Positions 1-64,000 of a stretch of DNA of 64,000 nucleotides are shown here, in pieces. The notes beneath the pieces are model-generated. The model made no database searches. It saw nothing but the letters and a program-made list of their open reading frames with translations, and was not told where the DNA came from. The translations under genes were made by a program, and so were the position numbers. Source of the stretch: Nitratireductor alexandrii (GTDB taxonomy: Bacteria; Pseudomonadota; Alphaproteobacteria; Rhizobiales; Rhizobiaceae); NCBI RefSeq assembly GCF_004000215.1, contig NZ_RBVY01000005.1, positions 124,001 to 188,000 of the forward strand, written 5' to 3'. The stretch's first letter is position 1; each line of letters opens with the position of its first letter.

Positions 1-1307
1 CGATCGAGCAGTTCTGCCGCCGGCGTGTCGAAGCGCACCACGCCCGACGTGCCGGTAAACGCCATCGGCCGCTTGAGCATCTCGCCGCCGCCGATCACCG
101 CCACCGTTCGCCCCCGCGCCTGGCTGATTCGCAAAAAGGTGATCCGGCCCGGCTTGAGCGGAAACTGGTAGAGAAGCGGCATCCTGCGGTTGGTGTGGAT
201 GGTCGCCTGCGGCACGAAGTCCGGATCGGCCATCGACAGCGGCGCCTGGCCGCAATGCCACACAACGCCGCTATTGTCGGCGGCGTCGAGATCGACCAAA
301 TCGGTCAAGAAGGCAGGCGCGCCGGCGACCCGTTGCAAGAGCAGGCTCGACAAAGCGCCATAGACGTCGGCCTCGCAGGCGCACGGAACGCGCGCCTCGC
401 CCAGCATCGCCACCGGCCCGCACACCGCCCCGCCATACTCGGTGAAGGTTTCCGGCCAGCAGCGGATCGCAAACGCGTCATAGCCGTTTTCGGCGCGCAA
501 CCCGTCGAGCGCGACCTTGAGCCGATAGGAGCGGTCGAGCTGGTCCTGATCGACCGCCTCCAGCCCCTCAAGCACCGTTTCGGCCTGGGCCGCGACGCTC
601 TCGACGGCATTCCTGTCGGCCGCCACGGCACCGGCAAAAAGCCGCTCAAGCTCCAGCGCCTCGACATGCACGCCCGCCAGGGCGGCGATCTTCGCCTCGT
701 CATAGGCGCAGGTATCGAACCCGTCGGGATGCTTGCCGATCCGGCCGATGCGCGTCCCGCGCAGGCTGAGGGCGGCCTGCCGCCCGCGCGGATCGCCGCC
801 TGTCGCCGGCCGCACCGGCACCGGCCGCGCGATGCGCTCGCCCGCAAGCAGCGCGACCAGATCGCGGTCGATCTCTGTCGCCTGCGGATCGGCATAGAGA
901 TAACCGAAGGGACGCTGCGCCAGGCCGAGCGCGTGGGCGGCCAGGTTGAGCCCGCAAAACGCGTTCAGCCTCAGCCGTCCGCCGAGACGCGGCTCCGGCA
1001 CCGCCCAGATCGAAAACGGGCCGGAAAAAGCTTGCGCCGCCTCCGCCACCATGCCGGCATCGGTGAAGGTGACCTGCAGCACGAGCACCTGGTCGGGCTT
1101 GCTCGTCCGCAGTTCCGCGATCGCGGCGCGCGCCGCACCGGCGTCGAGCAGCAGCGACCGGGGGCCCGTCAGCTCGGCGCCGGTGCGCTCGAGCGCGGCC
1201 AGCATCGCCGCCAGTCTTTCTTCGGCGAACGGCACGTCGAAGGTCGGCCGCGCGAAGGGCAGGATCGCGATCTTGCCTTTGCCGGGCGCTTTGGCTTTGC
1301 TTCCCAT
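1..1307 (-). CDS. L-fucose/L-arabinose isomerase-family protein, C-terminus outside window; candidate sulfoquinovose isomerase
   Basis: The frame opens with ATG at 1307 and runs unbroken for 435 codons off the left edge, so the C-terminus is missing. The protein has the features of the FucI/AraA-like isomerase fold: a Trp-Pro-Glu segment, then CEADVYGALSS, then VWHCGQAP, which fit the Glu, Glu/Asp and His divalent-metal ligands that act in aldose-ketose isomerisation. It is probably cytoplasmic, as no signal peptide is seen. A small opposite-strand phosphatase gene separates it from the aldolase-kinase pair, which points the same way. A FucI-family isomerase of this kind converts sulfoquinovose to sulfofructose in the sulfo-EMP2 variant (recalled literature). 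That role here is inferred from the neighbours; the family assignment is firmer than the substrate. Confidence 0.75.
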   Translation of the reverse strand, partial: MGSKAKAPGKGKIAILPFARPTFDVPFAEERLAAMLAALERTGAELTGPRSLLLDAGAARAAIAELRTSKPDQVLVLQVTFTDAGMVAEAAQAFSGPFSIWAVPEPRLGGRLRLNAFCGLNLAAHALGLAQRPFGYLYADPQATEIDRDLVALLAGERIARPVPVRPATGGDPRGRQAALSLRGTRIGRIGKHPDGFDTCAYDEAKIAALAGVHVEALELERLFAGAVAADRNAVESVAAQAETVLEGLEAVDQDQLDRSYRLKVALDGLRAENGYDAFAIRCWPETFTEYGGAVCGPVAMLGEARVPCACEADVYGALSSLLLQRVAGAPAFLTDLVDLDAADNSGVVWHCGQAPLSMADPDFVPQATIHTNRRMPLLYQFPLKPGRITFLRISQARGRTVAVIGGGEMLKRPMAFTGTSGVVRFDTPAAELLD

Positions 1308-1352
1308 CCCTTATCCCTATATCCAGTGTTCGGCGGTCCGACAGGAAGGCGC

Positions 1353-1907
1353 ATGATCCGGATACTCATCACCCTCGCACTGATTTCCCTCACCTTGCCG
1401 GCCCAGGCGACGGAAGCCGGCTGGGCGCTGCTGCGCGGCGGCGGCCATGTCGTGCTGATGCGCCATGCCTATGCGCTGGGCACGGTCGAGCCGCCCAATT
1501 TCGACATCGAGAAATGCGGCACCCAGCGCAACCTGTCCGAACGCGGCCGCCACCAGGCCCGGCGCATCGGTTCGCTGATCGCCGCGCGCGGCGCGCCAGT
1601 GGAGCGCGTCCTGTCGAGCCGGCTTTGCCGCGCCCTGGAAACGGCGCGCCTCGCCTTCGGCGCCGGCGCGGTGGAAGCCTTCGCCCCGCTCGACCCGCCC
1701 GGCGAGGACGAGACCGCCAACGCCGAAGCCCTGGCCGCGACGATCGAGGCGGTGCATGGATATTCCGGTTCCGGCAACATGGTCATGGTCGCCGACCTTC
1801 CCGCCATCAAGGCGCTGACCGGGCGCAAGACGCGCGAGGGCGAGGCGCTGATCGTCGCGCCCGCCGAGAACGGCCTGGTGGTGCTCGGCCGCATCGTCTT
1901 CAACTGA
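1353..1907 (+). CDS. Histidine phosphatase family protein, secreted
   Basis: The ATG at 1353 gives a 184-residue protein starting with a hydrophobic signal peptide ending near QATEA (residues 1-20). The histidine phosphatase signature appears as LMRHA, followed by a Cys-containing loop and the NLSERGRHQARRIG segment typical of the branch 1 fold; a second basic patch, SSRLCRALETARLA, follows. Such proteins transfer phosphate through the motif His. Export to the periplasm is inferred from the signal peptide. The gene lies between the convergent aldolase and divergent isomerase genes, on the opposite strand from both, so it is probably not part of the sugar pathway. A much longer frame through the same ATG (from 195) is an antisense shadow of the isomerase. 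The substrate is unknown. Confidence 0.75.
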   Translation: MIRILITLALISLTLPAQATEAGWALLRGGGHVVLMRHAYALGTVEPPNFDIEKCGTQRNLSERGRHQARRIGSLIAARGAPVERVLSSRLCRALETARLAFGAGAVEAFAPLDPPGEDETANAEALAATIEAVHGYSGSGNMVMVADLPAIKALTGRKTREGEALIVAPAENGLVVLGRIVFN

Positions 1908-1921
1908 CGGAAACCGGATCG

Positions 1922-2968
1922 TCACACCATCTCTCCGTAACCGTTCCGGAAACTGGAATCGGCGGGGCAGAACCGCGCCCCGGCCGCGCCATAGGCCGGA
2001 TGAAGGGTCCAGGGTTTCGCCTCCGCATCGGTCAACGCGTTCAAACTGCGCATATAGGCCGCCGCGTCGGTTTCCAGCGCGCCGCGCATGCGCCCCCAGT
2101 CGGGGAAATGCGAAAACGCCTCCAGCCAGATCGCCCGGCCAGCGAGATATCCCGACGCGCCGGCACGAAAGGCGTGGGTCAGGATATTGCGAAACGCCTC
2201 CTTGCCCGCCCCCGCCGACAGCATCACCCACGGCCGCCCCGCAAGCCGGCCCATCTCGTCGAACAGGGTTTGCACGGCGGCAGCGCCTTCGCCGTCGACA
2301 CCCGGCACGTCGTCGGCATTGACCGGGCTTTCGAGCTTGAACAGGTCGACCCCATAGTCGGCTCCGGCGAAGGTTTCGACCGATTTCAGCACATCGTCGG
2401 CCTTCTTGCCCTTGAGCTCGACATAGTCGCGCGTCTGATGCGCGTCGGCCGCCAGCGGGTAGACCAGAAGCTCGAAAACGAACGGGATATCAAAGCGCTG
2501 GCAGGCTTCCCCGATTCGTTTTGTGAAGTCGCGCTGCTGCGCGCACACGGCAGTGCCGGCGTCCGGCCGGTACCAGGCCAAAACCTTGACCGCATCCGCG
2601 CCCATGCGCTTGATCTTGCCCACTGACCAGTTGTCGATCTCCTGCGACACCCGCCCCTGCCCGGTCTCGCGGAAAACGGAATCCTCGAGCGTGACCACCA
2701 GCCCCTTTTGCGGCGACAGCAAGCGAAGGCCGCGCGGAACGGCATAATGCGGGTCGAGCAGCATCGCCGAGGATTCGGCCTGCAGGGTTTCGATCAGCAG
2801 CGCCTTGAAGCCGGCGACGTCGTCGTAGGGCGCCTCGTCGAGGCCGTAATGCGCCGCGATCGGCGCCTTGATCGGCGGCCGCTGATCGACCGCCGTCATC
2901 TTGAAACGGCCGCCGGCATCGGCCAGCCGGCGCATGCCCCACAATTTTCCCGGCGAAAGCTCGATCAT
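1922..2968 (-). CDS. LacD/YihT-like class I aldolase, candidate sulfofructose-1-phosphate aldolase
   Basis: This 348-residue protein belongs to the tagatose-1,6-bisphosphate/sulfofructose-phosphate aldolase family. An N-terminal AVDQR strand, a KVLAWYRPD strand, the DLFKLESP strand carrying the probable Schiff-base Lys (Lys211), and GASGYLAGRAIW with the phosphate-binding Gly-Arg (Arg278) match E. coli YihT in order. The expected reaction is cleavage of sulfofructose 1-phosphate to DHAP and sulfolactaldehyde. Its ATG overlaps the kinase stop as ATGA, so the two are translationally coupled. It is about 55 residues longer than YihT, with extra sequence mainly at the C-terminus and around residues 80-110. 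An ordinary tagatose-bisphosphate aldolase is the alternative; the YihV-like partner argues for the sulfosugar. Confidence 0.75.
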   Translation of the reverse strand: MIELSPGKLWGMRRLADAGGRFKMTAVDQRPPIKAPIAAHYGLDEAPYDDVAGFKALLIETLQAESSAMLLDPHYAVPRGLRLLSPQKGLVVTLEDSVFRETGQGRVSQEIDNWSVGKIKRMGADAVKVLAWYRPDAGTAVCAQQRDFTKRIGEACQRFDIPFVFELLVYPLAADAHQTRDYVELKGKKADDVLKSVETFAGADYGVDLFKLESPVNADDVPGVDGEGAAAVQTLFDEMGRLAGRPWVMLSAGAGKEAFRNILTHAFRAGASGYLAGRAIWLEAFSHFPDWGRMRGALETDAAAYMRSLNALTDAEAKPWTLHPAYGAAGARFCPADSSFRNGYGEMV

Positions 2969-3861
2969 GCCGCTGCCCTCAAAAACCTGTCCGTCTCGGT
3001 GCGGTCCGGCGTTGCCTTGCGGCCGCCGAAACCGGTGCACTTGATCGCCGCCACCGCGTTGGCGAAGCGGATCGCGTCTGCTTCGGCCTGGCCTTCGCCG
3101 AGCGCCAGCGCAAAGGCGCCGTGCCAGACGTCGCCGGCGCCGAGCGTGTCGACGATATCGACCGCGAAGGCGGGCACCCGTCCGCCCGACGCGTCGTCGA
3201 GAAAAACCACGCCCTTGGCGCCGTTGGTGTAGCAGACCCAGGCGCCGGTTTCCGCGCGCGCCGCCGCCAGGGCCCGGTCGAGATCGTCCACGCCGGCGAA
3301 ATCGCGCAATCCCTGCGCCGAAAAGGCGATGTGGGATGCCTGCTCCAGCGCCTGCTCGGCGTCTCGCACCGGCGCCTCCGCGTCCAGAATGCCGGGCACG
3401 CCGAGGCGGCGCGCCGCCTTCATGGCGCTGGCAGCCCCCTGCGGCCAGCGTGTGTCGGCCAGGATCGCATCGACATCGTGCGGAATCTCCGCGTCCAGCC
3501 AGCCGGCATCGAAGCTGAGCGCCATATCGCGAAAATTGACGATCTGGCGCTCGCCGGCCGCATCGACGAACACCGAGGAAAACGACGAACGGCCCTTTTC
3601 CAGCCGGCGCACCCGGGCGCAATCGACCCCCTCCGCCTCGAGGTCCTCGACGATCATGGCGCCGATCGGATCCCGCCCGACACGGGCGCACAGCAGCGCC
3701 TCGCCGCCCAGCCGCGCGACGGCCACCGCCGCGTTGGCCGCGCAGCCGCCGCCGACGATCGCCGCATCGCGGGCGCGGTATTTTTCGGCCCTTCGCGGCA
3801 TCTCGTCGATCGACATCACGATGTCGACCACGGCGACGCCGGCAAGCAGTATTTTCGTCAT
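2965..3861 (-). CDS. PfkB-family kinase closely resembling sulfofructose kinase YihV
   Basis: This 298-residue ribokinase-fold kinase aligns to remembered E. coli YihV without gaps over at least the first 140 residues. Shared stretches include the GGGxAAxAAVAxARLG segment, GERxIxN, LADxRW and DxxGAGDVxHGA. Lys27, Asn109 and Arg138, which I recall as sulfonate contacts in YihV, fall at the same positions, and the catalytic Asp244 of GAGD is also in register. The expected role is ATP-dependent phosphorylation of 6-deoxy-6-sulfofructose on C1 in the cytoplasm. The ATG at 3861 follows a weak ribosome site. The gene is first in a two-gene operon with the aldolase, behind a dyad at 3912-3927. A generic sugar kinase is possible, but the conserved pocket makes the sulfosugar reading likely. 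Confidence 0.82.
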   Translation of the reverse strand: MTKILLAGVAVVDIVMSIDEMPRRAEKYRARDAAIVGGGCAANAAVAVARLGGEALLCARVGRDPIGAMIVEDLEAEGVDCARVRRLEKGRSSFSSVFVDAAGERQIVNFRDMALSFDAGWLDAEIPHDVDAILADTRWPQGAASAMKAARRLGVPGILDAEAPVRDAEQALEQASHIAFSAQGLRDFAGVDDLDRALAAARAETGAWVCYTNGAKGVVFLDDASGGRVPAFAVDIVDTLGAGDVWHGAFALALGEGQAEADAIRFANAVAAIKCTGFGGRKATPDRTETDRFLRAAA

Positions 3862-3911
3862 GGCGACCGGCTCTCAGGAGTCACGCGGCTGATATTCTGG
3901 CCAACCTATCA

Positions 3912-3927
3912 AGTCTTATATAAGATA
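3912..3927. promoter_or_regulatory. Dyad operator upstream of the sulfosugar kinase-aldolase operon
   Basis: The sequence AGTCTTATATAAGATA contains the perfect 12-bp palindrome TCTTATATAAGA at 3914-3925, centred about 58 bases before the kinase start. It shares 13 of 16 bases with the dyad before soeA at 37716. Short AT-rich dyads of this kind are typical operators of GntR-family repressors (family knowledge). No regulator gene for it is seen in the window. The rest of the 265-bp kinase-acpXL intergenic region shows no gene. Confidence 0.6.
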
Positions 3928-4126
3928 CAAGAATAAGCTTGCAAAAAAAGCCGCGCGGCCGGCGTCCCGTCTGGGCCGCGCCGGCGACCCTTTGACGCCA
4001 CCCGAGGCCATAAGCGCGCCCGCAGCCCCCGTCACGCCTCGCGACGGGCAATTCGCCCTTTCCCTGAGGGCAAAAACGGACTAGACACCGCGACCGACCA
4101 TTTCGAGAATTCCCAAGGAAAAAACC

Positions 4127-4405
4127 GTGCCCTCCACGTTCGACAGAGTTGCCGACATTATCGCGGAGACCAGCGAGATCGACCGCGACACCATCACCGC
4201 CGAGAGCCACACGATCGACGATCTCGGCATCGACAGCCTCGACTTCCTCGACATCGTGTTCGCGATCGACAAGGAATTCGGCATCAAGATCCCGCTCGAG
4301 AAGTGGACGCAGGAGGTCAATGACGGCAAGGTTCCCACCGAGGAATATTTTGTCATGAAGAACCTGTGCGCCAAGATCGACGCGCTGGTCGCGGCCAAGG
4401 CCTGA
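4127..4405 (+). CDS. acpXL: Acyl carrier protein AcpXL for very-long-chain fatty acid transfer to lipid A
   Basis: This 92-residue acidic protein starts at GTG 4127, eight bases after an AAGGA site. It carries the phosphopantetheine attachment Ser in GIDSLDFLD and has the long C-terminal tail that sets AcpXL apart from the 78-residue housekeeping AcpP. In rhizobia AcpXL carries the 27-hydroxyoctacosanoyl or similar chain that LpxXL places on lipid A (established). The downstream ketosynthases, dehydrogenase and acyltransferase confirm the assignment. A fabZXL dehydratase gene, which normally follows acpXL in rhizobia, is absent here; the next gene begins 48 bases later. The protein acts in the cytoplasm. 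Confidence 0.93.
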
Positions 4406-4453
4406 CCGGCCGTCACGCGCGCGCAAACACGTGACAAGAGACGCGACAGCGGC

Positions 4454-5629
4454 ATGAGCGACCAGGACGTCGTCATCACCGGCATCGGCATCGTCTCCTG
4501 CCTGGGCGTGGGCAGGCAGGCGCACTGGGATGCGCTGACCGCCGACAGCCCGGCGCCGGTCGTCGATGCCGAGCGTTTCAGCCCCTACAGCGTCCATCCG
4601 TTGCCCGAAATCGACTGGAGCGCGCAGATTCCGCGGCGCGGCGACCAGCGCCAGATGGAGACGTGGCAGCGGCTGGGCACCTACGCGGCCGGCCTCGCAC
4701 TCGACGACGCCGCCCTCAAGGGCGACGAGGCCCTGTGCGCGACGATGGACATGATCGTGGCCGCCGGCGGCGGCGAGCGCGACCTGGCCGTCGACACCGC
4801 GATCCTGGACGCGTCTCTGACGCGCGACGATCAAGACGTTCTGTTGAACGAGAAGCTGACGACGGAGCTCCGTCCGACACTGTTTCTGGCCCAGCTTTCC
4901 AATCTCCTGGCCGGCAACATCTCGATCGTGCACAAGGTCACCGGCTCCTCGCGCACCTTCATGGGCGAGGAAGGCGCCGGCATTTCGGCGCTGGAGACGG
5001 CCGTCGCCCGCATCCGCTCCGGCCAGTCGAGCCATCTCCTGGTCGGCGCTGCCTTCCAGAGCGAGCATCCCGACTATCTGTTGAGCTACGAGCTGGACGG
5101 TCTTTTGCACCGGCACGGCTGGACGCCGGTATGGGCGCGCGGCGACCAGGGCGGCATCATCACCGGGTCGGGTGCGGCCTTCCTGGTGCTGGAAACGCGC
5201 GCGCACGCTCAACAACGCGGCCGCAAGGCCTATGCCAGGATCGGCCAGATCGTCTCGGAAGGAAGCCGCCGCACGCCGGAAAGCTTCTGCGACAGGATCG
5301 ACGCTCTTGTGGAGACCGCGTCGAACGGCATCACCCCGGCTTTCGCAGTCTCTGGCGCGTCCGGCCTCGCAATGGCGACCGCAGCCGAAAAGGCCGCGCT
5401 TGCCGGTCGCGGACTGGCCGCGCGCGGCTTTTCCTCCCTGACCGGCCATCTGAAGGAAGCCCAGTTTCCCTTCGCCGTCGCGCTCGCCGCCCTGGCGGTG
5501 GAAAAGGCCCACGCCTTTGCCCCCTTCGATCCCGAAAGCGAAACGGCGGCCGCGGCCGGCGGCGCCGTGATCGCGACGACGATCGGCTATCGCCGGGGCG
5601 AAGGCGCGGCCTTGATCGAACCGGCCTGA
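4454..5629 (+). CDS. fabF2XL: Ketosynthase-like protein lacking the catalytic Cys (FabF2XL type)
   Basis: This 391-residue protein has the beta-ketoacyl-ACP synthase fold: an N-terminal VVITGIGIVSCLG strand and a C-terminal GHLKEAQ segment matching the second active-site His. The nucleophilic Cys is missing. Aligning the helix that ends in RSGQ with its neighbour FabF1XL puts Glu173 at the Cys position, and the NAHGTST loop with the first His is replaced by an AVSGASG stretch. It therefore probably does not condense by itself. It resembles chain-length-factor partners of type II polyketide synthases, where the Cys is Gln, and may pair with FabF1XL to set very long chain length. The pairing is inference; family membership and residue loss are read directly. 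Confidence 0.85.
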   Translation: MSDQDVVITGIGIVSCLGVGRQAHWDALTADSPAPVVDAERFSPYSVHPLPEIDWSAQIPRRGDQRQMETWQRLGTYAAGLALDDAALKGDEALCATMDMIVAAGGGERDLAVDTAILDASLTRDDQDVLLNEKLTTELRPTLFLAQLSNLLAGNISIVHKVTGSSRTFMGEEGAGISALETAVARIRSGQSSHLLVGAAFQSEHPDYLLSYELDGLLHRHGWTPVWARGDQGGIITGSGAAFLVLETRAHAQQRGRKAYARIGQIVSEGSRRTPESFCDRIDALVETASNGITPAFAVSGASGLAMATAAEKAALAGRGLAARGFSSLTGHLKEAQFPFAVALAALAVEKAHAFAPFDPESETAAAAGGAVIATTIGYRRGEGAALIEPA

Positions 5630-5663
5630 CTGCCGCGGCCGGCGGCACGGTGTGGAGCACGAG

Positions 5664-6932
5664 ATGAGCAAGAGCGATCGTTTTGGCAGGCGCACCGTCG
5701 CGGTGACCGGGATCGGCGTCGTGACGGCGCTGGGGGTGGGCAAGCGCGAGAACTGGCAGGCGCTGACCGCCGGTCGCTCCGGCATCCACGCCATCACGCG
5801 CTTTCCCGTCGACCAGCTTTCCACGCGCATTTCCGGCATGGTCGACTTCCTGCCGTCCAGCTCCAGGGGCGCGACGGCGCTGACCGACGAACTGGCCGAG
5901 ACCGCCGGCCGCGAAGCCCTCGGCGAAGCCGGTCTCGACACCGATCTGGGCGGCCCCCTGTTTCTCGCCGCGCCGCCGGTCGAACTCGACTGGCACGAAC
6001 GGTTCGCGCTTTACCGCCAGGGCCCCGAACAGGAAGAGGGCTATCGGCGCTTGCTGGCCGTCGCCCGCGACGGGCTCCGCCCCGACGCCTACGGCCAGAC
6101 CCAGTTCGGCATGATCGCCGAGCGGCTCGTCGAGCTGTTCGGCGCGCGCGGCCTGCCTGTCACGCTGTCGACGGCCTGCGCCTCCGGCGCCACGGCGATC
6201 CAGCTTGGCGTGGAGGCGATCCGGCGCGGCCAATGCGACCGGGCGCTGGCGATCGGCGCCGACGGCTCGGCGACCGCCGAGGCGCTGATCCGCTTTTCGC
6301 TCCTGTCGGCGCTATCGACCCAGAACGAGCCGCCCGAAAAGGCCTCCAAGCCGTTTTCCAAGGACCGCGACGGGTTCGTGATCTCCGAGGGGTCGGCGGC
6401 CCTGGTGCTGGAATCGCTCGAAAGCGCGCAGGCCCGCGGCGCCGAGGTTCTGGGCGTGATCCGCGGCTGCGGCGAAAAGGCCGACGATTTTCACCGTACC
6501 CGCTCCAAGCCGGACGGCTCGCCGGCGATCGCGGCCGTGCGCGCGGCCCTGGCCGATGCCGGCATGGCGGCCGATGAGGTCGCTTACATCAACGCCCACG
6601 GCACCTCCACGCCCGAAAACGACAAGATGGAACACCTGTCGCTGTCGACGGTTTTCGGCGAGCGCATGCGCGAAATCCCGATCTCGTCCAACAAATCGAT
6701 GATCGGCCACACGCTGTCGGCCGCCGGCGCGATCGAGGCCGCCTTTTCGCTGCTGACCATGCGCGAGGGCGTGATCCCGCCGACGATCAACTACGACACG
6801 CCCGACCCCGCCATCGAGCTCGATGTCGTGCCCAACACCAAGCGTCATGCCGACGTGGCGAGCACCTTGTCGAACTCGTTCGGCTTCGGCGGCCAGAACG
6901 CCTGCCTTGTCATGGGCCGCGAACCGGTCTAA
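5664..6932 (+). CDS. fabF1XL: Beta-ketoacyl-ACP synthase II, FabF1XL
   Basis: This 422-residue condensing enzyme has the complete Cys-His-His triad: Cys172 in STACASG, a His in NAHGTSTPEND and a His in SNKSMIGHTLSAAG. It extends acyl chains on AcpXL by two carbons per cycle. I place the start at ATG 5664, six bases after a GGAG site; a GTG at 5652 in the same frame lies before that site and is less likely. It begins 34 bases after the Cys-less ketosynthase gene, and the two probably form a complex. The following dehydrogenase gene starts 31 bases downstream, so transcription is probably continuous. Confidence 0.92.
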   Translation: MSKSDRFGRRTVAVTGIGVVTALGVGKRENWQALTAGRSGIHAITRFPVDQLSTRISGMVDFLPSSSRGATALTDELAETAGREALGEAGLDTDLGGPLFLAAPPVELDWHERFALYRQGPEQEEGYRRLLAVARDGLRPDAYGQTQFGMIAERLVELFGARGLPVTLSTACASGATAIQLGVEAIRRGQCDRALAIGADGSATAEALIRFSLLSALSTQNEPPEKASKPFSKDRDGFVISEGSAALVLESLESAQARGAEVLGVIRGCGEKADDFHRTRSKPDGSPAIAAVRAALADAGMAADEVAYINAHGTSTPENDKMEHLSLSTVFGERMREIPISSNKSMIGHTLSAAGAIEAAFSLLTMREGVIPPTINYDTPDPAIELDVVPNTKRHADVASTLSNSFGFGGQNACLVMGREPV

Positions 6933-6963
6933 GCGGACGCCCTTTACCGAGGATCCGCCGCCC

Positions 6964-7992
6964 ATGCGCGCATTGCAACTCGTCGAGGACCGCAGGCTCG
7001 AACAGGTGGACCTGCCGCCGCCGCCCCCGCCCGGCCCGGGCGAGGTGACGGTGGCGATCCGCGTCGTCGCGCTCAACCATATCGACGTGTGGGGCTGGCG
7101 CGGCATGGCCTTCGCCAAGCGCAAGATGCCACTGGTGATCGGTGCCGAAGCCTCCGGCGTGGTCGAAACGCCCGGCGCCGGCGTCGGCCATCTGGCGCCC
7201 GGCCAGCTCGTCTCGATCTACGGCGCGCGCACCTGCGGGCTCTGCCGCCCCTGCCGCGAAGGCCGCGACAATCTGTGCGAGCACGTTTCGGGCGTGCACG
7301 GCTTCCACCTCGACGGCTTCGCCCAGGAGCGCATCAACCTGCCGGCGCGGCTACTCGTGCCGGCACCGCCCGGCGTCGACGATGTTGGCGCGGCGGTCGC
7401 CCCGGTCACCTTCGGCACGGTCGAGCACATGCTGTTCGACAATGCCCGGCTCGAGCCCGGCGAAACGATCCTGGTCCAGGCCGGCGGCTCGGGCATCGGC
7501 TCGGCCGCGATCCAGCTCGCCAGGAAGATGGGCTGCACCGTCATCACCACGGTCGGATCCGACGACAAGGCCGAAAAGGCCCGGGCGCTCGGCGCCGATC
7601 ACGTCATCAACTACCGCGAGGACCGTTTCGAGGGCGTGGTGCGCAAGCTGACGCGCAAGAAGGGCGTCGACGTCGTCTTCGAGCATGTCGGCGCCGACAC
7701 CTGGGCCGGCTCGATGCTGTGTCTGAAGCGCGGCGGCCGGCTCGTCACCTGCGGCTCGACCTCGGGCGTGTCGACCAGCATGAATTTGATGCAGCTCTTC
7801 CAGCAGCAATTGAAGATATTCGGCTCGTTCGGCTGCCGGATGGAGAACATGGCCGACGCCATGCAGAAAATGGCCGCCGGCCATGTCGCGCCGGTGATCG
7901 ACACCGAGGTCGGCTTCGACGGCATCGCCACCGCGCTGGCGCGCATGGAAGGCCGCGACGTCTTCGGCAAGATCATCCTGCGCGTGGCGTAG
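6964..7992 (+). CDS. Zinc-type MDR oxidoreductase of the AcpXL cluster
   Basis: This 342-residue protein belongs to the medium-chain dehydrogenase/reductase family. It has the GroES-like N-terminal domain, a four-Cys structural zinc loop around residues 88-105 (CGLCRPCREGRDNLCEH) and a Rossmann domain with the GGSGIGSAAIQLA motif near residue 180. In rhizobia the gene in this place (adh2XL) is needed for the very-long-chain lipid A acyl group, probably as a reductase of the fatty acid cycle; the exact step is not settled. The ATG at 6964 follows a GAGGA site. It lies between fabF1XL and lpxXL on the same strand. Confidence 0.88.
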   Translation: MRALQLVEDRRLEQVDLPPPPPPGPGEVTVAIRVVALNHIDVWGWRGMAFAKRKMPLVIGAEASGVVETPGAGVGHLAPGQLVSIYGARTCGLCRPCREGRDNLCEHVSGVHGFHLDGFAQERINLPARLLVPAPPGVDDVGAAVAPVTFGTVEHMLFDNARLEPGETILVQAGGSGIGSAAIQLARKMGCTVITTVGSDDKAEKARALGADHVINYREDRFEGVVRKLTRKKGVDVVFEHVGADTWAGSMLCLKRGGRLVTCGSTSGVSTSMNLMQLFQQQLKIFGSFGCRMENMADAMQKMAAGHVAPVIDTEVGFDGIATALARMEGRDVFGKIILRVA

Positions 7993-8030
7993 AGCGCCAT
8001 GCCTGGCAGCGAGCCCTCCGGGACGGCACG

Positions 8031-8999
8031 ATGGCTTCAACGGCACCAGACCTGACCCGCCGGGCGGCGATCCGCGCCACGCGCGCGCTGCAGAAGGTCA
8101 ATTACTGGCTGATCGCCAAAGTCACGCTCGGCTTGCTCGCCGTGTTGCGCCGGCTGCCGGGCGAAGCGGCCCTCGGCTTCCTCGATCGCGCCGCGCGCCG
8201 CGTCGGCCCGCTCGCCGGGCGCCACCGCACCGCGCTCGCCAATCTGCGCGCCGCCTATCCCGACAAGACCGAGGACGAATTGCAGGCGATCGCCTTGGAC
8301 ATGTGGGGCAACATGGCCCGGCTCGCCGGCGAATATGTCTTTCTGGAAAAGCTGCTCGAGGACGAGGATGAAAACGGCCTGCCCGCGCGGGTCGAGGTGG
8401 TCGGCGCCGACATCTTCCTCGCCTTGCGCGACAATCCGGCGCCGCGCATCCTGTTCACCGCCCATCTCGGCAATTTCGAGCTGCTGCCGATCATCGCGGC
8501 CAAATACGGCCTGCCGGTCAGCGCGCTCTATCGCGCCCCCAACAACCCCTATCTGGCGGCGGCGCTGATGGAAAAGCGCGAGGCCACGATGGGCGACCTG
8601 ATCGCCTCGCGCCCCGGCTCGGTGTTCGCGCTGGCGCGGGTGCTGGAGGATGGCGGCCATGTCGGCATGCTCGTCGACCAGAAATTCATCGACGGCGTGC
8701 CGACCACCTTCTTCGGCCGGCCCTGCCAGTCGAGCCCGGTGCTGGCCCGGCTGGCCAGGCAGTTCGACTGCGAGGTCCATCCCACCCGCTGCACGCGCCT
8801 GCCCGGCAACCGCTTCCGCATCGAGATCGGCGAGAAAATCGCGCTTCCGCGCACCGAAAAAGGCCGCGTCGACGTCCAGGCCGCCACCCAGGCCGTCAAC
8901 GATGTCGTGGAAGCCTGGGTGCGCGAGGACCCCGGCCAATGGATGTGGTTTCACCGCCGCTGGCAGATCAAGACGCACGGCAAGAAGCGCGGACGCTAG
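8031..8999 (+). CDS. lpxXL: Lipid A very-long-chain acyltransferase LpxXL
   Basis: This 322-residue protein is a lysophospholipid/lipid A acyltransferase of the HtrB/MsbB type. The catalytic H-x4-E motif is HLGNFE near residue 145, followed by a YRAPNNP substrate loop and the DQKFIDGVPTTFFG segment, all in the usual order. A hydrophobic stretch near residues 25-45 should anchor it in the inner membrane. As the last gene of the acpXL cluster it most likely moves the very long hydroxy acyl chain from AcpXL to lipid A. The ATG at 8031 has only a poor ribosome site (GGACGGCACG), so coupling to upstream translation is possible. A palindromic repeat begins two bases after the stop and may form the transcript end. 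Confidence 0.92.
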   Translation: MASTAPDLTRRAAIRATRALQKVNYWLIAKVTLGLLAVLRRLPGEAALGFLDRAARRVGPLAGRHRTALANLRAAYPDKTEDELQAIALDMWGNMARLAGEYVFLEKLLEDEDENGLPARVEVVGADIFLALRDNPAPRILFTAHLGNFELLPIIAAKYGLPVSALYRAPNNPYLAAALMEKREATMGDLIASRPGSVFALARVLEDGGHVGMLVDQKFIDGVPTTFFGRPCQSSPVLARLARQFDCEVHPTRCTRLPGNRFRIEIGEKIALPRTEKGRVDVQAATQAVNDVVEAWVREDPGQWMWFHRRWQIKTHGKKRGR

Positions 9000-9000
9000 C

Positions 9001-9067
9001 GCCGTTCTGCTTTTCACCGAATAGCAGAACGGCTTGATCTCATCGTCCAAACGCGTGTCCGAACGGC
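9001..9067. repeat. RIME-like palindromic repeat, copy 1
   Basis: This 67-bp unit begins with an 11-bp perfect stem, GCCGTTCTGCT at 9001-9011 pairing with AGCAGAACGGC at 9023-9033. It ends in GAACGGC, the inverted copy of its first seven bases. A second unit of the same length lies at 24294-24360 with about 53 of 67 identical bases and no gaps. It sits just after lpxXL. Rhizobial intergenic mosaic elements have this architecture (family knowledge); the class name is an inference. Confidence 0.75.
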
Positions 9068-9072
9068 CCGCG

Positions 9073-9912
9073 TCAGCGCGCCAAAAGGGTCAGGCAGGGC
9101 GGGTTTTCGATCGTCGAACGCGTCGTGCCGCCGAAAAACATCTCCTTCAGCCGCGAGTGGCTGAAGGCGCCGAGCACCAGCAGGTCGGCGCCCTTGTCGG
9201 TCACGGTCTGTGCGATGATCTCGGCAACGGACCGGTCGCCGGAACTGCGGTTTTCGACCGTCACCCGCGCGCCGTGCCGTGCCAGCGCGGCGGCGATCTC
9301 GGTGCCCGGAAGCGCGCCCTGCTCGCCCGGGCTGGCGACCGGATCCACGCTCAGGATCGTGGTCTCCTCCGCCTGCACGATCAGCGCCAGCGCGTCGAAC
9401 GCTGCGCGCGCCGCCTGGCGCGAACCGTTCCAGGCCAGCACGATCCGCTTGGCGTCCGTCGCCGCCGGGCCGCGCCACGGCACGACCAGCACCGGGCGCC
9501 CGGCCCCCTGGATCAGCGTTTCGATGTCGGGCGACCCCGAGGCGCCCTTTTCAGGTTCGACCTGGCCGGCGACCACGAGATCGCCGCAGCGCGCGCTCTC
9601 GAGCGCCGACAAGGCGCTGTCGCCGGAAAAACTGTACATGGAGCGCCACTCCCACGACACGCGCTCGCGCTTCATGCGCTGCGAAAACAGCTTTTCCAGC
9701 CTGGCCGCGCGTTCGCGGCTCATCTCCTCCTCCGCGCCCATCAAGGTGGCGTCGGGAAAACCCATCGGCGAGGCCACCGGCACCGGCAGCGCCTCGGCGT
9801 GGACGCCGATCAAATGCGCGTCCGATTTCTGGGCGAACGCGACGGCGACGTCGAGCGCTCGCCGGGCATCGTCCTCGTCCTGCAGCACGGTGACAATCGT
9901 TTTGTAGACCAT
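9073..9912 (-). CDS. Tandem universal stress protein
   Basis: This 279-residue protein contains two UspA domains, roughly residues 1-145 and 155-279. The C-terminal domain carries the ATP-binding-like signature GAFSHSRLKEMFFGGTTRS, and the first ends in PVLVVPW. Two-domain Usp proteins of this size are common in alphaproteobacteria, often induced by low oxygen, and act in the cytoplasm. The ATG at 9912 follows an AGGTTGCC site. A FixK/FNR-type box lies at 9985-9998, 73-86 bases upstream, which fits oxygen-controlled expression. It points the same way as the CinA-like gene but has its own promoter region. Confidence 0.9.
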   Translation of the reverse strand: MVYKTIVTVLQDEDDARRALDVAVAFAQKSDAHLIGVHAEALPVPVASPMGFPDATLMGAEEEMSRERAARLEKLFSQRMKRERVSWEWRSMYSFSGDSALSALESARCGDLVVAGQVEPEKGASGSPDIETLIQGAGRPVLVVPWRGPAATDAKRIVLAWNGSRQAARAAFDALALIVQAEETTILSVDPVASPGEQGALPGTEIAAALARHGARVTVENRSSGDRSVAEIIAQTVTDKGADLLVLGAFSHSRLKEMFFGGTTRSTIENPPCLTLLAR

Positions 9913-9984
9913 GGCAACCTCCGTTCACGCCGGCGCGCCGGCTGTCCTCGGCAAAACCCTAATCTACATCGTTGCGTTCCGCTT

Positions 9985-9998
9985 TTGATCAAAATCAG
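9985..9998. promoter_or_regulatory. FixK/FNR-type anaerobox before the universal stress protein gene
   Basis: The sequence TTGATCAAAATCAG matches the TTGAT-N4-ATCAA consensus of FNR, FnrN and FixK at 9 of 10 fixed positions. It lies within the 101-bp gap between the CinA-like stop and the stress protein start. The place fits a class II activation site if transcription starts near 9950. It overlaps the perfect palindrome TTTTGATCAAAA at 9983-9994. Confidence 0.55.
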
Positions 9999-10013
9999 CA
10001 CGCAGGGAAAAAA

Positions 10014-10763
10014 TCAGCCTTTGGCCGCCGGCCCCGTCAGCCCGGCCACCATCCGGCGCACCGCCTCCTCGGCCGGCGCCAGCGCCTCGGGCGTGCGGGC
10101 GCGCACCACCAGCTCGGTCCAGAACGTGCCGTCGAGATATTTCGGATAGGAGCCGATGATCGTATCGGGATATTGTTTCTGGATCTCGCCCAGCGGCCCG
10201 CCGATCGTGCCCTCCCCGGCCGGACAGTGGATCGAGGCCGAAATCAACCGGGTCCCGGTCTTCAGGCCCGGCACGACAGTGTCGAGCATGGCTTGGAAGA
10301 TCGACGGCACGCCGGCCATGACGTGAACGTTGCCGATCCTGAACCCGGGCGCGACCGACACCGGATTGTCGATATGAACGGCACCGCGCGGCATCCGCGC
10401 CATGCGCTGGCGCGCCTCGGTGAACTCCATCCCGCGCTCGGCGTAGTTTTGCGCCAGCATGGCATAGGCGCGTTCGTCATGCTCGCACGGCAGTCCGAAC
10501 GCCTTGGCGACCGCGTCGGCGGTGATGTCGTCGTGAGTCGGCCCGATGCCGCCGGTGGTGAACACATAGGTGTAGCGCGCCCTGATCGCGTTCAGCGCCT
10601 CGACGATGGCGTCCTCGTCGTCGGCCACGATGCGCACCTCCTTCAGGTCGATGCCGATCGCCGTCATGATGTCGGCCAAATGGCCGATATTGCGGTCCTT
10701 GGTCCGCCCCGACAGGATCTCGTCGCCGATGACGAGCATGGCCGCTGTTACGATGTCGCTCAT
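10014..10763 (-). CDS. CinA N-terminal/MoaB-like molybdopterin-binding protein
   Basis: This 249-residue protein has the MoCF (MogA/MoaB) fold seen in the N-terminal half of CinA. Key motifs are VIGDEILSG and the [11 protein letters not shown] loop near residue 70. It lacks the C-terminal nicotinamide-nucleotide amidase domain found in full CinA (about 400 residues), so it represents the stand-alone form often annotated as competence/damage-inducible protein A. That domain has ADP-ribose pyrophosphatase activity in characterised CinA proteins. I chose the ATG at 10763 because AGGAAG lies five bases upstream; a frame open further upstream has no such site. It is probably cytoplasmic. Confidence 0.87.
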
Positions 10764-10951
10764 CTGCTTCCTTTCATGCCCTGCCATCGCCCCATAGCGC
10801 CGTCCGCCGGCAGGGGCAATCGCGGTCACTCGGTGAACGAACCGTCACCGATCCCCCACTTTTATCGAACGATAGCGCTCCGCACATAGGAACCATGGCC
10901 CGGCACGACAGTTGTCGGACCGTGAGACACCGACAGTCAGGAGACGATTTG

Positions 10952-11551
10952 ATGACCAAACTACTGGTGCTTTATTATTCGAGCTGGGGCCACATGGAAG
11001 CGATGGCCAAGGCCGCCGCCGAGGGCGCGCGCGAGGCCGGGGTCGATGTCACGGTGAAACGGGTGCCCGAACTGGTGCCCGAAGACGTGGCCAAGGCCGC
11101 GCACTACAAGCTCGACCAGGACGCGCCGATCGCCGAGCCGTCCGAACTCGCCGACTATGACGGCATCATTTTCGGCATCTCGACACGCTACGGCGCCATG
11201 GCCGCCCAGATGAAGAATTTTCTCGACCAGACCGGCTCGCTGTGGGCCAAGGGCGCGCTGATCGACAAGGTCGCCTCGGTGATGTCGTCGACCGCGACCC
11301 AGCATGGCGGTGCCGAATTCGCCCTGATCAGCACCCAGGTGTCGCTGCAGCACCACGGCATGATCATCGTGCCCCTGTCCTACGCCTATGACGGGCAAAG
11401 CGGCAACGACGTCGTGCGCGGCGGCGCGCCCTACGGCATGACCACGACCAGCAACACGGACGGCTCGCGCATGCCGTCGAAACAGGAACTGGAGGGCGCG
11501 CGCTTCCAGGGCAAGCGCGTGGCCGAACTCACCGCGCGCCTGCACGGCTGA
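10952..11551 (+). CDS. wrbA: NAD(P)H:quinone oxidoreductase WrbA
   Basis: This 199-residue flavodoxin-like protein starts with the FMN-binding loop [14 protein letters not shown] and contains [21 protein letters not shown] and the [11 protein letters not shown] loop typical of WrbA. It reduces quinones by two electrons with NAD(P)H and protects against oxidative stress. The ATG at 10952 follows a GGAGA site. It is transcribed divergently from the CinA-like gene, with a 188-bp shared upstream region in which I see no clear operator. Confidence 0.93.
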
Positions 11552-11666
11552 CAGCGCCGGCCATGACGCCCGCGGGCGGCTTTCGGGTCGCCCGCGGGCA
11601 CGCGAACCAATCGCGCGCCGATTTCCTTTGCCGAACCGGCGCATTCGCGCCATTGTCGCGCGCAGC

Positions 11667-12032
11667 ATGACGACGAACGAGCCCGACGATGCCGCACTCG
11701 CCGCCCGCTACAGGGACGCGATCGAGGCGGAGCTGGCGCAGCTTGAGGCGCAGTCGCACGACACGGCCGCCGACCGCGCCCCGGTCGAACTCGACCAGCA
11801 AAGCGTCGGCCGGCTGTCGCGCATGGATGCCATGCAGCACCAGGCCATGGCCCAGGCGGTCGAACAGCGCCGCCAGGCACGCCAGACCCGGCTGGGCGCG
11901 GCGCTCAAGCGCATGGAGACGGGCGATTTCGGCTCTTGCCTCGACTGCGGCGCCTTCATCGGCTGGAAGCGCCTCGACGTCGACCCGACCGTGCCGCTGT
12001 GCGTGGCCTGCGCCGGCAGGTCGGGCCGTTGA
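11667..12032 (+). CDS. DksA/TraR-family C4 zinc finger protein
   Basis: This 121-residue protein has a helical N-terminal part rich in Gln and Ala and a C-terminal four-Cys finger, CLDCG and CVAC, separated by about 20 residues. That is the DksA/TraR zinc finger. Proteins of this family enter the RNA polymerase secondary channel and alter promoter choice. It is shorter than DksA (about 150 residues) and lacks a clear DxxDxA coiled-coil tip, so its activity may differ. I chose ATG 11667 over the in-frame start at 11628 for length; neither has a strong ribosome site. It follows wrbA by 115 bases on the same strand. Confidence 0.8.
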   Translation: MTTNEPDDAALAARYRDAIEAELAQLEAQSHDTAADRAPVELDQQSVGRLSRMDAMQHQAMAQAVEQRRQARQTRLGAALKRMETGDFGSCLDCGAFIGWKRLDVDPTVPLCVACAGRSGR

Positions 12033-12147
12033 AAAGCACTCGAACGGCCCCACAGCCAGGGCACGCGTCAAAAACCCGGTTTCGTGTGCCGGCCGGTTCC
12101 CAACCCAGCTTGCCCTGTTATAGGCTCGCAACCGTGTTACCGGAGCC

Positions 12148-13116
12148 TTGCCCTTGCTGACCTTCTTGTTGTGGTTCGTCCTGGTGGCGGTCGTCCTCGT
12201 CGCCGCCGTCGCGGCCTATTTTGCCTGGAGGACCGGGAAACTCGCCGCCGATGCCGAACGGGCCGTGCCGCAAACCGGCAAGACGCTCGAGATCGACGGC
12301 GACACGATCCACTATGTCGAGCAAGGCCGGGGCCCGCCGATCCTGTTCATCCACGGGCTCGGCGGCCAACTGCATCATTTCCGCCAGCCGCTTTTCCCGC
12401 TCCTGGCCGACGACTTTCGCCTGATCGCGATCGACCGGCCCGGCTCGGGCTATTCGACGAGGCGCGGCAGCGCGGCCGACATCGGCGACCAGGCCCGGGT
12501 GATCGCCGCCTTCATCGACCGGCTCGGGCTGCAAAAGCCGCTGCTGGTCGGGCATTCGCTCGGCGGCGCGATCGCCCTGCGCGTCGCGCTCGATTTTCCC
12601 GACAAGGTCGCCGGTCTGGCGCTGCTCGCCCCGCTCACCCACCACCAGGACGAAAAACCGAGCGGCTTCAAGGGGCTCGACATTCCCTCGCCCGCCATGC
12701 GCGCTTTGCTTGCCCATACGGTTGCGATCCCGATCGCGCTCAGGCAGGCCGAGGCCACGCTCGATTTCGTCTTCGGCCCGCAGACGGTTCCGGATGATTA
12801 CGCGATCGGCGGCGGCGGTTATCTCGGCCTCAGGCCGAGCCATTTTGCCGCCACGGCGGCCGATTTCGTCGCCGCGCAGACCGCCATGCCGGGCCAGCAG
12901 ACCCGCTACGGCGCGCTCGCCATGCCGGTCGGCATTCTGTTCGGCGACGCCGACCGGGTGCTCGACCACGCCGTGCACGGGCTCGCGATGCGCGATGCGG
13001 TCGAAGGGCTCGATCTGGAGATCCTGGACGGTATCGGCCACATGCCGCAATTCGTCGAGCCGGCGCGCACCGCCGGTTTCATCCGCCGCATGGCGCAAAA
13101 GACTTTCGCCGCCTGA
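12148..13116 (+). CDS. Membrane-anchored alpha/beta hydrolase
   Basis: This protein of about 322 residues has an N-terminal hydrophobic segment (residues 3-25) followed by an alpha/beta hydrolase fold. The nucleophile elbow is GHSLGG, the acid is probably Asp in FGDADRVLD, and the catalytic His lies in DGIGHMPQFVEP; the HGLGGQ oxyanion segment is also present. Only TTG starts fit: 12148, or 12154, which lies a better eight bases after GGAG. It resembles haloalkane dehalogenase or esterase relatives, but the substrate cannot be read. The tRNA-Thr gene lies 62 bases downstream on the opposite strand. Confidence 0.82.
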   Translation: MPLLTFLLWFVLVAVVLVAAVAAYFAWRTGKLAADAERAVPQTGKTLEIDGDTIHYVEQGRGPPILFIHGLGGQLHHFRQPLFPLLADDFRLIAIDRPGSGYSTRRGSAADIGDQARVIAAFIDRLGLQKPLLVGHSLGGAIALRVALDFPDKVAGLALLAPLTHHQDEKPSGFKGLDIPSPAMRALLAHTVAIPIALRQAEATLDFVFGPQTVPDDYAIGGGGYLGLRPSHFAATAADFVAAQTAMPGQQTRYGALAMPVGILFGDADRVLDHAVHGLAMRDAVEGLDLEILDGIGHMPQFVEPARTAGFIRRMAQKTFAA

Positions 13117-13178
13117 ACGTTCCCATCCGCGCCGGCCGCGCACGCCACAGTGCCCGAGCCACGGACCTACAGGAAAAA

Positions 13179-13254
13179 TGGTGCCCCCGGCAGGGATCGA
13201 ACCCGCGACCTTCGGTTTACAAAACCGCTGCTCTACCAGCTGAGCTACAAGGGC
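13179..13254 (-). tRNA. tRNA-Thr (TGT)
   Basis: The minus strand gives a 76-nt cloverleaf beginning GCCCTTGTAGCTCAGC and ending with encoded CCA. The acceptor arm, the D arm with GGTAGAGC, the T loop GGTTCGATCC and the anticodon loop TTTGTAA give anticodon TGT, which reads ACA. The top pair of the anticodon stem is a G-A mismatch. It lies between the hydrolase and NAD kinase genes, opposite in strand to both. Confidence 0.95.
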
Positions 13255-13401
13255 ACGCCCGTCCGTTACCATATTTCCCCGGCCAGTAAAGGGGTTCGCG
13301 CGGCGTTTGTCGCCCGTCCCCCGGCTTTGCCTGATGCCCGGCGCGTGCTAACCGGCTCCCTGCGCGCCATTGCCGTGTCGCGCCCATGGAGGGAGATCGA
13401 G

Positions 13402-14175
13402 GTGAGTGGAAACCCGCCGAGCCTGGCCTTTATTTCGGCCGACACGCCGGATGCGCGCGAAGCCGCCAGCCGCCTGTCCTCGCTCTACGGGCAGGAACGG
13501 CTCGAGGATGCCGACGTCATCGTCGCGCTCGGCGGCGACGGTTTCATGCTCCAGACCCTGCACAAGATGATGAGCTCGGGCCGCAGCATCTACGGGATGA
13601 ACCGCGGCACGATCGGTTTCTTGATGAACGAATATCACGAAACCGACCTGCGCGAACGGATCGAGGACGCGGTCGCCGAAACCATCCGGCCGCTGCACAT
13701 GCACACCGTCGACACGGACGGCAACACGACCGACGCGCTCGCCATCAACGAGGTATCGCTGCTGCGCCAATCCTACCAGGCGGCCAAGATCCGCATCACG
13801 ATCGACGGCAAGGTGCGCCTCGACGAGCTGATCTGCGACGGCGTCATGGTCGCGACGCCGGCCGGCTCGACAGCCTACAACCTGTCGGCGCAAGGTCCGA
13901 TCCTGCCGCTGGAAGCGCCGCTTCTGGCCCTGACCCCGGTCAGCGCCTTCCGGCCGCGGCGCTGGCGCGGCGCATTGATTCCCAACCGCTCGACCGTCCG
14001 CTTCGACGTGCTGGAGCCGCAAAAACGCCCCGTCAACGCGGTCGCCGACCATACCGAGATCAAGTCGGTCGCTTCGGTGACCGTGCGCGAGGCGCACGAC
14101 GCGACCGCCACCCTCCTGTTCGACGCCAGCCATAGCTGGGACGAGCGTATCCTGTCCGAGCAGTTCCGCTACTGA
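13402..14175 (+). CDS. nadK: NAD kinase
   Basis: This 257-residue protein phosphorylates NAD to NADP with ATP. The GGDG motif lies in ALGGDGFMLQT, followed by NRGTIGFLMNE and the substrate loop DGVMVATPAGSTAYNLS. Length and order match the short proteobacterial NAD kinases. I place the start at GTG 13402 because GGAGGGAG lies about ten bases upstream; a frame open from 13150 would translate through the tRNA gene and is not credible. The gene is monocistronic, with tRNA-Thr behind and the helicase gene 180-225 bases ahead. Confidence 0.95.
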   Translation: MSGNPPSLAFISADTPDAREAASRLSSLYGQERLEDADVIVALGGDGFMLQTLHKMMSSGRSIYGMNRGTIGFLMNEYHETDLRERIEDAVAETIRPLHMHTVDTDGNTTDALAINEVSLLRQSYQAAKIRITIDGKVRLDELICDGVMVATPAGSTAYNLSAQGPILPLEAPLLALTPVSAFRPRRWRGALIPNRSTVRFDVLEPQKRPVNAVADHTEIKSVASVTVREAHDATATLLFDASHSWDERILSEQFRY

Positions 14176-14400
14176 CCGCCCCCGGCGGTCTGGCCGGCCA
14201 TGCCCGGCGGAAACGCGCCAAACCGAAAAAAAACCGCCCGAATCGAGGCCCAGGCGGCGGCGGGAGCGGCGATATTGGAGGGAAACGGTTGACTTTCCGG
14301 CCCATGCAACGTAACGCCAGCTTCAGAAAGCGGGCTTGAGTGCCCTGCTTGCCGCGTGCGACGTGCCCGGCAACACAAGCCAAAAAGACATTTCAGCATC

Positions 14401-15921
<1,521 letters not shown>

Positions 15922-16143
15922 ACCGCGCAAGCCGGTTCACGCCCCGTTCGCAACGCCTGCCGCGAACGACGGTCCCCGCCGGCGGCTCGCGATCGCCTCG
16001 CGGCATCGTCGACGCCATCGCCGGGTCCGCAACAAAGCCGGCGGCACGCAGTTATCCCTCAAAGATGGGGCCATGCCCGCATGATCGCGGCGCCTGCCCG
16101 CTCCACCGGCGGCGAGCCCCGGTCAAAACCGTGAACGCGACGC

Positions 16144-16524
16144 TCAGACGGCTCCGCGCGCCTCGGCCAGCGCCTTGAGGTCGGCCGGTTTCAGCTCCAC
16201 CGACTCGCCGCAGCCGCAGGCCGAGGACTGGTTGGGATTGGAAAAGGTGAAGCCGGAGCGCAGCGTCGTCACCTCGTAGCCCATTTCCGTTCCGAGCAGG
16301 AACAGGCTCGCTTCCGGTGCGACATAGACATGCGCGCCGCCGTGTTCGACATGGTCGTCCTTGGGGTCGGCCTCGGTCACCAGGTCGACCGTATATTCCA
16401 TGCCGGCACAGCCGCCCTTCTTGATGCCGACGCGCACGCCCTGCGCGCCGTCGCGGCTATCGACGATCTCGCGCACCCGCGCGGCCGCCGCCTCCGTTAT
16501 CGAAATGACCTGAAACCGGCCCAT
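16144..16524 (-). CDS. sufA: A-type iron-sulfur carrier SufA
   Basis: This 126-residue HesB/IscA-family protein has the three conserved cysteines: one in KKGGCAGMEY and two in the C-terminal SACGCGES. These bind and deliver Fe-S clusters to target proteins. The ATG at 16524 follows AGGA after GGAGA. It is the last gene of the suf operon, 93 bases after sufT, matching the rhizobial order. It acts in the cytoplasm with the SufBCD scaffold. Confidence 0.93.
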   Translation of the reverse strand: MGRFQVISITEAAAARVREIVDSRDGAQGVRVGIKKGGCAGMEYTVDLVTEADPKDDHVEHGGAHVYVAPEASLFLLGTEMGYEVTTLRSGFTFSNPNQSSACGCGESVELKPADLKALAEARGAV

Positions 16525-16617
16525 GATCCTGTCTCCATTGCGCGCGGATTCAAGGTCCGCCCAATGATGATTCCGACCTTAAGATGGGGAAGATTCGCCT
16601 CGTGCGCAACCCGCCGG

Positions 16618-16995
16618 TCAATACCAGCCGACCGCGATCTGGGCTTCTTCCGACATCCGGTCGGGGGTCCAGGGCGGGTCGAACACCATGCTGACCTCGA
16701 CGCCGGACACGCCCTCCACGGTGCCGACCGCGTTTTCCACCCAGCCCGGCATCTCGCCGGCGACCGGACAGCCAGGCGCCGTCAGCGTCATCTCGATCCT
16801 GACCGAGCGGTCGTCCTCGATATCGATCTTGTAGATCAGGCCGAGTTCGTAGATGTCGGCCGGAATCTCGGGATCGTAGACGGTCTTGATCGCGGCGATG
16901 ATGTCGTCGGTCAGCCGCGCAAGCTCGTCCTGCGGAAGGGCCGAGGCCTGTGCCGGCACCGGTTCGGCCTGCTGTGTGGTGGTGTCGTCGCTCAT
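16618..16995 (-). CDS. sufT: SUF system assembly protein SufT (DUF59/MIP18)
   Basis: This protein of about 125 residues contains a MIP18 (DUF59) domain with the DPEIPADIYELGLIY segment, MTLTAPGCPVAG with its conserved Cys, and VSMVFDPPWTPDRM. SufT helps mature Fe-S proteins, often those with high demand. Two starts fit: ATG 16995 (chosen, with GAG upstream) or ATG 17004, which overlaps the sufS stop as ATGA and adds three residues. Either way translation is coupled to sufS. Confidence 0.9.
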   Translation of the reverse strand: MSDDTTTQQAEPVPAQASALPQDELARLTDDIIAAIKTVYDPEIPADIYELGLIYKIDIEDDRSVRIEMTLTAPGCPVAGEMPGWVENAVGTVEGVSGVEVSMVFDPPWTPDRMSEEAQIAVGWY

Positions 16996-17000
16996 CTCGT

Positions 17001-18242
17001 TCATCCGAAAAATGTCCGCGCCTTCTCCAGCGCCTCGACCAGGGCGTCGACCTCGGCCCGGGTGTTGTAGAGGCCGAAGGAAGCCCTGCATGTGGAGGTC
17101 ACGCCGAACCGCTTCAACAGCGGCTGGGCGCAATGAGTGCCGGCCCTGACCGCCACCCCGGCGCGGTCGATCACCATCGACACGTCATGGGCGTGAATAC
17201 CTGCCAGCTCGAAGGAGATAATCGCCCCCTTGTCCGGCGCATTGCCCAGAATGCGCAGTGCGTTCACCCCGCGCAGACGCTCCTGGGCATAGTCGCGCAG
17301 CTCGGCCTCGTAGGCGGCGATGCGCGCCCGGCCGATCGATTCTACATAGTCGATCGCCGCGCCAAGCCCGATCGCCTGGGCGATCGGCGGCGTTCCGGCC
17401 TCGAAGCGATGCGGCGGGTGGTTGTAGGTCACGCCCTCCATCGCCACGTCCTCGATCATCTCGCCGCCGCCCTGGAACGGGATCGTCGCCTCCAGCGCCT
17501 CCATGCGGCCGTAGAGCACGCCGATGCCGGAGGGACCGTAGAGCTTGTGGCCGGTAAACACATAGAAGTCGCAGCCCAGCTCCTGGACGTCGACCGGCAT
17601 GTGCACGGCCGCCTGGCTGCCGTCGACCAGCACCTTGATGCCGCGCTCATGCGCGATGCGGCAGATCTCGCGGATCGGCACCACCGTGCCGAGCACGTTC
17701 GACATGTGGGTGATCGCGACCAGCTTGGTGCGCTCGGTCAGGCATTTCTCGAACGCGTCGAGATGAAACACCCCCTCCTCGTCGACGGGAGCCCATACCA
17801 GTTTCGCGCCCTGGCGTTCGCGGATGAAATGCCACGGCACGATATTGGAGTGGTGTTCCATGATCGACAGGACGATCTCGTCGCCCTCGCCGATATGCGG
17901 CATGCCCCAGCCATAGGCGATGGTGTTGATCGCCTCGGTCGCGTTCTTGGTGAAGACGATCTCGTCGACGCTCGCCGCGTTGACGAAGCCGCGCACCGTC
18001 TCGCGCGCCTTCTCATAGGCGTCGGTCGCCGCATTGGACAGAAAATGCAGGCCGCGATGCACATTGGCGTATTCGGCGCCATAGGTGTGGGCGATCGCGT
18101 CGAGCACGGCCTGCGGCTTTTGCGCCGAGGCGCCATTGTCGAGATAGACCAGCGGCTTGCCGTAGACCTCGCGCGCGAGGATGGGAAAGTCGCGGCGGAT
18201 CGCCTCGACGTCGTAGGGAGCGGAATCGACTTTCTGGTCCAT
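17001..18242 (-). CDS. sufS: Cysteine desulfurase SufS
   Basis: This 413-residue PLP enzyme is a class II cysteine desulfurase. The PLP Lys is in FTGHKLYGPSG, and the persulfide Cys in RAGTHCAQP. It takes sulfur from cysteine and supplies it to SufB. The start at ATG 18242 follows AGGACC closely; an in-frame upstream start at 18272 lacks a site. It lies 102 bases after sufD. The operon also encodes a second, NifS/IscS-like desulfurase at its head (22133-23296). No sufE gene is visible in the window, so the sulfur acceptor is unclear. Confidence 0.95.
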   Translation of the reverse strand: MDQKVDSAPYDVEAIRRDFPILAREVYGKPLVYLDNGASAQKPQAVLDAIAHTYGAEYANVHRGLHFLSNAATDAYEKARETVRGFVNAASVDEIVFTKNATEAINTIAYGWGMPHIGEGDEIVLSIMEHHSNIVPWHFIRERQGAKLVWAPVDEEGVFHLDAFEKCLTERTKLVAITHMSNVLGTVVPIREICRIAHERGIKVLVDGSQAAVHMPVDVQELGCDFYVFTGHKLYGPSGIGVLYGRMEALEATIPFQGGGEMIEDVAMEGVTYNHPPHRFEAGTPPIAQAIGLGAAIDYVESIGRARIAAYEAELRDYAQERLRGVNALRILGNAPDKGAIISFELAGIHAHDVSMVIDRAGVAVRAGTHCAQPLLKRFGVTSTCRASFGLYNTRAEVDALVEALEKARTFFG

Positions 18243-18343
18243 GGTCCTGCTACTCCCGATTGCTTGGCCCACAGGCCGGCTGCGGACCGCTCATGCCGGC
18301 AAGGCCGGCGTAAACCGCCGAGGCCGCCCCGCTTCGCCCGGCG

Positions 18344-19609
18344 CTAGCCATGCGTGGCGAACCACGCCGTCAGCTTTTCCTCCAGCGCCTCGACCAGCGC
18401 CTCGTTGTCCAGGTCCTCGATCACCTCGGCCAGAAAGGCCCGCACCAGCAATCCGCGCGCGGTCTTTTCGTCGATGCCGCGCGCCATCAGGTAAAACAGA
18501 TGGCCCTGGTCGATCTCCGTCACCGTCGCGCCGTGCCCGCAGGCCACGTCGTCGGCGAAAATCTCCAGTTCCGGCTTGGCCGAAAACTCGCCTTCATCCG
18601 TCAGAAGCAGGGTGTTGCAGGCCATCTTGGCGTCGGTCTTCTGCGCGTCGCGCGCGACGCGGATCTGGCCCTGGAACACGCCCTTGGCCTTGTCCGTGAC
18701 GACGTTGCGTATCACTTCGGTCGACACCGTGTTGGCCGCTTCATGGTCGAGTACCATGGTCACGTCGCAATGGGTCTCGCCCGCCAAAAGGTTCACCCCG
18801 CGCAGGACGAATTCGGACCCCTCACCCGCGACCGCGACCTTGACTTCCTGGCGTACCAGCCTGCCGCCGGCATTCATGAAGAAAAGCGTGAGCTTGGCGT
18901 CCGCGCCGATTTCGATATTGGTCTGGCCGAGAAAAGTCGCCTCGTCCGGCTGTTCCTGGAGGATGATCCAGGTCAGGTCGGCGCCGTCCTCGACGGTGAT
19001 GTGGCTGACCGCCGAAACCAGCGCCTCGCCGGCGCCGGTCTGGCGTTCCACGATCGTGGCGCGGGAGTTGCGGCCGGCGCGCGCGGCAAAGCGCACATGC
19101 GCCTGGCCGCCCTCGTGCAGGTTCTGCACTTCGATCGGCTTGGCGATCTCCGCGCCCTCGGCGATATCGAGCGCGTAGCCGTCGCCGACAAAGGCGGTGT
19201 TGATCGCCCCGATCGCGTCGACCGCGTCGCCGTCGAAAAGCTGCGGGGCGATGCTGCCGTCGCTCAGCCGGTCGAAAACGCGCTGGATGGCGACGCCGTC
19301 GACGCGGGGCACCGACGTGGCCCTGCCGGACAGAACCGGCAGCACGGTCGCCCCGCTCACCAGCGCCGGCTGCTCCTTGGCCTGCAGGGCGGGATCGAAG
19401 GCCGGCACCGCGCTCAGGAGCCGGCGCAGATCGGTGTAGTGCCAGGCCTCGACACGGCGCGTCGGCAGGCCCGACTTCAGCGCCTCCACCGCCTCATCGC
19501 GCCTGACGACGACGGCGGTGTCGCCGGGCAGGTCGGAAAAAAGCTGGCCGTAAGTATCGACCAGGGCCTGTTCGGCCGCGGTCATTTGCGGGGTGGCATG
19601 AAGGTTCAT
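18344..19609 (-). CDS. sufD: Fe-S assembly scaffold subunit SufD
   Basis: This protein of 421 residues is a SufBD-family beta-helix protein. The C-terminal region contains the family segment ACGHGATV, followed by DQGHLFYLMARGI. SufD forms a complex with SufB and the ATPase SufC and helps iron enter the nascent cluster. The ATG at 19609 follows AGGTGT; a GTG at 19618, adjacent to the sufC stop, is the other option. It lies within the run of suf genes, directly after sufC. Confidence 0.93.
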   Translation of the reverse strand: MNLHATPQMTAAEQALVDTYGQLFSDLPGDTAVVVRRDEAVEALKSGLPTRRVEAWHYTDLRRLLSAVPAFDPALQAKEQPALVSGATVLPVLSGRATSVPRVDGVAIQRVFDRLSDGSIAPQLFDGDAVDAIGAINTAFVGDGYALDIAEGAEIAKPIEVQNLHEGGQAHVRFAARAGRNSRATIVERQTGAGEALVSAVSHITVEDGADLTWIILQEQPDEATFLGQTNIEIGADAKLTLFFMNAGGRLVRQEVKVAVAGEGSEFVLRGVNLLAGETHCDVTMVLDHEAANTVSTEVIRNVVTDKAKGVFQGQIRVARDAQKTDAKMACNTLLLTDEGEFSAKPELEIFADDVACGHGATVTEIDQGHLFYLMARGIDEKTARGLLVRAFLAEVIEDLDNEALVEALEEKLTAWFATHG

Positions 19610-19618
19610 CACAGACAC

Positions 19619-20374
19619 CTACGCCGCCTCGCCGACAATACCGGCGTACCCGTTCTTCTCGAGTTCCAGCGCCAATCCCTTGTCGCCGGACTTCACCACC
19701 CGACCGCGCGACAGCACGTGCACCGTGTCCGGCACGATATAGTCCAGAAGACGCTGATAGTGGGTGATGACGACCATCGCGCGCTCGGGCGAACGCAGCG
19801 CGTTGACGCCGTCGGCGACGATCTTCAGCGCGTCGATGTCGAGGCCCGAATCGGTCTCGTCCAGCACGCACAGTTTCGGCTCGAGAAGCATCATCTGCAG
19901 GATCTCGGCGCGCTTCTTCTCGCCGCCGGAAAACCCGACATTGAGCGGCCGCTTGAGCATGGCCATGTCCATTTCGAGCGTGCCGGCCGCTTCCTTGACC
20001 TTCTTCAAAAGGTCGGGAATCTTCAGCTCCGCATCGCCGCGGGCCCGGCGCTGCGAGTTGATCGCGACCTTTAGGAACTCCATCGTCGCGACACCCGGTA
20101 TCTCCATCGGATACTGGAACGCGAGGAAGACGCCGGCGGCCGCGCGTTCGGCCGGGTCCATCTCCAGGATCGACTGGCCGTCATAAAGGATATCGCCCTC
20201 GGTGACCTCGTAGTCGGGCCGGCCGGCCAGAATGTAGGACAGCGTCGACTTGCCCGACCCGTTCGGGCCCATGATCGCGGCGACCTCGCCCGCCTTCACG
20301 GTCAGGTCGAGCCCGCGAATGATCTCGGTGCCGGTTTCGGCGACGCGGGCGTGAAGGTTCTTGATCTCAAGCAT
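19619..20374 (-). CDS. sufC: Fe-S assembly ATPase SufC
   Basis: This 251-residue ABC-type ATPase is soluble, with no membrane partner. Walker A is GPNGSGKST, the signature is VGFSGGEKKRAEI, and Walker B is LCVLDETDSGLD, a form typical of SufC. It powers conformational change of SufBCD during cluster assembly. Its stop codon abuts the sufD start region, and sufB ends 72 bases upstream. Confidence 0.97.
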   Translation of the reverse strand: MLEIKNLHARVAETGTEIIRGLDLTVKAGEVAAIMGPNGSGKSTLSYILAGRPDYEVTEGDILYDGQSILEMDPAERAAAGVFLAFQYPMEIPGVATMEFLKVAINSQRRARGDAELKIPDLLKKVKEAAGTLEMDMAMLKRPLNVGFSGGEKKRAEILQMMLLEPKLCVLDETDSGLDIDALKIVADGVNALRSPERAMVVITHYQRLLDYIVPDTVHVLSRGRVVKSGDKGLALELEKNGYAGIVGEAA

Positions 20375-20446
20375 TTTCGTCTCGTTTCGAATTGTTTCAA
20401 CCGCGCCCCGGGCGCGCGCTCATCCCTTGCGGACCACCGGCCGCGA

Positions 20447-21961
20447 TCACCCAACGCTGCCTTCCAGCGAGATGCCGATCAGCTTCTGGGCCTCGACGGC
20501 GAATTCCATCGGCAGTTCCTGGATGACCTCCTTGACGAAGCCGTTGACGATCAGCGCGATCGCCTCCTCCTCCGGGATGCCGCGCTGCATGACGTAAAAC
20601 AGCTGGTCTTCCGAGATTTTCGACGTCGTCGCCTCGTGCTCGAGCTTGGCGGTGGCGTTCTTGGCCTCGATGTAGGGCACCGTGTGCGCGCCGCAATCGT
20701 TGCCGATCAGCAGCGAGTCGCAATTGGTGAAATTGCGCGCGTTGGTCGCCTTGCGGTGTACCGACACCTGGCCGCGATAGGTGTTGTTGGACTTGCCCGC
20801 CGAGATGCCCTTGGAGATGATGCGCGACACCGTGTTCTTGCCCAGATGCAGCATCTTGGTGCCCGAATCGATCTGCTGGTGGCCGTTGGAGACCGCGATC
20901 GAATAGAACTCGCCCTGCGAATTGTCGCCGCGCAGGATGCAGGAGGGATATTTCCAGGTGATCGCCGAGCCGGTTTCGACCTGGGTCCACGAAATCTTGG
21001 AATTCCTGCCGCGGCAGTCGCCCCGCTTGGTGACGAAATTGTAGATGCCGCCCTTGCCGTCCTTGTCGCCCGGGTACCAGTTCTGCACCGTCGAATATTT
21101 GATCTCCGCGTCGTCGAGCGCGATCAGTTCGACCACGGCCGCGTGGAGCTGGTTCTCGTCGCGCTGCGGCGCCGTGCAGCCTTCCAGGTAGGACACATAA
21201 GCGCCCTCCTCGGCGATGATCAGCGTGCGTTCGAACTGGCCGGTGTTCTTTTCGTTGATGCGGAAATAGGTCGACAGCTCCATCGGGCAGCGCACGCCCT
21301 TGGGGACGTAGACGAACGACCCGTCGGTGAAGACGGCCGTATTGAGGGTAGCGTAATAATTGTCGCTGGTCGGCACCACCGTGCCGAGATATTTGCGCAC
21401 CAGGTCGGGATGCTCGCGGATCGCTTCGGAAATCGAGCAGAAGATCACGCCGGCCGCCGCCAGCTCCTTCTTGAAGGTCGTGACCACCGAAACCGAATCG
21501 AACACCGCGTCGACGGCGACTTTTCGTCCGCCATTGCCGTCTATCGCGTCGAGTTCGGACGGCTCGCCCTGCTTGCGCACGCCGGCCAGGATTTCCTGCT
21601 CCTTGAGGGGAATGCCGAGCTTTTCATAGGTGCGCAGCAATTCCGGGTCGACCTCGTCGAGCGAGGTCGGACCGGCCGTGCTCTTTGGCGCGGCGTAATA
21701 GTGAATGTCCTGAAAATCGATCTCGGGATAGGAAACCCGCGCCCAGGTGGGCTCGCTCATCGTCTTCCAGCGTCGAAACGCTTCCAGGCGCCACTCCAGC
21801 ATCCATTCCGGCTCGTCCTTCTTGGCCGAGATCAGCCGGATAATGTCCTCGTTGAGGCCCTTCGGCGCCTTGTCGGTCTCGATGAGCGTCTCGAAACCAT
21901 ATTTGTACTGGTCCACATCGATATTGCGGACCTGCTCGATCGTTTCCTGCACGGCAGGCAT
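20447..21961 (-). CDS. sufB: Fe-S assembly scaffold subunit SufB
   Basis: This 504-residue SufB has the full family pattern: an N-terminal segment with YKYGFET, the DPEL region near residue 105, [14 protein letters not shown], and the C-terminal [10 protein letters not shown] Cys-containing loop followed by [10 protein letters not shown]. It receives sulfur and holds the nascent cluster. The ATG at 21961 follows GGAGAACGCC. A 171-bp gap separates it from the upstream desulfurase gene, where an internal promoter is possible but not evident. Confidence 0.97.
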
Positions 21962-22132
21962 CGGCGTTCTCCATCCTCGCCGGGTTCAAGGCCCGGCAGT
22001 CTTCAAACTATGGCACCGCACGCGGCGTATGCCTCATGTAGTGCCTATTGCCGAGAAAATCACCCGGCAAAAGCCGGTTTCCGGCCATAGCGACACTTTT
22101 TCCTGACATTTTCGGGCAAGTTTGTCCGCATG

Positions 22133-23296
22133 TCAGGCAGCTCTAATGTCCTGCCCCGCCCCGCGCGCGACGATGCCGCGCAAGGCGGTGGCAAACCGTT
22201 CGATGTCGCCGACCTCGGTCGCCAGACCGAGCGACAGCCTGAGGGCCGACGCCTCCTCGCCATGGCCCATCGCCGCCAGCACATGGCTCGGACCGACCTT
22301 TCCCGACGAACAGGCCGATCCCGCCGACAGCGCGATCCCGGCGAGATCGAAGCCGATCTGCGCGGTTTCGGCCTTCAGTCCCGGCACGGCAAAAAAACTC
22401 GTATTGGCCAGGCGCGGTGCCGCGGCGCCGAAAATCGTCGCGTGCGGCGCGATCTCGCGGATCGCCCGTTCGGCCTCGTCGCGCAAGGCGCGCACGCCGT
22501 CCATCAGGTCCACGGCCCGCGCGGCTTCGCGCGCGGCGGCGCCGAAGCCGGCGATCGCGGCGACGTTCTCGGTTCCGCCGCGATGGCCCTTTTCCTGGCC
22601 GCCGCCGCGCACCAGCGGCTCGGGCATCACCAGCCCGGACGCCGCCACCAGGGCGCCGGCGCCCTTGGGGCCACCGATCTTGTGGGCCGACAGGATCAGG
22701 AAATCGGCCCCGAGATCGGCGATGTCGAGCGGAATGCGCCCCGCGGCCTGGACAGCGTCGAGCGCGAACAAGGCTCCCGCCTGCTTGGCGACGCTGGCAA
22801 TCTCCGCAATCGGCTGGATCACGCCGGTCTCGTTGTTGGCAGCGTGGATCGCCACCAGGCTTTTGCCGGCAATCGCGTTTTTCGCGAGCACGGCCCGCAC
22901 CGTCTCCGGATCGAGCAGGCCGTCGCGACCTACCGGCAGACGATGGACGTTTTCGGGCGCGAAACGCCCGCCGTCGAGCAGGCATGGATGGTCGCTCGCC
23001 GCCACGAACAGCCGCTCCAGACGCAGTGGCGCGCGTCCCATGCGCCAGTCGGGCGACGTCAGCATCGAGGCCGCCTCGCTCGCTCCGGAGGTGAAAACGA
23101 CGTGCTCGGCAACCCCGCCGACCAGCGCGGCGACCGCGCCGCGGGCCTCCTCGATCAGGCGGCGCGCGGCGCGGCCCTCGGCGTGCACCGAAGAGGCGTT
23201 GCCGCCGGCGTCCAGCGCCGCAAGCATCGCCGCGCGCGCCGTCTCCAGAAGCGGCGCGCTGGCGTTGTAGTCGAGATAGGCGCGCTGAGCGTGCAT
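22133..23296 (-). CDS. sufS2: NifS/IscS-like cysteine desulfurase, first gene of the suf operon
   Basis: This 387-residue PLP enzyme is a class I (NifS/IscS-type) desulfurase. The N-terminal segment AYLDYNASAP, the PLP Lys in SAHKIGGPKG and the active-site Cys in SAGSACSSGKVGPSHVL are all present. It is distinct from the class II SufS later in the operon. In Agrobacterium the homologous first gene is called sufS2 (recalled). An inverted repeat (23339-23359) and an Irr-type box (23412-23428) lie upstream, so the whole seven-gene operon is probably iron-responsive. Confidence 0.92.
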   Translation of the reverse strand: MHAQRAYLDYNASAPLLETARAAMLAALDAGGNASSVHAEGRAARRLIEEARGAVAALVGGVAEHVVFTSGASEAASMLTSPDWRMGRAPLRLERLFVAASDHPCLLDGGRFAPENVHRLPVGRDGLLDPETVRAVLAKNAIAGKSLVAIHAANNETGVIQPIAEIASVAKQAGALFALDAVQAAGRIPLDIADLGADFLILSAHKIGGPKGAGALVAASGLVMPEPLVRGGGQEKGHRGGTENVAAIAGFGAAAREAARAVDLMDGVRALRDEAERAIREIAPHATIFGAAAPRLANTSFFAVPGLKAETAQIGFDLAGIALSAGSACSSGKVGPSHVLAAMGHGEEASALRLSLGLATEVGDIERFATALRGIVARGAGQDIRAA

Positions 23297-23338
23297 GCCT
23301 GCCGGTTCGATCCCGCTTTCCGATTTCGTGGTGCCGCG

Positions 23339-23359
23339 CGCAATTTCCTTGAAATTGCG
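23339..23359. promoter_or_regulatory. Perfect inverted repeat in the suf promoter or leader
   Basis: CGCAATTTC and GAAATTGCG form nine-base arms around a three-base spacer, 43-63 bases before the sufS2 start. It could be an operator or an RNA hairpin in the 5' leader. It does not fit the TGA-N9-TCA pattern recalled for RirA, so the binding factor is unknown. Confidence 0.5.
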
Positions 23360-23411
23360 TCACGACCCGTCCTATCTACCCGCCTTGCCAGATTGACGGT
23401 ATTTCGCCAAG

Positions 23412-23428
23412 TTTGGAACGGTTCTAAA
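23412..23428. promoter_or_regulatory. Irr-type iron control element (ICE box) between suf operon and hydrolase
   Basis: TTTGGAA-CGG-TTCTAAA matches the rhizobial ICE consensus TTTAGAA-N3-TTCTAAA at 13 of 14 fixed positions. It lies in the 216-bp region shared by the divergent sufS2 and hydrolase genes, 116-132 bases before sufS2 and 85-101 before the hydrolase. Irr represses or activates at such boxes depending on distance. Confidence 0.75.
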
Positions 23429-23512
23429 CTAGCTTCTATGGAGGCGTCGGCCCCGCGTCAAGGTCGCACCGGCGCCGAATGACGTCCAGAGCGGACGGTT
23501 TGTGGAGTATTC

Positions 23513-24187
23513 ATGCCCGAAGTGATTTTTGCCGGACCGGATGGCCGCCTGGAAGGCCGCTACCAGCCGTCAAAGGAAAAAAACGCCCCGATCGCCCTGG
23601 TGCTGCATCCGCACCCGCAATTCGGCGGCACGATGAACAACAAGATCGTCTACGATCTGTTTTACATGTTCCAGAAGCGCGACTTCACCACCTTGCGTTT
23701 CAATTTCCGCGGAATCGGCCGCAGCCAGGGCCAGTTCGACCACGGCACGGGGGAGTTGTCGGACGCGGCGGCCGCGCTCGACTGGGTGCAGTCGCTGCAT
23801 CCCGATTCGAAGAATTGCTGGGTGGCCGGCTATTCCTTCGGCGCCTGGATCGGCATGCAATTGCTGATGCGCCGTCCCGAGATCGAGGGTTTCATCTCGA
23901 TCGCGCCGCAGCCCAACATCTATGATTTCTCCTTCCTGGCGCCGTGCCCGTCGTCGGGTCTCATCATCCACGGCGATGCCGACAAGGTGGCGCCGCCCAA
24001 GGACGTGCAGACGCTGGTCGACAAGCTGCACACCCAAAAGGGCATCACCATCACCCAAAAGACGCTGGAAGGCGCCAACCATTTCTTCACCAGCCACGCC
24101 GACGAACTGATCGCCGACTGCTCGGACTATCTCGACCGGCGCCTCGCCGGCGAATTGGCCGAACCGCGCCCGAAGCGGCTGAGATAG
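23513..24187 (+). CDS. Alpha/beta hydrolase of the dienelactone hydrolase-like clan
   Basis: This 224-residue protein begins with a strand leading to LHPHPQFGGTMNN, then the FNFRGIGRSQG segment, the nucleophile elbow GYSFGAWIG, the acid in HGDADKVAP and the His in GANHFFTSH. This is the compact CapD-like/YitV-like hydrolase type common in alphaproteobacteria. The substrate is unknown. The ATG at 23513 lies after a GGAG site. It is transcribed divergently from the suf operon, with an iron-type box between, and so may be iron-regulated. Confidence 0.85.
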   Translation: MPEVIFAGPDGRLEGRYQPSKEKNAPIALVLHPHPQFGGTMNNKIVYDLFYMFQKRDFTTLRFNFRGIGRSQGQFDHGTGELSDAAAALDWVQSLHPDSKNCWVAGYSFGAWIGMQLLMRRPEIEGFISIAPQPNIYDFSFLAPCPSSGLIIHGDADKVAPPKDVQTLVDKLHTQKGITITQKTLEGANHFFTSHADELIADCSDYLDRRLAGELAEPRPKRLR

Positions 24188-24293
24188 GCCGCGTGCGGGA
24201 TGCGTGGGCCGGCGCATTTTCGCGAAAACCGGCCTGACGTCCTGCACGGGTCGATCCATGCCTATACCCGCGCGGGCTGACGCGCGCGCTAAA

Positions 24294-24360
24294 GCCGTTC
24301 TGCTTTTCACGGATTCGCAGACCGGCTCCACCTTATTGTTTTGACGCGTTTCCGAACGGC
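24294..24360. repeat. RIME-like palindromic repeat, copy 2
   Basis: This unit matches the 9001-9067 repeat over 67 bases without gaps (about 53 identical) and keeps the terminal GCCGTTC and GAACGGC ends. It sits in the 212-bp gap between the convergent hydrolase and anmK genes. A further GCCGTTC at 24395-24401 suggests a partial third unit reaching the anmK stop. The perfect inner stem of copy 1 is degraded here. Confidence 0.75.
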
Positions 24361-24399
24361 GAACCGGCTTCCACTTCGCCTGGAACGCTATAGAGCCGT

Positions 24400-25527
24400 T
24401 CAGGGGCGAGCAAAAACTCCGCCGGTCGCCGGTTCGCGGCAACCCGTGGTCGTCGGCCAGGTGAGCGGCAGACCGGCGCGCGAGCGCGCGGCGAGATAGG
24501 CCCAGGCCTCCGCCTCCATCGCGTCGCCGTCGAGCCCCGCATCCTCGGCCAGGATCACGCGCCCCGCGCCGCGCCGTTGCGCCTCCTCGCGCAGATCGGC
24601 CACGATATGCGGGTTTTTGCGGCCGCCGCCGCACAAGATCCACAAACGCGGCGCCTCGGGCAGGACATCGACCGCCTTCATGATCGCCGCCGCCGACACC
24701 GCCGCCAGCGTGCGCGCGCCGTCGGCGAGTTCCAGCCCGTGCACCGGTTCGAGCGTGAAATCGGCCCGGTCGAGCGACTTCGCGCCCGTGCGCGCGAACC
24801 ACGGATTGGCGAGATAGGCCGTCACCACCGACGCCCGCACCCGGCCCTCCGAGGCGATCATGCCGTCGGCGTCGAACGGCACCCCGCCCTCGCCCGCCAC
24901 CCACTGGTCGATCAGGGCGTTGCCCGGGCCGGTGTCGAAGGCGATGGGGTCGCCGCGTTCCGGCACGACGCTGATATTGGCGATGCCGCCAATATTGACG
25001 AACGCCACCGGCAGCCGGCCGGTGAACTCGGCCGGAAGCGCCCGGGCGAGCGCGGCATGGTAGGCCGGCACCAGCGGCGCGCCCTGGCCGCCCTGCGCCA
25101 TGTCGTTGGCGCGCATGTCGAACACCACAGGCAGGCCGGTTTCGCGCGCCAGCAGGGCGCCGTCGCCCAGTTGCACCGTCAGCGCCCGTTCGGGCCGGTG
25201 CAGCACCGTCTGGCCGTGAAAGCCGATCAGCGTCGGTTTCGGCCCCGATTTCGTCAGGGCGTCGACGAACGCCCTGACGGCGACGGCATGGCGCATCGTG
25301 ATCTCGCGCTCGAGCGCGGCGAGATCGCCCGGCCGCTCGTCCCGAGCCTCGATCGAGCGGGCCGTTTCCAGCGTCGCCTCGAGCCGGCGCCGGAACCCGG
25401 CCTCATAGGCAACGAAATGCGCGGCGCCCCGGCGCACCGTCGCCGCCCCGTCGGTCTCGACCAGCGCCAGGTCGATCCCGTCCATCGACGTGCCGCTCAT
25501 CAGGCCGAGCACGCAAATCTTCTTCAT
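24400..25527 (-). CDS. anmK: Anhydro-N-acetylmuramic acid kinase
   Basis: This 375-residue kinase opens with the ATP loop GLMSGTSMDGID and contains IGFHGQTVLHRP, VNIGGIANIS and FDTGPGNALIDQW, all typical of AnmK. It hydrates and phosphorylates 1,6-anhydro-MurNAc in cell-wall recycling, yielding MurNAc 6-phosphate. I chose ATG 25527, as the reading frame further upstream lacks family similarity. The gene is divergent from tyrS, with 127 bases between, an arrangement common in rhizobia. Confidence 0.95.
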   Translation of the reverse strand: MKKICVLGLMSGTSMDGIDLALVETDGAATVRRGAAHFVAYEAGFRRRLEATLETARSIEARDERPGDLAALEREITMRHAVAVRAFVDALTKSGPKPTLIGFHGQTVLHRPERALTVQLGDGALLARETGLPVVFDMRANDMAQGGQGAPLVPAYHAALARALPAEFTGRLPVAFVNIGGIANISVVPERGDPIAFDTGPGNALIDQWVAGEGGVPFDADGMIASEGRVRASVVTAYLANPWFARTGAKSLDRADFTLEPVHGLELADGARTLAAVSAAAIMKAVDVLPEAPRLWILCGGGRKNPHIVADLREEAQRRGAGRVILAEDAGLDGDAMEAEAWAYLAARSRAGLPLTWPTTTGCREPATGGVFARP

Positions 25528-25654
25528 GGCGCGCCGCCTTTCCCGTGCGATCCCAACTTTCTTGTGATTCTGCCGCAAGCGATGCTAAAGCCGCATCGTC
25601 CCGATTGCCACGGCCGCGCGCCGGGCATTTTCCACGTCACCGAAAGTCAGAAAA

Positions 25655-26905
25655 ATGTCCGCCTTCCGATCCGATTTCCTGCGCACGCTGTCCGAGCGCG
25701 GTTTCATCCACCAGATCTCCGATGAAACCGGCCTCGACGACCTGTTCGCGACGGAAACCGTGACGGCCTATATCGGCTTCGATCCGACGGCGCCCAGCCT
25801 GCATGCCGGCGGCCTGATCCAGATCATGATGCTGCACTGGATGCAGAAGACCGGCCACCGTCCGATCGCCCTGATGGGCGGCGGCACCGGCATGATCGGC
25901 GACCCCTCGTTCAAGGACGAGGCGCGCAAGCTGATGACGCCGGAGACGATCGCCGACAACATCGCCGGCATCAAGAAGGTGTTCGCCAACTACCTGACCT
26001 TCGGCGAGGGCCCGCGCGACGCCATGATGGTCGACAATGCCGACTGGCTGCTCGACATCAACTATGTCGAATTCCTGCGCGATGTCGGCCGGCATTTCTC
26101 CGTCAACCGCATGCTGGCGTTCGATTCGGTCAAGACCCGCCTCGACCGCGAGCAGTCACTGTCGTTCCTGGAATTCAACTACATGATCCTCCAGGCCTAT
26201 GACTACGTGGAACTGAACCGGCGCTTCGGCTGCCGCCTGCAGATGGGCGGCTCCGACCAGTGGGGCAACATCATCAACGGCATCGATCTCGGCCACCGCA
26301 TGGGCACGCCGCAGCTCTACGCGCTAACCTCGCCGCTTTTGACCACCGCGTCCGGCGCCAAGATGGGCAAGAGCGCCGACGGCGCGGTGTGGCTCAATCC
26401 CGACATGCTGGGTGCCTACGAGTTCTGGCAGTACTGGCGCAACACCGAGGACGCCGATGTCGGCCGTTTCCTAAAACTCTACACGACGCTGCCGCTCGAC
26501 GAGGTCGCGCGGCTGGAAGCGCTTGGCGGCGCGGAGATCAACGAGGCCAAGAAGATCCTGGCGACCGAGGTCACCGCGATGCTGCATGGTCGCGACGCCG
26601 CCGAGACGGCGGCCGAGACCGCGCGCAAGACCTTCGAGGAAGGCGCGCTGGCCGCAACCCTGCCGACGATCGAGATCGACGCCGCCGCGCTCGGCGACGG
26701 CAGCGGGCTTCTCAGCCTGCTGGTCAAGGCGGGGCTGGCGGGCTCGAACGGCGAGGCAAGGCGTCACGTCAAGGGCGGCGCGGTCAAGGTCAACGACGAG
26801 CCCGTCTCAGACGAGCGCCGCGTCGTCGGCGAGGCCGATCTGCGCGACGGCGTCGTCAAATTGTCGCTCGGCCGCAAGAAACACGTGCTCGTGCGTCCGC
26901 TTTAA
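25655..26905 (+). CDS. tyrS: Tyrosyl-tRNA synthetase
   Basis: This 416-residue class I synthetase has the HIGH-equivalent [10 protein letters not shown], a tyrosine-pocket segment with [10 protein letters not shown], and the KMSKS-equivalent [11 protein letters not shown]-terminal S4 RNA-binding domain spans about residues 350-416 ([16 protein letters not shown]). Length and order match TyrS of alphaproteobacteria. The ATG at 25655 has only a weak ribosome site. It runs convergently into the AsmA-like gene, with a small GC hairpin at 26914-26928 between. Confidence 0.97.
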
Positions 26906-26913
26906 GCGGACGC

Positions 26914-26928
26914 GCCCGCGCGGCGGGC
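26914..26928. terminator. Small GC hairpin between tyrS and the AsmA-like gene
   Basis: GCCCGC and GCGGGC pair around a three-base loop in the 27-bp gap between the convergent genes. It is followed by CGTCTTACC rather than a clean T run, so it is at best a weak terminator. Confidence 0.3.
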
Positions 26929-26932
26929 CGTC

Positions 26933-29900
26933 TTACCGGAATTCGAAGATCGAGCGGAAAATCCCGGGCGCGATCACCGAGATCGGATTGACCTGAAGCT
27001 GGGGCGACTTGGCGTTGCCCGACAGTTTGAAGGTGATGCCGATCAGGCCGCGGTCGCGGCCATTGCCGAGGATCTGGCCCAGAAGCGGGATCTCGGCGAA
27101 CAGCCGGTTGAAGCCGTAGGCGGGCATGAAGGTGCCGGCGATGCCGATATTGCCCTTGCTGTCGTAGAGCGCGCCGCGGAAGGTGGCGCCGATCACCGGC
27201 CCGCGCAGGATGCCGCGGGCGATCGACAGGTAGCCGTCGCCCTTTTCCACCGTCGCGTAGCCGCGGTCGAAACGCGCCTTCGACACGTCGATGTCGCGGC
27301 GCACGGCCTCGTTGAGGCTGCGGCCGTCGCCCTCCGGCGGCGCGGTCGCCACCAGCGAGCGCAGCTTGGGTTCGTTGACGATCCAGAACTCGCGCGCGTC
27401 GACCTGGCCCTTGAGCGGCCCCTTGCCCTGCGCGGCCAGCGCCAGGTCGATCGTCCCGCCCTGCATGTACTCGTAGATATTCAGGAACCGCAGCACGGCG
27501 CCGGCATCGCCCGATTCCATGGTGACGGTGCGGCCACCGGCATCGGTGCCGTTGACGATCGCGATCTTGCCGCCTTTCGACGAACGCGCCTCCATCCTTA
27601 ACATGCCGACATCGGTGCCGGTGCCGGCCAGGCTGATCGACACCGCCGACAGCACCTCCTCGCCAAACCCCGTCACCCGCTCCACCGATGCCTTCAGCGA
27701 GACGGGAATCGATTCCACGCTCTCCTCGGCCTGCTCGGTGTCGGACAAGTAGAGCTTGATGACGGAGCGCGCGTCGAAGGCCTTGCCGTTGATGGCGATG
27801 TCGTAGCGGCCGGCCCTGCGCGCGATGGTCAGCGCGACCTGGTCGCCGCGATTGAGCGCGACCTTGCCGAACTCGGCCCGCGCCAGGCTGCCGTTTTCGA
27901 GCACAACCTCCCCGTCTACGGCAAAACTCTTGCCGGTAAGGTGGAAATCCGACAGCCGCGTCGAGGCGCCGTCGGCCTCGAGCACGAAACTCGCCTCGGC
28001 CGGCACGCCGGCCCCCTTGCTCCAGCCCACCCAGGGAAAGCGCAGCCGCGCCTTGGTCAGGTCGGCAACGATCCGCTGCGCCCCGCCCTCTTCCACCGAC
28101 ACGTCGAGGCTGACCGGGCCCGAAAGCATCTCGTTGAGTTCCGGCGCGATCTTGTCGCGGCCGGCATCGTCGAGGACGAGCGTGATGTCGCGGGCGCGCC
28201 CCGGCGCGGTGCTGTCGAGCGGCTCGGTCATGCTGATTGTCGCGGCCAGCCCGTTGAGGCGCGCCTGGGCATCGATGACGGCCTTTTGCGGATCGACCAC
28301 GATCGACCCCTGCGCGTCGGTCACCACCTGACCGTCAAGCGGCTCGGCCAGGGCCAAGTCCTGATAGTCGAGCGACACTTTCCAATCGAGACTTTCGATC
28401 GGGACGTCCTCCTGCAGCGGGATTTCCGCCCAGACCTGTCCGCTGACATCACCGGAAAAATCCGTCGGCTCGAAGCGCAAATGGCGCATGGCGTCGATCG
28501 GCTTGTAGGAGGCGAACTCAACGATCGACGGGGCATTGCCGGCAACGTCGATCTGCATCGTGCCGATCAAAGGGTGAACGCCGGCGTCTTCGATCGCAAA
28601 CGTCCCGTTGCTGGCCGCAACGGTACGTCCGGTCGGCATGAACACGGTGCCCGAATCGAGCACGATATCGACCGCGTTGCCGCGAAACTCGACCGTGCCG
28701 AACGCATCGCGCACCGGCGGCAGTTCGCCGGTGATGTCGAAGCGCGTATCCTCGATGCGGAAATGTCCGTTCACCTCCTCGCCCGACAGCGCGACGCCGT
28801 TGCCCAGCCGGTCCGCCTCGACCTTCAGCCGCACGTGGCTGTCGACGATCGTCCCACCGAACACGTTGGCGATCACCCAGGCCCGCGCGCCCGGCGCCGT
28901 TTCGGTCGGCCACAATTGCTTGGCATGGGCGACCGGCATCGACGGCACGTCCATGGCAAACACGATCGACGGCGCCTTGTCGGCGAAAAGCCGCATCGAG
29001 GCGCGCGCGAACAGCTCTCCACGCCCGGTACGCACCCCGATCTCGGACGCCGTCAGCAGGCCGGTCTTGGGACGGTAGCGCCCGGCGAGCCGGGCAAGGA
29101 ATGTCAGGCTCGGCTCCGAGACGTCGGCCACGGCCGCGCGCGACTGGTCGCTGACGAATTCGTAACGATAAGCCGGCTCGCTGCCGGGTTTCGGGTCCGG
29201 CACCGGCCCGGCCGCGCCGTTGAACAAAAACCGCGACCGTCCGGTACGCACGTCGATCCGGCCGAACTCGACCTTGCCCGTTCCCGCGACCAGGGCCGCC
29301 GCGAGGTCGACCGTGCCGGCAACCGGGGCGCTGTCGGGAACCGAGACCACCAGATCGTCGCTCTGCAGACCGATCCCCAGACGATCGGGGCCGCCGAGCG
29401 CCGAGCGCGTGCCCTTGAACGTCACGACGCCGCTTCCCGCCACCAGCGGCGGCGGCTCCTGCGTGGTGTGTTCCGCACGCGGCAACGGTGCGATCTCGGC
29501 CCGCAGCCGGAAATCGAGCCCGGGCCGGTCTCCGGCGGTCCGCGAGGCCGCCGCCGAAACCGCGAGCGGCCGGCCCGCCACGACCAGTTCGCCCTCGATC
29601 TCGACCGTTTCCGGCTTCTCCCCGGTCAGTTCGGCGCTGCGAACGACGACGGCGTGGCCGTCATCCAGCGCGATCTCCACATCGCGCAGCGATATCAGGC
29701 GCGTCGAACGCGCTCCCAGCACATCCAGCGCCTGCTCGACCGAGGAAAAGACCAGCGCCAGCACCCGGTCGGGATCGATCAGCCCGTGCGCATTCCTCAC
29801 CTGGCCGACCAGATCGCCCTCGCCGCCGCCGGGCATGGCACCCGGCGCAATCCTGGCACGGTCGAGCTCGATCCGGTCGATGGCCAGACGCCCGTTGACC

Positions 29901-30325
29901 AATGCGCCCAGATCGAGCCCCAGACGCAAAGCGCCGATATCGGCGAAACTGGCCTGCTGCGCCGCAGCCGACACGCGAACCTCGGGAACCTCCAGCGCGA
30001 TGAAGCGGCCGCCGCTCAGCGAAAACCGCGCCGGCCCTGATGTCAGCGCGACCGGAACGCCCAACGCCGACGAGAGCGCGGCTTGCGCCTCGTTGCGCAA
30101 CCGCTCCGAGCCCAGCCCCATCGTGCCGGCGAGATAAAACCCGCCCAGCGCCGCCGCCACGAGCAGGCAGATCGCGGCCAGTCCCGCCACGACCCAGCGC
30201 GGCACGACATGGCGTGCCCGGCGCGGCGCCGCTTCGTGCGAAGCCGCCGACGGCAGCGAATCGAGCGCGCGGATATCCTCGCGCCGAAACCGGACCCAAT
30301 GGTGTTTTTCGGTGCCCTTGCTCAC
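26933..30325 (-). CDS. Large AsmA/YhdP-like membrane-anchored protein (DUF3971/AsmA_2)
   Basis: This 1130-residue protein has a basic cytoplasmic N-terminus, one membrane segment at about residues 43-70 (VVAGLAAICLLVAAALGGFYLAG) and a long periplasmic part built of repeated beta-rich segments. The C-terminal 200 residues contain an AsmA_2-like region with FGRGYATVEKGDGYLS-type strands and FMPAYGFNRLFAEIPLLGQILG. Such repeating beta-groove proteins are thought to carry lipids between membranes. The start is GTG 30325, with only a weak ribosome site. It is divergent from the peroxiredoxin gene and is the longest gene in the window. Confidence 0.85.
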   Translation of the reverse strand: MSKGTEKHHWVRFRREDIRALDSLPSAASHEAAPRRARHVVPRWVVAGLAAICLLVAAALGGFYLAGTMGLGSERLRNEAQAALSSALGVPVALTSGPARFSLSGGRFIALEVPEVRVSAAAQQASFADIGALRLGLDLGALVNGRLAIDRIELDRARIAPGAMPGGGEGDLVGQVRNAHGLIDPDRVLALVFSSVEQALDVLGARSTRLISLRDVEIALDDGHAVVVRSAELTGEKPETVEIEGELVVAGRPLAVSAAASRTAGDRPGLDFRLRAEIAPLPRAEHTTQEPPPLVAGSGVVTFKGTRSALGGPDRLGIGLQSDDLVVSVPDSAPVAGTVDLAAALVAGTGKVEFGRIDVRTGRSRFLFNGAAGPVPDPKPGSEPAYRYEFVSDQSRAAVADVSEPSLTFLARLAGRYRPKTGLLTASEIGVRTGRGELFARASMRLFADKAPSIVFAMDVPSMPVAHAKQLWPTETAPGARAWVIANVFGGTIVDSHVRLKVEADRLGNGVALSGEEVNGHFRIEDTRFDITGELPPVRDAFGTVEFRGNAVDIVLDSGTVFMPTGRTVAASNGTFAIEDAGVHPLIGTMQIDVAGNAPSIVEFASYKPIDAMRHLRFEPTDFSGDVSGQVWAEIPLQEDVPIESLDWKVSLDYQDLALAEPLDGQVVTDAQGSIVVDPQKAVIDAQARLNGLAATISMTEPLDSTAPGRARDITLVLDDAGRDKIAPELNEMLSGPVSLDVSVEEGGAQRIVADLTKARLRFPWVGWSKGAGVPAEASFVLEADGASTRLSDFHLTGKSFAVDGEVVLENGSLARAEFGKVALNRGDQVALTIARRAGRYDIAINGKAFDARSVIKLYLSDTEQAEESVESIPVSLKASVERVTGFGEEVLSAVSISLAGTGTDVGMLRMEARSSKGGKIAIVNGTDAGGRTVTMESGDAGAVLRFLNIYEYMQGGTIDLALAAQGKGPLKGQVDAREFWIVNEPKLRSLVATAPPEGDGRSLNEAVRRDIDVSKARFDRGYATVEKGDGYLSIARGILRGPVIGATFRGALYDSKGNIGIAGTFMPAYGFNRLFAEIPLLGQILGNGRDRGLIGITFKLSGNAKSPQLQVNPISVIAPGIFRSIFEFR

Positions 30326-30422
30326 CTCGACGACCGTGCTCGCCCTGTTGGCATGGACGAATCCATGAATTGCATTATATGGCCTTCGCGAACCCGGTCA
30401 CCGAGAAAGAAAGGACAAGCCC

Positions 30423-30890
30423 ATGGCTCAGCCAGAAATCGGTCAGCAGGCACCCGACTTCGATTTGCCGCGCGACGGCGGCGGCTCGCTCAAGCTTTCG
30501 GACCTGCGTGGAAAGCCTGTCATTGTCTATTTCTACCCGAAGGACGACACGAGCGGCTGCACAACGGAAGGAAAGGACTTTTCCGCGCTTCTGCCCGAAT
30601 TCGAGAAAGCCGGCGCCACCGTCATCGGGATATCGCCGGATAGCGCAAAAAGTCATGACAAATTCAAGGCAAAGCACGGACTTTCGGTCGTTCTCGTCGC
30701 CGACGAGGGCAAGAGCGCGATCCAGGATTATGGCGTGTGGGTCGAAAAGAGCATGTATGGGCGCAAGTTCATGGGCGTGGAACGCACGACGATCCTGATC
30801 GACAAGGACGGGCGGGTCGCGCGGGTCTGGAACAAGGTCAAGGTCGCCAATCACGCCGCCGAGGTGCTCGAGGCCACGCAAGCGCTGTGA
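30423..30890 (+). CDS. bcp: Peroxiredoxin of the Bcp/PrxQ family
   Basis: This 155-residue thioredoxin-fold peroxidase has the peroxidatic Cys in DTSGCTTEGKDF. The second, resolving Cys usually found five residues later in PrxQ is Lys here, and no other Cys is present, so it should act as a one-Cys enzyme needing an outside thiol. It reduces hydroperoxides in the cytoplasm. The ATG at 30423 follows AAGGACAAGCCC. Its stop overlaps the GTG of the next gene. Confidence 0.92.
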   Translation: MAQPEIGQQAPDFDLPRDGGGSLKLSDLRGKPVIVYFYPKDDTSGCTTEGKDFSALLPEFEKAGATVIGISPDSAKSHDKFKAKHGLSVVLVADEGKSAIQDYGVWVEKSMYGRKFMGVERTTILIDKDGRVARVWNKVKVANHAAEVLEATQAL

Positions 30891-31741
30891 GCGCGCCGGC
30901 CGCGATGGCGACGGCTTCGGCCGAACACCGGCCCGACAGTCTGCGCGCCGGCTGCGTGGAGGCCGTGGCCGCGGCCGATCTCGACCGCAAGGTGGCGATC
31001 GTGCGTGTCGTGTACGCGCGCTGGAAGGATCGCACCATCTCCCTCATGCGTCCGGGCGACCCGCCGGTTCCCGATCGCCCGGGTCGGCCGGACAGACCCG
31101 CGCTGGTCGATCCCCGCAAGGTCGCCAGGCGTTCGCTGCACAGCCTGCGCGGGCGCATCGCCCTGCTCCACGCGCTCGCCCATATCGAGCTCAACGCCAT
31201 CGATCTGGCGCTCGACATCGTCGCCCGTTTCGCGCCCGAGCGCCCGCCGGCGAGCTTTTTCGACGGCTGGATGCAGGTCGCCTTCGAGGAAGCCAAGCAT
31301 TTCTCGCTGTTGCGCGCGCGGCTGCGCGCCCTGGGCGCGGACTATGGCGACCTGCCGGCGCATGGGGGTCTTTGGGAAGCCGCCCACCAGACCCGCAACG
31401 ATCTCTATGCGAGGCTGGCGGTGGTGCCGCTGATTCTGGAGGCGCGCGGGCTCGACGTCACCCCGTCGCTGATCGACAAGATGACGGAGACCGGCGACGA
31501 CGAGACGGCCGCCATCCTCGACATCATCTATACCGACGAGAAGAAACACGTCGCGATCGGCGCCAAATGGTTCCGGTTCTACTGCGCGCGCGAGCGCACC
31601 GACCCCGCCCGGCGTTTCCGCGAACTCGTGCGGGCCAATTTTCGCGGCGACCTCAAGCCCCCCTTCAACGACCGTGCCCGCGCCGAAGCCGGCCTCACGC
31701 CGCTGTTTTACCGCTCGCTGACGGCGACCTCGAACGCCTGA
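30887..31741 (+). CDS. DUF455 ferritin-like protein
   Basis: This 284-residue protein belongs to the DUF455 ferritin-like family. Likely di-iron ligands occur as Glu in AHIELNAID, EAKH in FEEAKHF, and the second ExxH in DEKKHVAIG. The helical core covers about residues 85-240. The function is not settled in the literature I recall. Its GTG at 30887 overlaps the peroxiredoxin stop, GTGA, so the two are translationally coupled, suggesting a shared oxidant or iron role. An upstream in-frame start would lie within the peroxiredoxin gene and is rejected. Confidence 0.82.
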   Translation: MSAPAAMATASAEHRPDSLRAGCVEAVAAADLDRKVAIVRVVYARWKDRTISLMRPGDPPVPDRPGRPDRPALVDPRKVARRSLHSLRGRIALLHALAHIELNAIDLALDIVARFAPERPPASFFDGWMQVAFEEAKHFSLLRARLRALGADYGDLPAHGGLWEAAHQTRNDLYARLAVVPLILEARGLDVTPSLIDKMTETGDDETAAILDIIYTDEKKHVAIGAKWFRFYCARERTDPARRFRELVRANFRGDLKPPFNDRARAEAGLTPLFYRSLTATSNA

Positions 31742-31827
31742 ACGGACTTCGGGCGCGGCGCGGAGGCCGATCGTCGGATTTCGACCGCCTGCGGGCGGCC
31801 GGGCAAACGTTTGTTAACCCTAATAAT

Positions 31828-33141
31828 GTGTACTTGTTCGCGGAGTTTGAGCGCAGTCTGGATTTTGTATCAGTGGCAGAAGCACGCACGCCCCCGGTTT
31901 TCGGCAAACGCACCGAACCGCATACCGTCATCATCGCCCGTGGCGACCAGATACGCCATTTTACCGTCCGGCCGTGGGTGGCCGCGCTCGCCGGCTCGGT
32001 CGTCGCCGCCTTCGCCATCGGCTATCTGCTCGCCACCTCTTACCTGGTCCTGCGCGACGACCTGATCGGCGCCACGGTCGCGCGTCAGGCCCGCCTGCAA
32101 CAGGCTTATGAAGATCGGATTTCGGCCCTGCGCGCGCAGGTCGACCGGATCACGAGCCGGCAATTGCTCGATCAGCAATTGATGGAAAACAAGGTTGCCG
32201 AGCTTCTCGGGCGCCAGGCCGAGCTTACAGCCCGCGACGGAAGGCTGCGTCCCCTGCTCGAACGGGCCAACGGCGGGCGCCTTCCCAAGAACGCGCCGTT
32301 GCCGTCGCAAAAACCCGATCTGCGCGCCGATCTGTCGACGATGACGGGCTATGCCGCAACGCCTCCCAAAACCGCGGCCGCCGCCGTGCTCGACGGCTTC
32401 GCCGCCGCCGCACCCGATCCGGTGACGACCGGCTCGGTGGCCGACGAAGCGGACCGAATTTTCGTTCAGATCAACCAGTCGCTGCGCCGGATCGAAACCC
32501 AGCAGATCACCCGCCTGCGCGACCTGACCGAAAACGCCTACCAGACGGCCGAATCGATTTCCGAGGCGCTCAAATCCGCAGGGCTTTCGCTCGACGCCAG
32601 CTACGGCGAAAAGGATGTCGGCGGTCCGTTGGTCGCGCTCGAGGCCCCGGCCGCGTTCGAGGCCGAAGTGATCGAGCTCGACGAGGCGCTCAACACGCTC
32701 GACGCCATCAAGGCCGCGGCCAAGCGGTTCCCGATCGCCAACCCGGTTCCGGGCCAGCCCGTCACCAGCGGCTTCGGCGTGCGCAAGGATCCGCTCCTGG
32801 GCAGGCCGGCCCATCACAGCGGCATGGATTTCCGCGCCCGCACCGGCCATCCGGTGCGCGCCGCCGGCGCCGGCGTGGTCGTGAAGGCGGGCTGGAACGG
32901 CGGATATGGGCGCATGGTGGAGATCGATCACGGCGACGGCCTGACCACACGCTACGCGCATATGAGCAAGCTGCTTGTGCGCAAGGGCGAAAAGATCGAA
33001 AGCGGCGCCGTCGTTGGCAAGGTCGGCAGTTCCGGCCGCTCGACCGGCCCCCACCTGCACTACGAGGTCAGGCGCAAGGGCAGCGCCATCAATCCGCTGC
33101 GCATGATCAAGGCCGGCAAGAAGATCCGCCAGTTTCTTTAG
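31828..33141 (+). CDS. M23-family peptidoglycan hydrolase or activator with membrane anchor
   Basis: The protein of about 437 residues has a membrane segment near residues 53-75 (VAALAGSVVAAFAIGYLL), a predicted coiled coil from about 85 to 135 and another near 220-250, and a C-terminal LytM domain. The zinc ligands fit HHSGMDF (H-x-x-x-D), and the second motif is HLHYEV. It should act in the periplasm on cross-links during growth or division, or activate amidases. The start is uncertain: GTG 31828 or TTG 31834 are the best choices, as a frame open from 31372 overlaps the DUF455 gene. It is convergent with soeC, 20 bases away. Confidence 0.85.
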   Translation: MYLFAEFERSLDFVSVAEARTPPVFGKRTEPHTVIIARGDQIRHFTVRPWVAALAGSVVAAFAIGYLLATSYLVLRDDLIGATVARQARLQQAYEDRISALRAQVDRITSRQLLDQQLMENKVAELLGRQAELTARDGRLRPLLERANGGRLPKNAPLPSQKPDLRADLSTMTGYAATPPKTAAAAVLDGFAAAAPDPVTTGSVADEADRIFVQINQSLRRIETQQITRLRDLTENAYQTAESISEALKSAGLSLDASYGEKDVGGPLVALEAPAAFEAEVIELDEALNTLDAIKAAAKRFPIANPVPGQPVTSGFGVRKDPLLGRPAHHSGMDFRARTGHPVRAAGAGVVVKAGWNGGYGRMVEIDHGDGLTTRYAHMSKLLVRKGEKIESGAVVGKVGSSGRSTGPHLHYEVRRKGSAINPLRMIKAGKKIRQFL

Positions 33142-33161
33142 AAGATCGTGCCCGGGCGCGC

Positions 33162-34088
33162 TCAGCCGCCGTAATAGTTCATCACGCTGTGCCGCGCCTC
33201 GGCGAAAAACAGCCAGCGCTCCACCAGCAGCCCGCCGGCATAGGCCAAAAGCGCCAGAAAGGTGAAAACCGGCCAGCCGAGGCCGCCCTCGGCCGCGAAA
33301 AGGGCCGAGGCCGCGAGCAGCACGATCGGCACCCCGCCGCCGAGACCGAAGGCGATGGCGACCAGTTTGCGGGCATGTTTGCGGGCGATGCGAAACCCCA
33401 TCTCGCGGGTCAGATAGTTTTCCGTGCCGTGCGGCCGCTCGAGCAGACGCACCCGACCGAGCGCGCCGAGCCCGGTCGCGGTCTCCGGCGTCGAGGCCGA
33501 TGTCAGCGCGCCCAGGCGCCGGCGCCAGACGAGTTTCGTAGCCCAGGCGACGACGAGCAGACCCAGCGCGAGTGCGGCGAGCGGCCCGGTATCGCCAGCG
33601 CCGAGCGCGGCGAAAAACGTCGCCAGCACCGCGCCGCCGGCAGCGGCAAAGGCCAGGAAGGCGGCCGGCGTGAGCGGCGAGTGCCAGGCTTCGACGGTCC
33701 GCAAGGAGGCATAGATCATCGCCGTGCAATAGACCGTCGCCGCGCAGCCGAGCGAACCGGCCAGACCGGCGGGCCAGGAATGGCGGCTCTCGAAGAGCGT
33801 GGCCCAGGCCGACAGGCATAACGGAACGAAGGTCGCGATCGCCAGCACGCCCTCGCGCGACAGCCAGCTCGAGCGCCATTGCGACAGGGCGCGCCAGGCC
33901 CGCTGCGGGTTGCCCAGATGCAGCGTCGAGGCCAATAGCCCCGCCGAGATCAGGCCGAGGGCCACGACATAGGCGGCCTTGGTCGCCGGCGCGGCGGGAT
34001 CGAGCACACCGAAGCCGAGAAAAAAGGCGAGCCCGTAGCCCAGCCCCGAACTGGTGGTGAAGACGATGATCGACAGGGCGGGATGCAT
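33162..34088 (-). CDS. soeC: Membrane anchor subunit SoeC of a sulfite dehydrogenase (DmsC-type)
   Basis: This 308-residue protein is hydrophobic, with about eight membrane helices, and resembles the DmsC/NrfD-type anchor subunits that pass electrons between quinone and an Fe-S subunit. It starts four bases or less after soeB (CAT at 34086-34088 directly follows the soeB stop). It has no cofactor motif of its own. As the third gene of the soeA-B-C operon it should hold the cytoplasmic SoeAB complex on the inner membrane. DmsC-like proteins occur in other complexes, so its job rests on its partners. Confidence 0.85.
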   Translation of the reverse strand: MHPALSIIVFTTSSGLGYGLAFFLGFGVLDPAAPATKAAYVVALGLISAGLLASTLHLGNPQRAWRALSQWRSSWLSREGVLAIATFVPLCLSAWATLFESRHSWPAGLAGSLGCAATVYCTAMIYASLRTVEAWHSPLTPAAFLAFAAAGGAVLATFFAALGAGDTGPLAALALGLLVVAWATKLVWRRRLGALTSASTPETATGLGALGRVRLLERPHGTENYLTREMGFRIARKHARKLVAIAFGLGGGVPIVLLAASALFAAEGGLGWPVFTFLALLAYAGGLLVERWLFFAEARHSVMNYYGG

Positions 34089-34859
34089 TCAGATCTTCTC
34101 CAGCATGGTGTCGATCCAGGCAAGAAAGCCGGTCGCCCCGCCGGTGTCCTCGCCGGCAGCCGGTCCGGCCGGCGCATGGGCGGCGAGCGTGGTGCGCGGT
34201 CGCGGCGGCAGATATTTGTTGACCGGTGCGGTGCCCTGCTCCGGCATCAGATCGATGCCGCCGCGCGCGGCGACCATTTTGGAGACCTGCGAACCGGGAT
34301 CGCCGAGATCGCCGAAATGGCGCGCATTGGCCGGGCATGTGCGCACGCAGGCCGGCACGCGGTCCTCCTCTTCAAAGCTCTGATTGTAGATGCGGTCGAT
34401 GCACAGCGTGCATTTCTTCATCACCCCGGCGGCCAGGTCCATTTCGCGCGCCCCATAGGGGCAGGCCCAGGCGCACAGCCCGCAGCCGATGCACTTGTCC
34501 TCCTCGACCAGCACGATACCGTCCTCGGCCCGCTTGTAGGACGCGCCCGTCGGACAGACCGTCACGCATGGCGCCTCCTCGCAATGCAGGCAGGATTTCG
34601 GGAAATGCACGATGCGCGCCTCGCCCGCCTCGCCGACCAGCTCGCCGCCGTCCGGCACGATCTCGAAGGTGTGGATGCGGTTGAGCCAGGCGCCCGAGAC
34701 ATGTTCGCCGTAAGGGTCCTGGTCAGACAGAGCCGCGCCGTGGCCGCCGGTGTTCCACTCCTTGCAATTGACCACGCAGGCATGACAGCCGACGCAGATG
34801 TCGAGGTCGATCACCAGACCGAGTTTGGTGGCGGAAGGCTGTGAAGGCAGCGCCGTCAT
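34089..34859 (-). CDS. soeB: Iron-sulfur subunit SoeB of a sulfite dehydrogenase
   Basis: This 256-residue protein has four [4Fe-4S] motifs: CVGCHACVVNC, CLHCEEAPCVTVC, CIGCGLCAWAC, and CTLC with CVRTC further on. This is the DmsB/PsrB/SoeB electron-transfer subunit pattern. No signal peptide is present, which fits a cytoplasmic location. The ATG overlaps the soeA stop as ATGA, so translation is coupled. It passes electrons between the molybdenum subunit and SoeC. Longer upstream frames overlap soeA and are rejected. Confidence 0.92.
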   Translation of the reverse strand: MTALPSQPSATKLGLVIDLDICVGCHACVVNCKEWNTGGHGAALSDQDPYGEHVSGAWLNRIHTFEIVPDGGELVGEAGEARIVHFPKSCLHCEEAPCVTVCPTGASYKRAEDGIVLVEEDKCIGCGLCAWACPYGAREMDLAAGVMKKCTLCIDRIYNQSFEEEDRVPACVRTCPANARHFGDLGDPGSQVSKMVAARGGIDLMPEQGTAPVNKYLPPRPRTTLAAHAPAGPAAGEDTGGATGFLAWIDTMLEKI

Positions 34860-37696
34860 GAGCTCCACTCCTGACCGTATCGCAATTCGTCCGGTGCCTC
34901 GCCCAGCCGTTCGACGGGACGGAACTGCGGCTCGGAATGCGCGCCCGGCTCCGCCTTCTCGATCCTGACGCGCAGATCGTACCAGGCGGCCTGGCCGGTG
35001 ACCGGATCGGAATTCGACCATCGCAGCCCGTCGCCTTTCGGCGGCAGCAATTCGTGGATCAGATGGTTGAGCAAGAACCCCTTGGTCGCTTCGGGCGCGT
35101 TCTCGTCCAGCCCCCAGGCGCCCTTGCGTTTGCCGATCGCGTTCCAGGTCCACACCGTCGCGCCGTTGACGGCCTCCATGCGCGCCACCTCGACCTTGAT
35201 GCGCCCGTGCGGCGAGATCACCCAGGCCCAGTCGCCATCGGCCAGTCCGGCCGCGTCGCACACGGAGCCCGGCACGTAGAGCGGGTTCGCGGTATGGATC
35301 TGCCGCAGCCAGGCATTCATCGAGCCCCAGGAATGATACATCGCCGCCGGGCGCTGGGTGATGGCGTGCAGCGGGTAGCGCTCGCGGTCGATCGCCGCCT
35401 CCTCCAGCGGCCGGTACCAGTCCGGCAGCGGGTCGAAACTGTCCAGGATGCGGGCACGGTGGCTTTCAGGCGCGACCGGTTCGCGCACGCCCTGCGCCGA
35501 AAGCCGGAATTTTTGCAGGTTTTCCTGGTAAAGTTGAAAGATTACCGGCTGCGGCTGGTCGAAAAACCCCATTTTGACGGCAAAATCCTGATAGGCGCGG
35601 TTGGCGTGCTTGAAATAAAGCGCTTCGGCCGGGATCGGATGAGTGAAGAACGAGCCGTTTTCGATATAACGCTCGAGCTGTTCCGGATTGATCGCGCCGC
35701 GCCCTGCCCGGTCGCCCTGCATGCCGCGAAACCCGGCCAGCGGGCCGATGCCCGGCCGGCGCTCGTGGCGCACGATATAGTCGGCATAGTCGCGGTAAAG
35801 CGGCGTGCCGCGCGCGTCGACGAAACCCGGCAGTTTCAGCCGCGCGCCCAGATCGAGCAGCACCGACTGGAAGCCGCGCACGTCCCGGTCGGGTTCGACC
35901 ACCGGCCAGCGGATGGCGTCCTGAACCGCGTCCGGTTCCGAGATCGGCCGGTCGAGCATCGAAATGCAGTCGTGCCGCTCCAGATAGGTCGTGTCGGGCA
36001 GGACCAGATCGGCATAGGCCGTCATCTCGGAGGCATAGGCATCGGCGACGATGATGCGCGGAATGCGGTATTCGCCCGTCTCGCCGTCCTTGTCCTCCAG
36101 CATTTTTATCACGCCGGCGGTGTTCATCGACGAGTTCCAGGCCATGTTGGCCATGTAGAGAAACAGCGTGTCGATCGGATAGGGATCGCCGGCATGGGCA
36201 TTGGCGATCACCATATGCATCAGACCGTGCGCCGAGATCGGCGCATCCCAGGAAAATGCCTTGTCGATGCGCGCCGGGCGCCCGTCTTCGTCGATCAGAA
36301 GGTCCTCGGGCCCGCGCGGAAAGCCGAGATGCGGCCCGGCAAGGGGCTGTTCCGAGCCGAAATGCTCGGCCCGCCCGTGCGGGCGCGGATGCGCCTCGAC
36401 CGGTTTGGGATATGGCGGCTCGTATCGGAACCCGCCCGGACAGTCGATCGCCCCGATCAGCACCTGCAAGAGATGCAGCGCGCGCGCGGTCTGAAACCCG
36501 TTCGAATGGGCAGAAATTCCGCGCATGGCATGAAAGGAAACCGGCCGGCCGACGAAACCGTCATGGCGCGCGCCATGCATGTCCGTCCACGGCTGGTCGA
36601 CGAAAATCTCCTCCTCGAAGGCGACCCGCGCGATCTCGGCGGCAAGCCCGCATATCGTCTCGGCCGCAATCCCGGTCTCGGCCGCCACCGCCTCGGGTGC
36701 ATAACGCGCGTCGAGATATTTTTCGGCCAGAAGCTCGAAGGACGGCCGCGCGAACCGGCCGTCGCCAAGCTGATAGCGCCCCGAAAGCGCCGGGCGCGCA
36801 CCCTTGAGATCGTGATGGACGGCCTGCTCGGTGACGGTCTCCCAGATCAGCGCCCGGCCCTCGCGATCGCGCGCGAAAAGCCCGTGCTCGGCGGTGCCCG
36901 GCGCATCGATCACCAGCCAGGGCGCATTGGTGTAGCGCACCAGATAGTCGACATCGATCCGGCGCGTGCGCAACAATTCGTGGACCAGGGCCAGGATCAA
37001 CAGCCCGTCCGTGCCGGGGCGGATGCCGATCCAGTTGTCGGCGACGGCCGAATAGCCGGTGCGCACCGGGTTGACCGACACGAACCGCGCGCCGCGGCTC
37101 TTCAGCTTGGAAATGCCGAGCTTGAGCGGGTTGGAATCGTGGTCCTCCGCCACCCCGAACAGCACGAAAAGCTTGGTACGGTCCCAGTCGGGCGCACCGA
37201 ATTCCCAGAACGCGCCGCCGATGGTCATGATGCCTGCCGCGGCCATGTTGACCGAGCAGAACCCGCCATGGGCGGCATAGTTGGGCGTGCCGAACTGCTG
37301 CGCCCAGAAACTGGTCAGGGCCTGGCTCTGGTCACGGCCGGTGAAGAAGGCGAGTTTTTTCGGATCCGTGCGGCGCACCGACCCCATCCACTCGGTGGCG
37401 AGCCCGAGCGCCTCCTCCCAGGAGATGCGCCGGAACCGGCCCGAGCCGCGCGGCCCGCTCCTCAAGAGCGGCCCCTCCAGCCGCGCCGGCGCGTAATGCT
37501 GCATGATGCCGGCCGATCCCTTGGCGCACAGCACGCCGCGATTGACCGGATGGGCGCGATTGCCTTCGATATAGCGGATCCTGCCATCCTTGAGATGGAC
37601 GTCAATGCCGCATCGGCAGGCGCACATATAGCAAGTGGTCTTGCGCGTTTCGTCGCCGACGGGATTGGACAGCGCAAGGCGTGGTTGCGGACTCAT
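34856..37696 (-). CDS. soeA: Molybdopterin subunit SoeA of a cytoplasmic sulfite dehydrogenase
   Basis: This 946-residue DMSO-reductase-family enzyme has an N-terminal [4Fe-4S] motif (CYMCACRC ... CAKGS), then molybdopterin domains with FFTGRDQSQALTSFWAQQFG and GGAFWEFGAPDWDRTKLF. The last two matter for identity, as I recall almost the same segments in roseobacterial SoeA. There is no twin-arginine signal, so it is cytoplasmic, as SoeA is. The reaction is two-electron oxidation of sulfite to sulfate, with electrons passed to quinone by SoeBC. The ATG at 37696 follows GGGAG eight bases upstream. An operator-like dyad lies at 37716-37731. A polysulfide or thiosulfate reductase is the main alternative. 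Confidence 0.83.
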   Translation of the reverse strand: MSPQPRLALSNPVGDETRKTTCYMCACRCGIDVHLKDGRIRYIEGNRAHPVNRGVLCAKGSAGIMQHYAPARLEGPLLRSGPRGSGRFRRISWEEALGLATEWMGSVRRTDPKKLAFFTGRDQSQALTSFWAQQFGTPNYAAHGGFCSVNMAAAGIMTIGGAFWEFGAPDWDRTKLFVLFGVAEDHDSNPLKLGISKLKSRGARFVSVNPVRTGYSAVADNWIGIRPGTDGLLILALVHELLRTRRIDVDYLVRYTNAPWLVIDAPGTAEHGLFARDREGRALIWETVTEQAVHHDLKGARPALSGRYQLGDGRFARPSFELLAEKYLDARYAPEAVAAETGIAAETICGLAAEIARVAFEEEIFVDQPWTDMHGARHDGFVGRPVSFHAMRGISAHSNGFQTARALHLLQVLIGAIDCPGGFRYEPPYPKPVEAHPRPHGRAEHFGSEQPLAGPHLGFPRGPEDLLIDEDGRPARIDKAFSWDAPISAHGLMHMVIANAHAGDPYPIDTLFLYMANMAWNSSMNTAGVIKMLEDKDGETGEYRIPRIIVADAYASEMTAYADLVLPDTTYLERHDCISMLDRPISEPDAVQDAIRWPVVEPDRDVRGFQSVLLDLGARLKLPGFVDARGTPLYRDYADYIVRHERRPGIGPLAGFRGMQGDRAGRGAINPEQLERYIENGSFFTHPIPAEALYFKHANRAYQDFAVKMGFFDQPQPVIFQLYQENLQKFRLSAQGVREPVAPESHRARILDSFDPLPDWYRPLEEAAIDRERYPLHAITQRPAAMYHSWGSMNAWLRQIHTANPLYVPGSVCDAAGLADGDWAWVISPHGRIKVEVARMEAVNGATVWTWNAIGKRKGAWGLDENAPEATKGFLLNHLIHELLPPKGDGLRWSNSDPVTGQAAWYDLRVRIEKAEPGAHSEPQFRPVERLGEAPDELRYGQEWSS

Positions 37697-37715
37697 GAGC
37701 ACTCCCTTTCGCGAA

Positions 37716-37731
37716 AGTCTTATACAAGACT
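37716..37731. promoter_or_regulatory. Dyad operator upstream of soeABC
   Basis: AGTCTTATACAAGACT has perfect six-base arms around ATAC and lies 20-35 bases before the soeA start. It shares 13 of 16 bases with the site before the sulfosugar kinase at 3912. A repressor bound here would block transcription. The rest of the 169-bp gap to the next gene shows nothing else clear. Confidence 0.6.
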
Positions 37732-37865
37732 CAACCGCAAGGGAATGGACGACACCGCCACTTTTCACGACAAATCCGACGATCCGCCGCGCGCCGGCGC
37801 AATTCCAGGCAAAAGCGCCGCATCGCCCGAAGGCGATGCGGCACGCGATCCGGGAGGATGGATCG

Positions 37866-38297
37866 TCAGTTGACCACGTGGATACGCGTATTGCCGGGCC
37901 CGACCTGCTTGACCAGCGCATAAAGCTCGGCCGCATTGTCGGTACGCAGGCGCACGCAGCCATGCGAGGCCGGCTGGCCGAGACGTTTCACGGCGTTGGT
38001 GCCGTGAATGGCATACCCGCCGTGAAAGAAGATCGAATAGGGCATCGGCGACATGTCGTATTTGCGCGAATACCACATTCTGTGCATGCGGATCGGCCGA
38101 TACTGGCCGCGCGGCGTGATATAGCCGCTGCGCGCCGTCGACACCTTCCAGCGATGGATCACACGGCCATGCTTCTTGATCGTCATGGTCTGCGCCGAGA
38201 CGTCGACCGTCGCCACCAGGCTGGCGGCCCAGCCGCTTCCGCTCGCCGCCAGCACGACCGCCACGGCCGAAAAGACAGTGACTACCAGCTTCTTCAT
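37866..38297 (-). CDS. L,D-transpeptidase (YkuD), copy 1
   Basis: This 143-residue secreted protein has a signal peptide (residues 1-24, ending SGWAA) followed by a minimal YkuD domain. The catalytic motif is HGTNAVKRLG and SHGCVRL, with Cys as nucleophile. YkuD enzymes make 3-3 peptidoglycan cross-links or attach proteins to the wall. The domain is all there is, with no binding module. A paralogue is encoded divergently at 38539. It acts in the periplasm. Confidence 0.93.
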   Translation of the reverse strand: MKKLVVTVFSAVAVVLAASGSGWAASLVATVDVSAQTMTIKKHGRVIHRWKVSTARSGYITPRGQYRPIRMHRMWYSRKYDMSPMPYSIFFHGGYAIHGTNAVKRLGQPASHGCVRLRTDNAAELYALVKQVGPGNTRIHVVN

Positions 38298-38538
38298 GCG
38301 CTCAACCCCAAGCCACTTTGCCCTATCACCCAGCGTAAGGCGACCTTCGTGAACGGTAAGTGAACAGTTTTACAGAGGCCGCCGGCCTGAGACCCCAGGA
38401 TAGGCTCGGCACCTTGACGTTACGGCAACCCTGTGGACAAGCTGTGGACAGGCCGGCGGCGAGGTCTAACAAAAAATTGAAGCGCCGATAACGGGAAGGA
38501 AACGCCAGCTCGTTATAGGCTGTTGAAATTGTTCCAGT

Positions 38539-38988
38539 ATGGGCGGGGTGAAGTTCATGTTGCGCTATCTTCTTTCCTTGGGTTTTCTCGGTTTCCTCGT
38601 GCTTGCCACACCGGCGGACGCACATGCGGTTCGGCTGGAGGCGCGGGTGGACCTGTCGTCCCAGACGATGACCGTCGTGCATCGCGGCGTGGTGAAATAT
38701 CGCTGGAAGGTCTCGACCGCGCGGCGCGGCAAGGTGACGCCGGTCGGCACGTGGCGCGCAAAATGGCTGTCGCGGCACCATCGTTCGAGCCGTTACAACA
38801 ATGCGCCGATGCCCTATTCGATCTTTTACAACGGCAACTACGCCATTCACGGCACCAATGCGGTGAAACGCCTTGGCCGTCCGGCCTCGGCGGGCTGCAT
38901 CCGGCTGCATCCCTCCAACGCCGCGATCCTGTTCCGGCTGACCCAGCGCGAGGGGTTGAAGAACATGCGCGTGGTGGTGCGCCGCTGA
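38539..38988 (+). CDS. L,D-transpeptidase (YkuD), copy 2
   Basis: This 149-residue paralogue of the 37866 gene has a signal peptide (ending near PADAHA) and the same YkuD core, with HGTNAVKRLG and the nucleophile Cys in SAGCIRL. The His before Gly in the usual SHGC is Ala here, a change that may alter activity. Starts at 38539, 38551 (GTG) and 38557 are all possible; the later ones give a more compact signal peptide. The two genes share a 241-bp divergent promoter region and probably arose by duplication. Confidence 0.9.
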   Translation: MGGVKFMLRYLLSLGFLGFLVLATPADAHAVRLEARVDLSSQTMTVVHRGVVKYRWKVSTARRGKVTPVGTWRAKWLSRHHRSSRYNNAPMPYSIFYNGNYAIHGTNAVKRLGRPASAGCIRLHPSNAAILFRLTQREGLKNMRVVVRR

Positions 38989-39109
38989 TCGCGGTCCCAC
39001 TCGTTTGAGTGCGCCGCCGGTTCCATAAGGAGCCGGCGGTAACATTTGTTCAAGACCGGCCGGCCGGCATTTGCGATCAATGCGTCCATCGCAACGCCAG
39101 GAGACGGCC

Positions 39110-39538
39110 ATGCAAACCCCTACCGCCATCGAGGCCCCGCGCATCTTTCCCGCCATGCGCTTTCGCAACGCCGCCAGAATGATCGATTGGCTGTGCGAGG
39201 CGTTCGGCTTCACCCTACACGCCAAATATATGGACGGCGACACGGTCGCCCACGCCCAGCTTTCCTTCGGCTCGGCGATGATCATGTGCGGCGACATGCG
39301 CGACAATGCTTATGGCGATCTGGTCGGCGCGCCGGACGGCGCCGGCGGCAGATCGCTCTATATCGCCGTCGACGACGTCGACGCCTTGTCGGCGCGTGCG
39401 GCCAAGGCCGGCGCCGAGATCGTCGAGGGGCCGGTCGAGCGCGATTATGGCAGCCGTGAAGTCATCTGCCGCGATCCGGAAGGCAATATCTGGTCTTTCG
39501 GCACCTACTGGCCGAAAGCGCACCAACCGGCGGAGTGA
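39110..39538 (+). CDS. VOC/glyoxalase-family protein
   Basis: This 142-residue protein has the paired beta-alpha-beta-beta-beta modules of the vicinal oxygen chelate fold, with FRNAARMIDWLCEAFGF near the start and RDPEGNIWSFGTYWP at the end. It resembles the bleomycin-resistance/PhnB-like group. Metal ligands cannot be assigned. The ATG at 39110 follows CAGGAGA. The cupin gene starts four bases after its stop, so the two form an operon. The substrate is unknown. Confidence 0.85.
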   Translation: MQTPTAIEAPRIFPAMRFRNAARMIDWLCEAFGFTLHAKYMDGDTVAHAQLSFGSAMIMCGDMRDNAYGDLVGAPDGAGGRSLYIAVDDVDALSARAAKAGAEIVEGPVERDYGSREVICRDPEGNIWSFGTYWPKAHQPAE

Positions 39539-39542
39539 GGCG

Positions 39543-39950
39543 ATGGAGGACACCACTGCCCTGCCGGCCGGCGCGATCGTACTTGGCCCTGGCGAGGGCC
39601 GCAGCTACGACATGCCGACAATGCACGCCGTCTTCAAGGCCGACGGCGTGGAGAGCGGCGGCCGCTTCTGCGCTTCGGAATGGTGGCTCGCCCCGCGAAG
39701 CGCGGGACCCGGCCCGCACAGCCATGCCGACAATGACGAAATTTTCTACGTCGTCGAAGGAACCGCCTCGATCCGGGTCGGCGACAACTGGATCGAGGCC
39801 GACAAGGGCGCTTTCGTCCTTGTCCCGGCCGGCATCACGCATGATTTCGAAAACCGCGGCGATCGACGCGCGGGGCTGTTCAACCTGTTCCTGCCGGGCG
39901 GTTTCGAGCACAACATGCCGGCCATTCTCGCCTGGTACGCCCGCGCCTAA
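39543..39950 (+). CDS. Single-domain cupin protein
   Basis: This 135-residue protein is a small cupin. Motif 1 appears as PHSHADNDEIFYVVEG, giving two His and one Glu metal ligands, and motif 2 as GAFVLVPAGITHDFEN with the last His. Such proteins bind Fe, Zn or Mn and serve as dioxygenases, isomerases or sensors. It follows the VOC protein gene by four bases. No substrate can be read. Confidence 0.87.
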   Translation: MEDTTALPAGAIVLGPGEGRSYDMPTMHAVFKADGVESGGRFCASEWWLAPRSAGPGPHSHADNDEIFYVVEGTASIRVGDNWIEADKGAFVLVPAGITHDFENRGDRRAGLFNLFLPGGFEHNMPAILAWYARA

Positions 39951-40138
39951 AGCCCATAGCCCGGTCGACATCCGGCCGCCGGTCGCTGCGTTGACCGCGC
40001 TGTTGCCGGCTTGGCCAGAATCCGCACCCCGGATGCGCGAATTCGCACATCGGATTGTCGACCGTCGAGTTGCGCGGGCTCCTCATTGGTCTAGATTGGC
40101 CTCTCAGGACGGGTGAACACCGTTTCCGGGAGGACAAG

Positions 40139-41314
40139 ATGGACGCCATCGTGGAGGCCGCCGCAGGCCAGTTCGAACTCAACGAGGATCAGCGCGCGAT
40201 CCAGGAGATGGCGCAAAGCTTCGCCGCCGACAAGGTCGCCCCGCACGCGCTCGACTGGGACCGCGACGCGCATTTTCCCGCCGACGTGATCCGCGAGACC
40301 GGCCCGCTCGGCTTCGGCGGCATCTATGTCAGCGACGATGTCGGCGGCTCCGCGCTCGGCCGCCTCGACGCGGTGCTGATTTTCGAGGCGCTGGCGTACG
40401 CCTGTCCCGGCTTTTCTTCCTTCATCTCCATCCACAACATGGCCGCGTGGATGATCGACATGTTCGGCAACGACGCGCAGCGGCAAAAATTCCTGCCGCG
40501 CCTGTGCTCGATGGAATTGCTGGCGAGCTATTGCCTGACCGAGCCGGGCTCGGGCTCCGACGCGGCCGCGCTCAAGACCCGGGCCGCGCGCGCCGGCGGC
40601 AATGGCAGCGACTATGTGCTGAACGGCACCAAGCAGTTCATCTCCGGCGCCGGCGGCAACGATCTTTACGTGGTGATGGCACGCACCGGCGAGGACGGGC
40701 CGAAAGGCGTGTCGACCTTCGTGGTCGAAAAGGACACGCCGGGCCTTTCCTTCGGCAATGACGAGCGCAAGATGGGCTGGCATATGCAGGAGACGCGCCA
40801 GGTCGTGTTCGAGGACTGCAAGGTGCCTGCCGAAAACCTGCTCTCCGACGAAGGCGCCGGCTTCAAGATCGCCATGGCCGGGCTCGACGGCGGCCGCCTC
40901 AACATCGCCGCCTGCTCGCTGGGCGGCGCGCAGGCCGCGCACGATAAGGCGCTTGCCTATGCCGGCGAGCGCAAGGCGTTCGGCAAGACGCTCGACCAGT
41001 TCCAGGCGCTGCAGTTCAAGCTCGCCGACATGGAGACCGAGCTGAGCGCGGCCCGGCTCATGCTTTACGCCGCCGCCTCGCGGCTCGACCGCAAGACCCA
41101 CGACGCCTCGAAATGGTCGGCCATGGCCAAGCGTTTCGTCACCGATGCCGGCTTCGAGATCGCCAACGACGCGCTGCAGATCCATGGCGGCTACGGCTAT
41201 CTGCACGAATACGGCGTCGAGAAGCTGGTGCGCGACCTGCGGGTTCACCAGATCCTCGAAGGCACCAACGAGATCATGCGCGTCATCATCGCCCGGCACC
41301 TGGTCGGCCGATAG
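40139..41314 (+). CDS. Acyl-CoA dehydrogenase, probable isobutyryl-CoA dehydrogenase
   Basis: This 391-residue FAD enzyme has the acyl-CoA dehydrogenase signatures CLTEPGSGSDAAALKT and, near the C-terminus, QIHGGYGYLHEY, with the catalytic Glu probably in LEGTNEIMR. It passes electrons to ETF. Placement 113 bases before mmsB, the next step but one in valine breakdown, points to isobutyryl-CoA as substrate. The ATG at 40139 follows GGGAGGACAAG closely; upstream in-frame starts lack a site. The upstream cupin genes seem unrelated. Confidence 0.92.
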   Translation: MDAIVEAAAGQFELNEDQRAIQEMAQSFAADKVAPHALDWDRDAHFPADVIRETGPLGFGGIYVSDDVGGSALGRLDAVLIFEALAYACPGFSSFISIHNMAAWMIDMFGNDAQRQKFLPRLCSMELLASYCLTEPGSGSDAAALKTRAARAGGNGSDYVLNGTKQFISGAGGNDLYVVMARTGEDGPKGVSTFVVEKDTPGLSFGNDERKMGWHMQETRQVVFEDCKVPAENLLSDEGAGFKIAMAGLDGGRLNIAACSLGGAQAAHDKALAYAGERKAFGKTLDQFQALQFKLADMETELSAARLMLYAAASRLDRKTHDASKWSAMAKRFVTDAGFEIANDALQIHGGYGYLHEYGVEKLVRDLRVHQILEGTNEIMRVIIARHLVGR

Positions 41315-41427
41315 CCGCCGGGCAGCCGCACCGGGTAGGCCCATAGCCTGCTTGCCGGGCGCGCCCTTGTGCGCGTTTCATCATCGACCGACTATCCGCA
41401 CGTCGCATTTCCGAAGGAGACCCCGAC

Positions 41428-42312
41428 ATGACCACCATCGCCTTCATCGGCCTCGGCAATATGGGCAACCCGATGGCCGCCAACCTCGTCAAGGCCGGTC
41501 ATCAGGTCCGCGGCTACGACCTCGTGACCGACAATCTGGTGGTGGCCAAGGAAAACGGCGTCACGATCATGGCCAACGCGGCGGCCGCGGTGAAGGACGC
41601 CGACGTGGTCGTCACCATGCTGCCGGCCGGCAAACATGTGATCGCGGTCTACCAGGACGTGGTGCCCGGCGCGCGCGCCGGCACGCTGTTCATCGATTCC
41701 TCCACCATCGACGTGGAGTCCGCCCGCAAGGCGCACGCGATCGCCGAGGAACACGGCATGCTGTCGGTCGACGCGCCGGTGTCGGGCGGCACGGCGGGCG
41801 CGGCCGCCGGCTCCCTGACCTTCATGGCCGGCGGTGCCGACGCCGCCTTCGCCGGCGCCGAACCGATCCTGGAGCCGATGGCCGGTCGCGTCGTGCATTG
41901 CGGCGGGCCGGGCGCCGGCCAGGCGGCCAAGATTTGCAACAACATGATCCTCGGCATTTCGATGATCGGCGTGTCGGAGGCCTTCGTGCTCGCCGAAAAG
42001 CTCGGCCTGTCGCACCAGGCCCTGTTCGACGTCGCCTCGACCTCGTCGGGACAATGCTGGTCGATCACCTCCTATTGCCCCGTGCCCGGCCCGGTGCCGG
42101 CCTCGCCGGCCAACAAGGACTACAAGCCCGGCTTCGCCGCGGCGCTGATGCTGAAGGATCTACGCCTTGCCCAGGAGGCCGCCGCATCCGCCGGCGCCGT
42201 CACGCCGATGGGCGCGGAAGCCGCCCAGCTTTACGCCCTGTTCAATGCCCGGGGCCATGGCGGCGACGATTTTTCCGGCATCATCAATTTCTTGCGCGGC
42301 GATACCGACTGA
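41428..42312 (+). CDS. mmsB: 3-Hydroxyisobutyrate dehydrogenase
   Basis: This 294-residue NAD-dependent dehydrogenase has the N-terminal GLGNMGNPMAANLVKAG fingerprint, the substrate segment DAPVSGGTAGA, the catalytic Lys in GQAAKICNN, and the C-terminal NKDYKPGFAAALMLKDL signature typical of 3-hydroxyisobutyrate dehydrogenase. It oxidises 3-hydroxyisobutyrate to methylmalonate semialdehyde in valine catabolism. The ATG at 41428 follows AAGGAGACC. The same superfamily contains sulfolactaldehyde reductase YihU, but neighbours and signatures favour the valine role. A 374-bp non-coding region follows. Confidence 0.93.
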   Translation: MTTIAFIGLGNMGNPMAANLVKAGHQVRGYDLVTDNLVVAKENGVTIMANAAAAVKDADVVVTMLPAGKHVIAVYQDVVPGARAGTLFIDSSTIDVESARKAHAIAEEHGMLSVDAPVSGGTAGAAAGSLTFMAGGADAAFAGAEPILEPMAGRVVHCGGPGAGQAAKICNNMILGISMIGVSEAFVLAEKLGLSHQALFDVASTSSGQCWSITSYCPVPGPVPASPANKDYKPGFAAALMLKDLRLAQEAAASAGAVTPMGAEAAQLYALFNARGHGGDDFSGIINFLRGDTD

Positions 42313-42567
42313 GAAGCGCCAAGGGCTACGATCGGGGCAAAGGCGACGCGCGCCGACCGGCGCGATCGCCCGCCCACGCCTGCGCGATGGCCGCCGCGAC
42401 CCGGCGACGGAAATTTTCCAGGCGCCTTAACCGGAAAAAACGCCGAATTTAGACTTGCTTAAGCGCTTGCTAACCGCGCGGTAACGATGTCGGGCTAGAA
42501 CGGTTCACGAGGCGGTTGCGCAAGGCCGCCCGCCGCTCCGGATCAGGTCTCGCGTACCGGAGTCGTA

Positions 42568-42599
42568 CGTTTCGCAAGCGTATCAGTTGTCGCGAAACG
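42568..42599. other. Inverted repeat downstream of mmsB
   Basis: CGTTTCGC at 42568-42575 and GCGAAACG at 42592-42599 form eight-base arms around 16 bases. It lies in the 374-bp region (42313-42686) between the convergent mmsB and AhpD-like genes. I see no gene in this region, only this and the hairpin at 42614. Confidence 0.35.
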
Positions 42600-42613
42600 C
42601 CTGCGTATCTTGC

Positions 42614-42650
42614 AAAACCGCGTTCCTCCCGCCCGGAAGAACGCGGTTTT
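42614..42650. terminator. Bidirectional terminator between mmsB and the AhpD-like gene
   Basis: AAAACCGCGTTC and GAACGCGGTTTT pair perfectly over 12 bases around a 13-base loop. The stem has A-rich and T-rich ends on both strands, as expected for a terminator that works in both directions between convergent genes. Confidence 0.7.
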
Positions 42651-42686
42651 CGCATGCGCGCTCCACGCTTTGCCGGCCGGCCCTTG

Positions 42687-43097
42687 TCAGCCCTTCGGCA
42701 AGAAGGCCGCGTCGACCTGCGGGCGCAGCCCGTTGGCGAGCCGGTTGGTCTCGTTGGCCATGCCGACCACCGCCAGCAGTTCCATCAGCATCGCCTCGCT
42801 CATGCCCTTGGCGCGGGCGGCGGCCGTGTGCGAGTAGCTGCAATATTCGCAGCCATTGGTCGCCGACACCGCAACATAGATCAGTTCCTTGGTCAGCGGG
42901 TCGAGCGCGCCGGGCGCCATCACAGCCTTCAGGCTTTCCCACACGCGCTTCAACTGAGCCGGATCGTGCGCCAGCACCTTCCAGAAATTGTTGATCCAGT
43001 CGGTTTTGCGGGTCGCCATGATGTCGTCATAGACGGCGCGGACCTCGGGCGAGGCGTCCGCGTAGTCGATGGGTTTCACGATCGGCGGGTTGGCCAT
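42687..43097 (-). CDS. Carboxymuconolactone decarboxylase/AhpD-like protein
   Basis: This 136-residue protein has the AhpD redox motif CEYCSYSH (C-x-x-C and His) in a helical fold. Such proteins reduce peroxides or act with thiol partners. It has no neighbours in operon. The ATG at 43097 follows GGGAG; a frame open from 43115 lacks a site. It lies 98 bases downstream of the end of the aminotransferase gene on the same strand, so partial read-through is possible. Confidence 0.87.
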   Translation of the reverse strand: MANPPIVKPIDYADASPEVRAVYDDIMATRKTDWINNFWKVLAHDPAQLKRVWESLKAVMAPGALDPLTKELIYVAVSATNGCEYCSYSHTAAARAKGMSEAMLMELLAVVGMANETNRLANGLRPQVDAAFLPKG

Positions 43098-43195
43098 GAA
43101 CACGCTCCCTTCCATGCAAGGCTCGTTTTTCCGTGCGCCCCGCGCCCGCCCCTTGGGTGCCGGGAGAAAAAGGCGGGGCGCACGGGGACCTCTTC

Positions 43196-44575
43196 CTATC
43201 TGCCGCGCAGGTCGCGCGCGGCCAGGTCGAGCGCCCTTGCGATCCGCTTGCAGGCCATGTCGATCGTCTCCCTGGTCCAGATCAGCGGCGGCGACAGGAT
43301 CATGGTGTCGTTGACGGCCCGCATCATCAGCCCGTTGGCGATCGCGTGGTCGCGCACCAGGGAGGCGGCGCGCCCGACCGGATCGAACCGCGTCTTGGTC
43401 TCTTTGTCCTTGACGATCTCGATCGCCGCCAGCAGGCCGAAACTGCGGATTTCGCCGACGAGCGCGTGATCGCCGAGCTTTTGCCTCAAGGCCTCGCCCA
43501 GATACGGTCCGGTATCCTCGGCCACCCGCGCGACCAGCCCCTCGCGTTCGATGATCTCGAGGTTCTTCAGCGCCACCGCGCAGGCGACCGGATGGCCGGA
43601 ATAGGTGTAGCCGTGAAAGAACTCGCCGCCCTTCTCGACCAGGGTGGTGGCGATGCGGTCGCCGACCAGGAGCGCCGACAGCGGCTGGTAGCCCGAGGTG
43701 AGCGCCTTGGCGGTGGTGATCGTGTCGGGCTCGATGCCCATCGACTGTGCCGCAAACCAGGCGCCGGTGCGGCCGTAACCGGTGATCACCTCGTCGAGCA
43801 TCAGCAAGACATCGTATTTGCGGCAGATACGCTGGATCTCGGGCCAGTAGCTCGCCGGCGGGATCTTGACCCCGCCCGCCCCCATCACCGGCTCGCCGAT
43901 GAAGGCGGCGACTGTGTCCGGCCCAGCCTCCAGGATCGCGTCTTCGAGCGCGCGCGCCGCGCGCAGGCCGAAATCTTCGTCGCTTTCGCCCGCCTCGGCC
44001 AGTTCGTAGGCATAAGGCGGCATGACATGGACGATGTTGGGCACCGCGCCGTGCAACTGGTCGTGCATGGCCGCCATCCCGCCCAGCGACGCGCCGGCGA
44101 TCGTCGAGCCGTGATAGGCCCAGTCGCGCGAGATCACCCGGTTCTTCTCCGGCTTGCCTTCCAGCGCCCAGTAATGGCGCACCAGCCGCAGCGCGGTGTC
44201 GTTGGCTTCCGAGCCCGACGAGCCGTAAAACACCTGGTTGATGCCGTCGGGAGCGAGTTCGGCCAGCTTCTTGGCCAGCAGAACCGGCGTCGGCGTGGAA
44301 CAGCGGAAGAAGGCGTTGTAGTAAGGCAGCTCCTTCATCTGCTCATAAGCCACCTCGGCGAGTTCGTCCCGGCCGTAACCGACATTCACACACCAAAGCC
44401 CGGCCATGCCGTCCAGGATCTCGTTGCCGTCCATGTCATAGACGAACGGCCCGTCGGCGCGGGCAATGATGCGGCTGCCGGCGGCGCGCAGGTCCTTGTG
44501 ATCGGTGAACGGATGCAGATGATGCGCGGCGTCGGCCTGGCGAAGCTGCGCAAGCGAATAGTTCTGATAGGTCAT
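43196..44575 (-). CDS. Class III omega-aminotransferase
   Basis: This 459-residue PLP enzyme belongs to the class III family. The PLP Lys lies in TTAKALTSGYQPLSA, the cofactor Asp in LLMLDEVITGYGRTG, and GSSGSEANDTALRL is the phosphate loop. Relatives include putrescine-, beta-alanine- and taurine-pyruvate aminotransferases, and the substrate cannot be told from sequence alone. It is transcribed divergently from the MttB-like gene, across 386 bases without a gene. The context suggests an amine or betaine product, but this is inference. Confidence 0.9.
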   Translation of the reverse strand: MTYQNYSLAQLRQADAAHHLHPFTDHKDLRAAGSRIIARADGPFVYDMDGNEILDGMAGLWCVNVGYGRDELAEVAYEQMKELPYYNAFFRCSTPTPVLLAKKLAELAPDGINQVFYGSSGSEANDTALRLVRHYWALEGKPEKNRVISRDWAYHGSTIAGASLGGMAAMHDQLHGAVPNIVHVMPPYAYELAEAGESDEDFGLRAARALEDAILEAGPDTVAAFIGEPVMGAGGVKIPPASYWPEIQRICRKYDVLLMLDEVITGYGRTGAWFAAQSMGIEPDTITTAKALTSGYQPLSALLVGDRIATTLVEKGGEFFHGYTYSGHPVACAVALKNLEIIEREGLVARVAEDTGPYLGEALRQKLGDHALVGEIRSFGLLAAIEIVKDKETKTRFDPVGRAASLVRDHAIANGLMMRAVNDTMILSPPLIWTRETIDMACKRIARALDLAARDLRGR

Positions 44576-44829
44576 GATGGTGTCGTCCTTGCGTGAATCG
44601 ATCCGGCGCCAAGGCCGGTGGCGAATTCAGGCATGGCCGGGCGGAGAATAGCCGATACGCGCGCACAGCCGCAGAAGCTCGGCATGGCGCGTTCTGGGCG
44701 ACGGTGTGATCGCCGCGCCCGCAGTGTGCGATTTGAAAGGCGAAGCCTGCATGATCGCGCCAGGATGCCCGAGATCGCGCGCGCCTTCAAGCACGCGCCG
44801 CGGCGCCCCTTGGCCCGGCCGGAGCGGCG

Positions 44830-44872
44830 ATGTCGCATTTGTCTTGGCGGCAACCGGCCGCCATGTCGCATT
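44830..44872. promoter_or_regulatory. Tandem direct repeat in the aminotransferase-mttB intergenic region
   Basis: ATGTCGCATT occurs at 44830-44839 and again at 44863-44872, a 33-base period, about three helical turns. It lies 90-132 bases before the mttB-like start. Spaced direct repeats suit AraC/GlxA-type activators, which control betaine genes in many bacteria; that match is inferred. The rest of the 386-bp gap (44576-44961) holds nothing I recognise. Confidence 0.45.
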
Positions 44873-44961
44873 GCTTGCCCTTATGGTCGCCGCCTCCCCT
44901 ATCGGCACGACCGGGATCGGCGACAATGCCCCCCCGCCTCGAAACAACGCCGGAGCCTCGC

Positions 44962-46542
44962 ATGAGCCTTGAAACCCCGCCGCCCCCTCCCGCAGCGACC
45001 GGCGAGCGCGGACGGCGCGGCGGACGCGCGGGCAAGCGCGCGGGACATGCGGCGGCCGGCATAGACCAGCCCCCCTTCCGCCAGCACGCCCTGCCGTTCC
45101 AGCCGACGGCGCTAATGTCGGACGACGAACTGGAATCCATCCATCTCGCCTCGCTGCGCGTGCTCAAGGAGATCGGCATCGACGTGCTGCACGACGAGGC
45201 GCGCGCGCTGATGAAAAAGGCCGGCGCCGACGTCGCCCCCGGGTCGGTGCGGGTGCGTTTCGATGCCGATATGATCATGGAGCAGATGGCGCATTGTCCG
45301 CCTGAATTCACGCTGCACGCCCGCAACCCCGCACACAATGTCCGCTTCGGCGGCAACAATGTCATTTTTTCGCTGATGGCCTCGGCGCCCAATTGCTGCG
45401 ACACCGATTCCGGCCGCCGGCCCGGCAACCAGCTCGACTACCGCAACCTGCTCAAGCTCGGTCAGCAGCACAACATCATCCAGTGCACGGGCGGCTATCC
45501 GGTCGAGCCGATCGACGTCCATCCCTCGATACGGCACCTGGAATGCATCCGCGACCTGGCGCTTTTGACCGACAAGGCCTTCCACATCTATTCGCTCGGC
45601 AAGGAGCGCAATCTCGACGGCATCGAGATCGCCCGCATCGCGCGCGGCATCTCCCGCGAACAGCTTGCAAACGAGCCTTCGACCTTCACCATCATCAACA
45701 CCAACTCGCCGCTCAAGCTCGACATCCCGATGATGGAAGGCATCATCCAGATGGCCGGCGCCGGACAGGCCGTCATCGTCACCCCGTTCACGCTGGCCGG
45801 CGCGATGGCGCCGGTCACGGTCGCCGGCGCGCTGGTGGAACAGAACGCCGAGGCGCTGGCCGGCCTCGCCTTCGCGCAGATGGTCAGAAGGGGAACGCCG
45901 GTCGGGTATGGCGGCTTCACCTCCAATGTCGACATGAAGTCGGGCGCGCCCGCCTTCGGCACGCCCGAATATATGAAGGCCCAGCTCGTCGGCGGCCAGC
46001 TCGCCCGCCGCTACAAGGTTCCCTACCGCACCTCCAATGTCTGCGCGGCCAACACAGTCGACGCCCAGGCCGCCTATGAAAGCGTGTTTTCGCTATGGGG
46101 CGCGATCCAGGGCGGCGGCAATCTTCTCATGCACGGCGCCGGCTGGCTCGAGGGCGGGCTGCAATGTTCCTACGAAAAGCTCATGCTCGACATCGAGCTT
46201 CTGCAGATGGTGGCCGAATTCATGAGCCCGCTCGACCTGTCGCAGGACGCGCTCGGCATCGAGGCCATGCGCCAGGTCGGTCCCGGCGGGCATTTTTTCG
46301 GCACCCCCCACACCCAGTCGCGCTACAAGACCGCCTTCTACGCGCCGATCATCTCCGACTGGCGCAATTACGAGAACTGGCAGCTCGCCGGCAGCCCGAC
46401 CGCCATCGAACGCGCCAACACGCTGTGGAAGGAACGGCTGGCGGCCTACGAAAAACCGCCGATAGACCCGGCGATCGAGGAGGAACTCAACGATTTCGTC
46501 GACCGCCGCATCGCCGAGGGCGGCGCCCCGACGGATTTTTGA
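44962..46542 (+). CDS. Non-pyrrolysine MttB-family methyltransferase
   Basis: This 526-residue protein belongs to the trimethylamine methyltransferase (MttB) superfamily, with a TIM barrel carrying SPLKLDIPMMEG and FTLAGAMAPVTVAGA. It is open in frame throughout, with no amber codon, so it belongs to the non-pyrrolysine group whose known members demethylate glycine betaine, proline betaine or carnitine and pass the methyl to a corrinoid protein. No corrinoid protein gene is in the window. The first 45 residues are basic, Pro- and Gly-rich and probably disordered. ATG 44962 fits, though an upstream frame is open. It starts a plus-strand row with M24 and dimethylglycine dehydrogenase genes. Confidence 0.85.
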   Translation: MSLETPPPPPAATGERGRRGGRAGKRAGHAAAGIDQPPFRQHALPFQPTALMSDDELESIHLASLRVLKEIGIDVLHDEARALMKKAGADVAPGSVRVRFDADMIMEQMAHCPPEFTLHARNPAHNVRFGGNNVIFSLMASAPNCCDTDSGRRPGNQLDYRNLLKLGQQHNIIQCTGGYPVEPIDVHPSIRHLECIRDLALLTDKAFHIYSLGKERNLDGIEIARIARGISREQLANEPSTFTIINTNSPLKLDIPMMEGIIQMAGAGQAVIVTPFTLAGAMAPVTVAGALVEQNAEALAGLAFAQMVRRGTPVGYGGFTSNVDMKSGAPAFGTPEYMKAQLVGGQLARRYKVPYRTSNVCAANTVDAQAAYESVFSLWGAIQGGGNLLMHGAGWLEGGLQCSYEKLMLDIELLQMVAEFMSPLDLSQDALGIEAMRQVGPGGHFFGTPHTQSRYKTAFYAPIISDWRNYENWQLAGSPTAIERANTLWKERLAAYEKPPIDPAIEEELNDFVDRRIAEGGAPTDF

Positions 46543-46559
46543 AGCGGAACCGCGACGCC

Positions 46560-47816
46560 ATGACCATGCTCGACTGGCATGCGGGCCGCAGCGACCTTGC
46601 CGAGATCGCCACGCTCGACCGCGCGCCGCAGACCGAAGAGATCGACCTGGTCGCGGTACGCGGCTACCGGCTGGCGCGCCTGCGCGCCGAAATGGCGCGA
46701 CGCGACATCGCCGCCCTGATCCTGTCTGACCCGGTCAACATCCGCTATGCGACCGGCACGCGCAACATGCAGGTCTTTTCGGCCCGCAACGCGCCCTCGC
46801 GCTACCTGCTCGTTACCGGCGATCGCACCATCCTCTACGAGTTCACCGGCTGCATGCATCTGGCGGCCGGTTTCGAGACGGTCGACGAGGTGCGGCCGGC
46901 GCTCACCGCCAGCTTCGTCGCCGCTGGGCCGCGCATCGCCGCGCGCGAACGCGCCTGGGCCAAGGAGATGGCGCTGACACTGAAAGAGCTGGTGGGCGCG
47001 CGCGCCACGGTCGGATTGGAGCGCATGAACGCCGGCGCGGCCCTGGCGCTCGGCGCGCACGGGGTCAGGCTGGTCGATGCGCAGGCGCCGGTGGAGATGG
47101 CGCGCGCGATCAAGTCGGCGGAGGAGATGAAATGCGTGCGCGCCTCGCTGCGCGCCACCGAAACCGCGGTTGCGCTCATGCGCGCCGCGCTCCGCCCCGG
47201 CATCTCCGAAAACCAGCTCTGGTCGGTGCTGCACCAGGCCGTGATCGCCCAAGACGGCGACTATTGCGAGACCCGGCTGCTGTCGTCGGGCGCGCGCACC
47301 AATCCCTGGTTTCAGGAGAGCGGGCCGCGGATCATCGGCGCGAACGAGTTGATCGCGCTCGACACAGACGTCGTCGGCTGCCACGGCTATTATTCCGATT
47401 TCTCGCGCAGCTTTCATTCCGGCCCCGCAAAACCGAGCCCGGCGCAGCGCACGCTCTACAAGACCGCCCGCGAGCAGGTCGAGCACAACATGGCGATCAT
47501 CCGGCCCGGACTCAGCTTCCGCGACTACGCCGAACGCGCCTGGGACATTCCCGAACGCTACCACGCCAATCGCTACTACCTGTCGGCGCATGGCTGCGGC
47601 ATGACCGGCGAATACCCCTATCTCTACCACCGCGCCGACTTCGCCGACGCCGGTTATGACGGCGTGATCGAACCCGGCATGACGCTGTGCGTGGAAAGCT
47701 ATATCGGCGAGGACGGCGGACACGAGGGCGTCAAGCTCGAACAGCAGATCCTGGTGACCGAAACCGGCACGGAGCTGTTGTCGGAATTTCCCTTCGAGGA
47801 TGCGCTGATGGCGTGA
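46560..47816 (+). CDS. M24-family DddP-like protein lacking the proposed catalytic Asp
   Basis: This 418-residue protein has the M24 (pita-bread) fold and DddP-like signatures such as DPVNIRYATGTRNMQ. The metal ligands are intact: Asp268, Asp270, Asp280, His344, Glu379 and Glu394. In DddP the His is followed six residues on by a catalytic Asp (Asp377 in Ruegeria, recalled); here that position is Gly350, in HGCGMTGEYPY. It is therefore not expected to be a standard DMSP lyase. It may hydrolyse another substrate, such as a betaine-derived compound or a peptide. It starts 17 bases after the MttB-like gene and precedes the dehydrogenase gene by 63 bases, so an operon is likely. Confidence 0.83.
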   Translation: MTMLDWHAGRSDLAEIATLDRAPQTEEIDLVAVRGYRLARLRAEMARRDIAALILSDPVNIRYATGTRNMQVFSARNAPSRYLLVTGDRTILYEFTGCMHLAAGFETVDEVRPALTASFVAAGPRIAARERAWAKEMALTLKELVGARATVGLERMNAGAALALGAHGVRLVDAQAPVEMARAIKSAEEMKCVRASLRATETAVALMRAALRPGISENQLWSVLHQAVIAQDGDYCETRLLSSGARTNPWFQESGPRIIGANELIALDTDVVGCHGYYSDFSRSFHSGPAKPSPAQRTLYKTAREQVEHNMAIIRPGLSFRDYAERAWDIPERYHANRYYLSAHGCGMTGEYPYLYHRADFADAGYDGVIEPGMTLCVESYIGEDGGHEGVKLEQQILVTETGTELLSEFPFEDALMA

Positions 47817-47879
47817 CCAGCACCTGAATCGCGATGTGAAGACCATGATTCATTGTTTGAAGAAAGCGGACACAAAGGC

Positions 47880-50456
47880 ATGAAATCACACGTCAAAGCG
47901 GTTGTGATCGGCGGCGGGGTCGTCGGCTGCTCGGTGCTCTACCATCTGGCACGGGCCGGCTGGACCGACGTGATGCTGATCGAGCGTTCCGAACTGACTT
48001 CCGGCTCGTCCTGGCATGCCGCAGGCGGCTTCCACACGCTCAACGGCGACCCCAACGTAGCCCGTCTCCAGGCCTATACGGTCCAGCTCTACAAGGAGCT
48101 GGAAGAGTTATCCGGCCAGTCCTGCTCGCTGCATCTGACCGGCGGCGTGATGATGGCCGACAGTCCCGAACGGATGGATTTCCTGCGGCTCGCCCACGCC
48201 AAGGGCCGTTATCTCGGCATGGACACCGAGCTGATCACGCCGTCGGAAGCCAAGGCGATGTTTCCGCTGATGGACGAGACGAATTTCGTCGGCGCGATGT
48301 GGGATCCGGTCGAGGGCCATCTCGATCCTTCCGGCACCACCCACGCCTACGCCAAGGCGGCCAAAAAACTCGGCGCCGAGATCGTGCTCAGGAACCGCGT
48401 CACCGAGCTGACCCAGGAAGCGGACGGCACCTGGAACGTGGTCACCGAACAGGGCACGGTGAAGGCCGAGCACGTGGTCAATTGCGGCGGGCTGTGGGCG
48501 CGCGAGGTCGGCCGCATGGTCGGGCTCGAACTGCCGCTGCTGGCCATGGAACACATGTATCTGCTGACCGAGCCCATGCCGGAGGTGGAGGCGTTCAACC
48601 GAGCCACCGGGCGCGAAATGGTCGGCGTGCTCGACTTCAAGGGCGAGATCTATACCCGCCAGGAACGCAACGGCATCCTGCTCGGCACCTACGAAAAGGC
48701 CTGCAAGCCCTGGTCGCCGCAAACCACGCCGTGGGAGTTCGGCCACGAGCTCCTGCAGCCCGACCTCGACCGCATCGCACCGTCGCTGGAAATCGGCTTC
48801 AAGCATTTCCCCGGCATCGAAAAGGCCGGCATCAAGCAGGTCATCAACGGCCCCTTCACCTTCGCCCCCGACGGCAACCCACTGGTCGGCCCGGTTCAGG
48901 GGCTGACCAATTTCTGGGTGGCGTGCGCGGTCATGGCCGGGTTTTCGCAGGGCGGCGGCGTCGGTCTGGCGCTGTCGAACTGGATGGTAAACGGCGATCC
49001 GGGCTTCGACGTATGGGGCATGGACGTCGCCCGCTTCGGCGAGTGGGCGAGCCTGCGCTACACCAACGCCAAGGTGCGCGAAAACTATTCCAGGCGCTTT
49101 TCGATCCGCTTTCCCAACGAGGAACTGCCGGCCGCCCGGCCCGCCCAGACGACGCCGCTCTACGACGTGATGGTGCGCGACAACAACGCCGTCATGGGCG
49201 ATTCCTGGGGACTGGAAACGCCGCTCTGGTTCGCGCCCGAGGGCACGGAAGCGAAAGATATCGTCTCCTTCCACCGCTCCAACGATTTCGAGCATGTCGG
49301 TCGCGAGGTGCGTGCCGTGCGCGAGCGCGTCGGCGTGACCGAGATCGCCAATTTCGCCAAATACCAGGTCACCGGTCCCGGCGCGGAAGACTTTCTCAAC
49401 CGGCTGATGACCAATCGCATGCCGAAGCCGGGACGCCTGGTGCTGACCCCGATGCTCAACGAATTCGGCAAGCTGATCGGCGATTTCACCATCGCCAAGG
49501 CCGGCGACGAGCGTTTCATGATCTGGGGCTCATCGGCCGCCGCCATCTATCACATGCGCTGGTTCGAAAAGCATCTGCCCAAGGACGGGTCGGTGCGCAT
49601 CCACCGCTTCGACCAGACCCTGGTCGGCCTATCGATCGCCGGGCCGCGTGCCCGCGACGTGCTGCAGGAACTGGTCGACGAGGATGTCTCCAACGCCGCC
49701 TTCCGCTTCATGGATTTCCGCGAGATGGCGGTCGCCGGCGCGCCCTGCATGGTCAACCGCGTCACCTATACCGGCGACCTCGGCTACGAGATCTGGATGC
49801 CGCCGGCTTATGAGCGCCTGGTCTATCAGGCGATCAAGGACGCCGGCGCACAGCACGGCATCACCGATTTCGGCATGCGCGCGCTGCTGTCGATGCGGCT
49901 TGAAAAGAACTTTCCGACCTGGTTCCGCGAGCTCCGGCCGATCTACGGACCATTCGAGGGCGCGATGGAGCGCTTCGTCAAGCTGGAAAAGAACGACTTC
50001 ATCGGCCGCGACGCGGCCGCGAAGGAGGCGAAGGACGGCCCCGGGCTGCGGCGGGTCTCGATGATCATCGATGCGCTCGACGCCGACGTGATGGGCGACG
50101 AGCCGGTCTGGGCGCGCGTTCAAGGAAAGGATTTCGGCACGGTCGAGCCGCCGCACGGCTACGGGGCGCCGCGTTTCGACGCCAGCGGGACCGAGACCCG
50201 GCTCTCCAAAGCCGATCACGGCGCCTCGTCGGTGCGTGGCCTCCGCGACGGCGACTGGAGCGTGGTCGGCTGGGTGACGTCGGGCGGCTACGCCCATCAT
50301 GTCGGGCTGTCGATGGCGCAGGCCTACGTACCGGCGGCACTCGCCGACCAGGAGAGCGAAAACCTGTTCGAGATCGAGATTTTGGGCGAGAGGCGGCCGG
50401 CGCGCATCACGGTCGAGGCGCCGTTCGATCCCGGCGGCGACAAGATGAGGGGGTAG
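47880..50456 (+). CDS. Dimethylglycine/sarcosine dehydrogenase-like FAD protein with GcvT domain
   Basis: This 858-residue protein has an FAD domain with the GxGxxG motif in VIGGGVVGCSVLYHLA and SGSSWHAAGGFH, whose His is the likely site of covalent FAD. The second half (about residue 430 onward) is a folate-binding GcvT aminomethyltransferase domain. This is the dimethylglycine dehydrogenase arrangement, giving demethylation with transfer of the one-carbon unit to tetrahydrofolate. The C-terminal GcvT region contains an unusual 50-residue stretch around residues 760-810 (GTVEPPHGYGAP). It lies after the M24 gene. The exact methylamine is unknown; dimethylglycine fits the betaine context. Confidence 0.88.
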   Translation: MKSHVKAVVIGGGVVGCSVLYHLARAGWTDVMLIERSELTSGSSWHAAGGFHTLNGDPNVARLQAYTVQLYKELEELSGQSCSLHLTGGVMMADSPERMDFLRLAHAKGRYLGMDTELITPSEAKAMFPLMDETNFVGAMWDPVEGHLDPSGTTHAYAKAAKKLGAEIVLRNRVTELTQEADGTWNVVTEQGTVKAEHVVNCGGLWAREVGRMVGLELPLLAMEHMYLLTEPMPEVEAFNRATGREMVGVLDFKGEIYTRQERNGILLGTYEKACKPWSPQTTPWEFGHELLQPDLDRIAPSLEIGFKHFPGIEKAGIKQVINGPFTFAPDGNPLVGPVQGLTNFWVACAVMAGFSQGGGVGLALSNWMVNGDPGFDVWGMDVARFGEWASLRYTNAKVRENYSRRFSIRFPNEELPAARPAQTTPLYDVMVRDNNAVMGDSWGLETPLWFAPEGTEAKDIVSFHRSNDFEHVGREVRAVRERVGVTEIANFAKYQVTGPGAEDFLNRLMTNRMPKPGRLVLTPMLNEFGKLIGDFTIAKAGDERFMIWGSSAAAIYHMRWFEKHLPKDGSVRIHRFDQTLVGLSIAGPRARDVLQELVDEDVSNAAFRFMDFREMAVAGAPCMVNRVTYTGDLGYEIWMPPAYERLVYQAIKDAGAQHGITDFGMRALLSMRLEKNFPTWFRELRPIYGPFEGAMERFVKLEKNDFIGRDAAAKEAKDGPGLRRVSMIIDALDADVMGDEPVWARVQGKDFGTVEPPHGYGAPRFDASGTETRLSKADHGASSVRGLRDGDWSVVGWVTSGGYAHHVGLSMAQAYVPAALADQESENLFEIEILGERRPARITVEAPFDPGGDKMRG

Positions 50457-50519
50457 CGAGGCGGACGCATCTGGTGTCTGTTGCGCCTTCAAACCGGCCC
50501 CGACTCGACGGATACCAGC

Positions 50520-51278
50520 ATGACCAACGACACCCGCTCGCCCCGCCTCGCCGTACTGATCGACGCCGACAACGCCTCGGCGCGCATCGCCGACGGCCTT
50601 TTCGACGAAATCGCCAAGATCGGCGAGGCCAGCGTGCGGCGCATCTATGGCGATTTTTCCGGCACACGCTCCAAGGGATGGGCCGACATCCTGGCCCGTC
50701 ACGCCATCATTCCGCACCAGCAATTCGCCTACACGACCGGCAAGAACGCCTCCGACATCACGCTGGTGATCGACGCCATGGATTTGTTGCACAGCGGCCG
50801 GTTCGACGGGTTCTGCCTGGTCTCGTCCGACAGCGACTTCACCCGGCTCGCAGCCCGCATCCGCGAACAGGGCGTGGACGTCTACGGCTTCGGCGAGCGC
50901 AAGACGCCGGAAAGCTTCCGCCAGGCCTGCCGCCGCTTCATCTACACCGAAAACCTCTTGCCGGGCGCGGCCGCCAATCAGGAGCCCGACGCCGAAAAGG
51001 CCAAGCCGCTGCAGCCGCCGAGCGCCGCGACCCCGATCATCACCAAGGTGATCGAGCAGATGGACAGCGACGACGGCTGGGTGCCGCTGGGGGCGGTGGG
51101 CACGCATCTGGCCAATCTGGCGTCCGATTTCGATCCCCGCACCTACGGGTTTCGCAAACTGTCCGACCTGGTGCGCAAGACCAACGCCTTCGAGATCGAC
51201 CATCCCGAGGGCGGCGCGCTGCGCATCCGCCTCAAGCCGGAAGGCAAGGCCGGCGGCGGGCGGGCAAAAAGGGCCTGA
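50520..51278 (+). CDS. NYN-domain nuclease-like protein with OST-HTH/LOTUS domain
   Basis: This 252-residue protein begins with a NYN (PIN-like) domain: LAVLIDADNAS and CLVSSDSDFTRLA give the conserved Asp residues expected to bind Mg. Residues 175-240 (ITKVIEQMDSDDGWVPLG ... DFDPRTYGFRKLSDLVR) form an OST-HTH/LOTUS domain, a fold linked to RNA binding. The protein is probably an RNA-directed nuclease. It sits among methylamine genes by chance or by a shared transcript, 63 bases after the dehydrogenase. I chose ATG 50520; an upstream frame start at 50481 is possible. Confidence 0.9.
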   Translation: MTNDTRSPRLAVLIDADNASARIADGLFDEIAKIGEASVRRIYGDFSGTRSKGWADILARHAIIPHQQFAYTTGKNASDITLVIDAMDLLHSGRFDGFCLVSSDSDFTRLAARIREQGVDVYGFGERKTPESFRQACRRFIYTENLLPGAAANQEPDAEKAKPLQPPSAATPIITKVIEQMDSDDGWVPLGAVGTHLANLASDFDPRTYGFRKLSDLVRKTNAFEIDHPEGGALRIRLKPEGKAGGGRAKRA

Positions 51279-51410
51279 AGCGGCGGCACCCGGCAGCGCC
51301 CGCGCGATCGCACGCCGGCGCGCTCAAAGGTCCGAATCCGGGCAGTTCATGTCGGCTTTGCGCCTTGTCGACGGCCACGATCGGCGCCAGTCTCCTTGTG
51401 AGGAGGAGAC

Positions 51411-52790
51411 ATGGAAACTTCTGATCCCAAAGGCCTTTTCGGCCGGCATCGCAAGATTATGCCGTTTTCGCCGGACGATGCGGCGATCGCCGGCCAGCCC
51501 GATGCGGCATTGTTGCGCGCCGCCCGCGACAAGGCCGCCGCGCTTAACCAACATGTGCTCGGCTACGGCGCGCTCGCCGAGGCCGAATGGGCGGCCGCCG
51601 GCATTCCGGCACCCGATCTGGCGGCCATGCGGACCTACCGGCTCGAGCGCCTGCGTGCCGAACTCGCGCGCCGCGACTATGCGGGACTGATCGTCTACGA
51701 TCCCGTCAACATCCGCTACGCCACCGATTCCACCAATATGCAGCTTTGGGTGACGCACAACGCCACCCGCTTCTGCTTCGTGGCGACCGACGGCCCGGTG
51801 ATCCTCTATGATTATCACCACAGCGAACATTTGTCGGACCATGCCGGCGTGGTCGACGAGGTCCGGCCCTGCCTGTCGACGATCTTCATGTATGGCGGCG
51901 ACCTGATCGAGGAGCGGATCGGCCGCTGGGCCGACGAGGTCGCCGCCCTCGTCGCCGAGACCTGCGGCGGCAATCGCCGTATCGCCGTCGACTGCCTGCA
52001 GCCCGGCGCCCATGCGGCGCTGATCGCGCGCGGCATCAAGGTGCATGACGGCCAGCAGGTGATCGAGCGCGCCCGCGCGGTCAAGTCCGCCGACGAGATC
52101 GTGTGCATGCGCCGCGCGGTCGTGGCCTGCGAGCGCGCCATGGCCGAGATGGAGGCCGGCCTGCGCCCGGGCATGAGCGAAAACGACCTATGGGCGCTGC
52201 TTCACCACGGCAATATCGTGCGCGGCGGCGAATGGATCGAGACCCGGCTGCTGGCCTCGGGCCCGCGCACCAATCCCTGGTTCCAAGAATCCTCCGCGCG
52301 TATCATCGAAGCCGGCGATCTCGTCGCCTTCGACACCGATCTGATCGGTCCCTACGGGTTCTGCGCCGACCTGTCGCGCACCTGGCTCGCTGGCGACGGC
52401 AGCCCCAGCGACGAGCAGCGCGCGCTCTACCGCATCGCCGCCGACCAGGTCGCCCACAATATGGACTTGTTGCGGCCCGGCCTGTCGTTTCGCGACTTGT
52501 GGGAGACGGCGAAATCCCTGCCGGCCGACTGCCTGCCCAACCGCTATGGCTGCCTCTATCACGGGGTCGGACTGTGCGACGAATACCCGACCATTCCCTA
52601 TCGCGACGACGTCGAGCCCGACATTCCGGCCGACGAGATATTGGTGCCGGGCATGGTGTTGTGCGTTGAAAGCTATACCGGCCGGCTCGGCGGCCATGAG
52701 GGCGTGAAACTGGAGGAGCAGGTGCTGATCACCGAGACCGGGTTCGAAAAACTCTCCGCCTACCCGCTCGACGCGCGGCTGAGCGGCTGA
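51411..52790 (+). CDS. dddP: M24-family DddP homologue, candidate DMSP lyase
   Basis: This 459-residue protein matches remembered DddP sequences over most of its length: DPVNIRYATDSTNMQLW, GGEWIETRLLASGPRTNPWFQ, FDTDLIG and YGCLYHGVGLCDE. Metal ligands Asp308, Asp310, Asp320, His384, Glu420 and Glu435 are present, and Asp390 occupies the position of the catalytic Asp377. DddP splits dimethylsulfoniopropionate into DMS and acrylate. The ATG at 51411 follows a perfect AGGAGGAGAC. It lies after NYN-LOTUS and overlaps the opposite-strand PhnD-like gene by 31 bases. An undefined M24 hydrolase is the alternative. Confidence 0.75.
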   Translation: METSDPKGLFGRHRKIMPFSPDDAAIAGQPDAALLRAARDKAAALNQHVLGYGALAEAEWAAAGIPAPDLAAMRTYRLERLRAELARRDYAGLIVYDPVNIRYATDSTNMQLWVTHNATRFCFVATDGPVILYDYHHSEHLSDHAGVVDEVRPCLSTIFMYGGDLIEERIGRWADEVAALVAETCGGNRRIAVDCLQPGAHAALIARGIKVHDGQQVIERARAVKSADEIVCMRRAVVACERAMAEMEAGLRPGMSENDLWALLHHGNIVRGGEWIETRLLASGPRTNPWFQESSARIIEAGDLVAFDTDLIGPYGFCADLSRTWLAGDGSPSDEQRALYRIAADQVAHNMDLLRPGLSFRDLWETAKSLPADCLPNRYGCLYHGVGLCDEYPTIPYRDDVEPDIPADEILVPGMVLCVESYTGRLGGHEGVKLEEQVLITETGFEKLSAYPLDARLSG

Positions 52791-53593
52791 TCCGGCCCGC
52801 CGGCGGCGAGCGCGCCGGCTATGCGCGCGTGCAGGGGCGCCAGGGCGGCGGCCGAAATATAGGGCAGGCCCGGACGCCGGGCGGTCCAGCCAACCGGCAC
52901 GAGGTCGGCGGCGGCCGGCTCGAACCGTTTCCCCAAACGCCAGCTCCGGCAGTCGACGGCGCAAATATCCGCCCGGCCCGCCGCGACGGCCTCGATCGAG
53001 GCGCGGTGGCCGCCGGTTTCGATGCGGTCGCCAAAGATATCGAAGCCTTCGCCGGCGGCGGCGAGGTCGCGGGAAAGCGCGATCAGGCCGGACATCGACG
53101 CGGTTTCGTTGAAGGCAAGCCGCCCGCCCCGCAGCCGCTCGAGCGGCAGCACGGCACCGCCCTCGGCCGGCGCGGCGACGGGATCGGCCTGGCCCCGGCG
53201 CATCAGGATCGCACTCGAATAAAACGGCCCGGCCCCGCCCTCGAAGGCGGAATAGTCCGGCTGGCCGACGACGCCGACATGGGCGGCGAGCCCGGTCACC
53301 TCCATCGGGCCCCAGCAGGTCTGGGCGACAAGCAGGCGCGGATGGCGCCACAGCGTGGCGAAATCGAGCCCGTCCGGCGGCAGGGTTGCCGGATCGGGCG
53401 CGATCAGCGCCCCGGCCGCGTCGCGGATGCCGCCCGGCACGGCCGGCATGTCGGCGTTGCGCCGCACGAGTTGCGCCGGCGCATCCACGCCGGCCGCGCG
53501 CAGCCGCCCGGCCATCGCCGCCCACTGGGCGTCTGTCTCGGCCCGGCATTCGGGCCAGTCATACATCGGCAAGGCGGCGATAAAGGCGCTCAT
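52760..53593 (-). CDS. PhnD/SsuA-like periplasmic-type substrate-binding protein
   Basis: This 277-residue protein resembles the PhnD-like (PF12974) family of substrate-binding proteins: AALPMYDWPECRAETDAQW at the start and the RLAFNETASMSG plus GRADICAVDC segments later. I see no clear signal peptide, so it may be cytoplasmic or have an unusual export signal. No permease or ATPase gene is adjacent. Its last ten codons overlap the dddP-like gene end to end. The ligand is unknown. Confidence 0.78.
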   Translation of the reverse strand: MSAFIAALPMYDWPECRAETDAQWAAMAGRLRAAGVDAPAQLVRRNADMPAVPGGIRDAAGALIAPDPATLPPDGLDFATLWRHPRLLVAQTCWGPMEVTGLAAHVGVVGQPDYSAFEGGAGPFYSSAILMRRGQADPVAAPAEGGAVLPLERLRGGRLAFNETASMSGLIALSRDLAAAGEGFDIFGDRIETGGHRASIEAVAAGRADICAVDCRSWRLGKRFEPAAADLVPVGWTARRPGLPYISAAALAPLHARIAGALAAGGPDQPLSRASSG

Positions 53594-53642
53594 CGTCCCT
53601 TATGCGCAAGGCGAAGGCCGGCGCGCAAGACTTGGAAAAGAC

Positions 53643-54653
53643 TCACTCCTTCGGCGGCCTGGCGGGCACCAGCGACGTTCCGGCGACACCGTCGACGCTG
53701 CGGCTGCGCTGACGCGGGCGAAAAGCGCGGCCCGGCTCGGGCGCCCGACGCAGCGCCGGGTGGACGACCGGTTCCTTCGCCCGAAAGGCGAAGCTGCGGA
53801 AGAGTGCGAAATAATTGGCGAACACATAGCCCTCGTTGCGGGCGATCCATTCCCGGCGCCGTTCGGCAAACAGTCTCGGCAGCCGGTACCACGGCGCCTG
53901 CGGCAGCGTGTGGTGGACGAGATGCAGATTGTTGTTGAGAAAAAGCAGCGCCAGCGGCGAGCGCTCGACGATGATGGTGCGCCCGTCGGGCCGTTCCGAC
54001 CATTGGTGCTCGGCATAGGTTCTAACCGAGATCAAAGCCTGTCCGATCCACACCGGGCCGACGATGTAAAGCCAGAGCGGCATGTGGAAGACGAACACGA
54101 TCACCGGCGCCACGATCACCAGCCCCGCCGCGTGCAACAGCCAGGCCCGGCGCACCGCGCCGGCCCCGCGCAGCATCAGCCCGGCATCGGTGATAAAAAA
54201 ACCGAGACTGCCGAGCCAGGGGTTGAGCAGCATGCGCCCGGCCATGGTGTTGTTGACGCGCAGCAAAAACTTCATCGCCGCCGGCATCGCCTCGTAGCGC
54301 CACAGGGCCTGGTAGTAGCTTTCGGGATCGTCGAACGGGTCGGTCAGCCGCTCGTCGGCGTGATGGCGCAGATGGATCGAGCGAAAGCGCCGATAGGGCC
54401 ACACCAGCCCGAGTGGCACAAAGACCAGCGCCTCGTTGATCCGCGCGTTGCGTGTGGGGTGGCCGTGGCAGACCTCGTGCATCAAAGACGCCTGCAGCGC
54501 CAGCACGATGCCGAGCAAGACGATCGCGGCCAACGGCCAGTGCGGCCAGACGAAAAGGCCGATGCCGATCCAGGCGCCGTAGCAGACCACGATCAAGGCC
54601 ACGGTCGGCCATTCGACGGCGCCAAGACCGCCGCGAGAATATGTTCGGTTCAT
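53643..54653 (-). CDS. Fatty acid desaturase
   Basis: This 336-residue membrane protein has the three His boxes of the integral-membrane desaturase/hydroxylase family: HEVCHGH, HLRHH and HLVHH. About four hydrophobic spans surround them. It oxidises acyl chains using a di-iron centre and oxygen. The ATG at 54653 abuts an AGGA; a TTG at 54662 is the other candidate. It is divergent from an XRE regulator gene, with an 18-bp dyad in between, and is likely controlled by it. Confidence 0.87.
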   Translation of the reverse strand: MNRTYSRGGLGAVEWPTVALIVVCYGAWIGIGLFVWPHWPLAAIVLLGIVLALQASLMHEVCHGHPTRNARINEALVFVPLGLVWPYRRFRSIHLRHHADERLTDPFDDPESYYQALWRYEAMPAAMKFLLRVNNTMAGRMLLNPWLGSLGFFITDAGLMLRGAGAVRRAWLLHAAGLVIVAPVIVFVFHMPLWLYIVGPVWIGQALISVRTYAEHQWSERPDGRTIIVERSPLALLFLNNNLHLVHHTLPQAPWYRLPRLFAERRREWIARNEGYVFANYFALFRSFAFRAKEPVVHPALRRAPEPGRAFRPRQRSRSVDGVAGTSLVPARPPKE

Positions 54654-54775
54654 TCCTGTCAATTGCCTTTGCTGTGGAATCGACCGATTCCTGACAGGAA
54701 GATGTCAGCAGATATTGTTTCCGACAACGCGAGAACGCGCACGAATTGTTTATTTTGCGCATATTGCCCATCTAA

Positions 54776-54793
54776 TGTTTACTGTTGTAAACA
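54776..54793. promoter_or_regulatory. Operator-like dyad between desaturase and XRE regulator genes
   Basis: TGTTTAC-TGTT-GTAAACA has perfect seven-base arms and lies 45-62 bases before the XRE start and 123-140 before the desaturase start. Its place and symmetry suit binding by the adjacent regulator, controlling its own gene and perhaps the desaturase. This is inference. Confidence 0.55.
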
Positions 54794-54837
54794 ATACCGG
54801 TTCCAAGACGTGGGGCAGCCGGGGGAGGCAAACGACC

Positions 54838-55689
54838 ATGGACAAGCGCGATCTTTCCGGACAATTCCGCGAGCGGCTGAAGGCGCTGGTTCAGCGCTCC
54901 GGCGCCAATCAGTCCGCTTTCGCCGCCGGTGTCGGCATCGACCGCTCGGCCTTGTCGCAGCTCCTGTCCGGCGCCACGACCCGGCTGCCGCGCGCCGAGA
55001 CCCTGATGAACATCGCCGAGCGCCACCGCGTGTCGCTCGACTGGCTTTTGGGGCTGAGCCAAGACGAGGGCTTGACCGGCGAAATCCGCGAAACCTTCGA
55101 GATCGAGGAAGGCGGCGGCGCCTTCGACCGCACGCTTTTGGCGAAATGGCACGCCGAGGCGGCGGGCACCAAGATCCGCTACGTGCCGGCCGGCCTGCCC
55201 GACCTTCTGCGCACCGACGCGCTGATCGAGTACGAGGCCAACATCACCAGCCGCAGCCGCGAAAGCCAGTACGACGAAACCCAGTACCGGATCGACTATA
55301 CGCGCCGCCCGGAGACCGACATGGAAGTGTGCATGCCGCGCCACATGCTCGACATCTTCGCCGCCGGCATGGGGGTGTGGAACGAATTTCCCGAACGCCT
55401 GCGCCGCGCCCAGCTCGAGCATATGGCGCGCCTGCTCGACGAGCTCTACCCCGCCTTCCGGCTATTCCTGTATGACGGGCTGGCGCGTTATTCGATCCCC
55501 TACACGATCTTCGGCCCCTACCGCGCCGCGATCTTCGCCGGCGACATGTATCTGGTCTTGAACGCGACCTCGGCCATCCAGACGCTGACGCGCCATTTCG
55601 ACAATCTGATCCGCGCCGCCATTATCAACCCGCACGAGGCCGCCGCCTATGCCGCCTCGCTCGCCAGCCTGCCTCCACGGCGCGATTGA
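54838..55689 (+). CDS. XRE-family transcriptional regulator
   Basis: This 283-residue protein has an N-terminal helix-turn-helix (about residues 10-70, with NQSAFAAGVGIDRSALSQLLSG) and a larger C-terminal part with no motif I can name. The C-terminal region (residues 110-283) probably senses a ligand. The ATG at 54838 follows GGGGGAGGC; upstream codons are in frame but would cross the dyad at 54776. It is divergent from the desaturase gene and 60 bases before the betaine-homocysteine methyltransferase gene. A role in membrane lipid or methyl-group control is inferred. Confidence 0.85.
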   Translation: MDKRDLSGQFRERLKALVQRSGANQSAFAAGVGIDRSALSQLLSGATTRLPRAETLMNIAERHRVSLDWLLGLSQDEGLTGEIRETFEIEEGGGAFDRTLLAKWHAEAAGTKIRYVPAGLPDLLRTDALIEYEANITSRSRESQYDETQYRIDYTRRPETDMEVCMPRHMLDIFAAGMGVWNEFPERLRRAQLEHMARLLDELYPAFRLFLYDGLARYSIPYTIFGPYRAAIFAGDMYLVLNATSAIQTLTRHFDNLIRAAIINPHEAAAYAASLASLPPRRD

Positions 55690-55692
55690 CGC

Positions 55693-55714
55693 GATATAAG
55701 GATTTCTTTATATC
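55693..55714. promoter_or_regulatory. Palindromic operator before bhmT (SahR-like)
   Basis: GATATAAGGA-TT-TCTTTATATC is a 22-bp near-perfect palindrome (nine of ten arm positions), 36-57 bases before the methyltransferase start. It resembles the ATATAAAG-type sites of SahR, an ArsR-family sensor of S-adenosylhomocysteine in Proteobacteria (recalled), which controls methionine cycle genes. It also lies just after the XRE stop. Confidence 0.55.
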
Positions 55715-55749
55715 GTTATGTAAATTCCCATCGCTTTGAGAGACGACCG

Positions 55750-56769
55750 ATGCCCAATCCGATCGAGGCCCTTCTGGCCGAAAAGGGCGTGCTCCTCGCC
55801 GACGGCGCCACCGGCACCAACCTGTTCGCGATGGGGCTTTTATCGGGCGAGGCACCGGAGCTCTGGAACGAAACCGAGCCCGACAAGATCGCCGCCCTGC
55901 ATCGCGGTTTCGTCGAGGCCGGTTCCGACATCATCCTGACCAATTCCTTCGGCGGCACCCGCCACCGGCTGAAACTGCACCAGGCCGAGGACCGCGTCTT
56001 CGAACTGAACCGGCGCGCGGCCGAACTGGCCCGCGCCGTCGCCGACGCGGCCGGCCGGCGGGTGATCGTCGCCGGCTCGGTCGGGCCGACCGGCGAGCTA
56101 TTGCAGCCGCTCGGCGCGATGACCTATGCCGAAGCCGTCGAGGCCTTCGCCGAGCAGATCGAGGGGCTGAAGGCGGGCGGCGCCGAGGTCGCCTGGATCG
56201 AGACCATGTCCTCGCCCGAAGAAATCCGCGCCGCCGCCGAGGCCGCGATCCGCGTCGGCCTGCCGTACAGCTTCACCGCTTCCTTCGACACGGCCGGCCG
56301 CACCATGATGGGGCTTGCGCCCTGCGACATTCACGGCGTGGTGGCGGATCTCGCGGAGGCCCCGCTCGGGGTCGGCGCCAATTGCGGCGTCGGCGCCTCC
56401 GACATCCTGGCGTCGCTGTTCGACATCACCGAAGCCGATCCGGCCGCCACCGTGATCGTCAAGGGCAATTGCGGCATCCCCGAATTCCGCGGTTCCGAGA
56501 TTCATTATTCCGGGACGCCGGAGCTGATGGCCGACTATGTGCGGCTCGCCGTCGACGGCGGCGCGAAGATCATCGGCGGCTGCTGCGGCACCTCGTTCGA
56601 GCATCTGGCCGCCATGCGCACCGCGCTCGACGCGCATCAGCGTGGTGAGCGCCCGAGCGTGGATGCGGTGGTGGCGCGCATCGGCCCGCTGCGCAACAAG
56701 ACGGCCGACCAGAGCGGTCAGGCGGCAGGCGGCGAAAGCCGCCGGGAACGCCGCCGCGTGCGCGGCTGA
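55750..56769 (+). CDS. bmt: Betaine-homocysteine S-methyltransferase-like protein
   Basis: This 339-residue protein is a homocysteine S-methyltransferase. Zinc ligands fit Cys in GANCGVG and the pair in GGCCGTS, and the N-terminal DGATGTNLFAMGL segment is the family start. It transfers a methyl group from betaine or a related donor to homocysteine to make methionine, in the cytoplasm. The C-terminal 25 residues are basic and unlike the fold. A SahR-like palindrome lies upstream. Dimethylglycine, the product from betaine, would suit the dehydrogenase encoded at 47880. Confidence 0.88.
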   Translation: MPNPIEALLAEKGVLLADGATGTNLFAMGLLSGEAPELWNETEPDKIAALHRGFVEAGSDIILTNSFGGTRHRLKLHQAEDRVFELNRRAAELARAVADAAGRRVIVAGSVGPTGELLQPLGAMTYAEAVEAFAEQIEGLKAGGAEVAWIETMSSPEEIRAAAEAAIRVGLPYSFTASFDTAGRTMMGLAPCDIHGVVADLAEAPLGVGANCGVGASDILASLFDITEADPAATVIVKGNCGIPEFRGSEIHYSGTPELMADYVRLAVDGGAKIIGGCCGTSFEHLAAMRTALDAHQRGERPSVDAVVARIGPLRNKTADQSGQAAGGESRRERRRVRG

Positions 56770-56812
56770 TAAACCGGTCTGCAGGCCAAAGACGACCTCT
56801 TGCTGGCAAAAA

Positions 56813-56840
56813 GGCCGGCGGGACCAAAATCCCGCCGGCC
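56813..56840 (-). terminator. Rho-independent terminator of the sigma factor-VWA operon
   Basis: GGCCGGCGGG and CCCGCCGGCC pair perfectly over ten bases around an eight-base loop. On the minus strand the stem is followed by TTTTTGCC, as expected for a terminator after the VWA gene, 76 bases from its stop. On the plus strand there is no T run. Confidence 0.8.
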
Positions 56841-56915
56841 TGCCTCACCCGCCCAAAGGAACGCCGGATTGCTGCCCCAAGCCATTGCAGCATGCAAGCG
56901 ACGTCCCGATCGCCC

Positions 56916-58931
56916 TCACCGCTTGGAGGCATCGAGCGCCGAGGCCAGGCGCACGAGCTGGAGGAACTCCGCGCGGTAGCCGAACGGGTCGGCGCCGCGC
57001 GCGGCGGTGGCGATTTCGAGAATGCGGTCGTAGCCGAAATCGGCGGTCTGGTCCGCATCGCGCAGTTTCTGGCCGAAGGCGGCGACGGCGACCGAAAACC
57101 GCTGGTCGTCGCTGGCCGCGCCGAACCGGGCAACCTCGTTGGCAGCCGTCACCGGCGTTTCGATCAATTTGGAGACGTCCTCGTCCGGCAGCTTGTAGCG
57201 GATCTTGACGAAGGCATATTCGTCCGCATGGGCGATGCCGGCATCGTTGTCGGCCTTGGCCTCGCCGTAACGCAGATCGTCGATCATCTGCGCCGGGCTG
57301 CCCTTCGGGGTGATCTCGTAGATCGCGGTCACGGCATGGCCGGAGCCGATATCGCCGGCGTCGACCCGGTCATTGTTGAAATCCTCGCGCTTCAGCGCCC
57401 GGGTCTCGTAGCCGATCAGCCGGTATTCGGCGACCGCCTCGGGGTTGAACTCGACCTGGATCTTGACGTCCTTGGCGATCGAAAACAGCGTCGAGGTCGC
57501 CTCCTGCACCAGCGTCTTTTCCGCCTCGGCCAGCGTATCGATATAGGCGGCGGTGCCGTTGCCGTTCTGGGCGATGGTCTGCATCATCTGGTCGTTGTAA
57601 TTGCCGCGGCCGAAGCCGAACACCGACAGGAACACGCCCGACCGGCGCTTGTCTTCGATCAGCCGCTTGAGATCCTCGTCCGAGCTCTGGCCGACATTGA
57701 AATCGCCGTCGGTCGCCAGCATCACCCGGTTGACGCCACCCTCGACGAAACTCTCCTGGGCCAGGCGATAGGCCTCGCGCAGCCCCGCCTCCCCGGCGGT
57801 CGAGCCGCCGGCGCCCAGCCGGTCGAGCGCGCCCAGGATCTTGGCCTTCTCCGATCCCTTGGTCGGTTCGAGCACGGTTCCCGCACTGCCGGCATAGGTC
57901 ACGATCGAGATCGTGTCGTCGCCATCCATGCGCTCGACCAGAAGCCGGAAGGCCGATTTCAAAAGCGGCAGCTTGTCGGGCGCGTTCATCGAGCCCGACG
58001 TGTCGATCAGAAACACCAGGTTCGATTTCGGCTCCGCCGCCGGCGCCACGTCGTAGCCCTTGATCGCCACATGCATCAGCTTGGTGTGGTCGTTCCAGGG
58101 TGTCGGCATCACCGTGACGGTCGAATTGAACGGCGTTTCCGCATTCTGCGGCCCTGGCCAGTCATAGTTGAAATAGTTGATCATCTCCTCGACCCGCACC
58201 GTGTCGGCCTGCGGCAGCGCGCCGTTTTTCAAGGTCGCGCGGGTGAAGGCGTAGGACGCGGTGTCGACGTCGATCGAAAACGTCGAGACCGGATTTTCCA
58301 AAGCCGACCTGACCGGGTTGGTGTCGAAGGCTTCGAGCCGGTCGCGGTCTTCCACGGGAAGCAGCATGGCGTCGGGCGGTGCCACCGAGGGCGACGGCGG
58401 CGCGGCATAACGCTTCTTGGCCAGCGCGTTCGCACCGCCGCGCAGGTCGCGCGTTCCGCCGCCGAGCGTCTGCAACGTGCCGACCGGCGGCGCGGACATG
58501 GTCGAATCGAGCGCGATTTCGGCCTCCTCGCGCGGGCTGGCCGGCGCCGGCTCGAAGGCGAGCGAACGATCGTCCTCGCCGGCCTTGCCGCCGTTGAGAT
58601 CGAGCAGGCCGCCGCCCGTTTCCTGCACCGCCCTGTCCTGGCGCAACGCGAACGGACCGTCATTCATTAGATAATAGGTGGCGTAGCCGGCGGCCGGCAG
58701 CGCCAACAGGCTGGCGATGACGGGCGTGGAAAGGAATTTGCGGTCCATGAGGCGGCTCCAAATTTTTTGTGTTCCGAAGCTTTGACGCCGCGTATCGGCC
58801 GATCCTTGGGGTGTAGTGGCAAAATTTTCGTCGAACGACGTCAACGCCGCCGAAAGCGCCCTGTCGCGCGCCGTCGCGTCGGGTTCGGGAACGGGCGCCG
58901 TGCGCAAGATGTCCAGTTCGTCCTTGGCCAT
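56916..58931 (-). CDS. VWA-domain membrane protein with cytoplasmic N-terminal tail (YfbK-like)
   Basis: This 671-residue protein has a cytoplasmic N-terminus of about 65 residues, one membrane segment near residues 70-88 (LSTPVIASLLALPAAGYATYYL), a low-complexity linker, a YfbK-type region before the VWA domain, and a VWA domain from about 290 with the metal site in FLIDTSGSM. The C-terminal part belongs to a DUF3520-like domain. It is expected to face the periplasm. It starts three bases after the sigma factor stop, with GGAAGG as ribosome site. The tail could contact the sigma factor, as an anti-sigma domain would, but this is inference. Binding partners are unknown. Confidence 0.87.
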   Translation of the reverse strand: MAKDELDILRTAPVPEPDATARDRALSAALTSFDENFATTPQGSADTRRQSFGTQKIWSRLMDRKFLSTPVIASLLALPAAGYATYYLMNDGPFALRQDRAVQETGGGLLDLNGGKAGEDDRSLAFEPAPASPREEAEIALDSTMSAPPVGTLQTLGGGTRDLRGGANALAKKRYAAPPSPSVAPPDAMLLPVEDRDRLEAFDTNPVRSALENPVSTFSIDVDTASYAFTRATLKNGALPQADTVRVEEMINYFNYDWPGPQNAETPFNSTVTVMPTPWNDHTKLMHVAIKGYDVAPAAEPKSNLVFLIDTSGSMNAPDKLPLLKSAFRLLVERMDGDDTISIVTYAGSAGTVLEPTKGSEKAKILGALDRLGAGGSTAGEAGLREAYRLAQESFVEGGVNRVMLATDGDFNVGQSSDEDLKRLIEDKRRSGVFLSVFGFGRGNYNDQMMQTIAQNGNGTAAYIDTLAEAEKTLVQEATSTLFSIAKDVKIQVEFNPEAVAEYRLIGYETRALKREDFNNDRVDAGDIGSGHAVTAIYEITPKGSPAQMIDDLRYGEAKADNDAGIAHADEYAFVKIRYKLPDEDVSKLIETPVTAANEVARFGAASDDQRFSVAVAAFGQKLRDADQTADFGYDRILEIATAARGADPFGYRAEFLQLVRLASALDASKR

Positions 58932-58933
58932 GA

Positions 58934-59500
58934 TCAGCCTTCCCCGGCCCGGTCCGCCATCAGGACCTTGAGCCGCTTTTTCGCTTCGTGGATGTGCCAG
59001 GAGACGGTCGCCTCCGCACAGCCCATCACATCGGAGGCCCGCTCGTGCGACAGGCCCTCGCCGTAGACCAGAAGCACCGCCTCGCACTGCTTGGCCGGCA
59101 GGCGCCGCACCGCCTCCCACAACGCTTCGGCCCCGTCGTCGGCGCTCTCGGCGGCAGCCGCCTCGCTCAGGGCGTGAACGGCATAGGCGGACGCCTTGAC
59201 CTGTTCGCGCGCGGCCTTGCGGGCATGGTCGCGTGCTGCATTCAGGGTAAGCGTGTAAAGCCAGGTGGTAAGCCGGCCCTCGCCGCGAAAGCCGGCAATC
59301 GCCTTGCCGAGCCGCACGCACACGTCCTGGGCGATGTCCTCGGCATCGGCCGACCGCCCGATGCGGCGGTAGGCGACCCGGTAGATGAAGTCGTAATGGC
59401 GCTCGACGAGCCGCGCGAACGCCGCCCGGTCGCCAGCGCACGCCTGCGCGACCAGTGTGTCGTCCTCACTATCGTTGCCGGCAAGCATCAGTGCCATCAT
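58934..59500 (-). CDS. ECF-family RNA polymerase sigma factor
   Basis: This 188-residue sigma factor has region 2 (FARLVERHYDFIYRVAYRRIG ... DAEDIAQDVCVRLG) and region 4 (LPAKQCEAVLLVYGEGLSHERASDVMGCAEATV), with no region 1 or 3, as in ECF factors. It should direct transcription of its own operon and others. The start at ATG 59500 is the first in frame. No separate anti-sigma gene lies next to it; the downstream VWA protein is the only partner in the operon. The IS5 relic lies directly upstream. Confidence 0.9.
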   Translation of the reverse strand: MMALMLAGNDSEDDTLVAQACAGDRAAFARLVERHYDFIYRVAYRRIGRSADAEDIAQDVCVRLGKAIAGFRGEGRLTTWLYTLTLNAARDHARKAAREQVKASAYAVHALSEAAAAESADDGAEALWEAVRRLPAKQCEAVLLVYGEGLSHERASDVMGCAEATVSWHIHEAKKRLKVLMADRAGEG

Positions 59501-59504
59501 TTGT

Positions 59505-60045
59505 CCGTTAGACGATGCAATCCAGCCATTCCTTGGGTGGTGTTGCGAAAAATCCGGGCAAATTTCCCGACAAAAGCGAAACGAGGTCGTGGATTGATAA
59601 ACGCGCCGCCAGAGCCGAATGGCCGCACGATTGACGAGGGCCGGGACGTTGGCGGCGTGTTTCTCATAACGCGTCGCGATGCGACGACAGTGCTTGATCC
59701 GGTCAAAGAACCGCTCGACGTGGTTTCGGTGGCATAAAGGTACCGGCTAAAGCAGACCGCATCACGATACTGCCGGCGGGCGGGGTGTTTGCGCAGCCTC
59801 GTCCCGATGCGAGATTGCGGAAAGGTTTCGATTCCAGCCCCCAGCATGACGCCGTCGAACGAACCGGTTGAGGGACCATAACGCTCGGGCAGGTCACGCC
59901 GTGGCGCTCCCGACCGCAAGACCCAGAAAACACCGTTGAGGACGCGCCCGTCATCCCCACACGAAACTGCTCGCGGCCTGCAAGGACGGATGGGCAAATC
60001 GGCCGCCATTCGGCGACGGAGCGCGCGTGCCTCATGTTCACAACT
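59505..60045 (-). pseudogene. IS5-family transposase remnant with frameshift and internal deletion
   Basis: Reading the minus strand, codons near 59880-60000 encode an IS5-type N-terminus (GVFWVLRSGAPRRDLPERYGP). This jumps to a C-terminal catalytic fragment, first in one frame (GTRLRKHPARRQYRDA) and then, after a one-base loss near 59740, in another (HRNHVERFFDRIKHCRRIA), which holds the DDE-domain Glu region. The central half is missing. It cannot make an active transposase. The N-terminal part begins near 60045. The relic ends upstream of the sigma factor gene. Confidence 0.82.
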
Positions 60046-60169
60046 CCTTTTAGGAGCTTGAATCACACCGGCATGTCAAACTTCACTGCCTGCCTTGCCT
60101 CCCGAGATGGCGATCTGGCCCGCAGGGTTGCCCGGCCGCTCAGAGCCCGTCCAAGACGTCCACAACAGC

Positions 60170-60598
60170 CTATTTTTTGCTCGTATGCATAGCATGCCCA
60201 AAATGATCGCGCATCGCCGTGGACCGAAGCAAATAAATCGAAAGTCCGACATATGTGGCATATTCCAAGAGCATTGTCAGAACACCGGTTGTTCCACCTC
60301 CAAATGCCCCAAAATCCATTACTTCAACAAAACAGAGCGTCGCCAATACGGCATACATGGTGATCGTCACGTAGGGCGTATGCGGCCATTTCCTAAGATA
60401 GCCAAAAACAAAAACTATCCCCGTGAGCATAATCGCAAAGAAATGGGCGAACTGTAAACCATCTGGAAATTTTCTATTTTGCAAACCGAGGCTCAAGACG
60501 GGGAGAAAATATTCCAATAACCCCAGAACTCCCCAAAGCAGAAGGAACGCCGAGAGTACGAGAAGAAGTTTGGGAAGTACGCGGTCGAGTGCAGACAC
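60170..60598 (-). CDS. Small multi-pass membrane protein of unknown function
   Basis: This 142-residue protein has four hydrophobic spans, near residues 8-34, 50-66, 73-92 and 105-125, and no family I recognise. GTG 60598 lies eight bases after GGAG. The region 60.1-60.8 kb is visibly richer in A and T than the rest of the window and adjoins an IS5 relic, which suggests acquired DNA. It may be co-transcribed with the small frame immediately upstream. Confidence 0.65.
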   Translation of the reverse strand: MSALDRVLPKLLLVLSAFLLLWGVLGLLEYFLPVLSLGLQNRKFPDGLQFAHFFAIMLTGIVFVFGYLRKWPHTPYVTITMYAVLATLCFVEVMDFGAFGGGTTGVLTMLLEYATYVGLSIYLLRSTAMRDHFGHAMHTSKK

Positions 60599-60600
60599 GG

Positions 60601-60747
60601 CTATATCTCCAAGGCTGGCGTTTCATCATCACGATCAAAACCGGTCATTTGGCTTCCAGAATACCATGTCATAGCCACTCCGGAGCACAGGTATACCATT
60701 ACGAAATGCAGCCTGCTGCCTACACCTTTTGTCCGGACTATCCGCAT
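60601..60747 (-). CDS. Hypothetical small protein with one membrane span
   Basis: This 48-codon frame ends three bases before the membrane protein start and has one hydrophobic stretch (FVMVYLCSGVAMTWY). Its own ribosome site is weak. It may be a real small membrane protein or a chance frame in the AT-richer patch. I cannot assign a function. Confidence 0.35.
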   Translation of the reverse strand: MRIVRTKGVGSRLHFVMVYLCSGVAMTWYSGSQMTGFDRDDETPALEI

Positions 60748-60839
60748 TGCTGACCCACGCCGTCGATTGATTGGTGTCAGGGGTCTGCTGAAGCCGAACA
60801 CGGCTTTCGCCCATTCAAAAGTAAACGCCCCAGCCTGCT

Positions 60840-61457
60840 TCAGGGCGATTGCGGTCGGCCAAAAAGCCTCACAAACAAGCGCAGGGCAGCTTCGGCGCGC
60901 TCCTGCGCCTCCTTGGCCGACGGCGCCGGCAGCACGCCGATCGCGCGGCGGATCTGAAGGTCGCCGATCAGCAGGCGGATATAGGTCTCGGCCGCCTCGG
61001 CCGCGTCCGTCTCCACAAGTTGGCGCGCATCGATCGCCTTTTGCATCAGTTTTTGGAGCAGCGGCACCACCGCCGCGCGGCCGCTTTCAGCAATCGTGGC
61101 CCCGAGCGTGGCGGTCTCGTCGACATCGCCGACAGCGGCGCGGTTGAGCGCCACCGCCCTGTCGCCGGCGACCAGTTGGACAAGCAGCGGCCCGATCTGC
61201 CCGAGCGCGCCAAGCGCGTCGCCGTCGTGCTCGAGGCTGCGGTCGAGTTGCTCGCGCACGGCGCGCGCATTCGCCTTCACGAGAGCGGCAAACAGCGCCT
61301 GCTTGCTGCCGTACCAGCGGTACAGAGTCTCGTTCGAGGCCGACGCCCGTTTGGCCACCGCGAGCATCGAGGTCGCCTTGTAGCCCTTCTCGGCCAGCAC
61401 CGCGTAGGCGGCCGCCTCGATCTCGCGCTGCCGCGCCCGCTGTCGTTCTGCCCGCAC
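60840..61457 (-). CDS. TetR-family regulator
   Basis: This 205-residue protein has a TetR N-terminal helix-turn-helix (about residues 12-58, with TSMLAVAKRASASNETLYRWYGSK) and a helical ligand-binding C-terminal domain. I chose GTG 61457 because GGGGAGTGG lies upstream; an ATG at 61502 is also in frame. It is divergent from the 61557 gene. A palindrome in between overlaps a likely promoter, so it probably represses the neighbouring membrane protein genes. Confidence 0.9.
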   Translation of the reverse strand: MRAERQRARQREIEAAAYAVLAEKGYKATSMLAVAKRASASNETLYRWYGSKQALFAALVKANARAVREQLDRSLEHDGDALGALGQIGPLLVQLVAGDRAVALNRAAVGDVDETATLGATIAESGRAAVVPLLQKLMQKAIDARQLVETDAAEAAETYIRLLIGDLQIRRAIGVLPAPSAKEAQERAEAALRLFVRLFGRPQSP

Positions 61458-61484
61458 GCGCCACTCCCCATGTCGATACGCTGC

Positions 61485-61515
61485 TTGACAACACCCGTAC
61501 ATGCGAATACGTATT
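61485..61515 (+). promoter_or_regulatory. Promoter overlapped by a palindrome, probable TetR operator
   Basis: TTGACA at 61485-61490 and TACGTA at 61508-61513, with 17 bases between, make a sigma-70-like promoter for the 61557 gene, though its -10 box is imperfect. The perfect ten-base palindrome AATACGTATT at 61506-61515 overlaps the -10 box, a good place for repression by the adjacent TetR protein. Confidence 0.5.
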
Positions 61516-61556
61516 TGTCAAATCGTACACATCTTTACGGATATAAGGAGCCTCCC

Positions 61557-61943
61557 ATGCCGATTGCCGCCTCCGCCACGCCGACGCGCGCCGCGCTCGC
61601 GGTACTGATCGTCCTGCAGGCGGTGATGCTGTGGGCCTTGTTCACCCGCACGCCGCCGCACCCACCGGCCGAAATCGTTCCGTTCGGCATGGCGCCGTTT
61701 CTCGCCGTGGCGATTTCGGCGGCGCTGACCGCGCTGCTGCTTGACGACGAACAAAGCCGGCCCGGCTCGGCTTTCGCTCTCCTGGCGGCCCTGCTGGCGC
61801 TGGTTTCCTTCGGCCCGCAAAAATGGTTCGATCCGGCGATCGCCAAGATCTGGCCCGCCGTCATCGCCGCCGAGATCGCCGTCGTCGTCATCGCTGTCCG
61901 GCTGGGCAAGGCCCTCAGCGGCACGCGGAGCGAACGGCGATGA
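61557..61943 (+). CDS. Four-span membrane protein, partner of a DUF1772 protein
   Basis: This 128-residue protein consists mainly of four hydrophobic helices (about residues 11-30, 42-62, 68-85 and 96-116). I recognise no family. The ATG at 61557 follows an AAGGAG site. The next gene overlaps its stop as ATGA, so they are one unit controlled by the divergent TetR regulator. Confidence 0.75.
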   Translation: MPIAASATPTRAALAVLIVLQAVMLWALFTRTPPHPPAEIVPFGMAPFLAVAISAALTALLLDDEQSRPGSAFALLAALLALVSFGPQKWFDPAIAKIWPAVIAAEIAVVVIAVRLGKALSGTRSERR

Positions 61944-62473
61944 CCGACAAAGGCGCAAGCATCGCCCTCCTCCTCGCCGCCTTGATGCTGGGCACGATGG
62001 CCGGTTTTTTCTATGCCTTTTCCGTCTGCGTGATGCCGGGGCTCGACGCCGCGCGTCCCGCCGCCGCGATCGAGGCGATGCAGGAGATCAACCGCGCCGT
62101 CCGCAATCCGGTGTTTTTTACCAGCTTCTTTGTAACGCCCGCCGTGGCCGCCGGCGCCGCCCTCCTGTGCTGGCAGGCCGGCAGAAGGCGGGCAGCCTAT
62201 GCCGCCGGCCTCGCGACGCTAACCTATCTGGCCGGCGCGATGGCGCCGACCATTGTCGTCAACGTGCCGCTCAACCAGGCGCTCGCCGCCTATGGCGACG
62301 GTGGCAACGGCCTGCCGGCGGCCGACATGTGGCGCGCCTATTCCCCCGCCTGGACCGGCTGGAACACGGCCCGCGGCGGCTTTTCTATCATCGCCATGGC
62401 CTTCGCACTGTTCGCCCTTGCCACCCCTGCCGCGCACACGCGCGAGACGAGCGCGCATAAAACCCGTCCGTGA
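61940..62473 (+). CDS. DUF1772 (anthrone oxygenase-like) membrane protein
   Basis: This 177-residue protein has four membrane spans and the DUF1772 pattern: GFFYAFSVCVMPGL at the start, then NPVFFTSFFVTP, a conserved VPLNQAL segment and WTGWNTARG. Family members include anthrone oxygenases, but most are uncharacterised. It is translationally coupled to the preceding membrane protein and divergent from a TetR gene. Confidence 0.85.
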   Translation: MTDKGASIALLLAALMLGTMAGFFYAFSVCVMPGLDAARPAAAIEAMQEINRAVRNPVFFTSFFVTPAVAAGAALLCWQAGRRRAAYAAGLATLTYLAGAMAPTIVVNVPLNQALAAYGDGGNGLPAADMWRAYSPAWTGWNTARGGFSIIAMAFALFALATPAAHTRETSAHKTRP

Positions 62474-62492
62474 CGGCGCGCGCCGGCCGAGC

Positions 62493-63041
62493 TCAGCACG
62501 GCCGCGCCGGATTGCCGGCGACGGTTGCCCCCGCCGCGACGTCGCGCGTGACCACCGCGCCCGCGCCGACGATCGCGCCGTCGCCAATGGTCAGGCCGGG
62601 CAGGATGATCGCCCCGCCGCCGACCCACACGTCGCTGCCGATCGCGACCGGCAGCGCCCGTTCAAGGCCCTGCCCGCGCAGAACCGGATCGCGGTGGTGG
62701 TCGGCGCAATAAATATGGACCGATGGGCCGAACATGGTGCCGGCGCCGATCGTAACCGGCGCCGTGTCGAGGATAACGCAGCCGGTGTTGAAATAGACCC
62801 GGTCGCCGACGAACAGATTGAACCCGTAGGCGCAGTGAAACGGCGCTTCGATGAACACATCGTCGCCCAGTCGCCCGAAAAGCGCGCCGAGTGCCGGCGC
62901 CAGCGCCCCGCGCACGGCGGGATGGGCGCTGTTGTGCGCATGCACGGCCGCCCGGGCCGCCGCGCGCAGGCCGTCCAATTCGTCATCGATGCAGCGATAC
63001 CAATCGCCGGCTTGCATGCGCTCGCGTTCACGTGATGTCAC
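62493..63041 (-). CDS. maa: Maltose/galactoside O-acetyltransferase-like protein
   Basis: This 182-residue protein is a left-handed beta-helix acetyltransferase of the LacA/NodL/Maa group. Hexapeptide repeats run from about residue 70 (VTIGAGTMFGPSVHIY, VGGGAIILPGLTIGDG), and the catalytic His is likely in the ADHHRDP segment. It moves acetyl from acetyl-CoA to a sugar hydroxyl. I start at GTG 63041, after GGGGAGCGAG; a frame open from 63290 is antisense to the cyclase region. Its substrate sugar is unknown. Confidence 0.88.
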   Translation of the reverse strand: MTSRERERMQAGDWYRCIDDELDGLRAAARAAVHAHNSAHPAVRGALAPALGALFGRLGDDVFIEAPFHCAYGFNLFVGDRVYFNTGCVILDTAPVTIGAGTMFGPSVHIYCADHHRDPVLRGQGLERALPVAIGSDVWVGGGAIILPGLTIGDGAIVGAGAVVTRDVAAGATVAGNPARPC

Positions 63042-63237
63042 CAGCTCGCTCCCCTGCCCTTGTGAAATCCCTCCGCCGCGACCACATAGGCGACATCGCC
63101 GCGGCCGATTCCCAGCGCCAGCGCGGCCCCGCGACCGGACTGGCATCATCGCCCCGCCCGCCCGTTCGGCCAATGGACTTTGCCCGGAGCGCCCGATAAT
63201 TTTGGACAGACTCGACAGCCATGGAAAGGCCCGCCCC

Positions 63238-64000
63238 GTGAGCCAGCACCGCGTGCAGCGTCGGCTAGCCGCCATTCTGGTTGCCGACATCGTCGGCTAC
63301 AGCCGCATGATGCGCGCCGACGAGGCGGCGACGCTGTCGCGGCTGAAGCGGTTGCGCGGCGATTTGCTCGACCCCAGGATCACCGAATATGGCGGCCGAC
63401 TGGTCAAGTCGACCGGAGACGGACTGCTCGCCGAGTTCCCCAGCGCCGTGGACGCGGTCCAGTATGCCGTCGACGTCCAGGACGCGATCGCGGCGGCGGA
63501 TCCGGGTTCGGACGGCGACCCGATGCGCCTGCGCATCGGCATCAATCTCGGCGACGTGGTGGTCGAGGGCGACGACCTGCTGGGCGACGGCGTCAATGTC
63601 GCGGCCAGGATCGAAAGCATCGCCCGGCCGGGCGGCATCTGCATCTCCGCCTCGGTCTACGACCAGGTCCGCCACAAGCTCGATCTCGATTTCGAGGATC
63701 GCGGCCTGCGCGAGGTCAAGAACATCGCCGAACCGGTGCGCACCTACGCGGTCAATCCGAAAAGCCTCGCCCGCAACGCCGGCGCCGCCGCCGACGACGA
63801 GCGCCTGGTGATCGCCGACGCACCGTCGATCGCGGTGCTGCCGTTCGACAATATGAGCGGCGATGCCGAACAGGATTATTTCTCCGACGGCATCACCGAG
63901 GACATCATCACCGATCTGTCGAAGGTCTCGCGGCTGATGGTGATCGCCCGCAACTCTTCCTTCACCTACAAAGGCCGCGCCGTCGACGTGAAGCAGGTGG
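63238..64000 (+). CDS. Class III adenylate/guanylate cyclase, 3' end outside window
   Basis: The visible 254 codons encode an N-terminal class III cyclase domain (about residues 8-175) followed by the start of a TolB-like segment (SIAVLPFDNMSGDAEQDYFSDGITEDI). Metal Asp residues fit ILVADIVGYS and the later GINLGDVVVEGDDLLGDGVNVAARIES region. Such alphaproteobacterial proteins often add a C-terminal TPR part, which would be beyond the window. GTG 63238 follows AAGG. Cyclic nucleotide synthesis is likely; which nucleotide is not clear. Confidence 0.9.
   Translation, partial: MSQHRVQRRLAAILVADIVGYSRMMRADEAATLSRLKRLRGDLLDPRITEYGGRLVKSTGDGLLAEFPSAVDAVQYAVDVQDAIAAADPGSDGDPMRLRIGINLGDVVVEGDDLLGDGVNVAARIESIARPGGICISASVYDQVRHKLDLDFEDRGLREVKNIAEPVRTYAVNPKSLARNAGAAADDERLVIADAPSIAVLPFDNMSGDAEQDYFSDGITEDIITDLSKVSRLMVIARNSSFTYKGRAVDVKQV

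Follow-up and report, generated by a model that had tools for sequence, protein, structure and literature searches.

DMS is a climate-active gas, and DddP is a marine enzyme that produces it from DMSP. The residue numbering of DddP and its proposed catalytic base, Asp377, have been reported (PMC4108388); according to a review, a Trp residue of DddP contacts the sulfur of the substrate. The SAR116 strain IMCC1322 was reported to make DMS and to raise dddP expression on DMSP (PMC4304780). In sediments, dddP was prominent in Pseudomonas and Mesorhizobium as predicted by HMM; the finding of dddP in Mesorhizobium is thus already published, as a prediction (PMC7039863). Besides RlDddP and RdDddP, ratified DddPs include AoDddP, FgDddP, F. 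culmorum DddP, OdDddP1 (G5CZD9), OdDddP2 (G5CZE7), and the DddP of a scallop symbiont; the symbiont and both accessions are given in PMC10989825. A different system, the mtg gene set, was linked in R. pomeroyi to the demethylation of glycine betaine and to the synthesis of methionine, and mtg genes are said to be colocalized in S. meliloti (PMC12478193). Here, we describe a close cousin of DddP in a soil-type bacterium, encoded in the neighborhood of betaine-related genes.

The window, a stretch of 64,000 nucleotides from Nitratireductor alexandrii, encodes this protein, P0001. Its reading frame is open over the full length, starts with ATG and is preceded at a distance of 5 bases by GAGGAG, a good ribosome-binding site. 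PF00557, Creatinase_N, and the pita-bread fold are all present, identifying P0001 as a member of the M24 metallopeptidase superfamily. A phmmer search of the PDB returned RlDddP (4rzy, E 1.6e-119) and RdDddP (4b28, E 7.5e-113) as best matches, and the first non-DddP family was prolidase with an E-value of 6e-17; because of this gap, the similarity of P0001 to DddP is far beyond chance. The nearest solved relatives of P0001 are DddP DMSP lyases, with 48% identity to RlDddP. A structure model was built from 23 aligned sequences and reached a mean pLDDT of 83, with values below 50 at residues 1–21 and 109–113, the latter including W113. Comparison with RlDddP (4s01) by Foldseek yielded TM scores of 0.84/0.88 and an rmsd of 1.9; other M24 enzymes among the 50 matches listed reached 0.57–0.68 by query length. 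Creatinase (1chm, 7yto) and ectoine hydrolase (6yo9) were fold matches, and the non-DddP structures listed were 16–23% identical to P0001. The model predicts a DddP-type fold with an intact two-metal site and the Tyr379/Asp390 pair.

A DddP homologue with a complete catalytic set had been proposed in the sequence-only reading, and alignment to DddP confirmed that all residues named were in place. The metal ligands Asp295, Asp297, Asp307, His371, Glu406, and Glu421 of DddP correspond to Asp308, Asp310, Asp320, His384, Glu420, and Glu435 of P0001; the proposed base aligns with Asp390 and Tyr366 with Tyr379. Numbering is shifted by 13 at five positions, as had been noted, and by 14 at both Glu residues. 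Trp113 is by alignment the equivalent of the sulfur-contacting Trp; the latter is presumably W95 in DddP, and no publication on DddP Trp95 was found in our literature search. The motifs GGEWIETRLLASGPRTNPWFQ and HGVGLCDE, described as near-identical to DddP, turned out to be identical in the RlDddP chain (4rzy).

From these features P0001 had been read as a DMSP lyase. Homology, fold, and catalytic set were borne out; the step to DMSP lyase was not. Residues and motifs are not diagnostic. The full pattern W-D-D-D-Y-H-D-E-E was found in 43/43 rows of the DddP clade described below and in 84/113 rows outside it; being common to 127 of the 156 DddP-like rows, it was rejected as proof of function. 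The Asp377 equivalent was kept in 137/156 rows and the equivalents of Tyr366 and Asp297 in all 156, and none of the eight outgroup M24 rows kept the three together. An exact GGEWIETRLLASGPRTNPWFQ occurred in 11/23 rhizobial rows of the P0001 clade versus 5/43 DddP-clade rows; hence, it was discarded as a DddP marker. As a typical motif of the DddP clade, HGVGLCDE occurred in 41/43 of its rows, yet it was also found in 29/113 rows outside, among them P0001 and a total of 3/23 P0001-clade rows, and was therefore not accepted as an exclusive marker.

For phylogenetic analysis, 246 loci were reduced to 231 open frames exceeding 150 bits and dereplicated to 153 rows; together with P0001 (the same protein as row L001), two sequences from the PDB, and an outgroup of eight rows, 164 rows were analyzed with FastTree. 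RlDddP and RdDddP served as DddP anchors; AoDddP, FgDddP, OdDddP1, and OdDddP2 were not among the rows. FastTree yielded a DddP clade of 43 rows with a support of 0.998 that did not include P0001, and ordered the neighboring groups differently from IQ-TREE, at a low support of 0.38–0.88. In the maximum-likelihood tree calculated with IQ-TREE for 71 rows, the DddP clade comprised RlDddP, RdDddP, SAR116-like, Psychrobacter, Leucothrix, and Pseudomonas sequences, a Nitratireductor MAG, and others; it reached 100/100 with P0001 outside, so the placement among DddP sequences expected from the sequence-only reading was not borne out. The clade of P0001 (16 rows, 95/89) contained sequences from rhizobia, Chloroflexota, an Actinomycetes MAG, Burkholderia, gammaproteobacterial MAGs, and others. 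Both clades were sisters at 89/85, which is under the starred support level. Forcing the P0001 clade together with the roseobacterial rows was rejected (AU p 2.5e-70), a test of one extreme alternative only. Judged by these trees, P0001 lies outside the DddP clade, in a group that is sister to the DMSP lyases.

P0001 scored 487 bits with the DddP family model NF043017, below the curated NCBIfam cut-off of 600. Scores above it were obtained for RlDddP (866), L168 (830), L156 (674), L109 (612), and the Pseudomonas row L116 (606); L105 from Leucothrix (588), the SAR116-like L286 (535), L096 from Chloroflexota (513), L038 (484), and L149 (408) remained below. Since L105 and L286 belong to the DddP clade, the cut-off is stricter than this clade and was rejected as sole judge. 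Furthermore, five positions split the clades, with P34/T35/F155/C217/G282 in DddP and Y52/G53/W173/R235/S295 in P0001, which carries 0/5 of the DddP-clade marks; these marks were derived from our own grouping and are not a published criterion. Two plasmid-encoded proteins named DddP by NCBI (L373, L376) and located outside the mark-defining set had 5/5 marks each, and two plasmid proteins named Xaa-Pro peptidase had 0 and 1. W173 and S295 were also considered as markers of the link to MttB and DMGDH and rejected, being about as frequent in unlinked relatives; they mark only absence from the DddP clade. P0001 resembles DddP in its predicted active site, but tree, score, and marks put it outside DddP.

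P0001 is the last gene of a string with the order MttB-family methyltransferase, M24 paralogue, DMGDH, NYN/LOTUS protein, P0001 (Table 1). The solved chains nearest to the MTTB protein were 4yyc (putative trimethylamine methyltransferase), 2qne, and 9yce (glycine betaine methyltransferase), and a reading of the substrate from the MttB subfamily was not decisive. The best solved match of the DMGDH-type protein was mitochondrial DMGDH (5l46, 572 bits). In the paralogue M24b, W113 is replaced by F and D390 by G, so that both Trp and base are lost; it was found in genomes G002 and G035 and not seen in G001. Some close M24b relatives (L022, L208, L209) also adjoin MttB and DMGDH.

Table 1. Features encoded at the P0001 locus (positions within the window).
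Feature	Position	Strand	Remarks
Class III aminotransferase (PRK07480, 716 bits)	43196..44575	-	divergent neighbor in many rhizobial loci
MTTB-family methyltransferase (PF06253, 639 bits)	44830..46542	+	start uncertain; homology from near 45013
M24b, second DddP-like M24 paralogue	46560..47816	+	48% to P0001; start set by eye
DMGDH-type FAD oxidoreductase fused to GcvT domain	47853..50456	+	start uncertain
NYN + OST-HTH/LOTUS domain protein	50520..51278	+	start set by eye
P0001, DddP-like M24 metalloenzyme	51411..52790	+	459 aa; W113, D308, D310, D320, Y379, H384, D390, E420, E435
PhnD-like protein (PF12974)	52760..53593	-	conserved convergent neighbor in rhizobial clade
Desaturase/hydroxylase-like protein	53643..54662	-	weak beta-carotene hydroxylase/GntB matches; conserved neighbor
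HTH regulator (PF01381)	54715..55689	+	conserved neighbor; start uncertain
Homocysteine S-methyltransferase (PF02574), MtgE/Bhmt-like by domain	55750..56769	+	domain match

In the rhizobial loci compared, the order aminotransferase, MttB, DMGDH, P0001, PhnD-like, desaturase-like, HTH regulator, homocysteine S-methyltransferase is largely kept; exceptions are L042, which is rearranged, and L090, located just outside the rhizobial clade, with no DMGDH nearby. Genome G003 of the same genus has MttB, DMGDH, the PhnD-like and desaturase-like genes and M24b and lacks a P0001 orthologue; hence, P0001 is dispensable for the gene string. The NYN/LOTUS gene lies between DMGDH and P0001 in the window and in G001, L087, L093, L094, and L209; it was not seen in G002 or the other rhizobial loci compared. 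No signal peptide was evident by eye in the PhnD-like protein. L214 and L353 also have both the PhnD-like and the desaturase-like gene in the vicinity of DddP-like genes, and L303 and L347 have one of them.

Gene context was scored for 135 of 155 distinct DddP-like rows; 20 were dropped because of short or absent flanks. Within 6 kb, members of the P0001 clade had MttB in 17/20 and DMGDH in 20/20 cases, the latter always on the same strand. As to the three without MttB, the gene is located at a greater distance in L209 and L093, and L212 is close to the end of its contig. The corresponding numbers were 0/37 and 3/37 for the DddP clade; 14/52 each for the remaining rows that carry the complete residue set (both genes in 12/52); and 5/26 and 7/26 for other rows lacking it (both in 4/26). 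Neither gene was found within 6 kb of 36 full-set relatives outside both clades. By chance, about 1% (MttB) and 2% (DMGDH) would be expected from the gene density of this genome, with its 8 GcvT-type matches as stand-in for DMGDH. When a distance of 3 kb and the same strand were demanded, the P0001 clade retained DMGDH in 18/20 and MttB in 0/20 cases, because MttB lies beyond DMGDH; other full-set rows had MttB in 9/52, DMGDH in 6/52, and both in 4/52, and the DddP clade had 0/37 and 1/37. Among the DddP-clade rows dropped for short flanks, L111 has MttB on the opposite strand and L112 a weak DMGDH (30%). As the rows are related, these counts are not independent events; the 15 rows with both genes require at least seven changes on the 71-row tree (63 rows with context). 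The trio of MttB, DMGDH, and DddP-like gene recurs in the gammaproteobacterial MAGs L115 and L117 and in the alphaproteobacterial loci L313, L317, and L318.

A complete mtgB-C-D-type set is located on the same contig a few kb to the right of the window, about 15–25 kb from P0001 (L310, G000 contig C36:186000-202000). At 191–201 kb, the contig carries mtgB, mtgC, DUF1638, MTHFR (metF-like), pterin-binding (mtgD), and RACo genes; hence, PF06253, B12-binding, and pterin-binding proteins are encoded together there, as expected for an MtgBCDE locus. The genome encodes four MTTB proteins, including the one in the window. Together, the MttB-family, DMGDH-type, and mtg-type genes support the betaine-linked cluster that had been suggested from the window.

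P0001 orthologues were detected in two of three other genomes of the genus searched (97 and 85%), with none in G003, and in 4/33 further genomes of the family, the Rhizobiaceae as defined in GTDB; including the same-genus genomes, identities ranged from 65 to 97%. In accordance with the view of the genome as non-roseobacterial, Mesorhizobium and Aminobacter also carry orthologues at 66–71%, and all eight genomes of genus g335 possess one (68–71%). P0001 is not simply the DddP of its family, since G007 and G013 of the same family hold DddP-clade members (L206 with 58% and L019 with 63% identity to RlDddP). Of 178 plasmid records with a DddP-like gene, 152 were from Rhizobium or Sinorhizobium, and 119 of all records were typed as conjugative. 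Four of the 30 plasmid records listed (Oceanisphaera, Paracoccus) bear the name DddP, and the other annotated ones are called Xaa-Pro peptidase. Two of the DddP-named plasmid genes (Oceanisphaera, Paracoccus) had, within the stretches shown, no neighbor with an MttB or DMGDH label; the Oceanisphaera stretch, for which the gene table is incomplete, has FAD oxidoreductases. On a Rhizobium plasmid, a relative with the full residue set is flanked by genes for a Rieske oxygenase, a hydroxyproline epimerase, and an ABC transporter for glycine betaine/proline, and another on a Pseudomonas plasmid adjoins a BCCT transporter. The genome studied here encodes a third DddP-like protein (L003, G000 contig C3) with the Asp base kept and Phe in place of Trp; a Rieske oxygenase gene and another DMGDH-type gene adjoin it (L003/L309 locus).

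We favor, with a probability of roughly 60%, the reading that P0001 is a metallo-lyase of the DddP-like M24 kind, with a methylated onium compound of the betaine type as substrate, within a betaine-demethylation pathway. In such a pathway, the binuclear metal center would hold the carboxylate of the small methylated onium compound, Asp390 would abstract a proton, with cleavage of the C-N (or C-S) bond; MttB would hand methyl groups to a corrinoid protein and DMGDH would hand them to folate. A quaternary-ammonium betaine or related osmolyte is the probable natural substrate of P0001; DMSP would be no more than one among several. We infer all of these substrate statements; the gene neighborhood demonstrates an association and not a reaction.

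Like glycine betaine, DMSP is a zwitterionic osmolyte. The main rival explanation, possible although clearly less probable, is that P0001 represents an outlying but functional DddP in an osmolyte-catabolism cluster, yielding DMS and acrylate, with acrylate passed on to an AcuI-like reductase. P0001 could share DMSP lyase activity because all DddP catalytic residues are kept and the clades are sisters; identity and fold similarity to RlDddP point in the same direction, as does HGVGLCDE, which is rare in the clade of P0001 itself. The strongest point is that FgDddP is reported to be functional at 32% identity to RdDddP, and AoDddP at 50% (PMC4108388), so that such an activity of P0001 is conceivable. 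The genome also contains a gene of the AcuI/YhdH family (445 bits, cut-off 297 bits); however, YhdH-family matches occurred in 13/14 control genomes, two of them over the cut-off, and no DmdA exceeded its cut-off in the genome (best 138 vs. 410 bits). Position in the tree, profile score, and clade marks all argue against a DddP, and the neighbors come from enzyme families that handle N-methyl groups.

Rather improbable is a hydrolase like creatinase or prolidase that releases N-methylated glycine or proline and thereby supplies the neighboring dehydrogenase. Creatinase and ectoine hydrolase share the fold, the adjoining DMGDH would take a methylated glycine, and several such relatives are named "Xaa-Pro peptidase family protein" by NCBI; however, the equivalents of Asp297, Tyr366, and Asp377 are kept together in P0001, as in none of the outgroup rows, identities to the non-DddP structures listed are low, and RlDddP was reported to be inactive on a dipeptide (PMC5395565). 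An accidental linkage in a Rhizobiaceae osmolyte island of unrelated genes, with a role of P0001 unconnected with MttB and DMGDH, would fit the NYN/LOTUS gene and the degenerate M24 paralogue sharing the island and the deviations in loci L042 and L090 and in genome G003, but is very unlikely given the same-strand DMGDH within 6 kb in all 20 scored clade members and the recurrence of the trio in distant alphaproteobacteria and gammaproteobacterial MAGs.

The reading of P0001 as a betaine-type metallo-lyase can be extended, tentatively and with low confidence, to a widespread unrecognized family: DddP-like M24 proteins may be betaine lyases or hydrolases that act on C-N bonds together with methyl-transfer systems in soil and sea, with the marine DddP as a specialized branch that departed from this setting and switched to C-S cleavage, and P0001 on the nitrogen-betaine side. 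Betaine catabolism would then be a concrete setting from which DddP may have evolved. Labeling genes of this kind as DMS producers is unsafe unless an assay supports it, because tree position and neighbors suggest a role in betaine breakdown. Should the rhizobial clade act on a nitrogen betaine, dddP counts that include it could overstate the DMS potential; should it act on DMSP, soil rhizobia would have to be added to the DMS producers. The five clade marks together with the gene string provide a means of sorting DddP-like sequences.

Compared with known systems, P0001 shares the fold with creatinase, ectoine hydrolase, and prolidase, but differs from them by an identity of only 16–23% and by the DddP residue set, absent from the outgroup M24 rows (0/8). 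With the mtgBCDE system reported for R. pomeroyi and S. meliloti (PMC12478193), the P0001 region has in common PF06253, B12-binding and pterin-binding proteins, MTHFR, RACo, and PF02574. P0001 is an added component; the terms "peptidase", "M24", "creatinase", and "DddP" are absent from the main text of that paper, and no publication tying DddP-like or M24 proteins to betaine demethylation loci was found in our searches of open-licence papers. The "Xaa-Pro peptidase family" proteins of rhizobial plasmids (for example, Rhizobium sp. TAL182, L374) resemble P0001 in having the full residue set, no DddP marks, and betaine neighbors, but they are only 45% identical, belong to another clade and occur in a Rieske/hydroxyproline epimerase context instead of MttB/DMGDH. 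DddP itself (RlDddP 4rzy/4s00/4s01, RdDddP 4b28; NF043017) shares with P0001 the M24 fold, the six metal ligands, Tyr366, Asp377, and Trp, and both motifs are identical in RlDddP; P0001 differs from it by its position outside the 100/100 clade, a score of 487 versus 600, the replacement of all five marks, and the string of MttB and DMGDH in which it is encoded.
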